Below, one piece after another: positions 1 to 34,600 of a DNA stretch of 34,600 nucleotides. The first letter of the stretch is position 1; the number at the start of each line of letters is the position of its first letter. Both the position numbers and the translations under genes were made by a program. The notes beneath the pieces were generated by a model. The model had not been told where the DNA came from, did not search any database, and saw only the letters and a list, made by a program, of their open reading frames with translations. Origin of the DNA: Myxococcales bacterium (GTDB taxonomy: Bacteria; Myxococcota_A; Polyangia; Polyangiales; Polyangiaceae); the NCBI GenBank assembly GCA_023248745.1, contig JAHFDZ010000027.1, positions 1,082 through 35,681 on the forward strand. The letters run 5' to 3'.

Positions 1-932
1 TTGGTCCAACTTCGGTCGAGGGAAATCACTCGTAGCACTTCGTCGGGAACGGTTCGGCTTGCGGTGATCCGAATCACCTCGTTCTCTTGGATTTTCGGAC
101 TACGCACTGCTGCGACGGCAACGAGCTTGTTCTTGTCGCGAACCAGGAGCAAACGCTCGGCTGCAGTTCCGAGCATTGCGCGCCGGATTTTTTGCGTGAC
201 CGTCAATTTAGTTAACTGTGCGTACAGAGGAAGAAAACGGTCTTCGACGATTTCTTCGCCGGACACTTCATCGAGTTTGAAAGTGTCCTCTTGCTCGGGA
301 TTCAGATTGGTTTGTGTCGCAACGAAGTGAGTCTCAATGAACAACAGATCGTCCGGCGTCATCTCTTGTTGCGGTTCGATAATGAGCTCACTCAAGATGG
401 CTTGAGCCGCCTCTTTGTAGGCGGGAATGCCGGGCAGATCGAGCTTGTGCCGAACGGCCAGTTCAAGGATGCGATCGGCGGTCGACATCCTCGTGAACTC
501 GTTCATATAGAGTTTCTCGATGATGGCCGGGTGCGCCAGCAAGCGCTCTTCGTTGACGGCAAGCAACTCGGCAACGGCCTCGGAGGCTAGCTCTGCGAGC
601 CCACTGACGGTCTCCGCGGCGAGTTGCGGCAAGCGCAGGATGCGTTCGATGACGTTGGCATCGCGTGCGAATCCCAGCGCAACCCGATGCAGCACCCAAG
701 GTTCGAGCTCGGGGACGAGTGCACCATTGAGAAGTGGCGTAGGGATTGCCTGAAGCGTTTGCTTTGCAAGCTTGCTGAGCGCCTCGTCGTCGCCGTCGGC
801 AATGAAAACGACAACCGCAATCGCGTCACTCGGCCGCAACCCAGGAGCAATGCCCTTTGCCGCCATTTGGCGTAAGGGAAGTGGCGCAGACAAGATTTTC
901 TGCGCCTGTGGCGATAGCGCGGAAACATCCAT
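1..932 (-). CDS. Conserved hypothetical protein of delta/myxobacterial type, 3' end beyond window
   Basis: This minus-strand reading frame is open for 310 codons and runs off the left edge, so it is missing from the ORF track. It starts MDVSALSPQAQKILSAPLPL. ATG 932 has AAGGAT eight bases upstream, a good ribosome binding site. The protein is mostly helical, acidic and leucine-rich. Near the window edge it carries a segment with RAMLGTAAERLLLVRDKN and then a 'KLVAVAAVRSPKIQENEV' stretch ending in DEVLRVI. From memory, similar segments occur in HEAT-repeat-like conserved proteins of Geobacter and myxobacteria; their biochemical role is unknown to me. No catalytic motif, signal peptide or membrane segment is visible. 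It is divergent from the SPFH gene with 82 bp between the two starts, which must hold both promoters. The reading frame is secure; the function is not known. Confidence 0.8.
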   Translation of the reverse strand, partial: MDVSALSPQAQKILSAPLPLRQMAAKGIAPGLRPSDAIAVVVFIADGDDEALSKLAKQTLQAIPTPLLNGALVPELEPWVLHRVALGFARDANVIERILRLPQLAAETVSGLAELASEAVAELLAVNEERLLAHPAIIEKLYMNEFTRMSTADRILELAVRHKLDLPGIPAYKEAAQAILSELIIEPQQEMTPDDLLFIETHFVATQTNLNPEQEDTFKLDEVSGEEIVEDRFLPLYAQLTKLTVTQKIRRAMLGTAAERLLLVRDKNKLVAVAAVRSPKIQENEVIRITASRTVPDEVLRVISLDRSWT

Positions 933-1014
933 GGGGCGTAATCCTTGTAACTACCCGAGTGACAAGGCCTCCTGCCGACCTTACTCTACTCTTCAATCCA
1001 AGGAGCAAATAGCG

Positions 1015-2196
1015 ATGGGCGTCTTTGACTTCGTCCGTAACGGCGTGCGCGAAATGATGATCGCGCGGCCAGACAACCTGAAGCATCTGATCGTCTTCAA
1101 GCATCCCGATCAGAACTTCCCCATGTATTCGCAGCTCACTGTCGACAGCGACGAGTGCGCGGTCTTCTTCAAAGATGGCAAGGTGCAGGGGGTGCTTCCG
1201 CCTGGGCGCCATACGATGCAGACGCAGAATCTGCCGTTCCTCAACAATCTCATCAACAACTTTACGGGCGGCGACGTCTTCATCAGCGAAATCTTCTTCG
1301 TGAAGACGGCCGCGGTGCGAAGCGTGCCGTTTGGCGGCCCCATCGGCGACATGCTCGATCCGCTCACGGGCGAGCAGGTAATCCCGCGTATTTTTGGCGA
1401 GATGAGCGTTGTTGTCACCGACCCCGTTCGCTTCATCGTCGGCTATTCCGGGCAAGCGTCCACGGGCGATAACGACTTTGTCCTCGACTGGATCAAGGGC
1501 CTCTTCATGCAAGGCGTGAAGACCACGCTTGGCTCGCTCTGCGAGGTGGAAGGCAAGAGCTTGCTTCAGGCAACGTCGCTTACGCAAAAGCTCGCGGCCG
1601 CTTTCGTTCAACAAGCACCTGATCTCAATGAGATTGGCATTCGCATCGCGCAAGTCGGCGCGTTTAACATCAACTTCAGCGAAGAAGATCGTCAACGCCT
1701 CGTCGAAGCAAACGCCGAGATTGCCAAAGCGCAGCGAGCCGTTCGCGTTAAGCAAATTGGCATTTCGGGCGCCGCGGCCGACGCTCAAGCCAAGCAATTT
1801 GAGCTCGATCAAAAGTTCCAGCAAGACGCGCGTTATGTGCAGCAGCTTGCGGGCAACTACCAGAACTACGCTGCTGGTCAGGCCATGATGGGTGCCGGTC
1901 AAGGCATGGCCGAGCACGGTGTTGGCGGCGGCGTCGCAGGAATGGGCGCGCAAATGGCGGTCGGCGTGGGCATGGGAAACATGATGAGTGGCGCGATGCA
2001 GCCCAATGCCGCGCAGCCCAATTTTGCACCCCAATATGGGGCGCCTGGCCAACCTCCAATGGCGGCACCACCAGGCGTCGTTGCAGGCGCGCCTGCCGGT
2101 ATGAAAAAGAAGTTCTGCACAGACTGTGGCAGCGAGCTCATGTTCAACGCCAAGTTCTGCGCCGGCTGCGGCGCCAAAGTTGCGCAGGCCGAATAG
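1015..2196 (+). CDS. SPFH-domain protein with C-terminal zinc ribbon (YdjI/virion-core-like)
   Basis: The ORF track starts at 772, but the real start is ATG 1015 (MGVFDFVRNGVREMMIARPD), with AAGGAG nine bases upstream; this gives 393 aa. Residues about 1-290 resemble the SPFH/band-7-related 'virion core protein' family (YdjI of Bacillus), which forms membrane-associated oligomers. A helical segment rich in Ala, Gln and Lys (about 225-280) fits the SPFH coiled-coil arm. It is followed by a Gly/Met/Ala/Pro-rich flexible linker and a C-terminal zinc ribbon with two CxxCG knuckles (CTDCG and CAGCG). No transmembrane helix is seen, so membrane association would be peripheral. Members of this family are thought to act as membrane scaffolds, but the role here is inferred from family only. 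It is divergent from the gene at 1-932. The following small gene begins 36 bp downstream on the same strand and may be co-transcribed. Confidence 0.85.
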   Translation: MGVFDFVRNGVREMMIARPDNLKHLIVFKHPDQNFPMYSQLTVDSDECAVFFKDGKVQGVLPPGRHTMQTQNLPFLNNLINNFTGGDVFISEIFFVKTAAVRSVPFGGPIGDMLDPLTGEQVIPRIFGEMSVVVTDPVRFIVGYSGQASTGDNDFVLDWIKGLFMQGVKTTLGSLCEVEGKSLLQATSLTQKLAAAFVQQAPDLNEIGIRIAQVGAFNINFSEEDRQRLVEANAEIAKAQRAVRVKQIGISGAAADAQAKQFELDQKFQQDARYVQQLAGNYQNYAAGQAMMGAGQGMAEHGVGGGVAGMGAQMAVGVGMGNMMSGAMQPNAAQPNFAPQYGAPGQPPMAAPPGVVAGAPAGMKKKFCTDCGSELMFNAKFCAGCGAKVAQAE

Positions 2197-2231
2197 CGCG
2201 GACTACCTTGTAACGGTCAACGCGGTGAACA

Positions 2232-2498
2232 ATGACGACGGTTGCCCCACTCACTCACGTAGCCTTTGAGCGAAGGCGTAGGGTGGGGCGTTTGTCGTCA
2301 CGCATTTCATCCTTTGTCGTGGCGCTTGTGGCCGCGAGCCAAGTGCAAGCTGGCGGCTGCGGCGTCACGCAGACCGACAAGGGGTTGAACGCGCCGTGTA
2401 CGCGCAAAAAAGATTGCGAGGACGGACTCGTCTGTCTCGATGGGGCTTGCCAGTTTCCCGATGCGTCGGTCGACGGTGGTGAGCTCGCGTCTCGATGA
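2232..2498 (+). CDS. Small Cys-rich exported protein, translationally coupled to the kinase
   Basis: This is an 88-aa protein with a basic N-terminus (RRRRVGRLSSR) and a hydrophobic stretch SFVVALVAASQVQAGGC at about 27-43, which could be a signal peptide ending near AQA/GGC or a lipobox-like site. The mature part carries a six-Cys pattern, 'APCTRKKDCEDGLVCLDGAC', of the Dickkopf-like type often seen in secreted myxobacterial proteins, and ends in a short DASVDGG tail. Its stop codon overlaps the kinase start in an ATGA quartet (2495-2498), so the two are almost certainly translated from one mRNA. A role as an envelope partner or ligand of the kinase's outer domain would fit the coupling, but this is a guess. 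The start at ATG 2232 lacks a strong ribosome binding site and could be internal. I do not recognise a named family for the whole protein. Confidence 0.65.
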   Translation: MTTVAPLTHVAFERRRRVGRLSSRISSFVVALVAASQVQAGGCGVTQTDKGLNAPCTRKKDCEDGLVCLDGACQFPDASVDGGELASR

Positions 2499-4114
2499 GC
2501 GATACGCTTCGGCTGCTGACGTTGTCGCCGGTCATTTGTCCGGTGTGCTCGCAGCGCTATTCAGCCGGGTCGCGGTTTTGCCCGTTTGATGGTGAACCAC
2601 TTGAGGAATTCGAGTGGAATCCAGACGCGGATCCGCTACTGGAAAAAGTGATCGACGATCGTTACAAAGTTGAGTCGGTCCTCGGCGAAGGTGGAATGGG
2701 AAAGGTCTACACCGTGATGCACCTGCGTCTCGGAAGGCCGTTTGCGATGAAAGTTCTTCGCGCCGAGCTCGCGCGTGACAAATCGCTCGCCGATCGCTTT
2801 ACGCAAGAGGCGAGGGCAACGGCTGCCATTAATCACCCGTCAATCATTACGATTAGCGACTTCGGTACGACACCAGAAGGTGCTCCGTACTTCGTTATGG
2901 AACTTCTCGAGGGTCAAACGCTCGCGAAGCTTGTTCGCGCGGGAGGGCCTCTTCCTGCGAAACGCGCAGTTGGTATCGCCGCGAAGGTTGCGGCGGCGCT
3001 TCAGGCGGCTCATTCAAGTGGAGTCGTTCACCGCGATCTCAAGCCTGAGAACATTTTTCTCGCGCAATTTTCCGGCCGCGAAGAGGTCAAGGTACTTGAC
3101 TTTGGTGCATCGAGGTTGCTTGGGTCCAGTCGCATTACGCGCACTGGCGTCATCTTTGGCACTCCCCACTACATGTCGCCGGAGCAAGCGAGCGGCGTAG
3201 ACGTTGACCATCGAGCCGACATCTACGCATTCGGGATCATTTTGTACGAAATGTTCACCGGCAAAGTTCCATTTGAGGCCGAGACATTCATGGGCGTGAT
3301 TACGCAACAGCTCGTTGCGAAGCCAGTGCCGCCGTCGGAGGTTCATCCGTCGGCGCGCGACCTCGGTGTCCTCGAAGACATCACGCTGAGGTGCCTTGAA
3401 AAGCGCCCCGACGCACGCTTCGCGACGATGGGCGAGTTGCGCCACGCTTTGCTTACCGCGACGCCTTCATCACCACGCATGCGAGATTCGTCCGGGAAAG
3501 TACGCGTTGAGCTTGCGAGCGAGCTTGAACTCCCTTCGCTCGCCGAAATTCGAAGTCGATCCGAAGAGCCTATCCGTGTTCCGCGCAATCGCGCGCCGCT
3601 TTACGCGGTTGGCTTCGTTGCGATGCTCGTTGGCATTTTCGGTGCGTGGGTCGCATCGTTAATGTTGAAGTCACGTGCCACTGCCGCGCCGTCAACGCCT
3701 CTCGGCCCCGTGAGCTTTGCCCCAGCGATGAGCGGCGTTGCATCAGTGCCGTCTGCGTCGGCGGTGGCGTCTGCGGCTGTCGATCGCCACGTTCGCGTTA
3801 CGGCGAACGTCGCTGGCGAAATTTGGCAGGCGGGCAAGCCGCTTGGCGCCGTTCCGCTTGAGCTCGTCGCGCCCGCAAAAGGTTCGAGTGCAAGTTACGA
3901 ATTTCGCGCATCTTCCCAAAGGAAAAAGGCTTTCGTTGTTGACGATGCAACAGGTCCGGCTCTCGAACTCGTGATTCCGAATGGCACACGCGCGCCGATC
4001 GGCGCACCCGTCGTCGTCCCCAAGCCCCCAACCACACACGTTACGACGTCGACGCCACCTGCTGGCGGAACGGACGAAGACTTGCTGGAACGCCGTTTGA
4101 AGCGGGTTCCTTGA
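2495..4114 (+). CDS. Transmembrane Ser/Thr protein kinase (PknB/Hanks type) with N-terminal zinc ribbon
   Basis: The 539-aa protein opens with a zinc-ribbon-like motif (CPVCSQRY...CPFDGEPL, residues 15-36). A complete Hanks-type kinase domain follows at about 57-320: Gly-rich loop GEGGMGKV (64-71), the ATP-anchoring Lys in AMKVL (K86), catalytic loop HRDLKPEN (179-186), DFG (202-204), and GTPHYMSPEQ (222-231). All key catalytic residues are present, so an active kinase is expected. A single membrane helix lies at about 369-391. The C-terminal 150 residues, presumably outside the membrane, contain a segment (VTANVAGEIWQAGKPLGAVP) reminiscent of PEGA-type domains in bacterial kinases. The start overlaps the upstream small gene by four bases. 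A REC-DUF4388 protein follows 36 bp after the stop and may be a signalling partner. Such kinases are numerous in myxobacteria and the substrate cannot be read from sequence. Confidence 0.95.
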   Translation: MSDTLRLLTLSPVICPVCSQRYSAGSRFCPFDGEPLEEFEWNPDADPLLEKVIDDRYKVESVLGEGGMGKVYTVMHLRLGRPFAMKVLRAELARDKSLADRFTQEARATAAINHPSIITISDFGTTPEGAPYFVMELLEGQTLAKLVRAGGPLPAKRAVGIAAKVAAALQAAHSSGVVHRDLKPENIFLAQFSGREEVKVLDFGASRLLGSSRITRTGVIFGTPHYMSPEQASGVDVDHRADIYAFGIILYEMFTGKVPFEAETFMGVITQQLVAKPVPPSEVHPSARDLGVLEDITLRCLEKRPDARFATMGELRHALLTATPSSPRMRDSSGKVRVELASELELPSLAEIRSRSEEPIRVPRNRAPLYAVGFVAMLVGIFGAWVASLMLKSRATAAPSTPLGPVSFAPAMSGVASVPSASAVASAAVDRHVRVTANVAGEIWQAGKPLGAVPLELVAPAKGSSASYEFRASSQRKKAFVVDDATGPALELVIPNGTRAPIGAPVVVPKPPTTHVTTSTPPAGGTDEDLLERRLKRVP

Positions 4115-4150
4115 CCTCTGGCCGCACACCTACGATCCTTCTGGGATCTC

Positions 4151-5653
4151 TTGGACGCGCGTACAGTTCTCGTCGTTGATCCCGATCCGCGCGGAGCTGC
4201 AATTCTCGAGCTCAGTCTGCAGCGGGCGGGGTATCTCGTTTCGGTCGTAACCTCGGCTGATGAGGCGGTCGTGCGTCTCGAGGAAGATGTTATCGACCTC
4301 GTCATTTGTGACACCGTTCTCGCTGGCTATGACCGTGGCGACACCGACGGCTTCGCATTGGTAGCGGTGATTCGCGCGCACCCGCGACTTTCGGTTCCCG
4401 TGATCATCCTGTCGTCGAGTTCGGCAGTGGCCGACAAGATAAAAGGCCTCGAGCTTGGGGCGGAAGATTACTTATGTAAACCCTTGTCGGTGCACGAGCT
4501 GCTCGCTCGCGTCCGAGTTCTCTTCGCACGACGCGCGCAGCACGCCATTACGACCGCAACGCGCGCTCAACTGAAAGGCTCGACCGATGATCTGAGCGTC
4601 GTTGACTTGATGCAGACCTTTGAGGTCGCGAGCAAAAGTGGCACCCTGAGGTTACGAAATGGTTTGCTCGAAGCGGTGCTCACGTTTCGTCATGGGGCGC
4701 TCGTCGATGCGTGGCAGGGAAAGCTGACAGGACAAGAAGCAGCATTTCGCGCCATCTTGTGGGGAGAGTCGTCGTTCGAGATCGTGTTCAAGTCGCCCGA
4801 GAATGTTGAACCTAAAGAAAGCGCGATTGGGATGTCGACGGCTGCCGTCATTCTCGAGGGTCTTCGCCGTGCTGACGATTGGGGTCGACTATTGCGGGAG
4901 CTTCCACCGCTAGGTGCGCACCTCAGTGTTCGCGAAGATGAGCTCCTCGATAAGCTTGCCGATATTCCCGACGAGGTTGACGGTATCATTAAGCTGCTTG
5001 ACGGTTCCCGTACGCTGCTAGGCGTCGTTGATGATTCACCTTTCGATGACGTTTCAAGCCTTGAAACACTGGTCAAACTAGCCGCGAGTGGTCTTCTCGA
5101 TGTCGTCAATGAACCTGACGTTCAGCCGATGTCCCTGTCGACCCGCGTTCTGGTGCACGATGCGGACCCTTCATCCAATTGGCTTGTGCCGTTGCCTTCG
5201 AGCGGGGTGAAGCCAGAGTCGAGCGGAGCGATCTCGTTCGCAGTGAGCGATGCAGCCGCGGCGCCAGAGAGTCCAGCGCAAGCTCCTGTTCCCGTAGGAA
5301 AGATCGTACTGCGTCGCGATGAGGCGCGTGTTGACGAAGGTGCTGCGCGCACCAACCGCCCCGATCCGCGTGCCGAACCCATGACGCCGCTTCCGCAACC
5401 GTCGGGACGCGTGGACGTCACCATGCCTTCAGCGCTTGCGCCTGACGGTCTGCGTGAACCAGAAACGAACGTCGAAGTGAGCGGGCTGCCTCCGTCTGAC
5501 GAAGCGCACCGCGATCGTTTGCGCGTCGTTGTATTTGCCGTCCTCGCGCTCACGGCCGGGTTTGCACTCGTGGCGCTGGCGCGTGGGTGTTCTGAGCGTG
5601 CAAAGGCGGGTGACACGAAGCCAGTGCCAGCGACAGTTTCGTCAGCTCGATAG
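4151..5653 (+). CDS. Response-regulator receiver plus DUF4388 (PATAN) protein with C-terminal membrane helix
   Basis: The 500-aa protein begins with a receiver domain (1-128): acidic pocket VVDPDP (D10, D12), phospho-acceptor Asp in LVICDTVL (D54), and conserved Lys in CKPLS (K110). A DUF4388/PATAN-type domain follows at about 140-215 (LKGSTDDLSVVDLMQTFEVA, then SGTLRL), a module common in myxobacterial and deltaproteobacterial signalling proteins. The middle is a mostly helical region and a long Pro/Ala-rich linker. A single hydrophobic helix near the C-terminus (about 464-486, VVFAVLALTAGFALVALARG) would anchor the protein, which is unusual for a receiver protein. There is no DNA-binding domain. 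The start is TTG 4151; no ATG lies in frame between it and the upstream stop, and the ribosome binding site is weak, so the exact start is uncertain. It follows the kinase by 36 bp and is convergent with the downstream permease gene. Confidence 0.9.
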   Translation: MDARTVLVVDPDPRGAAILELSLQRAGYLVSVVTSADEAVVRLEEDVIDLVICDTVLAGYDRGDTDGFALVAVIRAHPRLSVPVIILSSSSAVADKIKGLELGAEDYLCKPLSVHELLARVRVLFARRAQHAITTATRAQLKGSTDDLSVVDLMQTFEVASKSGTLRLRNGLLEAVLTFRHGALVDAWQGKLTGQEAAFRAILWGESSFEIVFKSPENVEPKESAIGMSTAAVILEGLRRADDWGRLLRELPPLGAHLSVREDELLDKLADIPDEVDGIIKLLDGSRTLLGVVDDSPFDDVSSLETLVKLAASGLLDVVNEPDVQPMSLSTRVLVHDADPSSNWLVPLPSSGVKPESSGAISFAVSDAAAAPESPAQAPVPVGKIVLRRDEARVDEGAARTNRPDPRAEPMTPLPQPSGRVDVTMPSALAPDGLREPETNVEVSGLPPSDEAHRDRLRVVVFAVLALTAGFALVALARGCSERAKAGDTKPVPATVSSAR

Positions 5654-5682
5654 GTTCGCTCGTGGCAGTCGCGGCGTTTGGT

Positions 5683-6711
5683 TCACTCGCTTGACTTTTC
5701 GCGCGCGAGCGGATGAAGCCAGTGTCCGAAGATGTCGATAGCCGCCGTCGCCATTACCACAGTGGACGCTGCAACGAAGACAACTCCAATGACCATCGGG
5801 CCATCACGATTGAGCACGGCTTCAACGCCCAAGTGTCCAAGTCCAGGCCATCGGAAGATGCTCTCGGTTACCGCAGCTCCGCCCGCGAGGGAACCGAGTT
5901 CGAGGCCTGCCGCGGTGACGAGCGGCAAGAGCGCGCCGCGCAGCCCATGAACGACAAAAGCGCGCAATCGTGACGTGCCTTTTGCGCGTGCGGTACGGAC
6001 GAAGTCTTGGCTCATCAGCGTGATCAGTTCATCGCGCGTGAGGCGAGCAAAATACGCCGCGCCGTAAAGGCCGAGCGTTAGTGCAGGTAGCGCGATCGAT
6101 CGAACGTGATCCAAAAATGTGTCGCCGAAGCCGTCGAGTGGAAGCCATCTCAGCCGATGCGCAAACAAATATTGCAACAAGACTGCGGTCAAAAATGTCG
6201 GTGCGCTCACGCCCAGCGAGGTAATTCCTGTTAGAAATCGATCGATCCAAGTTCCCTTTTTTGCTGCTGCGATCGATCCTACCGTGACGCCGATGAGTAG
6301 CTGGATCACAATGCCGGCAATCGCGAGCGCCATGCTTCGCGGATAGCGTGTGAAGATGACCTTCGCGACGGGCGCGCGGTGTTGGTAGCTCCTGCCAAGG
6401 TCGATGTGTAATTCGTAACCACGAACGAGTGGAATGACTCGTTCACAGCTTGCGTGTTCGCTCGCTTTTGGGTCGCCTGCGATGTGGACCAATTTTTTTA
6501 GAAAGAGGCCGTATCTGGCAACGATTGAGCGGTCGAGTTGGAGATCTTTGCGAACACGTACAAGATCCGCGGGTCGTGCTTGCGGGCCAGCAACGATGCG
6601 AGCGGGATCGCCTGGCAGCGCAGCCAGCAAGAAAAACGACGCAGAAGCGACGGCGAAGACCACCGCAAGAGCCCAAAATAGGCGACCCATTGCGTGTTTG
6701 AACGTGCTCAC
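5683..6711 (-). CDS. Peptide ABC transporter permease, DppB/OppB type
   Basis: This inner-membrane protein of about 342 aa belongs to the DppB/OppB branch of binding-protein-dependent permeases. It has the N-terminal helix (WALAVVFAVASASFFLL) followed by the family hallmark PGDPARIVAG, about five further membrane segments, and the cytoplasmic EAA loop (FVRTARAKGTSRLRAFVVHG) that contacts the ATPase. The ORF track start (6861) is too long. GTG 6711 overlaps the stop of the upstream binding-protein gene (GTGA), which fits the coupling seen throughout this operon; ATG 6690 is an alternative seven codons in. It is the last gene of a four-gene minus-strand operon. With the DppC-like protein it should form the pore for peptide or related solute import, but no ATPase gene is present beside it. 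The assignment to the family is firm; the substrate is unknown. Confidence 0.92.
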   Translation of the reverse strand: MSTFKHAMGRLFWALAVVFAVASASFFLLAALPGDPARIVAGPQARPADLVRVRKDLQLDRSIVARYGLFLKKLVHIAGDPKASEHASCERVIPLVRGYELHIDLGRSYQHRAPVAKVIFTRYPRSMALAIAGIVIQLLIGVTVGSIAAAKKGTWIDRFLTGITSLGVSAPTFLTAVLLQYLFAHRLRWLPLDGFGDTFLDHVRSIALPALTLGLYGAAYFARLTRDELITLMSQDFVRTARAKGTSRLRAFVVHGLRGALLPLVTAAGLELGSLAGGAAVTESIFRWPGLGHLGVEAVLNRDGPMVIGVVFVAASTVVMATAAIDIFGHWLHPLAREKSSE

Positions 6712-8390
6712 CGACGTGGCCCCAACGAAGAAGGCGTGCCTGTGGTCGATCGATCGAGCCACGTTCGGGCAAAGTTGTAGGAATGAACAGGGTGAGGCGT
6801 GTAACCACGCAAGTAGGGCTGTCGTATCTCGAACGAATGAAGACTCGTTGTGAAGGCCCAAGGTGCGTCCTCAACGAGGATGCGATTGCACGTGCGGTAG
6901 ATATCTTTGCGTCGTTCGGGATCGAATTCGGTGTGTGCGCGCGCAAGCATGCTATCGAGCGCCGGATTGCGATAGAAAGCTGAGTTCGATGACTCGGTCG
7001 CGTTGATCGATGTCGAGCTAAAGAGCGGATCAAGTACGCCGCTTGGGTCGGGAAAGTCTTGTTGCCAACCTTGCGGTGAAATGGCGACGGCACCTTGCCG
7101 CTGGCTGAGCGACAGGTAGCTGGCCCAGCTCACGAGTCGCAGCTCAATTCGTATCCCAATACGGGACAATTGCTGCTGGACCAATTGTCCCGTTTTTTCA
7201 TGGATGCCTAGTGGGTAGACCAAATACGAAATCGTTTTTGGGTAACCTCCTTGACCAGTCTTTGGATCGAACGGATAGCCCGCTCGTCGCATGTGTTCGA
7301 GCGCCTTCTCTAGGTCGAATGTTTGACCTTGAAACGTCGCGTCAACGCCGGGCATCGATTGTGGGAGCGTTGCGGTGTTGACGCTCAGATGAAGCGGGCG
7401 AACCGCGGTGAACGCCTTACGATCGAGCGCTGCGGCAACAGCACGACGCACCTCGACGTTGTCGAACGGTGGCATTTCTGTGTTCATCGACTCGCCGTAG
7501 ACATCGAGGTCGGGGCCTCTTGCGATCGCATCTTGCCACCTTCGATCGCGCGCAAACCGAATCGTGTCCGCATGGGTAAGATCCCTGACGAAATCGAGTT
7601 CACCCACCTCGAACTTGAACCGCTGCGTCGGCGGGTTCATCAGAAAGTGCATTTCGATCGCGTCGAGGTGGGGCAACCCCGGCACGAAGTACATTGGGTT
7701 GCGCACCACGCGCACGAACTGACCCTTTGACCAACCACCGTCGCGAAGTTGAAAGGGACCCGTACCGCAAGGAGCCCAATTGTCAGCAAATTGTGCGCCT
7801 GCAGACTTGCACACCGGTCTCGCGGGCGGGAGGGTCAAGAGGGGCAAAAAAGCCGCATCGGGCGATGTCAGGCGAATCGATAGGAGGTGACTTCCTTCGA
7901 CTTCGATACCGTCAAGGTGTGGAACTTTTTTGTCGGCATATAAATCATAACCAACTACGTTACGAAAGTAGCTCGCGGATGGATTCGGCGTGTCGGGATG
8001 AAGTGCGCGTTCGAGTGAGCGCTTTACGTCCTCGGCTGTAAGGGGCGAGCCATCGTGAAAGCGAACATCTTGCCGAATGAAGAATCGGAAGCGCGTACCG
8101 CCGTCTAGAACCTCCCAACGTTCCGCTAGCTCTGGGACGAGCTTGCCCTGTTCGTCGAACTCAATGAGCGCCGCGAACAAGAATCGGACGAGCGAGCTCG
8201 AAACGCCGTCATTGCACCGTGCAGGGTCGATCGATCGAACGTCGCCGAGGGAAGCAAATCGAAGCGTGCCGCCTGCGCGCGGTGTGTCATCGGCGGGGTG
8301 CCCGACGGGCAGGGGAGCGGGAAGTGCGATGTCGCAACCCAGAACCCCGATTAGCGCGAAGAGAAGGCTAGCCTTTCGGGTCGAGAACAT
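6708..8390 (-). CDS. Oligopeptide-binding lipoprotein of an ABC transporter (SBP_bac_5, DppA/OppA type)
   Basis: The 560-aa protein starts MFSTRKASLLFALIGVLGCD; the hydrophobic stretch ending VLGC is an acceptable lipobox, so it is probably a lipoprotein facing the periplasm. ATG 8390 is preceded by GGAGAGGGA at good spacing, which rules out the longer ORF start at 8570. The mature protein has the usual family-5 solute-binding layout: GGTLRFASLGDVRSIDPA near the N-terminus, RFFIRQDVRFHDGSPLTAED around 150, and the C-terminal AFTTSLHSFEIRQPYLRGY segment. The length matches DppA/OppA relatives. Its start overlaps the end of the DppC-like gene by 23 bases, and its stop overlaps the DppB-like start. 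It should capture peptides or similar solutes for the two permeases. The exact ligand cannot be inferred. Confidence 0.93.
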   Translation of the reverse strand: MFSTRKASLLFALIGVLGCDIALPAPLPVGHPADDTPRAGGTLRFASLGDVRSIDPARCNDGVSSSLVRFLFAALIEFDEQGKLVPELAERWEVLDGGTRFRFFIRQDVRFHDGSPLTAEDVKRSLERALHPDTPNPSASYFRNVVGYDLYADKKVPHLDGIEVEGSHLLSIRLTSPDAAFLPLLTLPPARPVCKSAGAQFADNWAPCGTGPFQLRDGGWSKGQFVRVVRNPMYFVPGLPHLDAIEMHFLMNPPTQRFKFEVGELDFVRDLTHADTIRFARDRRWQDAIARGPDLDVYGESMNTEMPPFDNVEVRRAVAAALDRKAFTAVRPLHLSVNTATLPQSMPGVDATFQGQTFDLEKALEHMRRAGYPFDPKTGQGGYPKTISYLVYPLGIHEKTGQLVQQQLSRIGIRIELRLVSWASYLSLSQRQGAVAISPQGWQQDFPDPSGVLDPLFSSTSINATESSNSAFYRNPALDSMLARAHTEFDPERRKDIYRTCNRILVEDAPWAFTTSLHSFEIRQPYLRGYTPHPVHSYNFARTWLDRSTTGTPSSLGPRR

Positions 8391-9225
8391 CGCGCAGTCC
8401 CTCTCCGAAAAGGTTAAAGCCGAGGACAGTCGCGACGATAGCTGCTGCAGGGCAAGCGAGCAGCCAAGGCGCAAGTGTGTAAGAGTCTTGACCTTCGTAG
8501 AGCATGGCGCCCCAGGTGGGGGTCGGCGGCGAAAGGCCAACGCCGAGGTAGCTGAGCACGCTCTCGGCAAGGATCATCTGCCCAATCGAAAGGGTTGCAG
8601 ACACAAGCAACGTGCCGATTACGTTTGGCAGGATGTGCTTCCAAAGAATCACAATTTGTTGCTGACCTAACGCGCGCGCGGCAAGGACATAGTCAAGATC
8701 CCGAATGGTCAAGGTCTTTGCCCGTACGATGCGCGCGGTGCCGAGCCAGCCCGTGACGCCAAGCGTGACAAGGAGGCTTGCGACTGTCGTGCGATCGAGC
8801 AATGCGCCGATTGCCATGACGAGCAAAAGGAAAGGAAAGGAAAGGCCGACATCGACGAGTCGCATGAGCGACGAATCGAGAATCGAGCCTCCCTTTTTTC
8901 CAGCAGCGTAGCCAGAGACGATGCCAACGAGGCCTCCAACGGTCGCCGCAATCGCGCTCGCTGCGATGCCAATTAGAAGTGATAGGCGACCACCCAGTGC
9001 AAGCCGCGCGAACATGTCGCGAAAGAGGCGATCGGCGCCAAGCGGATATTCGATTGAAGGGCCAACCGGCAGCAGCGCGTCGGTCATCGCGCGCTCAGGA
9101 TTGCTCGTGAACGCATCGTGCGGAGCCAGCCACGGTCCGGCAACGGAAAATAGAACCACGATGGATACAAGAACAATGCCCCAACGAAGTGATGCGTGCT
9201 TGCGTAGGGCTTGCTGAAAGCTCAT
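8368..9225 (-). CDS. Peptide ABC transporter permease, DppC/OppC type
   Basis: The 285-aa membrane protein starts MSFQQALRKHASLRWG; ATG 9225 overlaps the hydrolase stop (ATGA), so the ORF-track start at 9462 is rejected. It shows the OppC_N region (first helix then GPWLAPHDAFTSNP), YPLGADRLFRDMFARL, several membrane helices, and the EAA loop (YVLAARALGQQQIVILWKHI) followed by LPNVIGTLLVSATLSIGQMI and SYLGVGLSPPTPTWG. These are textbook DppC/OppC landmarks. It pairs with the DppB-like permease to make the transport channel. The order hydrolase, DppC, binding protein, DppB is unusual compared with the common A-B-C-D-F order, and no DppD/DppF ATPase genes lie within the operon, so the pump must borrow ATPases from elsewhere or not be a complete unit. 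Confidence 0.93.
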   Translation of the reverse strand: MSFQQALRKHASLRWGIVLVSIVVLFSVAGPWLAPHDAFTSNPERAMTDALLPVGPSIEYPLGADRLFRDMFARLALGGRLSLLIGIAASAIAATVGGLVGIVSGYAAGKKGGSILDSSLMRLVDVGLSFPFLLLVMAIGALLDRTTVASLLVTLGVTGWLGTARIVRAKTLTIRDLDYVLAARALGQQQIVILWKHILPNVIGTLLVSATLSIGQMILAESVLSYLGVGLSPPTPTWGAMLYEGQDSYTLAPWLLACPAAAIVATVLGFNLFGEGLRDVLDPKG

Positions 9226-10136
9226 GCCGCGAAAAACTCTGCGAGTGCCCGGGCCGTGTGATCGGGAGCCTCTTCGGCTGGGCTGTGACCAACGTCGAGA
9301 AGTTCGAATCGTTTTGATCGAAGCTCTCGGGCCACTCGTCTTCCGACGGGAAGTGAATAGAGCGCATCGTGTTGACCCCAGAGCACCATCGAAGGGATGT
9401 CGATGCGTGGCAAGCTTGCGAGGAGGGCGCGCGAGTCGTTCATCGTTGATAGAGTTGCCCAAGCGGCTTCACGACCTTCGGGCGAGTTGAACTGAGCGTA
9501 CCACTGGTCGGCGTTAGCGAGCTGCGTGAGGGATGCGTGGCGATAGGTCGAATTTACCATCGCTCGAAATGTAACGCGTCCGGTGACTTGTCTGAGGAAG
9601 AGCTTGCCAAAGAGTCTGTTGCGTGACGCGCGCAGCGTCCAATGTTCGCCGGGCATGAAGTGCGGATTAATGAGCGAGAGTGAACGAACGCTCGCGGGAT
9701 GCTCGCGCGCGAGCTGAACGCCCACGGCGCCGCCGAAGCCATGGCCGACGACGTGAACGCGACTCTCGCCAAATGCTGCGATCGCGTCGAGCGCCACGTC
9801 TGCAAACGAGGCATAATCGTAACTAAAATCGATCGATTTATCGCTGCCCCCAAAGCCAGGCCAATCAAATGCAATGACGCGATACTTTTCAGAGAGCGCG
9901 AGCGCGACGGAAGTCCACGAAATATGGCTTTTGAGCACATCGTGAAGAAGTATGACGGCGTCGCCGCTGCCGATCTCAATGCCGCACAAACGGGGGCCTC
10001 GCGTGACGATATTTCGCGTCTGCCGTTCGAGATCTTGGCCAATGGGTAATGGAGGCTGTTCTATTTGTTCCATCTGTTGCGACGAGGCGGTCGAGCGAGC
10101 ACTGTACTTCGCCCACATGAACGCGTGGATGGGCAA
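9222..10136 (-). CDS. Alpha/beta-hydrolase-fold protein with Gly at the nucleophile position
   Basis: The 304-aa protein has the alpha/beta hydrolase fold: strand and turn VILLHDVLKS, then YRVIAFDWPGFGGSDKS, the nucleophile-elbow region VHVVGHGFGGAVGVQ, and a C-terminal LWGQHDALYSLP (acid) and DVGHSP (histidine). In ordinary family members the elbow reads GHSxGG; here the nucleophile position is Gly (GHGFGG), and the oxyanion-region HG is HD. The acid and His appear intact. The best start is TTG 10136, preceded by AAGGA with five bases spacing; ATG 10118 and ATG 10073 are possible but have no ribosome site. It is the first gene of the minus-strand peptide-transport operon and overlaps the DppC gene by four bases, suggesting a job tied to the imported compound. 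It may be a non-catalytic binding protein or use another mechanism. Confidence 0.88.
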   Translation of the reverse strand: MPIHAFMWAKYSARSTASSQQMEQIEQPPLPIGQDLERQTRNIVTRGPRLCGIEIGSGDAVILLHDVLKSHISWTSVALALSEKYRVIAFDWPGFGGSDKSIDFSYDYASFADVALDAIAAFGESRVHVVGHGFGGAVGVQLAREHPASVRSLSLINPHFMPGEHWTLRASRNRLFGKLFLRQVTGRVTFRAMVNSTYRHASLTQLANADQWYAQFNSPEGREAAWATLSTMNDSRALLASLPRIDIPSMVLWGQHDALYSLPVGRRVARELRSKRFELLDVGHSPAEEAPDHTARALAEFFAA

Positions 10137-10155
10137 CTAAGTCCTTGCGTAGCTA

Positions 10156-10192
10156 TGACATAATTTGTCAGACCAGCGGTCTAACTGTCTGA
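10156..10192 (-). promoter_or_regulatory. Candidate TetR-type operator ahead of the hydrolase-peptide transport operon
   Basis: Two adjoining dyads are visible: TGACA-taatt-TGTCA (10156-10170) and AGACC-agc-GGTCT (10170-10182), the latter enclosed by a wider TCAGAC/GTCTGA dyad (10168-10192). The AGACC...GGTCT layout resembles operators of several TetR-family repressors. It lies 20 to 56 bp upstream of the hydrolase start, where an operator would overlap the promoter. On the minus strand TTAGAC and TATGTC are 16 bp apart and could be weak -35/-10 elements. Dyads are seen directly; the repressor family and promoter are inference. Confidence 0.4.
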
Positions 10193-10572
10193 ATTGAGGT
10201 CCATAATGAGTGTTTGCAAAAAAAATGCGAACGATGGATTGACCCAGTTCTTCCTCTTCCCATAGTTTGATTTTCGTTCAGTGGATCGTGCCGGCAATGT
10301 CCGGTGCAGGTCACCCGCGATGACCTCGTCCGTCAACGATCAAAAACGACGACTACGCAAACGAAGAAGTGAACGAAGAGCGGACGGGTGAATAGCGGGA
10401 TTCTGTCGAGCGGTCAGCGACGGAGTGGGAATGAGAGGACATGTGGGACTCGACGTGAGCCCTGCATGCAGACTTGCGTCATGTTCTGTCTGCACTGAGG
10501 AACGGTCGCGTCGTAAAGAAAATTGACGACAGTAATACCGCGAATTGAGCGGCGGCTTGACCTGGAAGCGCA

Positions 10573-10599
10573 CACTGCGCGCTGAGGCGGCGCGCAGTG
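10573..10599 (+). promoter_or_regulatory. Strong GC-rich hairpin in the leader of the sigma-like gene
   Basis: CACTGCGCGC and GCGCGCAGTG form perfect ten-base arms around a seven-base loop. The structure ends 35 bases before the ATG of the sigma-70 region-4-like gene. A short T run (CCTTTTG) follows a few bases later. It could be an attenuator, a terminator of upstream read-through, or a leader structure controlling mRNA stability or translation. It does not cover the ribosome binding site (GGGAGGAAG at 10621). Confidence 0.5.
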
Positions 10600-10634
10600 A
10601 TGACCTTTTGTCTAAAGACCGGGAGGAAGTGACG

Positions 10635-11264
10635 ATGGATCCAAAGAGCGTTGCAGATGGACAGCAGACCGAAGGGTCGCTGGCGCTGGAAACCGTGGAA
10701 GCCGAGTCTACTGAGCAGGTCACCCGCGAGCAGCGTCGATCGCGTCGGAAGCGTGCCGTGCGGGCGCGTACGATCAGCGTAAAACGCATGACCAAACGGG
10801 AGCTGGAGCTCGGTCGGTTGCTCTATCCGGACATGGAGGAAGAGCCCCGGCCGCGAACGCGCGAAGCATGCGCAGGTGGTGAGAGGCCTTGCCCTTATGT
10901 ATCGTGCAAGCATCACTTGTTTCTCGATGTCTCGGCGCGAACGGGCGCAATCAAATTGAACTTTCCCGACCTCGAAGTTTGGGACATGAACGAAACGTGC
11001 GCCCTTGACGTCGCCGATCGTGGGGGAACCACCCTCGAGGAAGTGGGCGCGATCATGAATCTCACGCGCGAGCGCATCCGTCAGGTTGAGGTCAAGGGAC
11101 TTGCCAAGTTGCAAGCGCTCAAGGACATGCTGGCGCTGCGCGACTACGTGGATGAGGGGCCAGTCGGTAAGCGCCGCTTACCTGTGCTCACAGCGCGCGT
11201 CGTCGATGACGAAGACGAAGACGAGAAGTCTTCGGAAGTCGAAGAAGCCGACGCCGATTTTTGA
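10635..11264 (+). CDS. Stand-alone sigma-70 region-4-like DNA-binding protein
   Basis: The true start is ATG 10635 ([20 protein letters not shown]), with GGGAGGAAG in ideal position; the ORF-track start at 10545 would run through the leader hairpin. The 209-aa protein has a basic N-terminal part ([14 protein letters not shown]), a Cys/His cluster C-x6-C-x4-C-x2-H ([16 protein letters not shown]) that could bind metal, the phrase [17 protein letters not shown], and then a clear sigma-70 region-4 helix-turn-helix: [20 protein letters not shown], followed by [13 protein letters not shown]. It ends in an acidic tail rich in Asp and Glu. From memory, similar proteins are widespread in deltaproteobacteria and myxobacteria. 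It lacks sigma region 2, so it cannot act as a full sigma factor. It more likely binds -35-like DNA or the RNA polymerase flap as a regulator. The function is inferred only. Confidence 0.85.
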
Positions 11265-11371
11265 CAAAGCCTGCCTGTTTTCGTCGATCCCGGGAGCGAT
11301 CGAAGGAGAATCAAGCACGCTTTTGCAAGACGCATCTTGACCCCCTGAAATGAGGAGCGTACCGCCATCTG

Positions 11372-12928
11372 ATGGCGATTCGAACTGCGCTCCTCTCTGT
11401 TTCCGACAAGACGCACCTCGTACCCTTCGCCCGTCGGCTTGCGGCGCTCGGTGTTCGCTTGTTGTCAAGTGGCGGAACTTTCAAGGCACTTCACGCGGAA
11501 GGTATCAAGGTCGAGGCTGTAGATGCCTATACCGAGTCACCCGAAGTGATGGCGGGTCGGGTCAAGACGCTTCATCCTCGCGTGCACGGTGGCATCTTGG
11601 CGCGGGAAGGAACCGACGAGAAAGATCTCGCGCGCATCGGCGCCGAGTTCATCGACCTAGTCGTCGTCAATCTCTACCCGTTCGAGCGAACGCTCGCCGA
11701 TCCGAAGTCCACCTTCGAAGAGCTCGTTGAGAACATCGACATTGGTGGTCCTTCGATGCTTCGCTCTGCGGCGAAGAACCACGCGCGCGTGACGGTGGTT
11801 TGCGATCCCAACGACTACGATTCTGTTGCCAAGCAACTCGAAGTTGAAGCGGTGGTGTCGGGCGGCCTTCGCAAGCAACTCGCTGCAAAGGCGTTCGCCC
11901 ATACCGCCGCGTACGACGCCGCGATTTCGGGTTGGCTCTCCAAGGAGGGTGAGAATCCGTATCCGCAGTTCCTTACGCTTCCGTACGAGCGTGCCTACAC
12001 GCTCCGCTATGGCGAGAACCCGCATCAGACGGGTGCTTTCTACGTGGAGCGCGGAGCACCTGCAGGTTCGCTCGCGCGCGCCGAGAGTCTTGGGGCCGGC
12101 GGCAAGGAGTTGAGTTTCAACAACTTGGTCGACGTCAATGCCGCGCTCGACGCCGTTCGCGAGTTCGACGATCCCGCGGCCGTTGTGGTGAAGCACACGA
12201 ATCCATGCGGTGTTGCGACCGCCGCTTCACTTGCGCACGCGTATCTCAAGGCACGTGAGGCGGATGCGTTGAGCGCTTTTGGTGGCGTTGTAGCGTTCAA
12301 CCGCGAGGTCGATGAGGCAACCGCAAAACTCTTGGCCGAGACGTTCCTTGAGTGCGTGATCGCACCTTCGTTTTCGTCAAGTGCATTGCCTATCTTGCAC
12401 GCGAAGAAGAATTTGCGGTTACTCGCAACAGGGGCGTGGCTCGACGCTACTCACGATGCACTCGATTTTCGACGCCTGTCAGGAGGCATCGCGGTTCAGT
12501 CGCGCGATCGAACGGCAGGTGGCGAGGTGCGCGGTGGGAAGGTTGTGACGAAGAAGCAGCCGACCGAAGAGCAGTGGCGAGCGCTTGAGTTTGCGTGGCG
12601 TGTCTGCAAGCACGTGAAGTCGAACGCGATCGTTCTTGCGGCCAACGATGATCTCGGTGCCGTCACACTTGGCGTCGGAGCCGGGCAAATGTCGCGTGTC
12701 GTTTCGGTTGAACTTGCAGTCAAGAAGGCAGGCGATCGAAGCCGAGGTTCTGTGCTCGCGTCAGATGCATTCTTTCCGTTTCCTGACGGTCTCGTTGCCG
12801 CTGCAACGGCCGGAATTGTTGCGGTTGCCCAGCCTGGTGGAAGCGTCAAGGATGTTGACGTCATTGCAGCCGCAGACGAACTGGGCGTCGCGATGGTGCT
12901 GACTGGGGCGCGGCATTTCCGCCACTGA
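11372..12928 (+). CDS. purH: Bifunctional AICAR transformylase / IMP cyclohydrolase
   Basis: PurH catalyses the last two steps of purine synthesis: formylation of AICAR with 10-formyl-tetrahydrofolate and ring closure to IMP, in the cytoplasm. The 518-aa length is normal for the family. The N-terminal MGS-like cyclohydrolase domain (1 to about 195) shows [11 protein letters not shown], the signature [16 protein letters not shown], and NLYPFERT. The C-terminal transformylase domain has [48 protein letters not shown] and the terminal [11 protein letters not shown]. All landmarks are intact. ATG 11372 is the natural start from [13 protein letters not shown]; a GAGGAG lies somewhat far upstream, so translation may be weak. 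It is 107 bp downstream of the sigma-like gene and 4 bp upstream of an esterase-like lipoprotein, so it may share mRNA with the latter. Confidence 0.98.
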
Positions 12929-12932
12929 TTGG

Positions 12933-13760
12933 ATGCGGCGCCAGCTAGCTGTCGGCATACTGGCAGTCCTTTGTGGCTGCCGTAATCAGTCGCTCCATAG
13001 TGCGGAAGCAGGAACGCAAGGCAACGCGTCAACCCCGGCGCCTTCGGCAGCGTTGGCGTCGGCGGCTCCGAAAGTACGACAGACGAAGTTTGCGGCGGAG
13101 CGACTCTCGCTTGGCCAAGGCGATGAGGCCATCCTCGAACTCCCATTCGATGCTGTTGGTCGTAGGCCCATTCTTGTTGCGGTTCATGGTGCTGGCGATC
13201 GACCCGACTGGGCATGCGGTGGATGGCGTGCGATTGCGGAAGGCTACCCGTTCATCATTTGCCCTCAGGGTTCTCCAGGTGGAGGGGTGTACTGGTGGCG
13301 ATCGTGGAAAGACCTTGAGCGCATCGTCGATCGTTCTTTGGCGATTGTGAAAGAGCGCTACGCCGACTTCGTGGCTGATGGGCCAATCGTTCTTGTGGGG
13401 TTTTCGATGGGGGCTTCGAACGTTGCGGTTCTCGCAAGCAAAAGGTCAAGTGACTTCCCTTTTGTCGCGTTGGTCGAGGGCGCTTATGACACGGGCGGCG
13501 CGTTCGCGAATCCCTTCGCGAAAAGTGGCGGCAAGCGCGTGCTTCTGTCTTGTTCAACGGGCAACTGTGAGGGACGCTTTGCGTCTGCGCGTGCGTCGAT
13601 CGCGCGAGCGCACATCGATGTGCGCGTTTCGGATTCGGGTAGGCACGGGCACAATCTCGATAAGCCCGAGGCGATGCGTGAGCCGTTTGCATGGCTCGTT
13701 CGCGACGATTCGCGCTGGGCAGGATTGCCGGCAGCAAAGAAGCTCGAAGCTCAACCGTAA
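12933..13760 (+). CDS. Alpha/beta-hydrolase (esterase-like) lipoprotein
   Basis: The 275-aa protein starts MRRQLAVGILAVLCGC; the hydrophobic stretch followed by LCGC is a probable lipobox, placing the mature protein at the membrane facing the periplasm or outside. After a low-complexity Ala/Ser/Pro linker (about 30-50) comes an alpha/beta hydrolase core: PILVAVHGAGDRPDWACGGW (oxyanion region), PFIICPQGSPGGGVYWWRSW, the nucleophile elbow VLVGFSMGASNVAVLASK (Ser present), and GRHGHNLD near the C-terminus with a candidate catalytic His. The layout resembles the phospholipase/carboxylesterase or PHB-depolymerase-like group, but no substrate can be named. It begins 4 bp after the purH stop; no metabolic link with purine synthesis is obvious. 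Confidence 0.85.
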   Translation: MRRQLAVGILAVLCGCRNQSLHSAEAGTQGNASTPAPSAALASAAPKVRQTKFAAERLSLGQGDEAILELPFDAVGRRPILVAVHGAGDRPDWACGGWRAIAEGYPFIICPQGSPGGGVYWWRSWKDLERIVDRSLAIVKERYADFVADGPIVLVGFSMGASNVAVLASKRSSDFPFVALVEGAYDTGGAFANPFAKSGGKRVLLSCSTGNCEGRFASARASIARAHIDVRVSDSGRHGHNLDKPEAMREPFAWLVRDDSRWAGLPAAKKLEAQP

Positions 13761-13837
13761 GTTTGCTTGCAAGGTCATTTGCCGTTGCAACGAACCTATG
13801 GAGCATCTGCAAAGCGTACTGACGCGCACATGCAAAC

Positions 13838-14854
13838 GTGTCCGTGTTGTCAGACTTGAGGTACGTTTTGCGCGTGCGTTGCCCTATCCTTTTTGCAATC
13901 GCTGCTTCGGTCGCCACCACCACAGTCCTCACTCACTGCGGCGCGCGCACAGGCCTTGATGCGCCTGTGAGCGATGCAAGCGTGCTCGATGCAACGACGG
14001 ATGCACGCGACGCAAGCGTCGATGCTCCCGTCGATGCAAATGACGGCGCGCTCGATGTGGTTGATGCGCTGCCTCCCATCGACTCAAGCTTCAGCGATGT
14101 CATCATCACCGACTGCCCGACCGCAGACGTGACGTTCATCTATCTCTTGTCGAATGAGAATGACCTGCTCAGTTTCAATCCCGCGACGCTCGCTGTAAAA
14201 ACGATCGGTCGTATTAACTGCCCCGGTGCCGGAACGGCAACGCCCTATTCGATGGCCGTCGATCGCAAAGGCATCGCGTATGCCGTCTTTACGGACGGCA
14301 AGCTCTATCGCGTGAGCACCGCGAGTGCGGCCTGTGTTGCAACAACCTTCGTTCCGGGTCAGCAAGGGTTTACGACATTCGGAATGGGTTTCGTTGCAGA
14401 CACGAATGGTGCCGATCAGCTTTACGTTTCCGAAGCGAGCTTTGGTGGCCCTGGTGGCGCAGAGTCGGAGGGCCTCGCAAGGATCGATACGTCGACGTTC
14501 AAACTCAATTTCGTTGGCAAATTTTCGCAAACCGTGAATCGATCCGAGCTCACAGGTACCGGAGCGGGACGCCTCTTTGCGTTCGTGCTCCCCTCAACGG
14601 GTACGGGTTCTCGTATCGACGAGATCGACAAAACGAACGCGAAAAACATCGCGCAAAGTGTGCTCAAGACCGGCAGCGCGAGTTCTGCGTTTGCGTTCGC
14701 GTTCTGGGGTGGCGATTTCTGGCTGTTCACCTCCCCCGGAGGTGCAACGTCGGTGACGCGCTACAAGCCCGCCGATAGCAGCGAAACCGTGGTGGCAACC
14801 CTGCCGCAAACGATTGTCGGTGCCGGCGTCTCAACGTGCGCGCCTTCCAACTAA
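13838..14854 (+). CDS. Lipoprotein with Asp/Ala-rich linker and beta-propeller-like repeats
   Basis: The 338-aa protein has a hydrophobic leader (ILFAIAASVATTTVLTHC) and then CGARTGLD, a lipobox context seen over and over in Polyangia lipoproteins. A linker of about 60 residues built from Asp-Ala-Ser/Pro units (DASVLDATTDARDASVDAPV) follows and is thought to hold the domain away from the membrane. The C-terminal 240 residues have repeated phrases such as YLLSNENDLLSFNPATLAV, YSMAVDRKGIAYAVFTDGKL and DEIDKTNAKN, which look like blades of a beta-propeller of the NHL/SMP-30 type. Its function is unknown. The start is uncertain: GTG 13838 is the longest, and GTG 13874 (twelve codons in) gives a more typical lipoprotein leader with GAGG upstream. 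Confidence 0.8.
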   Translation: MSVLSDLRYVLRVRCPILFAIAASVATTTVLTHCGARTGLDAPVSDASVLDATTDARDASVDAPVDANDGALDVVDALPPIDSSFSDVIITDCPTADVTFIYLLSNENDLLSFNPATLAVKTIGRINCPGAGTATPYSMAVDRKGIAYAVFTDGKLYRVSTASAACVATTFVPGQQGFTTFGMGFVADTNGADQLYVSEASFGGPGGAESEGLARIDTSTFKLNFVGKFSQTVNRSELTGTGAGRLFAFVLPSTGTGSRIDEIDKTNAKNIAQSVLKTGSASSAFAFAFWGGDFWLFTSPGGATSVTRYKPADSSETVVATLPQTIVGAGVSTCAPSN

Positions 14855-15744
14855 ATTATTATTGCTCAAGCGTTTGGGAGCCCGACCGTTCCTCAAGGCG
14901 GGCCATAACTACGCGCCCACTTTCTTGAGATCCGTATGCGCATAGCTTTTTCATCGACTCAGGTGAACGTACCTGCTCGCTTGCCTCCAGGGCAGGCCGA
15001 TACAGGTCATACGAGCCCGTCAGCGGACGGTGAGCTCGAAGCGAGTGCGTCATTTCGGGTCCCGCCACAGGAGGTAGTACCGAAACCTGACGGTCAAGCT
15101 GCGGTACGAAAACCTCCTCAAGGTGGGCAAGTACGCGGCACGAGTGATCCTCGTTCCTCTGGTCCTGGCGGACTCCAACCGCGATCACTTGGGGGTGCGC
15201 CACCGCCGCGCGCGCTCCCTCCAGGAGTCAACGCGCCATCGCCACTCAGTGCGGAGGTTGTAAGTGAGACACAACCGGGCGCGCCGCAACCGGTTTACGT
15301 GGTGCTTCAGTGGAACGTTCAGCTTCCGGGACAAGTCATCAGTGGGCAGACGCCACCGACTTGGGTGCAAGGGGATCTGGATGTTCGCGCGCAAGGATCG
15401 CCGGACGCGCAACCCGCACCGAGAGGCGCGCGCGATGCTCCTCCTGCGCAAAATTTCCCCCTTCAGCCGCAACCGGCGCCTCTGCCAACCAGGGTTCCAA
15501 CGAACGTTCCGGTTGCTGAATTTGTCGGTCAAGCGTTTGTGGCGGTCGACGATCGCCGTCAGGAAGGCATCCACGAAAGCGATCGCGAACGGCCGCGCGA
15601 GGCGAGCGCGTCAACGTCGCGTGTTCGTGCAAGTTATCGACGCTCTTGCCCCGATGACGTTGCCGCCGCAGCCGATGGTTGTGCGCCTCGCAAAGAGCGT
15701 ATCGTCACGCAGGGTTGAGCGCGTCGAACTCAAAGTCGTAGCAG
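14855..15744. other. 890-bp stretch with no convincing gene, possibly decayed coding sequence
   Basis: Several overlapping ORFs exist here, the longest at 14936-15718 (+, 260 aa), but its product is a Pro/Gln/Arg-rich string without domains and typical of a shadow frame. In frame 0 of the plus strand the segment 15078-15260 reads smoothly (LRYENLLKVGKYAARVILVP) between a TAG at 15075 and a TAA at 15261. The same frame reopens at 15264 and contains another protein-like phrase (RVFVQVIDALAPMTLPPQPM) around 15618-15680. This pattern would fit a gene broken by stops, or chance. A minus-strand 114-aa ORF (14859-15203) is an equally unproven candidate. No known gene, RNA or repeat was recognised. 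Confidence 0.5.
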
Positions 15745-18249
15745 TCACTCCCCCTCGGGCGGAAGCGGCCAATCGCCAAACTGCATTTCGATGACGTCGC
15801 CAACGCCTGCAAAGGCTTCAACGCCTTGGCTTCCAACGCGCACACGAAAGCCCGCGACCGACGGGTAGGGCGTTCGCGTTGTTGCGGTCAACGTTGTCGC
15901 TGTGACATTGCGTTGCAACCGTTCGATCACCACGCGGTGATGATCGAGCAGCTCAATTGTAACGAGCCCGGGTGACTTTTGGAACGCGATCGCCAGCGAT
16001 CCTCTTGCCTCGTTGTCCTTTGCGGCCGAGAACGTTCCCTTGACGTCGAACGTTGCAGGCTTGCTCGCTACAAAGCTGTTGACCCATGGCGATCGCTTGC
16101 CCGGTGCCGCCGCCGCGGTTTCGTCGGTGAGGCGCTTCTCTACTGAACCGTCGGTTTCGTAGGCGTCCGCAATGGGGCCCACCGCCACGCGTGGCTCGCC
16201 ACCTGTGTCGATCACGAAGACGCCAAGACGTGGCGCGCCTGCTCCGACGTAGGCAACTTTTTTTTCGAAACCCGATGTGAAATAGTCCGCGATGAAGCTC
16301 GCACCCTTTAGTCCATCATCTTGACGAGTGCGAAACGCGTCGAAGTACCATCCCGTGTACGTGGGTCCTCCGTCCGACGAGCCTGGTGTGATTTCCGCCA
16401 CCATTGAAAGAAACATCTTCTCGTCGTTGCTTAGGGCTCGCCCTTCGAGTTCGTGCTGCCCAATGACGCGCAAGGTTCGAAGTGTGCGCGAGAGATTCCC
16501 AAAGTAGACAGACGCATGCGTCTCGTCTTTCGGGTCGAGATGCTTCAGCGTGATTGCACCACGCTCTGCGTACTTGATGAGCGCATCGTAAGTTCCGATT
16601 GCGGGTTCGACGTACCCATCAGGAATTTCACAGCCTCCTTCGCTGTACGCTTGTCCTGCCATCAGAACGTAATTGTGACGCATCTGCGCGTACCCCGCGA
16701 CGACGGTGTTCATCTGTGCATCGGCGTAGGCATCAGTGTCCATATACGAAGGTGTTGTTCCGTCGGCCTTCTTTGCCGCGCTGCGAACGGCGGTGAGCCA
16801 GATACTGTAAAGATCGTTGCCTTTCTGCTCGATAATTTTGCGACTGATCCCGAGTTGCGGCTCGAGCGTCGGATACTTTTGTAGGTCGTGTTCGAGGTAG
16901 GTTTTTGCGCGATCGACGCCGAGCACAAACGCAACGTCGGCTGCGCCCATCATGTGACGTCCCTTGACTTCAGAATGGGTAAGAGGGCGAAACGCTGCAG
17001 TATCGGGCACAATGCGCGGTCCAAGAAACGTCGCGATTGCGGGCAATTCGACTGATCCTTCGGGCATATAGTGAATGCGCGCAGTGCGGTGGAAATCGCT
17101 GCCAATCGCCGCTTTGAGCTTCGGAAATTCCGCTTCGCTCAGCTCTGCGATCCCGCCCTTTTTTCGTAACATCGCGAGATCAGAAATCGTGACGTCTTCA
17201 CGCCTGCCCGCGAGGAGGCCCCACGCTTCATCAAGCTTGTTGACGTTGTCCGCCATGTCGGCGCGTGCTGCTAAGTCGGATAGCGCGAGCGCAACGACAG
17301 CTTCTCGAGGTGTTTCTAATGGCTCAGGAACGTCGCCAGGTTGCGAGCTTCGAGAGGATCGCGACACCAAGTTGAACTCGAGTCGCGACAGCCACATGGC
17401 CGCACGGAAGTAGCGCTCGAGACCCTTTGTATAGTGACCGCGGGGCTCGTACTGCGACCAGTCGACGATGCGAGGCCGGCCGAACAAGTCGACTTCGGCC
17501 ATGCCGCTGGCACCGTTTGCGGCTTTGAGTAACGCGCTCGTGTCGACGCCAAACGCGCTTGGTAGTTGCTCACCTGCGAGCAGTGATTGCGCCACGGTGA
17601 GATAGAGATCGAGATCACGACCGAGGGCGCCTGCGTAGCCTCCTTCGGCGAGCTTGCACCGCATCGCGGCGAGTGTGACGCGAAGCATTGGCTCGAGCGA
17701 ACGGCGCTCGATGTCGGCGATGAGTTGATCGTTCGAGACGTAGATCGCATGCAAAATCGAATCGGCCGAGACATAGAGCGGCAGCTGCGATTGATAGATT
17801 TCGTGGTACGCGCCTGCGTAGTTCGAGAACGACCAACGAGGCGAAACAACGAATCCGTTCTTCGAGAGGAGCGCGCGTTCCTCTTTCGTCAGCGACAGCC
17901 TTCGGTCGACGCGATCGAGATGGCGAGGCTTCGACTTCTTGTTCCAAGGCTTGCGCGGCACAATGGGCTCGTCGCTCTTGCTTGCGAGGAGTCTGGCCTG
18001 TACGCGGCTGAGATTCGAGTCGGCGATCTCGCATAGATTCTTTTCGTCCCAAGGTACGGCACGTCTGTCGGCTCCTTCCGGCGGCGGCTCCTGTTCGGAT
18101 GCTGGTGGAGGCGAGGGGACCTGGCACGTGGCCTTGTTTCCGCTCGTCGGCAGCGAAGGCGCCGTGGTCGGCGTCAACTTGCTCGCTAGTTGTGGGTCCG
18201 GCGCACACGCTGACAGGCTGAGGAAGACGAAAAGTCGTGTTTTTCTCAT
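15745..18249 (-). CDS. DUF3160-domain lipoprotein
   Basis: The protein has 834 aa from ATG 18249 (MRKTRLFVFLSLSACAPDPQ), a short lipoprotein signal with Cys at 15; the ORF-track start at 18270 adds seven residues before this signal and is rejected. A Pro/Ser-rich linker follows. The main domain has features of the DUF3160 family: SFSNYAGAYHEIYQSQLPLY, VSADSILHAIYVSNDQLIAD, many helices, a region MYNTVVAGYAQMRHNYVLMA-like (QMRHNYVLMAGQAYSEGG), and ITPGSSDGGPTYTGWYFDAF. DUF3160 proteins are large, cell-surface or periplasmic, and of unknown biochemistry; they are common in myxobacteria, Chloroflexi and other soil bacteria. The last 120 residues appear to form a separate beta domain. It is divergent from the Spy-like envelope-stress operon, with only 166 bp shared between the starts. 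Confidence 0.88.
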   Translation of the reverse strand: MRKTRLFVFLSLSACAPDPQLASKLTPTTAPSLPTSGNKATCQVPSPPPASEQEPPPEGADRRAVPWDEKNLCEIADSNLSRVQARLLASKSDEPIVPRKPWNKKSKPRHLDRVDRRLSLTKEERALLSKNGFVVSPRWSFSNYAGAYHEIYQSQLPLYVSADSILHAIYVSNDQLIADIERRSLEPMLRVTLAAMRCKLAEGGYAGALGRDLDLYLTVAQSLLAGEQLPSAFGVDTSALLKAANGASGMAEVDLFGRPRIVDWSQYEPRGHYTKGLERYFRAAMWLSRLEFNLVSRSSRSSQPGDVPEPLETPREAVVALALSDLAARADMADNVNKLDEAWGLLAGRREDVTISDLAMLRKKGGIAELSEAEFPKLKAAIGSDFHRTARIHYMPEGSVELPAIATFLGPRIVPDTAAFRPLTHSEVKGRHMMGAADVAFVLGVDRAKTYLEHDLQKYPTLEPQLGISRKIIEQKGNDLYSIWLTAVRSAAKKADGTTPSYMDTDAYADAQMNTVVAGYAQMRHNYVLMAGQAYSEGGCEIPDGYVEPAIGTYDALIKYAERGAITLKHLDPKDETHASVYFGNLSRTLRTLRVIGQHELEGRALSNDEKMFLSMVAEITPGSSDGGPTYTGWYFDAFRTRQDDGLKGASFIADYFTSGFEKKVAYVGAGAPRLGVFVIDTGGEPRVAVGPIADAYETDGSVEKRLTDETAAAAPGKRSPWVNSFVASKPATFDVKGTFSAAKDNEARGSLAIAFQKSPGLVTIELLDHHRVVIERLQRNVTATTLTATTRTPYPSVAGFRVRVGSQGVEAFAGVGDVIEMQFGDWPLPPEGE

Positions 18250-18316
18250 GGGTCTCTTGTGCTCAAGCATATGCGTGAGAACGCCCGACCGGCTGCGCTT
18301 CTTCGTTTCGGACGCC

Positions 18317-18334
18317 CTTCACACTTCTTCACAC
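18317..18334 (+). promoter_or_regulatory. Direct repeat, candidate OmpR/CpxR-type response regulator site
   Basis: CTTCACAC occurs twice with a ten-base period (18317-18324 and 18327-18334), about 85 bp upstream of the Spy-like start. OmpR/PhoB-class regulators bind direct repeats spaced by one helical turn, and the operon encodes such a regulator. TTCACA of the second copy, 17 bp before TTAACA, could also be a weak -35/-10 pair. The repeat is seen directly; its role as an autoregulation site is inferred. Confidence 0.4.
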
Positions 18335-18415
18335 TGATCCGGCAAGAGTCTTAACAACCAGGACCGATAGTTCTCTTGTCGGCGTCATCGTCTCGCCGCC
18401 AAAGGAGAACTTGCA

Positions 18416-18907
18416 ATGATTGGTTTCATCGTTGGAACGCTGTGTCTGGTCGGATTGGTAAAGGTTGCGCGAGGAGGCTTTGGTCGCCGTCGGTTTGCCT
18501 ACGCGGGTGGTTGTCATGGCGGGTACGGTGGCCACCAAGGGGCGCCCGGACCGTCATTTCGCGGCTTTGGAGGACCGTGGTCCATCTTCGAACAGCTCGG
18601 TCTCACCCGCGATCAAGCCAAAGCATTTCGCGGACTCAAAGAAGAGTGGATCGACGCAGCATTCGCCGCGCGCAAGTCGGTGCAAGTTGTAAAGAACGAT
18701 GTCGCGAGCGCGTTGCGAACGGACTCGTTTGACGAAACGCTTGTTGGCGAAAGCCTCGCGCGTTTCGACGAAGTGACCGATGCGTTCAAGAAATCGATGC
18801 TTACGTCGCTTGCGAAGGCTCACCAAGTGCTTGATGCGCGTCAACGCGAGCGACTTGCAGAGCTGCTCGAGGACGGCGGTCTATTTCGAGGCCGACGTGG
18901 TTGGTGA
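18416..18907 (+). CDS. Spy/CpxP-like (LTxxQ) envelope stress protein
   Basis: The 163-aa protein begins with a hydrophobic segment (MIGFIVGTLCLVGLVKVA), then a Gly/His-rich stretch (GGCHGGYGGHQGAPG) and a helical domain starting FEQLGLTRDQAKAFRGLKEE. LTRDQ matches the LTxxQ motif of the Spy/CpxP family, and LDARQRERLAELLED near the C-terminus matches its second copy. Spy and CpxP are periplasmic chaperone or sensor-inhibitor proteins that respond to misfolded protein or metals; here the lack of a clear cleavage site suggests it stays membrane-anchored. AAAGGAG lies seven bases before ATG 18416. It leads an operon with a response regulator and a histidine kinase, the same functional grouping as cpxP-cpxR-cpxA. 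The His-rich stretch could bind metal. Confidence 0.82.
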   Translation: MIGFIVGTLCLVGLVKVARGGFGRRRFAYAGGCHGGYGGHQGAPGPSFRGFGGPWSIFEQLGLTRDQAKAFRGLKEEWIDAAFAARKSVQVVKNDVASALRTDSFDETLVGESLARFDEVTDAFKKSMLTSLAKAHQVLDARQRERLAELLEDGGLFRGRRGW

Positions 18908-18929
18908 CAATTTGTAACAAGGAAAGATC

Positions 18930-19115
18930 ATGAAACGAAAAATTGCCATCGCCCTCTTGTCGCTCGGAACCATTGCAGGCTTCGCATGTGGATTTCATTC
19001 TCTACGTCGCGGAATTGCTTGTCACCGTGAAAGGCAGGACACTTTCGAACGCCACGTCGCTACGATTTGCACCGACGCTGCGCTACGCGCAAAGCAAGAT
19101 ACGAATCGTGACTGA
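18930..19115 (+). CDS. Small exported or membrane protein of the stress operon
   Basis: This 61-aa product starts MKRKIAIALLSLGTIAGFAC, a clear signal-like sequence with charged start and hydrophobic core; Cys at 20 (AGFAC) could be a lipobox variant. The remainder is short, basic and has three further Cys residues. AAGGAAAG sits five bases upstream of ATG 18930, a good ribosome site, and it begins 22 bp after the Spy-like stop, so translation is likely. I recognise no family. Position between the Spy-like protein and the two-component genes suggests an accessory envelope role. A hairpin follows before the response regulator gene. Confidence 0.65.
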   Translation: MKRKIAIALLSLGTIAGFACGFHSLRRGIACHRERQDTFERHVATICTDAALRAKQDTNRD

Positions 19116-19134
19116 TGAACAGCGTGAATCTGTC

Positions 19135-19159
19135 CGGTGTCTTAAGTCTAAAGACACCG
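19135..19159 (+). promoter_or_regulatory. Intercistronic hairpin before the response regulator gene
   Basis: CGGTGTCTT and AAGACACCG form perfect nine-base arms around a seven-base loop in the 75-bp gap between the small protein and the response regulator. No T run follows, so it is unlikely to be a full terminator. Such structures can stop 3' decay and make the first genes of an operon more abundant than the later ones, here effector proteins over regulators. Confidence 0.5.
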
Positions 19160-19190
19160 CCTAAGCCACCGGGCAGAGTAAGGTGAACCA

Positions 19191-19874
19191 ATGCCCTCTC
19201 GGGTCCTTCTAGTTGACGACGACGCCCGTCTTCACGAACTCCTCAAGAGCTATCTCGAAGACAATGGTTTCGTCGTCGCGAGCGCGCGCGACGGAAGAGA
19301 AGGGCTCGAAAGACTCGCCCGCGAGCCGTTCGATGCCGTCCTTCTCGACGTAATGATGCCGGGTATGGATGGCCTCGAAGTGTGTCGTCGTATTCGGGAC
19401 AAAAGTCAGATCCCGATCGTCATGCTCACGGCGAAGGGCGACGAGACGGATCGGGTCGTGGGGCTTGAGCTCGGTGCCGATGACTATCTGGCCAAACCCT
19501 TCGGACCCCGTGAATTGCTGGCTCGATTGCGCGCCGTACTTCGTCGTGCCACGCCAAACGAAGCTGGAAGAAGTTTGCGCGTAGCCGATCTCGAAGTTGA
19601 GATCGGTGCGCGCAGGGTCCTTCTCGCTGGGCGCGAAATCGAACTCACAGGGATCGAATTTGACCTCCTCGTGGCCTTGGCCGAACGGCCCAATCGTGTG
19701 GTGTCCCGCGAGGTACTGCTCGAACTTGCGGGGCGCACCGATACGCACGTCAGCGACCGTACGGTCGATGTGCACATTTCGCATTTGCGCCAAAAACTCG
19801 GCGACGAAGCTCGCACGCCCAAGCGAATCAAAACAGTGCGAGGCGTCGGATACGTGCTGACGAGCGGAACGTAA
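19191..19874 (+). CDS. OmpR/CpxR-family two-component response regulator
   Basis: The 227-aa protein has a receiver domain (1-118) with acidic pocket VDDDAR (D9-D11), phospho-acceptor D53 in LLDVMMPGMDGLEV, Thr 80 in VMLTAKGD, and Lys 102 in AKPFGPRELLARL. A winged-helix DNA-binding domain follows (about 130-225), with SDRTVDVHISHLRQKLGD and the C-terminal IKTVRGVGYVL that marks the OmpR/PhoB class. All phosphorylation residues are intact. ATG 19191 is preceded by a modest AAGGTG site. It sits one base upstream of its partner histidine kinase. It probably controls its own operon through the direct repeat upstream of the Spy-like gene, which is an inference. Confidence 0.96.
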   Translation: MPSRVLLVDDDARLHELLKSYLEDNGFVVASARDGREGLERLAREPFDAVLLDVMMPGMDGLEVCRRIRDKSQIPIVMLTAKGDETDRVVGLELGADDYLAKPFGPRELLARLRAVLRRATPNEAGRSLRVADLEVEIGARRVLLAGREIELTGIEFDLLVALAERPNRVVSREVLLELAGRTDTHVSDRTVDVHISHLRQKLGDEARTPKRIKTVRGVGYVLTSGT

Positions 19875-19875
19875 G

Positions 19876-21129
19876 ATGCATCGATCTCACTGCCAAACCC
19901 GAGAAGGCAACGGTCTTTACCGTTACGTTGGCGCGCACATGCATCGCCGGATCTTTGCCGGTTTTGCCTTCGCAATTTTCGCAGCAGGTTTGGTTGTCGC
20001 ACTTCTTGCGAAGCTGTCGGCCACGGGGGCGTGGAGTGAGCAAGAGGCTCGTCTTCGCACCTATGTGGGTCAAGAATTCGCGGTCGACTGGAGCGATCCG
20101 ACCGCGCGCCTTGCGCGTGCAGAAAGGGTGCATAAGCACCTCGGGCTGGGTGTCGTTCTTGTTGACGATCGTGGGGCTAGGCAAACCATTGGACCACAGT
20201 GCAAGCACACGTTGGATGCGCCGGTTCTATCGGGTGACAAGAAGTTGGGCGATGTGCGCGTTTGCTATCCCGCGCCGCACTTGATGGGCATGCGATTCGT
20301 TGGCGCTGGCGTTGTTGTTCTCGTGGTTTTGTGGATGCTCGCTGGCAAGCTCGCTCGCCACATTACGCGCCCACTCGCCGAGGTTGCACGCGTGGCAGAA
20401 GAGCTTGCACAGGGAAACCTGAGTGCGAGGGCACGACTGCCGCATGGCGTTGGAGAGGTGCGCGACGTCGCGGCTGCCCTCAATCGAATGGCGGAGAGAA
20501 TTGACAAGCAACTTACTGATCAACGCGCTTTACTTGCTGGTGTTTCGCACGAAATTCGCACGCCTCTCGCGAGGATGCGCTTCTTCATCGAACGCTTGCG
20601 TGGGCGCAGTGAGGTAAAGACAATTGACGACATCGAGCGCGAGGTCCTCGAGATGGACGAGCTCGTGGGAGAGCTCCTCGCGGGTTCCCGACTCGATTTC
20701 GGTGCGCCTTCGCGATCGACAATCAACGTTACCGAAATCGCAGTCGCAGCGCTGGAACGCATCGAGGAGCCGCCTGAAAAATTGAGCGTCGAGGGCGATA
20801 ACCGTGAGGTAGTCGGCGATCCCACGCTCGTTCGACGCGCGCTTTTGAACTTGCTTCTCAACGCACGTCGTCACGGTGGCGGCGTTGAGCAGTTGGCGAT
20901 TACGTGTACGTCTGAGCGCATTCGCTTCGAGGTACTCGACACGGGTGGTGGCTTTCCGAAAGGCGAAGAGGAGCGCGCATTCGAACCGTTTGTGACTGCT
21001 GGAACCGAAGGATCGGTGGGCCTTGGGCTCGCGCTTGTTCGTCGAATCGCCGTTGCGCATGGCGGTCGCGCGTTTGCCGAAAATCGCGAGCACGGTGGAG
21101 CGCGCGTCGTCTTCGAGCTGCCACGCTGA
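19876..21129 (+). CDS. Sensor histidine kinase, CpxA/EnvZ type
   Basis: The 417-aa protein has membrane helix 1 at about 24-46 and helix 2 at about 141-157, enclosing a short periplasmic sensor domain (about 95 residues) with two Cys (QCKHT, VCYPA). Then come a HAMP linker (RHITRPLAEVARVAEELAQG), the dimerisation and phospho-accepting box SHEIRTPLARM with H225, and an ATPase domain with N-box LLNLLLNARRHGG, G1 DTGGGFP and G2 GLGLALVRRIA. All catalytic boxes are present. The start at ATG 19876 lies one base after the regulator stop; ATG 19939 (MHRRIFAGFAF) is a possible shorter start but has no ribosome site. Together with the upstream genes it forms a Cpx-like envelope sensing unit. Confidence 0.95.
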   Translation: MHRSHCQTREGNGLYRYVGAHMHRRIFAGFAFAIFAAGLVVALLAKLSATGAWSEQEARLRTYVGQEFAVDWSDPTARLARAERVHKHLGLGVVLVDDRGARQTIGPQCKHTLDAPVLSGDKKLGDVRVCYPAPHLMGMRFVGAGVVVLVVLWMLAGKLARHITRPLAEVARVAEELAQGNLSARARLPHGVGEVRDVAAALNRMAERIDKQLTDQRALLAGVSHEIRTPLARMRFFIERLRGRSEVKTIDDIEREVLEMDELVGELLAGSRLDFGAPSRSTINVTEIAVAALERIEEPPEKLSVEGDNREVVGDPTLVRRALLNLLLNARRHGGGVEQLAITCTSERIRFEVLDTGGGFPKGEEERAFEPFVTAGTEGSVGLGLALVRRIAVAHGGRAFAENREHGGARVVFELPR

Positions 21130-21238
21130 AAACACGCACAAAGTTACCGATCTGTCCTACTTCCACGCATCTTACGTAATTGAATACTTGGCCAACTCTC
21201 GCTCACTATGACTTTTTGGTGTGCGTGGAGGCTCACCG

Positions 21239-22507
21239 ATGGCGGCGATGACCGAAGGCTGCAGCGTATGCGGTACGCGATTCGAGATGCAGTTCCGTTA
21301 CCAAATGGAGGAGAAGGACGGCGGGTTTGCGTTCTATTGCTCTCAGCAATGTCACGACAAGAGTTTGCGTGGCATTCAAGAGGGCGGCGTGACATGTGAC
21401 GCATGCAACAAGCACTTTGTGCTCGAGCTCGTGTCGCAAGTTGTGCGATCGAAGGGGCAAAGACGATACGCATGCGGCGATGCGTGCCGAAGTCAGCTTC
21501 TTGCGGAAGCGGGCGGGGCGAGGCTCAGTGCGTTTCTGGGCGCCGACGCGCCGACCGCAAAAGCGCCGCCGATGCCGCACGAAGTCGAAACGGTGCAACC
21601 TACAAGCATTGCAAGTGCGCCTCTATCGATGGCTCCCGGAGCCCTTCCGAGCGCACTGCCACCCACTCCACTCGTCAGCATGATGGCGCCGCGTAAGATT
21701 GATTGTCCGCGCAAGCTCGCGATCTTCAATCACAAGGGCGGCACCGGCAAAACGACGACCAGCGTAAGCATCGCTGCAGGTCTTGCGGCACGGGGTCTAC
21801 GAGTGCTTCTCGTCGACACCGACTCGCAAGGAAACGTCGGCGTATCGTTCGGCATCAAGGCCGAAAAGTCGCTCTACCATGTGCTTGTCATGGGGATGAA
21901 GCCTCAGGACGCTGCCGTCAACGTTCGTCCGAACCTCGACGTAATCATCTCGAACGAAACGCTCGCCGCGGCGGAATTGTATCTCGCAGGGCGACAAAAT
22001 CGTGACCGCGTTCTGCGCGATCGTCTTGCGGGCGCGGCCGAACGCTACGACGTCATGGTTCTTGACTGTTCCCCTTCGCTCTCGCTCATGAATCAAAACG
22101 CCTTGGTTGCGACCGACGGCATTGTGGTTCCTGTTGCGTGTGACTTCCTGTCGCTCGTCGGCGTGAGGCAAGTCGTCAAGACGGTGAAGAATGTAAACTC
22201 GCTGCTTCACCATCCGGTGAAGATTCACGGTGTCCTTCCGACCTTCTACGAGAAGCGCGCGCGTATCTGTCGCGATGCGGTCGAAACAATGAAGGAGCAC
22301 TTCGGAGACCGTGTTTTGCCGCCAATTCGCGCGGTAACAAAAATCAAGGAAGCGCCCGCGCAAGGTCGTACCATCTTTGAGTACGCGCCCGAGTCGTACG
22401 CAGCGCAAGACTACATGCGGGTTGTTGACTTGTTGATTGACGGCACATCGGTTGCGGCGATGCAGACCGATGAAATGGATGATGACGCCCACGCGAGTGT
22501 GGCCTGA
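21239..22507 (+). CDS. ParA/MinD-family ATPase with two N-terminal Cys modules
   Basis: ATG 21239 has GGAGG at eight bases and is preferred over GTG 21221; the product is 422 aa. The N-terminus holds two tandem, equally spaced Cys modules, C-x2-C-x22-C-x3-C, at 8/11/34/38 and 53/56/79/83, probably two zinc-binding treble-clef-like units. A Pro/Ala/Ser-rich linker (about 100-150) follows. The ParA domain starts near 158 with the deviant Walker [12 protein letters not shown] (both signature lysines, K166 and K171), then [10 protein letters not shown] and [18 protein letters not shown]. ParA ATPases use ATP-dependent DNA binding to position chromosomes, plasmids or protein clusters. Here the partner is a ribbon-helix-helix protein 13 bp downstream, not a ParB, so the cargo is uncertain. 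The Cys modules are an unusual addition. Confidence 0.93.
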
Positions 22508-22520
22508 AAGGAGGCGACTG

Positions 22521-22841
22521 ATGCCAGGACGTGATGAAGAGATGGGGTTGGCGGGCGCCCGCGTACTCGACGCTGACGAGGTCGAGGGCGTGCTTTCGGG
22601 TGCATTCTACACACAGGCTCCCGACACGCGCAGGCCACCGGCCCCGCGTGATGAAGAAGTGAAAGAGAAGCCGACTCACTACAAGGTGATCTGCATCTCG
22701 ATGTACACGAAGGACCTCGAACGCCTCGACTCGCTTGTCGACGAACTGAAGTCCCGAGGCGTAACCAAGGCGAGCCGAAGCGCGCTCATTCGCGCGGCGC
22801 TCGATCAGGTTGATCTCGATCGTGTGCCGCGAGGGATTTGA
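22521..22841 (+). CDS. Ribbon-helix-helix (CopG/MetJ-like) partner of the ParA protein
   Basis: The gene starts at ATG 22521 with a near-perfect AAAGGAGG six bases upstream; the ORF-track start at 22437 lies inside parA. The 106-aa protein has a disordered acidic N-terminus ([20 protein letters not shown]), a Pro-rich middle, and a C-terminal ribbon-helix-helix domain: beta strand [20 protein letters not shown], followed by helix-turn-helix [15 protein letters not shown]. Such proteins bind DNA as dimers, and in plasmid systems (for example ParG, Omega) an N-terminal flexible tail stimulates the ParA ATPase. The layout here fits that pattern. A role as DNA-binding adaptor and autorepressor of the parA operon is inferred from arrangement. 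Confidence 0.85.
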
Positions 22842-22871
22842 TCGCGGCGGGAGCGGTTAGCTTCCGACAGA

Positions 22872-22953
22872 GAGCACCGACTATGTGCTCAGGGTGTTAG
22901 TGCGGCGCAGAACGAAAAACGGATGAGCTGCAAGCGCAAAGTGGCCATCCGTT
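22872..22953 (+). terminator. Two hairpins after the parA operon, possible terminators
   Basis: GAGCAC-cgactat-GTGCTC (22872-22890) is a perfect six-base stem. AACGGATG and CATCCGTT (22918-22953) make a perfect eight-base stem with a 20-base loop, followed by GGTGTTTTGCG. Neither has a proper T run, so intrinsic termination is only moderately supported. They lie 31 and 77 bases after the stop of the ribbon-helix-helix gene. Confidence 0.35.
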
Positions 22954-23049
22954 GGTGTTTTGCGCCTATTTTGACTTAGCGTCTCATCTGCACGTTGGTA
23001 ACCAACAGGTCACTTGCGGCTGGGCAAAGTTGCGTGCACTACTCGCGCC

Positions 23050-24033
23050 GTGACTGTCGCAAGAAGCCAAGTTTGGGTACTGCTGAGCTCCATCGTTTTT
23101 TCCGCATGCGCCCTCGGCGAAGCGACCGATGTTGACGATTTGAAGCCTGGCGATGGCGGTGCGGATGTGCACGCGCCAAAGAGCGATGCTGCGGCGCCAA
23201 AAGACTCCTCGACCAACACCGTCGACGCTGGGTTAGACGCAACCCCAAATCCAGGTGATGCGTCCGCAGACGCGAACGACGCTTCTACGGATGCGAGCGA
23301 CGCACAGGTCACCAAGGATGCTGCCAATGACGCTCCCGTAGTGGTGGATGCCGCGAAAGATAGCGCCCCCGACGCACCGCCAAAGGATGCCGCGAAAGAT
23401 GTCGTCGTGGACGCGCCACCCGATTCGAGCGTCGATGCTGGATCGGACGCGTCTGTTGACGCAATGATCGACGCACCCGCCGATGCACCTGTTGTCGATG
23501 CCCCCATTACTGACAGCGGCACCGACGGCGGTGCGTCCGGCCTCACGTGTCCCAACGGCGCGTGCTTGCTAATCAGCGAAGTTTACGAAGGCGCAAGCAA
23601 CGACAAGGCCCTCGAGATCTACAATGCTTGCACGGCAAACGTTGATCTCACCTCGGTCGACGTGTGCATTGAGTTCAACTCGTCTTCGTATTGCAAGAAC
23701 GGTACGGGAACAGGCAACACGATTGCGCTCACGGGTATGCTCAAGCCCCGAGAGACCTTTGTACTCTGCCACAGTTCCATTTCTTCCTCGGGCTCGTGCG
23801 ACAAGCTCGACGTGAAGCTCGCATTCAACGGCAACGATCGCATCGCGCTGCTTCGCAACAACAGCATCGTCGACGCGTTTGGTGAGCTCGGCAAAGACCC
23901 AGGCGATCTTTGGGCAGAGCAAGATTACCGTCGCACGACATGCGGCGCTTATCTCGGAACCGGAACGTTCTCGACGTCGAGCTACGTGAGCCAAGCATCG
24001 AGCAGCTTCGCCGATCTTGGTAAGGGTCCTTGA
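23050..24033 (+). CDS. Lipoprotein with Asp/Ala-rich linker and lamin-tail domain
   Basis: The likely start is GTG 23050, giving MTVARSQVWVLLSSIVFSAC, a good lipoprotein signal with Cys at 20; the track start at TTG 23014 adds 12 unneeded residues. A linker of about 145 residues is made almost wholly of Asp, Ala, Pro and Ser (KDAANDAPVVVDAAKDSAPD). The C-terminal 155 residues form a lamin-tail domain (LTD): LLISEVYEGASNDKALEIYN, then VDLTSVDVCIEF, LKPRETFVLCHSS, and FNGNDRIALLRNNSIVDAFG. LTDs occur in secreted bacterial proteins, often with nucleases, but none is attached here. There are several Cys, probably disulfide-forming. The protein should sit on the cell surface or in the periplasm; its function is unknown. 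Confidence 0.85.
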   Translation: MTVARSQVWVLLSSIVFSACALGEATDVDDLKPGDGGADVHAPKSDAAAPKDSSTNTVDAGLDATPNPGDASADANDASTDASDAQVTKDAANDAPVVVDAAKDSAPDAPPKDAAKDVVVDAPPDSSVDAGSDASVDAMIDAPADAPVVDAPITDSGTDGGASGLTCPNGACLLISEVYEGASNDKALEIYNACTANVDLTSVDVCIEFNSSSYCKNGTGTGNTIALTGMLKPRETFVLCHSSISSSGSCDKLDVKLAFNGNDRIALLRNNSIVDAFGELGKDPGDLWAEQDYRRTTCGAYLGTGTFSTSSYVSQASSSFADLGKGP

Positions 24034-24037
24034 CGAA

Positions 24038-24065
24038 TGGCGCTTGTGAGTCGATCACAGCGCCA
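24038..24065 (+). terminator. Hairpin immediately after the lamin-tail lipoprotein
   Basis: TGGCGC-t-TGTGA, a five-base loop, then TCACA-GCGCCA: eleven base pairs with one bulged T, starting five bases after the stop codon. There is no T run, so it may be an mRNA-stabilising hairpin or a weak terminator. Confidence 0.4.
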
Positions 24066-24122
24066 ATCTGCGTTCCGATAAGCTGACAGGTCGGGCCTCC
24101 AAGACCGCGAGCAAACGCCCAT

Positions 24123-24162
24123 TTGTTCGTCATGGTCATGAGTGCTAAACTCATGACCATGA
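24123..24162 (+). promoter_or_regulatory. Promoter and autoregulatory operator of the toxin-antitoxin operon
   Basis: A perfect inverted repeat with 14-base arms (TCATGGTCATGAGT and its complement) and a five-base centre (gctaa) covers 24130-24162. Each arm is itself a small palindrome (TCATG-nn-CATGA). TTGTTC (24123) and TAAACT (24146), 17 bp apart, with TG before the -10, make a plausible extended promoter. The predicted start of transcription is then within a base or two of ATG 24159, so the mRNA may be leaderless. Antitoxins of the Phd/YefM type bind paired palindromes at their own promoters, which this layout matches. Confidence 0.65.
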
Positions 24163-24386
24163 AGGTGAAGGACAAAGCGGTCGCGGCGGGAGAATTCAAA
24201 GCAAAGTGTCTTTCGCTATTCGATGAAGTCGAAACGCAAGGGCGCTCTTTCGTCGTTACAAAACGAGGGCGTCCAGTCGCGCGTGTCGTGCCGCTTCCTC
24301 GAACGTCGACCGCAGGCTCCCTTCAAGGAAGCTTATTGCACGAAGAAGATCTGTTAGAGCCGGTCGATGTTGAGTGGGAGTCATGA
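24159..24386 (+). CDS. Phd/YefM-type antitoxin
   Basis: The 75-aa protein (MKVKDKAVAAGEFKAKCLSL) has the Phd/YefM pattern: N-terminal AAGEFKAKCLSLFDEVETQG, then FVVTKRGRPVARVVPLP, which is the DNA-binding dimer fold, and an acidic C-terminal tail (LHEEDLLEPVDVEWES) that should wrap the toxin. It is the DNA-binding, toxin-neutralising partner of the PIN-domain protein downstream, whose ATG overlaps its stop (ATGA). There is no ribosome site before ATG 24159 or ATG 24153, in line with a leaderless start; the ORF-track start at TTG 24123 would lie within the promoter. Pairing of Phd/YefM antitoxins with PIN toxins is well known in bacteria. Confidence 0.88.
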   Translation: MKVKDKAVAAGEFKAKCLSLFDEVETQGRSFVVTKRGRPVARVVPLPRTSTAGSLQGSLLHEEDLLEPVDVEWES

Positions 24387-24772
24387 TTGTGCTCGACACG
24401 CACGCGTGGGTTTGGTGGCTCACGAAGCCGAACAAGCTCGGCAAGAAAGCGGCGCGTTCGATCGACAAGGCGACTCGCCTCGGTGTGCCAGCGATTTGTG
24501 CGTGGGAAGTTGCGATGAAGGCCGAGGCAGGAAAGCTCAAGTTTGATCGGCCATATGACCTCTGGATTGATGAAGCGCTATCGGCAGATTCGCGAATCGA
24601 GCTTCTCCATCTTTTACCCCGCGTATCCATTCGTGCTGCAGAGCTCTCTTGGTCACACGCCGATCCTTCTGATCGAATGATCGTGGCGACCGCGCAGCTA
24701 CACGATGCATCGCTTGTGACTGCCGATGAACGCATTCGCGACTCGCGACTGGTTCGTTGTTTGTGGGAGTAA
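24383..24772 (+). CDS. PIN-domain toxin (VapC-like ribonuclease)
   Basis: The 129-aa protein starts MIVLDTHAWVWWLTKPNKLG at ATG 24383, with GGGAG upstream, overlapping the antitoxin stop. It shows the PIN-domain acidic residues: D5 in LDTHA, E42 in CAWEVAMKA, D94 and D97 in HADPSDRMIVATAQ, and D115 in VTADERI. These coordinate Mg2+ in the nuclease centre, so an active ribonuclease is expected; family members cut tRNA or rRNA. WEVAMKAEAGKL and ADPSDRMIVATAQLH are typical of the PIN subgroup paired with Phd antitoxins. The toxin RNA target is unknown. The stop codon lies within a dyad that could terminate transcription from both sides. Confidence 0.92.
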   Translation: MIVLDTHAWVWWLTKPNKLGKKAARSIDKATRLGVPAICAWEVAMKAEAGKLKFDRPYDLWIDEALSADSRIELLHLLPRVSIRAAELSWSHADPSDRMIVATAQLHDASLVTADERIRDSRLVRCLWE

Positions 24773-24806
24773 GGGCGCGGCGTTTACCCGCGAAGTAACG
24801 CCCTTA
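24770..24806. terminator. Bidirectional terminator-like dyad between convergent genes
   Basis: TAAGGGCG and CGCCCTTA form perfect eight-base arms, with an inner five-base stem CGCGG/CCGCG between them. The outer arms contain the stop codons of the PIN toxin (+) and the FabR-like gene (-). The convergent position supports a two-way terminator; T runs are short. Confidence 0.5.
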
Positions 24807-25436
24807 GTTGCCTGAAGGTTCCCACCCCGCTGCCATCGCCTCAGCGCCGCGCATGATCATGCGAACTTCGCGAATGATGCGCTCGGTCGTCTCTTCGCGC
24901 TCGGCGGCAGACTTGTCGACGGATGCGGCGCCAAGATTGAACGCTACCGTCACCATGGCCTCGGCGGCGTGTTCGACGTGCGCGAGTGGCCTTCCTGTGA
25001 GGACGGATCCGCGTTTGAGATCTTCGACCAAGTCATCCGTGAAGCGTTGAATCTCTTTGGCGATCGCTTCGCGAAACGCGGGCGTGCTGCCTGAGCCTTC
25101 TCCAAGCAACAACCGAAACAAGTTACGATTCGTGGCCGCGAGTTCCATGAAAATGCGGATAGGCGCGCGCACGACGTTGCGACCGCCGTCCTCGAGGACG
25201 CTCTGTCGTGCGCGCCTTACGAGCAATCGCAGATTCATGCCGACCTGATCGACGAGTGCGAGTCCGAGATCATCGAGGTCGGTGAAGTGTCTGTAGAACG
25301 AGCTGGGGCCGATCCCGGCCTCTTCGGCAACGGCGCGAAGACTGAGGCTCGAGAACCCTCGCTCGGCGCTAAGACGAGATGCAGCGTCGAGAATTTTTTG
25401 TCGTGTTTGAGCTTTCTCGAGCGCGCGCGAGGTCAT
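24804..25436 (-). CDS. TetR-family repressor closely resembling FabR/DesT (unsaturated fatty acid regulator)
   Basis: The ORF-track start (25892) is far too long. ATG 25436 gives 210 aa starting MTSRALEKAQTRQKILDAAS, close to FabR length. The N-terminal helix-turn-helix reads LSAERGFSSLSLRAVAEEAG then IGPSSFYRHFTDLDDLGLAL, and the ligand domain continues VDQVGMNLRLLVRRARQSVL, NLFRLLLGEGSGSTPAFREA and AEAMVTVAFNLGAASVD. From memory, Escherichia coli FabR has matching phrases (LSAER, [47 protein letters not shown]). FabR and DesT sense the saturated/unsaturated acyl-thioester balance and repress unsaturated fatty acid genes. Here the gene lies 0.8 kb from and divergent to the PUFA synthase operon, a strong contextual fit. 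No clear ribosome site is seen, so it may be leaderless. Confidence 0.93.
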   Translation of the reverse strand: MTSRALEKAQTRQKILDAASRLSAERGFSSLSLRAVAEEAGIGPSSFYRHFTDLDDLGLALVDQVGMNLRLLVRRARQSVLEDGGRNVVRAPIRIFMELAATNRNLFRLLLGEGSGSTPAFREAIAKEIQRFTDDLVEDLKRGSVLTGRPLAHVEHAAEAMVTVAFNLGAASVDKSAAEREETTERIIREVRMIMRGAEAMAAGWEPSGN

Positions 25437-25456
25437 GCAACTGCAGAATACACAGG

Positions 25457-25481
25457 GAGCGAATCTCAGTGCGGAAGCACT
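25457..25481 (-). promoter_or_regulatory. Candidate operator upstream of the FabR-like gene
   Basis: GAGCGAA-tctca-GTGCG (25457-25473, plus-strand reading) repeats the half-site order and spacing found twice upstream of pfa1. It overlaps a small perfect dyad AGTGC-ggaa-GCACT (25468-25481). It is 21 bp upstream of the repressor start, where binding would give autorepression. On the minus strand TGTGTATTCT just downstream could be an extended -10. The motif match is seen; binding is inferred. Confidence 0.4.
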
Positions 25482-25585
25482 TGAGTGAGCTTTGTATTCA
25501 CCATTCTTCATGAGAGTCATCGTGATGACGACGCGCAGCGGATCGACCTCGCCTGCGTAGGCGAAAGCGTGTCCACCAACGGCCC

Positions 25586-26020
25586 ATGCGATACGCTCTG
25601 CGATCGATGAGCGCGATCCTCTACGTACTTCCTGGCGGCATCCTCGCGGCGATCGGCTTTGTCCTTTTCTTCGGCCTTCTCGTTTCGATGAATGCACTTT
25701 CAAGATCGCGTCAGTTCGGAGCGATTGCGGAGGCGGCGTCCGGGCGCGCCGGAGCCTGGCGTCTCGCTGTGCTCGGGTTGGCCGTCTTCCTTCTCGTCGC
25801 TGGAGCATTGGCAAGTTTCGCGGGCGTGATGATGAGCGACGCGAGCCGGAGCAAAGCGTGCGTCGCTTCATGTGCCTCTCGTGGTTACACAAAGGGTGTC
25901 ATTCGCGGCTCGACCGCAAAGGATCCCAAAGAGCCACGCCACAACGCGTTCGTTGCGTGCGCGTGTGAGGGCGGGGCTTCGCCGCCGATCGAGTTTCCCG
26001 CAAGCGACCTTGCCAAGTAG
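25586..26020 (+). CDS. Small membrane protein of unknown function
   Basis: The 144-aa protein has two hydrophobic helices, YVLPGGILAAIGFVLFFGLL (about 13-32) and RLAVLGLAVFLLVAGALASF (about 59-79), and a C-terminal tail with paired Cys (CVASCASRG and CACEGG) that could form disulfides or bind metal. ATG 25586 is used from the ORF track; ATG 25607 (MSAILYVLPG) would give a more usual membrane-protein N-terminus, and neither has a good ribosome site. It lies between the divergent FabR-like repressor and pfa1, on the pfa strand, with 154-190 bp before pfa1. I recognise no family; a role beside the PUFA genes is possible but unsupported. Confidence 0.7.
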   Translation: MRYALRSMSAILYVLPGGILAAIGFVLFFGLLVSMNALSRSRQFGAIAEAASGRAGAWRLAVLGLAVFLLVAGALASFAGVMMSDASRSKACVASCASRGYTKGVIRGSTAKDPKEPRHNAFVACACEGGASPPIEFPASDLAK

Positions 26021-26040
26021 AGCGGAACGCGCCATATTGA

Positions 26041-26057
26041 GCGAACAAATGTGCGCC
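26041..26057 (+). promoter_or_regulatory. Candidate FabR-type operator, distal copy
   Basis: GCGAACAAATGTGCGCC, read with its flanking A as AGCGAACA-aa-TGTGCGCC, is a pseudo-palindrome with 6 of 8 positions symmetric. From memory, its layout (AGCGxACA then TGTxCGCT) recalls enterobacterial FabR sites. It matches the copy at 26151 at 14 of 17 bases. It lies about 120-155 bp upstream of pfa1. Confidence 0.45.
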
Positions 26058-26150
26058 GTAACCGTTAACTTTGGAATGTGAAGCAATCATGACGACGGCT
26101 GCGAGAGTTCGCATGTGATAACGCCCCGCTGATTCTAGAGAGTTCATTCG

Positions 26151-26167
26151 GCGAACGTATGTGCGCT
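26151..26167 (+). promoter_or_regulatory. Candidate FabR-type operator, proximal copy
   Basis: GCGAACGTATGTGCGCT differs from the distal copy at only three positions. It ends 7 bp before ATG 26175 or 43 bp before GTG 26211. A bound repressor here would block pfa1 initiation. The spacing of 110 bp between the two copies is close to ten and a half helical turns, so joint binding on one face is not obvious. Confidence 0.45.
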
Positions 26168-26210
26168 GAAATAAATGCGCTCTCATACGTGGATCAACTG
26201 CGAGGGAAGC

Positions 26211-27860
26211 GTGCAGACGATTGGAATTTGGAACAGTCACGGGGCTACCCCAGCGTTCTCAAAGATCGATTTGATCGCGGCAGCGAACAGCCTGCGTGAC
26301 CTTGTTCACGTGGTGCTTGATCCTAAGACCGGCGGCGTTGGCGTCGCATACGAGGGCGTGGTCTCAAGCCAGCCGAATGGGGGGCCAAGCTTTCCGCTCA
26401 TCGGAACATTGCCGCCGACCTATCCGGAATGGCTCGGCGATCGCTCGTTCACAGAGTTGCATCGGCTGCGTTTTCCATACGTTGCCGGCGCGATGGCCAA
26501 TGGCATCGCAAGCACGCGGCTCGTCATTGCGATGGCCCGCGCGGGACTTCTCTCGTTCTTCGGGGCCGCTGGGCTTGTTCCAGAGCGTGTGGGTAAGGCA
26601 ATTGACGAGATCGAATCGGCGGTTGGACGCGAAGACGAGGGAGCGCCAAGTTGGGGAGCTAACCTGATCCACTCACCGAACGAGCCGGCGATCGAAGATG
26701 CGGTGGCCGATTTGTACATCCGTCGTGGCGTTCGTCATGTGTCAGCGGCGGCGTACATGGGGCTCACACCCGCGGTCGTGAGGTACGCCATGAGCGGGAT
26801 TTCGCGCGACGATTCTGGGCGCGTACACCGTAAGAATCATGTGTTCGCAACCGTGTCTCGGCCTGAAGTCGCGCGCCGATTTCTAGAGCCGCCTCCAGAA
26901 GCGATGCTTCGCGAACTCGCCGCTTCTGGTGCGCTCACCCAAGATGAGGCGTCACTCGCTGCGCGCTTGCCCGTTGCCGAAACGCTGTCCGTTGAATCGG
27001 ACTCCGGAGGCCATACCGACAATCGGCCGCTCGTTGCGCTCTTACCGTTGATGCTCGCATTGCGTGATGAGATTGTGCGCAAACATAGTTACGTAAGGCC
27101 CCTTCACGTTGGGGCTGCCGGTGGCCTTGGAACGCCCGCCGCCATCGCCGCTGCATTTTCGCTCGGGGCGTCGTTTGTCGTCACGGGTTCGGTGAATCAA
27201 GCTGCGATCGAATCGGGCCTCCACGCCGATGGCAAAGCGATGCTCGCGCAAGCGGGTGTCGCTGACGTTGTGATGGCTCCCGCGGCCGACATGTTCGAGC
27301 TTGGCGTGAGCGTGCAGGTACTCGCGCGCGGAACGATGTTCGCGATGCGAGCACGCAAGTTGTACGAGCTGTATCGCGCACACGACAGCGTCGAGTCGAT
27401 CCCCAACGACGAGAGAGAAAAAATTGAAGCGACGATTTTGCGCGCTTCGTTCGCCGATGCGTGGGCGTCGACGCGTGCGTTTTGGATCGATCGCGATCCA
27501 CGAGAAGTGACGCGGGCCGACGCGGATCCGAAGCACAAGTTGGCGCTCATCTGTCGCGCGTATTTGGGGCTCAGCAGCAAGTGGGCCATCAATGGGCAAA
27601 CCGACAGGCGTGCCGACTATCAGATCTGGTGTGGGCCAGCGATGGGGGCATTCAACGCGTGGACAGCGGGCAGCTTCTTGGCCGAACCATCGGCGCGCGA
27701 AGTCGTTCAAGTTGCGCTCAATTTGCTCGAAGGTGCGGCGGTCGTGAGTCGCGCACAACAGCTACGTAGCTTCGGCGTGCCGATGCCGCCGGAGGCTTTC
27801 GATTTTCGTCCGCGGCGATTGGCCGTCGGATCCGGCGAACACCAAGGGAGGAATCCGTGA
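26211..27860 (+). CDS. pfa1: PUFA synthase enoyl reductase, Pfa1 (PfaD-like)
   Basis: Pfa1 is the FMN-dependent trans-acting enoyl reductase of PUFA synthases, reducing the double bond in chain-extension cycles where saturation is needed. The protein (549 aa from GTG 26211) has PFAD-family landmarks: PLIGTLPPTYPEWLGDRSF, FPYVAGAMANGIASTRLVIA, FFGAAGLVPERV, WGANLIHSPNEPAIEDAVAD, the TIM-barrel FMN motif HVGAAGGLGTPAAIAAAFSL then GASFVVTGSVNQ, and a C-terminal YQIWCGPAMGAFNAW. GTG 26211 has GAGGGA five bases upstream; ATG 26175 (track start) has no ribosome site and would abut the candidate operator. The stop overlaps the pfa2 start (GTGA). In myxobacterial clusters this gene comes first, unlike marine pfaA-B-C-D clusters where it is last. 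The nearest relatives are probably Sorangium or Aetherobacter Pfa1, not tested. Confidence 0.95.
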   Translation: MQTIGIWNSHGATPAFSKIDLIAAANSLRDLVHVVLDPKTGGVGVAYEGVVSSQPNGGPSFPLIGTLPPTYPEWLGDRSFTELHRLRFPYVAGAMANGIASTRLVIAMARAGLLSFFGAAGLVPERVGKAIDEIESAVGREDEGAPSWGANLIHSPNEPAIEDAVADLYIRRGVRHVSAAAYMGLTPAVVRYAMSGISRDDSGRVHRKNHVFATVSRPEVARRFLEPPPEAMLRELAASGALTQDEASLAARLPVAETLSVESDSGGHTDNRPLVALLPLMLALRDEIVRKHSYVRPLHVGAAGGLGTPAAIAAAFSLGASFVVTGSVNQAAIESGLHADGKAMLAQAGVADVVMAPAADMFELGVSVQVLARGTMFAMRARKLYELYRAHDSVESIPNDEREKIEATILRASFADAWASTRAFWIDRDPREVTRADADPKHKLALICRAYLGLSSKWAINGQTDRRADYQIWCGPAMGAFNAWTAGSFLAEPSAREVVQVALNLLEGAAVVSRAQQLRSFGVPMPPEAFDFRPRRLAVGSGEHQGRNP

Positions 27861-30800
27861 GCGCGAACTGTCCGATTGCTGTCGTGGGTGCGAGCGCTCT
27901 CTTTCCGGGATCGATCGACGCGACTGGGTTTTGGCGCGACATTCTGAGTGGCGCCGATCGCATTACGGACGTACCGCCATCGCACTGGCTCATTTCGGAC
28001 TATTACGATCCCGATCCCACCAAGCCGGACAAAACGTACGCCAAGCGCGGCGGATTCATTGGCGCCGTGGATTTCGACGCCATGGGATGGGGCGTACCAC
28101 CGAGCATCGTTCCGGAGACCGACACCTCGCAACTGCTCGCATTGATCGTCGCACAAAAAGTTCTTGAGGACGCATCCGCAGGAGCGCCTGACACGCTCGA
28201 TCGCAGTCGCATGTCGGTCATCTTGGGTGTGACGTCAGGTCAAGAGTTGATGGGCTCGATGGTGAGTCGTCTTCAACGACCCGTTTGGGTGAAGGCGCTT
28301 CGCGAATCGGGCATCGCTGAGGGCGAAGTCGAAGCCATTTGTGATCGCATCGCGGGTCACTACTCACCGTGGAAGGAAAGTACATTTCCTGGACTACTTG
28401 GAAACGTTGTCGCAGGCCGCATCGCCAATCGCCTAAATCTCGGTGGAACGAACTGCGTGACCGATGCCGCCTGTGCGTCGACGTTGGCGGCACTCGCAAT
28501 GGGCGTTTCCGAGTTGCGACTCGGCGAATCCGATTCTGCAATCGTCGGTGGCGTCGACACGATGAACGACATTTTCATGTACGTGTGTTTCAGCAAAACA
28601 CCTGCGTTGTCGCTCACCGGTGACTGCCGGCCGTTCTCTGATCAAGCCGATGGCACAATGCTCGGTGAAGGTTTGGGCATGCTCGCCCTCAAGCGACTCG
28701 CGGATGCAGAGCGAGATGGCGATCGCGTTTACGCAGTAATTCACGGCGTTGGAGCGTCATCTGATGGCCGCGCAAAGAGCGTGTATGCGCCCGTCCCTGA
28801 AGGTCAGGCGTTGTGCCTCAGGCGTGCATACGCGCAAGCGGGATTTGGACCCGACACGGTCGAATTAGTTGAGGCGCACGGCACCGGAACGAAGGCTGGT
28901 GACGCAGCCGAATTCGCCGGCCTGAGCCTTACGTTCGAAGAGAGCGGTCGTTCGGATCGTCAATGGTGTCAGCTCGGTTCAGTCAAGTCGCAGATCGGTC
29001 ATACGAAGTCAGCCGCTGGCGCAGCCGGGCTGTTCAAGATGGTCATGGCGCTTCATCACAAAGTGTTGCCGCCCACGATCAAAGTGGAGCGTCCGAATCC
29101 TGCGCTCAACATTGAGTCTTCGCCGTTTCATCTGACGACGCGTGCAAGGCCATGGGTACGCGCAAGTGACCATCCGCGTCGTGGTTCAGTAAGTTCATTT
29201 GGCTTTGGTGGCTCGAACTTTCACGTCGCGCTCGAAGAGTATCTTCCGACAGAACGTGCGAGAGCAATTGCGGCTCCCCGATTGCGTGCTCTTGATGCTG
29301 AACTCGTCGTCCTAACTGGCGCAAACGCGAGCAGTATAGTCAATGAAGTTGATCGTGTGGTGCGTGAGTGTGACACGCAGAGCTTGCCGTGGATCGCGCA
29401 TGCGTCTGCGTTGACATTTTCGGCTGACGCTCAAGCTCGCCTTTCGATTGTGGCGAATGACGTTGCCGACCTCAAGAGCCAGCTCACACTTGCAAAGCAG
29501 ATGCTGACGTCGCCTGACGTGAAACAGTTCTCAACGCCCAGTGGCATGCACTTCGGCACGGGTACGCGGCAAGGCAAGCTCGCCTTCATGTTTCCGGGGC
29601 AGGGAAGTCAGTACGTCGACATGGGCTCGTCGCTCGCGCAACACTTTGCACCTGCGCTAGCCGTGTGGGATGCCGCTGCCGATCTCAAGTGGAGCAAGCG
29701 CCTTCAAGACGTCGTGTTCCCGCGCACTGCATTTGGTGCCGACGAAACCGAGAGACAGAGCGCGCAGCTCAACGCGACAGAGTGGGCGCAGCCCGCGATA
29801 GCGTGCACAAGCCAATCGATGCTGGCAATGCTCGCCGCGCTCGGGATCGTCCCGGACGTGTGTGCGGGGCATAGTTTTGGTGAAGTGACAGCGCTGCATG
29901 CCGCGGGCGTTCTCTCGGCTTCAGATTTCGTGAACGTTGCGCGCCGTCGGGGCGAGTTGATGGCTGAAGCTGCCGAACATCCTGGAAAGATGGTGGCCGT
30001 GCCTGAGTCGGCGTCGCGCATGCGCGAATTGCTCGTGGGCTTTGGTGAGGCGGTTGTCATCGCAAATGAGAACACGCCAACGCAAGTTGTGCTCAGCGGG
30101 CGGGTTGACGCGATCGATGCGGTCGTGAACAAATTGAGCGCGCTCGGAATTGAGGCAACGCCTTTGGCGGTTGGAACGGCTTTTCATTCCGAAGTCGTGG
30201 CGCCTGCAAGCGGTAAGTTTCTTGACTATTTGCAAAGCGTTGCGTTCAAGGCTCAAGCGGCGTCGGTCTTTGGAAACACGAAGGCGGTAGCCTATCCCAC
30301 TGACGAGAACGCGGTGCGATCGCTCCTTGCCAACCAGCTTGCGGAGCCCGTTCGTTTTGTCGAAATGGTGCAGGCGATGGCTTCGTCCGGCGTGCACACG
30401 TTCGTTGAGCTGGGTCCGGGATCAGTGCTTAGCGGACTCGTAGGGCGCATCTTGGAGGGAACATCCCATCTTGCGGTACGTCTCGATCGAAAGGGCAAGA
30501 CGGGACTGCGGGCATTCCTGTCGGGGCTCGGTCAATTGTGTGCGGCCGGACATTCGATGCGCCTTTTGGCGTTGTGGGATGGCTACGCAGCGCCTGAAAA
30601 TTGCACCGCTCGCATCAAGCCGAAGCTGACCATTCCTATCGACGGCAGCAACTACGGCAAGCCCTATCCACCGGTTGGCGGTACGGCGAAGTTGCCGCCG
30701 CCCAACCCCGCAACGAAGCACAAGGTCGACGCTCCGGCGGTGAGTATGTCCGCAACTGCGCCAATGAGTACATCAGCAGTTACGAATAAACCTGTTTCAA

Positions 30801-33800
30801 ACGAGAGAGCGGCGATGACGAAAGCAACTGACAACGGTTCGACAACACGAATTGCCGCTCCAGCATCGGGTGATTGGGCGCGCGCGTATCAAGAGGTGCA
30901 AAGGCAAACGGCTGACGCCCATACCCACTACCTGCAGGCCATGGCGCAGAGTCACGCGGCCTTTCTCAACACGATCGAGCACAGCTTTCTTGCCTTGGCA
31001 GGCGCACCCATTGCAACGAACGTGAGCAATGAGGTCCCGCAAAGCGTGCCTATCGCAGCAAGCGCGACGCGACTCTTAAAGCCGACGGCGGCCCACGTTG
31101 AAGCGCCATCCATTCCTCCGGTGCAAACAAGGACAGCAAGTGCTCACGCACAGGTCGCAGCGATCGCGCGTGACGCTCCACCGGTCGCGAAGAGCACGCC
31201 GGCCTCAAACGTTGACCTCCACAAATTGATGCTTGAGATCGTCTCCGATCGCACTGGCTATCCGGTCGATATGTTGTCCACCGAGATGACGCTCGAAGGC
31301 GATCTCGGAATCGATTCGATCAAACGCGTCGAAATTCTCAGCGGAATACAAGACCGCGTGCCGTCGCTACCCAAAGTCGATACGGCAGTGATGGCCAAGC
31401 TCCAAACGCTCGGCCAGATAGTCAACTATATGAACGAGTTACTAGGCGCTCCAAACACGGATGTCTCTACGCCGAGCGCCATCTCAAGCGTCGACCTCCA
31501 CAAGACGATGCTCGAAGTCGTCGCCGACAAAACCGGCTACCCAACCGACATGCTCTCCACTGAGATGTCGCTCGAAGGTGACCTCGGAATCGATTCGATC
31601 AAGCGCGTCGAGATCCTCAGCTCAATGCAGGAAAGGGTGCCATCGCTACCCAAAGTCGATCTCGCCATCATGGCGAAACTCCAAACGCTCGGCCAGATCG
31701 TCAACTACATGAACGACCTCCTCACCGGCACCCCCGCCATCTCCAACGCTACCGCTCCCGCTGCCGCTCGCGCTCCTGCTCCGGCTGCCGCTGCCGCTCG
31801 CGCTCCCCAACTTTGCCGCTACATCCTCCGCACCGTCCCCCGCTCATCCCCACGCATCACCCGCACCGGATGGTTTGCGGGCCGCGTTGTCGTCACAAAC
31901 GAAGGCACCGCTCTCACGCAAGTCGTTGTGGACGCACTGCAATTGCGCGGCGTTCAAGCGCATGCAGTCGACGAAGTGCCGACAAGCGATGTGCGCGGCG
32001 TCGTCTTCCTTGGCGGGCTTCGCAACATTCGTGACGTGGCCGAAGCCATCGAAGTGAATCGCGAAGCATTCCGCGCCGCGCGTTCATTCGCAGCGAGTGG
32101 AACTGACGTTGGCGCATTCGCCACGGTGCAAGATACGGGTGGCACCTTCGCGACAAGTGGCACTCTCGATCCGAATCGAGCGTGGCTCGCTGGCTGTGCG
32201 GGGCTGGCACGAAGCGTTGCCCGCGAGTGGAGCGATGTGGCAGCGAAGGCAATCGATCTCGAACGCGGACAAATGAGCGTGGACGAACTTGCGGTCAAGA
32301 TCGTGAACGAATTGCTCGAAGGTGGTGCCGACATCGACGTCGGACTTCCTGCTGGCGGACGAAGACTCGTTCTCGAAAGCGCCGAAGTTGCGGTGAAGAC
32401 CGACGCTCCACTGCCTCTTAGCCCCGGCGACGTTGTTGTGGCCTCGGGTGGTGCTCGTGGCGTTACCGCAGCCACGCTCATCGGCCTCGCGCGCGAGATG
32501 CCCTTGTCGTTCGTACTGTTGGGTCGAAGCGCACTCAACGATGAACCTGTCTCTTGTGCTGGCATCGTCGGTGACGCGGACCTTAAGAGTGCGCTCCTCA
32601 AGGATGCCAAGGTCCACGGTCGCGCAACGACGCCAGCCGCTATTGGCGCCGAAGTGAATCGTATTCGAGCGCTTCGCGAGATTCGCGCGACGTTGTCAGC
32701 GATCGAAGAGGCAGGCTCGAAGGCACAATATGTAACTGTAGATGTATCAAATGCGATTGCCCTTTCGACGGCGCTCGAAGGTGTGCGCGCAAGCTTCGGA
32801 CCTATCGCTGCGGTAGTGCACGGTGCAGGAGTGCTTGCCGACAAGTTGGTAGTGGAGAAAACCGACGAGCAATTCGATCGCGTATTCGACACGAAAGTGC
32901 AAGGGCTGCGCGCGTTGCTCGATGCGACGGCAAACGATTCGCTCAAGGCGCTGATCCTCTTCTCATCGGTCGCCGCGCGTGTCGGCAACGTGGGACAGAC
33001 CGACTATGCGATGGCGAACGAGGTGCTCAACAAAGTTGCCCAATGCGAAGCGCGACGCCGTGGCGACGGGTGTTTGGTGCGCGCGCTCGGTTGGGGGCCT
33101 TGGGAAGGCGGCATGGTGAGTCCGGACCTCAGGACCCACTTTGAACGGATGGGTGTCGCGCTCATTCCGCTAAACGTGGGAACACGCATGTTGCTCGATG
33201 AGCTCCGGGGTCGTTCGCAGGCGGGCGTCGAGCTTGTTCTAGGGGGTGCGCCAACGGAAGGTGGCATTTCTGTTCCGCCTTCGCGCGCACTGAGCTTCGA
33301 CGTCCGGATCGAAGCGTCACGCCACGGGTACCTCTTCGATCACGCGATTGATGGCAACGTGGTTGTGCCTATCGTTATGGCGATCGAATGGTTCAGTCGC
33401 GCGGCGCGTGCGTTTGCGCCAACGATGCATCTTGCGCGCCTGACGAACGTTCAAGTTCTGCGTGGCATCGTCCTACGTGATTTCCAAACGCAGCCAAAGT
33501 TGCTTCGTGTTCAATGCCGTCATGTTGTGAACGGAAGCGACTTAACGTTGGCGCTTGAGCTGACCGACGAGCGCGGAATCGCGTTCTATCGCGCCAAAGC
33601 CGAGCTCTCATACGAGCGACGCATGATCCTCTCGAGTGGCGCTGGGCGACGTGATCTCGCACTGGGCGCATGGGGAGAGCGCGTCGTCTACGATGGGCAC
33701 GCGCTCTTTCACGGCCCCGCGTTTCGCGCAATCGCACACGTAGAGGGTGTTTCCGCAACGAGTGCGGCTGCGTGCATGACAGGCATTGCGGATGCCAACT

Positions 33801-34108
33801 GGGGCGAGGAATTCGTAACGGATGCACTCGCATTTGACGGTGGCCTGCAACTCGCTGTGCTGTGGTGCAAAGAGGTGCTTGGAGCGGCGTCACTTCCCAC
33901 GAGCATTCGAGCTGTCGATCTGTCAGGACCACCTCTCCATGGTCCCATCCACTGCGTACTGAGTGCCGCGCGCGCAACCGAGCAGCGCAGCGAGTGTGAC
34001 CTCACGTTCCGCGACGCTGGCGGACGCGTGCTCGCCGTGCTGTCGGGCGTCGAAACCCATTTGCGTCCACAAGCGCAAGCCAACTCAGCTCCGCTCGAAG
34101 CCCAATGA
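27857..34108 (+). CDS. pfa2: PUFA synthase megasynthase Pfa2: KS-AT-ACP-ACP-KR-DH
   Basis: This 2083-aa iterative synthase builds polyunsaturated chains from malonyl-CoA. GTG 27857 overlaps the pfa1 stop and has AGGGAGG upstream. Domains in order: ketosynthase (about 5-460) with C206 in DAACAS, H341 in EAHGTGT and H382 in GHTKSAAG; malonyl-CoA acyltransferase (about 573-870) with FMFPGQGSQYVDMG and S673 in GHSFGE; a long linker (about 900-1115) with a helical patch (YQEVQRQTADAHTHYLQAMA); two carrier domains with phosphopantetheine serines S1154 and S1247 in LGIDSIKRVEIL; ketoreductase (about 1400-1800) with VVASGGARGVTAATLIGLA and YAMANEVLNKVA; and a C-terminal hotdog dehydratase (about 1820-2075) with FDHAIDGNVVVP (H1829). 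All active-site residues are present. Only two ACPs is low for this family. The gene runs into pfa3 with an ATGA overlap. Confidence 0.97.
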   Translation: MSANCPIAVVGASALFPGSIDATGFWRDILSGADRITDVPPSHWLISDYYDPDPTKPDKTYAKRGGFIGAVDFDAMGWGVPPSIVPETDTSQLLALIVAQKVLEDASAGAPDTLDRSRMSVILGVTSGQELMGSMVSRLQRPVWVKALRESGIAEGEVEAICDRIAGHYSPWKESTFPGLLGNVVAGRIANRLNLGGTNCVTDAACASTLAALAMGVSELRLGESDSAIVGGVDTMNDIFMYVCFSKTPALSLTGDCRPFSDQADGTMLGEGLGMLALKRLADAERDGDRVYAVIHGVGASSDGRAKSVYAPVPEGQALCLRRAYAQAGFGPDTVELVEAHGTGTKAGDAAEFAGLSLTFEESGRSDRQWCQLGSVKSQIGHTKSAAGAAGLFKMVMALHHKVLPPTIKVERPNPALNIESSPFHLTTRARPWVRASDHPRRGSVSSFGFGGSNFHVALEEYLPTERARAIAAPRLRALDAELVVLTGANASSIVNEVDRVVRECDTQSLPWIAHASALTFSADAQARLSIVANDVADLKSQLTLAKQMLTSPDVKQFSTPSGMHFGTGTRQGKLAFMFPGQGSQYVDMGSSLAQHFAPALAVWDAAADLKWSKRLQDVVFPRTAFGADETERQSAQLNATEWAQPAIACTSQSMLAMLAALGIVPDVCAGHSFGEVTALHAAGVLSASDFVNVARRRGELMAEAAEHPGKMVAVPESASRMRELLVGFGEAVVIANENTPTQVVLSGRVDAIDAVVNKLSALGIEATPLAVGTAFHSEVVAPASGKFLDYLQSVAFKAQAASVFGNTKAVAYPTDENAVRSLLANQLAEPVRFVEMVQAMASSGVHTFVELGPGSVLSGLVGRILEGTSHLAVRLDRKGKTGLRAFLSGLGQLCAAGHSMRLLALWDGYAAPENCTARIKPKLTIPIDGSNYGKPYPPVGGTAKLPPPNPATKHKVDAPAVSMSATAPMSTSAVTNKPVSNERAAMTKATDNGSTTRIAAPASGDWARAYQEVQRQTADAHTHYLQAMAQSHAAFLNTIEHSFLALAGAPIATNVSNEVPQSVPIAASATRLLKPTAAHVEAPSIPPVQTRTASAHAQVAAIARDAPPVAKSTPASNVDLHKLMLEIVSDRTGYPVDMLSTEMTLEGDLGIDSIKRVEILSGIQDRVPSLPKVDTAVMAKLQTLGQIVNYMNELLGAPNTDVSTPSAISSVDLHKTMLEVVADKTGYPTDMLSTEMSLEGDLGIDSIKRVEILSSMQERVPSLPKVDLAIMAKLQTLGQIVNYMNDLLTGTPAISNATAPAAARAPAPAAAAARAPQLCRYILRTVPRSSPRITRTGWFAGRVVVTNEGTALTQVVVDALQLRGVQAHAVDEVPTSDVRGVVFLGGLRNIRDVAEAIEVNREAFRAARSFAASGTDVGAFATVQDTGGTFATSGTLDPNRAWLAGCAGLARSVAREWSDVAAKAIDLERGQMSVDELAVKIVNELLEGGADIDVGLPAGGRRLVLESAEVAVKTDAPLPLSPGDVVVASGGARGVTAATLIGLAREMPLSFVLLGRSALNDEPVSCAGIVGDADLKSALLKDAKVHGRATTPAAIGAEVNRIRALREIRATLSAIEEAGSKAQYVTVDVSNAIALSTALEGVRASFGPIAAVVHGAGVLADKLVVEKTDEQFDRVFDTKVQGLRALLDATANDSLKALILFSSVAARVGNVGQTDYAMANEVLNKVAQCEARRRGDGCLVRALGWGPWEGGMVSPDLRTHFERMGVALIPLNVGTRMLLDELRGRSQAGVELVLGGAPTEGGISVPPSRALSFDVRIEASRHGYLFDHAIDGNVVVPIVMAIEWFSRAARAFAPTMHLARLTNVQVLRGIVLRDFQTQPKLLRVQCRHVVNGSDLTLALELTDERGIAFYRAKAELSYERRMILSSGAGRRDLALGAWGERVVYDGHALFHGPAFRAIAHVEGVSATSAAACMTGIADANWGEEFVTDALAFDGGLQLAVLWCKEVLGAASLPTSIRAVDLSGPPLHGPIHCVLSAARATEQRSECDLTFRDAGGRVLAVLSGVETHLRPQAQANSAPLEAQ
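31211..31722 (+). repeat. Tandem ACP repeat within pfa2 (two copies, 93-codon period)
   Basis: The two carrier-domain units start with VDLHK and end with GQIVNYMN; 66 of 78 aligned residues are identical. They are spaced exactly 279 bp apart. The similarity suggests duplication or ongoing gene conversion within the array, as is known for tandem ACPs of PUFA synthases. Confidence 0.9.
31760..31806 (+). repeat. Short GC-rich direct repeat in the linker after the ACPs
   Basis: GCTGCCGCTCGCGCTCC occurs at 31760-31776 and 31790-31806, a 30-bp period inside a strongly pyrimidine-rich stretch that encodes an Ala/Pro/Arg linker (APAAARAPAPAAAAARAP). In-frame expansion or contraction would change linker length without breaking the protein. 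Confidence 0.8.
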
Positions 34109-34600
34109 AGGAGCCCATTGCGATCGTCGGTCGTGCTTGCGTATTGCCCGGCGCCCTCACGCCTGAAGCGCTCGCGACGCTCGTGTCAGAACGTCGCGAT
34201 CTCGTCCGCGCCGTACCGCCAGGTCGTTGGGGCATAGCGCCTGAAGCAGCGATGTGCGATCCGAATAGCCCGCGGCCGGATCGCGCTTGGTCCGATCGTG
34301 GTGGCTACGTCGAAGGGTTCGAACGAACGTTTGACGCGTCTGGGTTCGGCGTGCCCCAAGCCGAGCTTGCAACGCTTGATCCCGTGTTTCATTGGGTCTT
34401 GCACACGGCGCGAGAGGCACTGAGTCAGGCGAAACGATCGCGTAGCGATGCACGCATAGGCGCAGTCGTGGGCAATCTTTCCTTTCCATCTCGCGGGATG
34501 GCCGATTTCGCAGCGTCTGTTTGGCTCAAAGAAGCAGATGCGCGATCACGCAAAGTGGATCCAAGAAATCGCTTTCACTCGGGACTACCCGCACTTCTTC
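34105..34600 (+). CDS. pfa3: PUFA synthase Pfa3, N-terminal ketosynthase part only (runs off the window)
   Basis: An open frame of 165 codons begins at ATG 34105, overlapping the pfa2 stop (ATGA), and runs to the window edge without a stop, so it is not in the ORF track. The sequence opens MKEPIAIVGRACVLPGALTP, a ketosynthase N-terminus, followed by RRDLVRAVPPGRWGI, RGGYVEGFERTFDASGFGVP and LDPVFHWVLHTAREALSQA, which match the start of Pfa3/PfaC-type ketosynthases. In known myxobacterial systems Pfa3 carries KS, chain-length factor, dehydratase domains and often an acyltransferase (AGPAT); those would lie beyond the window. The active-site cysteine is not yet reached, so activity cannot be judged. 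Confidence 0.93.
   Translation, partial: MKEPIAIVGRACVLPGALTPEALATLVSERRDLVRAVPPGRWGIAPEAAMCDPNSPRPDRAWSDRGGYVEGFERTFDASGFGVPQAELATLDPVFHWVLHTAREALSQAKRSRSDARIGAVVGNLSFPSRGMADFAASVWLKEADARSRKVDPRNRFHSGLPALL

Follow-up and report, generated by a model that had tools for sequence, protein, structure and literature searches.

Cells use ParA ATPases to position chromosomes, plasmids and protein machines, and usually leave the choice of cargo to partner proteins. Pairs of a ParA and a ribbon-helix-helix (RHH) protein are typical of plasmids (ParAG, delta-omega); in type Ib partition (ParA/ParF-ParG, delta-omega), ParA works with a small RHH partner that has a disordered N-terminal tail and autoregulates the operon. 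Type Ia ParA proteins (P1 ParA, SopA) carry an extra N-terminal domain, which is a classical DNA-binding domain. On the chromosomes of Sulfolobales, the SegAB segregation system consists of a ParA-family gene followed by an RHH gene; the RHH protein SegB binds imperfect palindromes just upstream of segA and has many dispersed sites, and the archaeal SegA is not described with zinc fingers (PMC12284271). The partner proteins of ParA/MinD ATPases typically touch their ATPase via a disordered N terminus, and the tails of known partners have been described as carrying positive charge (PMC10241942). Within the Myxococcota, Myxococcus xanthus has nucleoid-dependent ParA/MinD ATPases in its PomXYZ and ParABS systems (PMC7993993, PMC12288465). 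It also has CdbA and CdbB, small conserved myxobacterial RHH nucleoid-associated proteins of 67-86 aa, encoded in a cdbA-cdbB operon and not described with a ParA partner (PMC7156744).

The locus investigated here, in a window of 34,600 nucleotides (the whole stretch of DNA that was analysed), resembles several of these systems in part. As in SegAB, a chromosomal ParA-family gene is followed by an RHH gene, which is a likeness in organisation. As in type Ib partition, the RHH partner is small and has an N-terminal tail predicted to be disordered, but the pair is chromosomal and vertically inherited, with fingers on the ParA protein. The ATPase, here called zfParA, shares with type Ia ParA proteins the possession of an extra N-terminal domain, which in this case is made of tandem treble-clef zinc fingers. 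Its partner differs from those of PomXYZ and ParABS, and resembles CdbA and CdbB as a small RHH protein; identity with PomZ or CdbA was rejected, since partners and size differ. A search of the chiefly open-access literature found no description of a zinc-finger ParA of myxobacteria, although an M. xanthus orthologue may be mentioned somewhere at the level of the gene. The cis dyad described below is new here. The features of the locus are as follows.

21188..21212, + strand: upstream element TTGGCC-N14-ATGAC of the window's family, putative promoter or operator
21228-21232, + strand: ribosome-binding site GGAGG of zfParA, 6 nt ahead of the ATG at 21239
21239..22507, + strand: zfParA, 422-aa ParA-family ATPase bearing tandem zinc fingers at its N terminus, starting with ATG
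21260..21352, + strand: zinc-finger module 1, C8-x2-C11-x22-C34-x3-C38, TRASH/MYM/eL24-like treble clef
21395..21487, + strand: zinc-finger module 2, C53-x2-C56-x22-C79-x3-C83, 31 residues
21488..21709, + strand: variable Pro/Ala-rich linker from the fingers to the ATPase domain
21710..22504, + strand: ParA ATPase domain of zfParA
21734-21754, + strand: deviant Walker A KGGTGKT of zfParA (K166, K171)
22510..22514, + strand: ribosome-binding site GGAGG of the partner gene, inside the 13-bp intergenic gap (operon)
22521..22841, + strand: RHH-like partner protein, 106 aa, 13 bp after zfParA
22563..22610, + strand: N-terminal tail motif of the partner (16 residues), candidate ParA-contact motif
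22677..22814, + strand: RHH domain of the partner, strand HYKVICIS and helices 63-78 and 86-96

Residues of zfParA are numbered from the ATG at 21239; the GTG at 21221 given by the ORF tool is a less likely start.

Both Cys modules read exactly C-x2-C-x22-C-x3-C (C8-C38 and C53-C83), confirming the identical internal spacing pointed out in the first-pass annotation. Among 48 two-module orthologues, the eight cysteines are invariant, as are F15, Q22 and F60, and F19, S35, Q67 and R84 are nearly invariant. The second finger is exactly 31 residues long in every one of these orthologues and the first 31 to 40; only one module is present in four families (f14, f21, f23 and f47). The Pfam family zf-FCS (MYM/TRASH) matched 43 of the 48 members (best 4e-8), the window's own zfParA lying below the cut-off while its family as a whole matches. 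An HMM search with the fingers gave matches to eL24 and to the MYM5 TRASH domain. In the AlphaFold model the fingers form two beta-hairpin-helix units (mean pLDDT 72); Foldseek with this model returned no match at E 0.001 or better; the sensible matches at E > 0.001 were ribosomal eL24 (probability 0.99, 44 columns at 2.1 A) and again MYM5 TRASH. As judged by sequence and predicted structure, both Cys modules belong with the treble-clef zinc fingers of TRASH/MYM/eL24-like type, and they would be expected to bind zinc. TRASH, MYM-type (zf-FCS) and eL24 fingers have the treble clef C-x2-C ... (F)CS-x2-C in common, which zfParA has twice in tandem, joined to its ATPase domain. Compared with two congeners, the fingers had dN/dS values of 0.015 and 0.09 and the linker one of about 0.2, indicating that the fingers are maintained while the linker drifts; the linker is also far shorter in other families than in the window's. 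At one locus (L054, G271 contig C1), fingers and ATPase are encoded in different frames, which is a frameshift or an assembly error.

The full ParA domain with both signature lysines that had been read from the sequence was recovered as a match to AAA_31 (E=2e-47), with K166 and K171 present. Solved Soj/ParA proteins matched the ATPase domain with E values down to 4e-42, and no equivalog cut-off was reached among the NCBIfam families listed. At least 97% of 68 orthologues retain K166, K171, T172, D193, D195 and D276 (Walker B), so an active ATPase would be expected. The signature-lysine Walker A and the Walker A' and B aspartates place zfParA, on sequence grounds, in the ParA branch of the ParA/MinD deviant-Walker ATPases. 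In the alignment, a lysine of the conserved VRLxEAP segment is lined up with a basic residue of Soj, which we take to have a DNA-binding role. C277 and C301 are conserved among orthologues as well, but are nothing special, since the canonical ParA of the same genome has Cys at both positions. The dN/dS of the domain was 0.04 against the two congeners.

An RHH-like gene directly follows zfParA in 62 of 69 assessable loci, from a sample of 70 that includes some close relatives and one locus cut by a contig end. Family f60 has a highly diverged version of the RHH gene downstream, and in family f39 the protein is missing, including in three complete genomes; of the 14 genomes searched, those outside f39 carry one copy each. 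Because f39 keeps zfParA, the ATPase can evidently act without the RHH protein, and because it keeps the fingers too, these are probably not there solely to hold that protein. The partner ORF is real, given dN/dS values of 0.02 and 0.05 against the two congeners. Its assignment draws on weak sequence matches and a structural model: Pfam RHH_1 matches weakly in 28 of 50 partner orthologues (best E 0.002), and a profile match to RHH sequences is in the correct register but weak. In the AlphaFold model the tail is disordered and the C-terminal domain is predicted with confidence, as an extended strand-helix-helix in which most of residues 60-100 have pLDDT > 90. The monomer gave no match in Foldseek, and an RHH profile search of the PDB did not recover CdbA/CdbB. 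Conserved features include the strand HYKVICIS, DLxRLD..V..LKxRG in helix 1 and (S/A)NRSALIRxAL in helix 2, which agrees with the RHH test pattern S/R-S-x-L-I-R-x-A; in the N-terminal tail, the motif DEVxxVLxxxFY is conserved. The weak RHH matches and the predicted fold, disordered tail included, are in line with the flexible-tailed RHH partner proposed earlier, and we tentatively regard the partner as a ribbon-helix-helix protein.

A search for the Cys-module ParA across the Myxococcota, as the first-pass annotation had advised, found a clear orthologue in 125 of the 379 genomes sampled, with E <= 4e-65 for the whole protein among the matches listed. Generic ParA proteins come after this step at about 1e-47, with one partial-contig match in between. 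In the class, 140 of 290 genomes gave a match to the N-terminal 150 residues alone. Within the family and order of the window, zfParA is present in nearly every genome, usually in one copy, and a GTDB-wide scan with peptide patterns, which reach only close relatives, hit only Myxococcales, Polyangiaceae and Nannocystis records. As had been supposed, the gene is chromosomal: in complete genomes it lies on the main chromosome, which disfavours a plasmid origin, and in 20 loci it lies just downstream of a gene that by eye we take to be purH. Sequence searches of plasmid and phage collections found no ParA covering 80% of zfParA; among the matches listed, no plasmid or phage ParA aligns to anything before residue 84, and most start aligning around 145-160, so that they lack the fingers. 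With no finger-bearing relative in these collections, a plasmid or phage origin of zfParA was rejected. The RHH partner had no match in the plasmid collection at E 0.1. These results do not bear out the combination that would have spoken against the original proposal, finger-less homologues in standard plasmid parAG loci together with a plasmid remnant here. The best reading of these data is a chromosomal, vertically inherited two-gene module of Myxococcota.

Some neighbouring genes were also noted. A conserved membrane protein starting MFR lies downstream of zfParA or the RHH gene at L102:6363-7988 and in L088, L089, L090, L093, L095 and L101, a linkage confined to families f39, f47 and f67. 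It has no Pfam match and looks like an extracytoplasmic sensor; in some loci it is followed by what, by eye, are presumably a DUF1343/NamZ-type muramidase-like gene and a Clp ATPase gene. A homologous cluster lies apart from zfParA in G376 contig C93, and the membrane protein was rejected as a third gene of the module on account of such a separate homologue. The window itself encodes a protein that resembles lipoproteins and combines a lamin-tail domain with a long low-complexity stretch rich in Asp and Ala (23014-24033), and a Phd/YefM-like antitoxin with a PIN-domain toxin (24123-24772).

Neither ParB nor parS had been seen at the locus, and this held: the single ParB of the genome adjoins the canonical ParA on a different contig from zfParA, and the window contains no parS sites beyond chance. 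In complete genomes, canonical parA/parB are likewise located away from zfParA. The distance from zfParA to parB is 10-12 kb in four related large genomes, 87-89 kb in two and 0.8-2 Mb in others, so proximity to parB is not a general linkage. By gene content and position, the zfParA-RHH pair is separate from the canonical chromosomal ParABS. In ten complete Myxococcota genomes (G239, G268, G271, G231, G221, G248, G155, G296, G359 and G410), parB lies far from dnaA and the parS-like sequence TGTTNCACGTGNAACA, where found, nearer to dnaA; the parAB genes and parS appear to be unlinked in these ten genomes.

Repeated RHH sites near the operon had been suggested as a target for searching. What emerged is a single operator-like promoter dyad in many relatives; an array or a genome-wide excess of sites did not. 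Many lineages have this dyad, centred on RCTTCNATAA, directly ahead of the operon, at about 100-fold over background. Of 59 loci, 16 have its core CTTCNATAV in the 110 nt upstream, where 0.14 would be expected from the background of those loci, uncorrected for intergenic base composition. The core frequently forms the middle of a longer dyad, AAGCRCTT-CNAT-AAGYGCTT. As its reading frame varies between loci, it is a feature of the DNA. In f49 it overlaps, by eye, the -10 box of a TTGACA-N17/18-TATAAG-like promoter, and the strict core is found in none of the (few) loci without an RHH neighbour. SegAB is again similar in having imperfect palindromes just upstream of the operon, but genome-wide scans here showed no excess of the dyad over a reversed-pattern control, and many dispersed sites like those of SegB were not seen. 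A position at the promoter without genome-wide excess is best read as an operator; the lack of both an array and an excess argues against a classical centromere using this dyad. It therefore looks like an operator and not a centromere array, the latter having been rejected because dyad-like patterns did not exceed the control. Nor was a tandem-repeat centromere found; this and the failure to detect any relative of the RHH protein on plasmids are further differences from type Ib partition. The window's family has another element: TTGGCC is present in 22 of 24 of its upstream regions and TTGGCC-N14-RTGNC in 14 of 24, compared to 0 of 40 in others. The 3' end of purH (GGCACTTCCGGCACTGA) came up as a false site in the palindrome search at several loci and was removed by hand. 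In G159, two intergenic sites on contigs C1 and C38 (L121 site 1473, L123 site 1470) have in common a 24-bp dyad, GCTTCGATAAGTGCTCATCGAAGC, that is nearly identical between them and looks like the one at the zfParA promoter. At L119 site 1692 (G161 contig C12), three tandem TATCGA(A)G units spaced by 12 bp lie upstream of a gene that, by eye, is presumably lepA.

The explanation that we favour, at nearly an even chance and largely by analogy, is a SegAB- or ParAG-like chromosomal ParA-RHH module that is autoregulated by the RHH protein and whose fingers dock DNA or cargo. We infer that an ATP-bound zfParA dimer would bind the nucleoid and that an RHH dimer would bind DNA through its C-terminal domain, while its disordered tail would touch zfParA via DEVxxVLxxxFY and stimulate ATP turnover. 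The RHH protein may repress its own operon via the promoter-proximal dyad of the relatives, a partner-autoregulated operon being the logic expected from type Ib partition. The tandem fingers, on their variable linker, could serve as docking modules for DNA or cargo and would set zfParA apart from the cell's canonical ParA. The two-gene linkage across many families supports this reading, as do the conserved catalytic residues, the evidence for zinc fingers, the low dN/dS of fingers, ATPase and RHH protein, the upstream dyad, and the precedents of SegAB and of ParA/MinD partners with disordered N termini; the lack of a centromere, the absence of the RHH protein from f39, an upstream element in the window unlike the dyad and the weak matches behind the RHH assignment count against it. 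The proposed contact is also weakened by the tail motif, which is acidic to neutral, unlike the positively charged tails of known ParA/MinD partners. That the pair is what remains of a partition locus from a plasmid or integrated element, as the plasmid association of ParA-RHH pairs might suggest, is extremely unlikely: zfParA is widespread in the phylum, mostly single-copy, on the main chromosomes of complete genomes and beside purH in those 20 loci, it is under strong purifying selection, and the plasmid searches gave neither a finger-bearing relative nor a match to the RHH protein.

The pair might instead control transcription without moving any cargo, in the style of FlhG-FleQ, with the RHH protein as transcription factor and zfParA as its nucleotide-dependent antagonist or co-regulator. 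The strict pairing, the two additional intergenic dyads in G159 and a single promoter-proximal dyad without dispersed sites, as fits an autoregulator, speak for such control; we nevertheless consider it unlikely, given the conserved ParA signature lysine and catalytic residues, the fingers kept where the RHH protein is absent and the small number of candidate target sites. TRASH/MYM fingers more often dock proteins or bind metal than read DNA. Protein docking would suit a McdAB/PomXYZ-like positioning of a protein cluster, with fingers or RHH tail gripping a protein cargo and DNA binding by the RHH protein being secondary, and f39, which lacks the RHH protein but has the downstream membrane protein in a gene order similar to that of f47 and f67, points the same way. 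Most families, however, have no conserved cargo gene beside the pair and the neighbours vary by family, making this option distinctly improbable. Metal binding would suit fingers that sense metal ions or redox state and gate ParA-RHH regulation, an idea encouraged by their TRASH/MYM/eL24-like fold and by a Metal_resist-domain protein and a two-component system upstream in the window. As those genes were not seen conserved beside the pair in relatives and all eight cysteines are invariant, as expected of structural zinc, we hold sensing to be very unlikely.

Returning to the ParA-RHH module that we favour, a conserved, single-copy, finger-bearing ParA with a dedicated DNA-binding partner across much of the phylum points to a positioning or regulatory system that has not been described, whose function is open to genetic testing in myxobacteria with orthologues. 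It is possible, if on the unlikely side, that many Myxococcota run a second ATP-driven nucleoid-positioning system beside ParABS, in which built-in fingers select the cargo and the RHH protein couples it to DNA. If true, this second, zinc-finger ParA positioning system would represent a partition architecture absent from the literature searched.

Follow-up and report, generated by a model that had tools for sequence, protein, structure and literature searches.

Myxobacterial PUFA synthase genes are exploited in engineering the production of EPA and DHA. No report of FabR control, or of any control, of myxobacterial pfa genes was found in the open-access literature. The closest described systems are those of FabR, DesT and PfaR. 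The sites of E. coli FabR are AGCGTACACGTGTTAGCT at fabA and AGCGTACACTTGTACGCC at fabB, with relatives at fabA and desA of Shewanella (PMC4537474, PMC4273635). In the ligand model for FabR and DesT, unsaturated acyl-CoA tightens DNA binding and saturated acyl-CoA loosens it (PMC4273635, PMC8872791), and a divergent layout of repressor and target is known for both desT-desB and Shewanella fabR-desA (PMC4273635). FabR control of the pfaRABCD operon was predicted in six Shewanella species, and FabR was reported in the same study to be absent from other proteobacterial classes (PMC5343134). The pfa genes of marine Gammaproteobacteria are accompanied by a regulator gene of their own, pfaR, whose product was modelled on the Mu-transposase fold, not on TetR (PMC4744452).

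The locus described here is contained in a 34,600-nt window, the whole stretch of DNA that was analysed (Table 1). It shares with E. coli and Shewanella FabR (fabA, fabB and desA operators) the protein family and the 18-bp palindrome AGCGnACAnnTGTnCGCT, but its target is the adjoining PUFA synthase operon instead of fabA/fabB, and usually two operators are present in one divergent gap, outside the Gammaproteobacteria. With DesT-desCB of Pseudomonas aeruginosa, the closest solved structure, it shares the divergent arrangement and the expected acyl-CoA sensing, whereas the DesT target is a desaturase operon and the identity of DesT to the repressor, P0001, is 36-37%. As in Shewanella, FabR is proposed as the controller of a PUFA synthase operon; there, however, pfa is one addition to a broader FabR regulon and pfaR forms part of the operon (PMC5343134), while here the repressor gene adjoins pfa1 and the search gave no further target. 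PfaR is likewise encoded with the pfa genes but is unrelated to P0001 (PMC4744452). Judging from the protein family, the operator sequence, the conserved gene layout and the way in which repressor and operators occur or are missing together, we consider it highly probable that the locus encodes a dedicated FabR/DesT-type repressor of the PUFA synthase operon, probably responsive to acyl-CoA.

Table 1. Features of the repressor-pfa locus, in positions of the window.
Feature	Position	Strand	Evidence
fabR-like repressor gene, P0001, 210 aa	24804..25436	-	FabR equivalog HMM, E. coli FabR identity, DesT similarity
Segment of ~0.6 kb absent from congener G003	25437..26033	.	alignment with G003 stops at 25415, resumes at 26034
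Third copy of the first-pass motif, rejected as operator	25457..25473	+	matrix scores
Weak candidate site GGCGAAAGCGTGTCCACC upstream of repressor gene	25560..25577	.	10.7 bits, rank 3 (held-out matrix); noise level
O1, predicted operator AGCGAACAAATGTGCGCC	26040..26057	.	rank 1 with external and held-out matrices; conserved in congener G003
O2, predicted operator GGCGAACGTATGTGCGCT	26150..26167	.	rank 2 with held-out matrix, rank 4 with external; conserved in G003
pfa1, PfaD-type enoyl reductase	26211..27860	+	TIGR02814, 610 bits (cut-off 449)
pfa2, PfaA-type PUFA synthase	27857..34108	+	TIGR02813, 1415 bits (cut-off 1010)
Next operon gene, presumably pfa3; start only, rest cut by window end	34105..34599	+	open frame overlapping pfa2 stop

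P0001 carries a TetR_N domain and exceeds the cut-off of the NCBIfam FabR equivalog model NF008402 (212 bits; cut-off 151); its identity to E. coli FabR (from NC_000913) is 48%. Its best sequence match in the PDB is P. aeruginosa DesT (E 3.6e-29), and DesT (3lsj/3lsp/3lsr) took the top four places, including the palmitoyl-CoA and promoter-DNA complexes, in a fold search with its AlphaFold2 model (mean pLDDT 87); both fold and sequence are closest to DesT. By analogy with these proteins, P0001 is probably acyl-CoA-responsive. It is a TetR protein without the transposase (MuA) fold of PfaR, and its divergent neighbour is pfa1, encoding a PfaD-type enoyl reductase, not the acyl-CoA desaturase operon that adjoins desT. 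The PfaD-type gene is followed by a PfaA-type gene with KS, AT, ACP, KR and DH domains, the arrangement of a myxobacterial PUFA synthase. The start of pfa1 was corrected to the GTG at 26211 from the ATG at 26175, as the N-terminus is conserved in relatives. FabR acts on genes for the synthesis of unsaturated fatty acids; the predicted operators here lie on either side of the promoter region that serves the PUFA synthase operon. On the other side of the repressor gene, a PIN-domain gene (24374-24772) separates it from an LTD-domain gene; the congener has no PIN-domain gene.

A first-pass annotation of this DNA had described three copies of a GCGAAY-N4-GTGCG motif around the repressor gene and pfa1, likened the layout of the copies at 26041 and 26151 to FabR operators and proposed a self-contained regulon. 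The three strings were found by direct search of the window at 25459, 26041 and 26151, and the latter two agree at 14 of 17 bases, as described; 0.23 matches are expected per window, and three were reached in 1 of 100 dinucleotide shuffles. A genome scan, which had been suggested as a check, spoke against the motif as defined: the 6.13-Mb genome contains 26 exact copies of it, compared with 43 for the reversed control, which indicates that it is too loose and not enriched genome-wide, and that the cluster alone is unusual. A better palindrome is GCGnACAnnTGTnCGC, of which the sole perfect copy in the genome is that at 26041, the copy at 26151 having one mismatch. Read from sequence, the true unit is the 18-bp palindrome, the same as the published FabR operator, and two of the three repeats are almost certain to be binding sites of the neighbouring FabR-related repressor.

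Matrix scoring covered the 34,583 positions of the window, and the genome-wide operator counts come from pattern searches. An external matrix built solely on four FabR sites published for Gammaproteobacteria (E. coli fabA and fabB, Shewanella fabA and desA) placed 26040 first with 15.3 bits and 26150 fourth with 9.1 bits. With a held-out matrix, consisting of the published sites and those of relatives with this genome's own sites left out, the two positions ranked first (20.9 bits) and second (17.7 bits), the next-best position scoring 10.7 bits. The distance between O1 and O2 is 110 bp, and O2 is located 43 bp ahead of the pfa1 start codon. The third copy scored -3.4 bits (rank 334) with the held-out matrix and -2.3 bits (rank 390 of 34,583) with the external one; its held-out score therefore places it outside the operator family, and by these scores it is a chance look-alike, so that the proposed operator family holds for the copies at 26041 and 26151 and not for the third. 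The weak candidate GGCGAAAGCGTGTCCACC scored 10.7 bits versus 10.6 bits for a match within a gene (held-out matrix) and is not in the top 12 positions of the window with the external matrix. A perfect palindrome, GCGCACATCGATGTGCGC, is also present at about 13609-13628, within the reading frame 12933-13760; its half-sites are operator-like, but its spacer is 2 bp longer.

A relaxed operator pattern gave 20 matches versus 23 for the reversed control in this genome and 12 versus 12 in the congener. The other strict matches examined in these two genomes are almost all inside long stop-free reading frames, on which ground a wider regulon in them was rejected. The simplest reading of these matches would be a local, single-target regulon, which is in line with the self-contained regulon proposed earlier.

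The repressor gene is divergent from pfa1 in all nine genomes that carry it or an ortholog at least 60% identical. Comparison of the pfa1 upstream regions, likewise suggested in the first-pass annotation, revealed at least one operator in 9/9 of these gaps and a pair 110-138 bp apart in seven of them. In the congener, whose repressor is 92% identical to P0001, O1 precedes the repressor start and O2 precedes pfa1, with a spacing of 112 bp. The pattern GYGNACRNNYGTNCRC, whose background rate is about 3 per Mb, was fixed after this genome, G003 and G039 and then run on genomes not yet examined, the loci scored with the pattern fixed beforehand being G098, G236, G237, L154 and L155. Exactly two perfect sites were found within the 150-bp fabR-pfa1 gap of G098, two sites with 0-1 mismatch in each of L154 and L155, and one clear site in each of G236 and G237; L153 has two sites by matrix score only. 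Both half-sites vary together, being GCG/CGC in some genomes and GTG/CAC in others, which is what recognition by a symmetric dimer would predict.

As controls, 28 pfa1 upstream regions without a FabR neighbour (14.3 kb) were searched and contained no match, even with one mismatch allowed. In the pfa1 tree, the FabR-linked genes fall into one clade (99/99) that also holds three FabR-less members (G104, G259 and G260), in which operator sites were not found. The first tree had given an exclusive clade of FabR-linked pfa1, which was overturned once closer FabR-less relatives were added and non-carriers fell inside. Repressor and operators are present together and absent together; several FabR-linked loci, most of them in draft assemblies, were retrieved via FabR itself, so that no estimate of the frequency of loss is given. 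This FabR type ranges more widely over Polyangia and contigs labelled Deltaproteobacteria and Candidatus Binatota. The HMM, fold, external matrix and nine-genome comparison strongly support the earlier view that FabR-type operators stand beside a FabR-like gene and serve pfa1.

From these features we infer binding, the direction of control, the ligand and repression in vivo. The repressor would be dedicated to pfa1-pfa2-(pfa3), and its dimers would bind the two 18-bp operators and thereby block pfa transcription, as well as transcription of the repressor gene where O1 abuts it, as in several relatives. If the protein behaves like FabR and DesT, its binding would be favoured by unsaturated acyl-CoA (perhaps the PUFA made by the operon) and relieved by saturated acyl-CoA, so that PUFA synthesis would be under feedback from its product. 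Ahead of pfa1, five of the gaps contain a promoter-like TTGACC-N17-NATNGT element (two of the five also came up in a promoter scan); O2 begins 12-20 bp past its -10 hexamer, where it would be expected to impede binding or escape of RNA polymerase. The TTGACC-N17 element is not recognisable before pfa1 in this genome or the congener, and the search for a sigma-70 promoter of pfa1 here gave one weak candidate only, upstream of O1. O1 comes close to the start of the repressor gene in G098 (13 bp) and G003 (17 bp), which would give autorepression, and the best reading is that the repressor usually represses its own gene too. DNA looping between O1 and O2 is not claimed, because the spacings of 110-138 bp share no single helical phase.

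In this genome and in G039 autorepression is uncertain: here some 0.6 kb parts the repressor gene from the operator pair, and in G039 two genes do so (L102 1108-2363). The genes in G039, which resemble an arsenite methyltransferase and a MarR regulator (names read from sequence), leave both operators on the pfa1 side. The 0.7 kb around the motifs had been called mostly non-coding, a description that, at first sight, does not fit the 137-codon ORF at 25607-26020 within the spacer, for which one weak homolog only was found. The spacer was rejected as a repeated mobile element, being single-copy in the genome. The points against a dedicated repressor are the unrecognisable promoter element here, the ~0.6 kb between O1 and the repressor gene, the single clear site in G236 and G237, and the fourth rank of O2 with the external matrix.

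The ligand is where another reading has most weight: there is a little less than an even chance that the sites are FabR operators but the protein senses exogenous fatty acids, the general saturated/unsaturated acyl-CoA balance or another ligand instead of the PUFA product. The E. coli FabR literature is itself divided on whether the protein senses unsaturated fatty acid from outside, in the form of CoA esters, or the composition of the pool (PMC4273635). Against this reading, the only promoter found with these operators is that of the PUFA synthase, which would be odd as the sole target of a sensor of general membrane balance. It is improbable that P0001 activates pfa1 or that the sites belong to another TetR protein of the genome. 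In favour of this, the genome has six further, weaker TetR matches. Against it stand the joint presence and absence of the sites and this particular neighbour, the fact that the characterised FabR and DesT proteins are repressors (PMC4273635), and the place of O2 past the -10 element in five relatives, as suits a repressor. Least credible, and very improbable, is that all three repeats arose by chance in GC-rich DNA. The original pattern is indeed not enriched genome-wide, and chance does account for the copy at 25459, but for O1 and O2 it is contradicted by the external and held-out matrices, the nine-genome conservation with co-varying half-sites, the negative controls and the joint absence.

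A dedicated FabR-type repressor at this operon would extend FabR control of PUFA synthases beyond the Gammaproteobacteria, control of a kind already known from the Shewanella prediction. For the myxobacterial (omega-3-type) PUFA synthase genes, a candidate regulator, two predicted operators and a likely signal can be named, and the nine natural repressor/operator variant pairs are available for testing DNA specificity and acyl-CoA sensing. If true, PUFA-CoA sensing would mean that a bacterial PUFA synthase is under direct feedback from its end product.

More speculative, and in our view unlikely as a joint claim, is that residue 46 of the recognition helix largely sets the operator type and that a dedicated FabR has become adapted to sensing PUFA-CoA, the product of the megasynthase encoded divergently from it. 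Among P0001 and its equivalents in L102, L104, L106, L107, L124, L130, L131, L153-L155 and L158-L170, Ser46 accompanies GCG outer half-sites (this genome, G003, G236, G237, L155, E. coli and Woeseiaceae), and Ala46 or Gly46 accompanies GTG half-sites (G039, G098, G042, G066 and G009). The rule is not clean, because L154 shows a mixture and one site of L153 is of the GAG type. The FabR genes of Woeseiaceae and other Gammaproteobacteria (L158-L170) almost all have a near-GCGTACANNTGTACGC site about 80-100 bp upstream, at a constant distance. More distant FabR/DesT-like genes of relatives (about 40%) carry paired AGTG-type palindromes just upstream, at about 3983 and 4069 in L104, 4654 and 4696 in L106, and 4410 and 4453 in L107.
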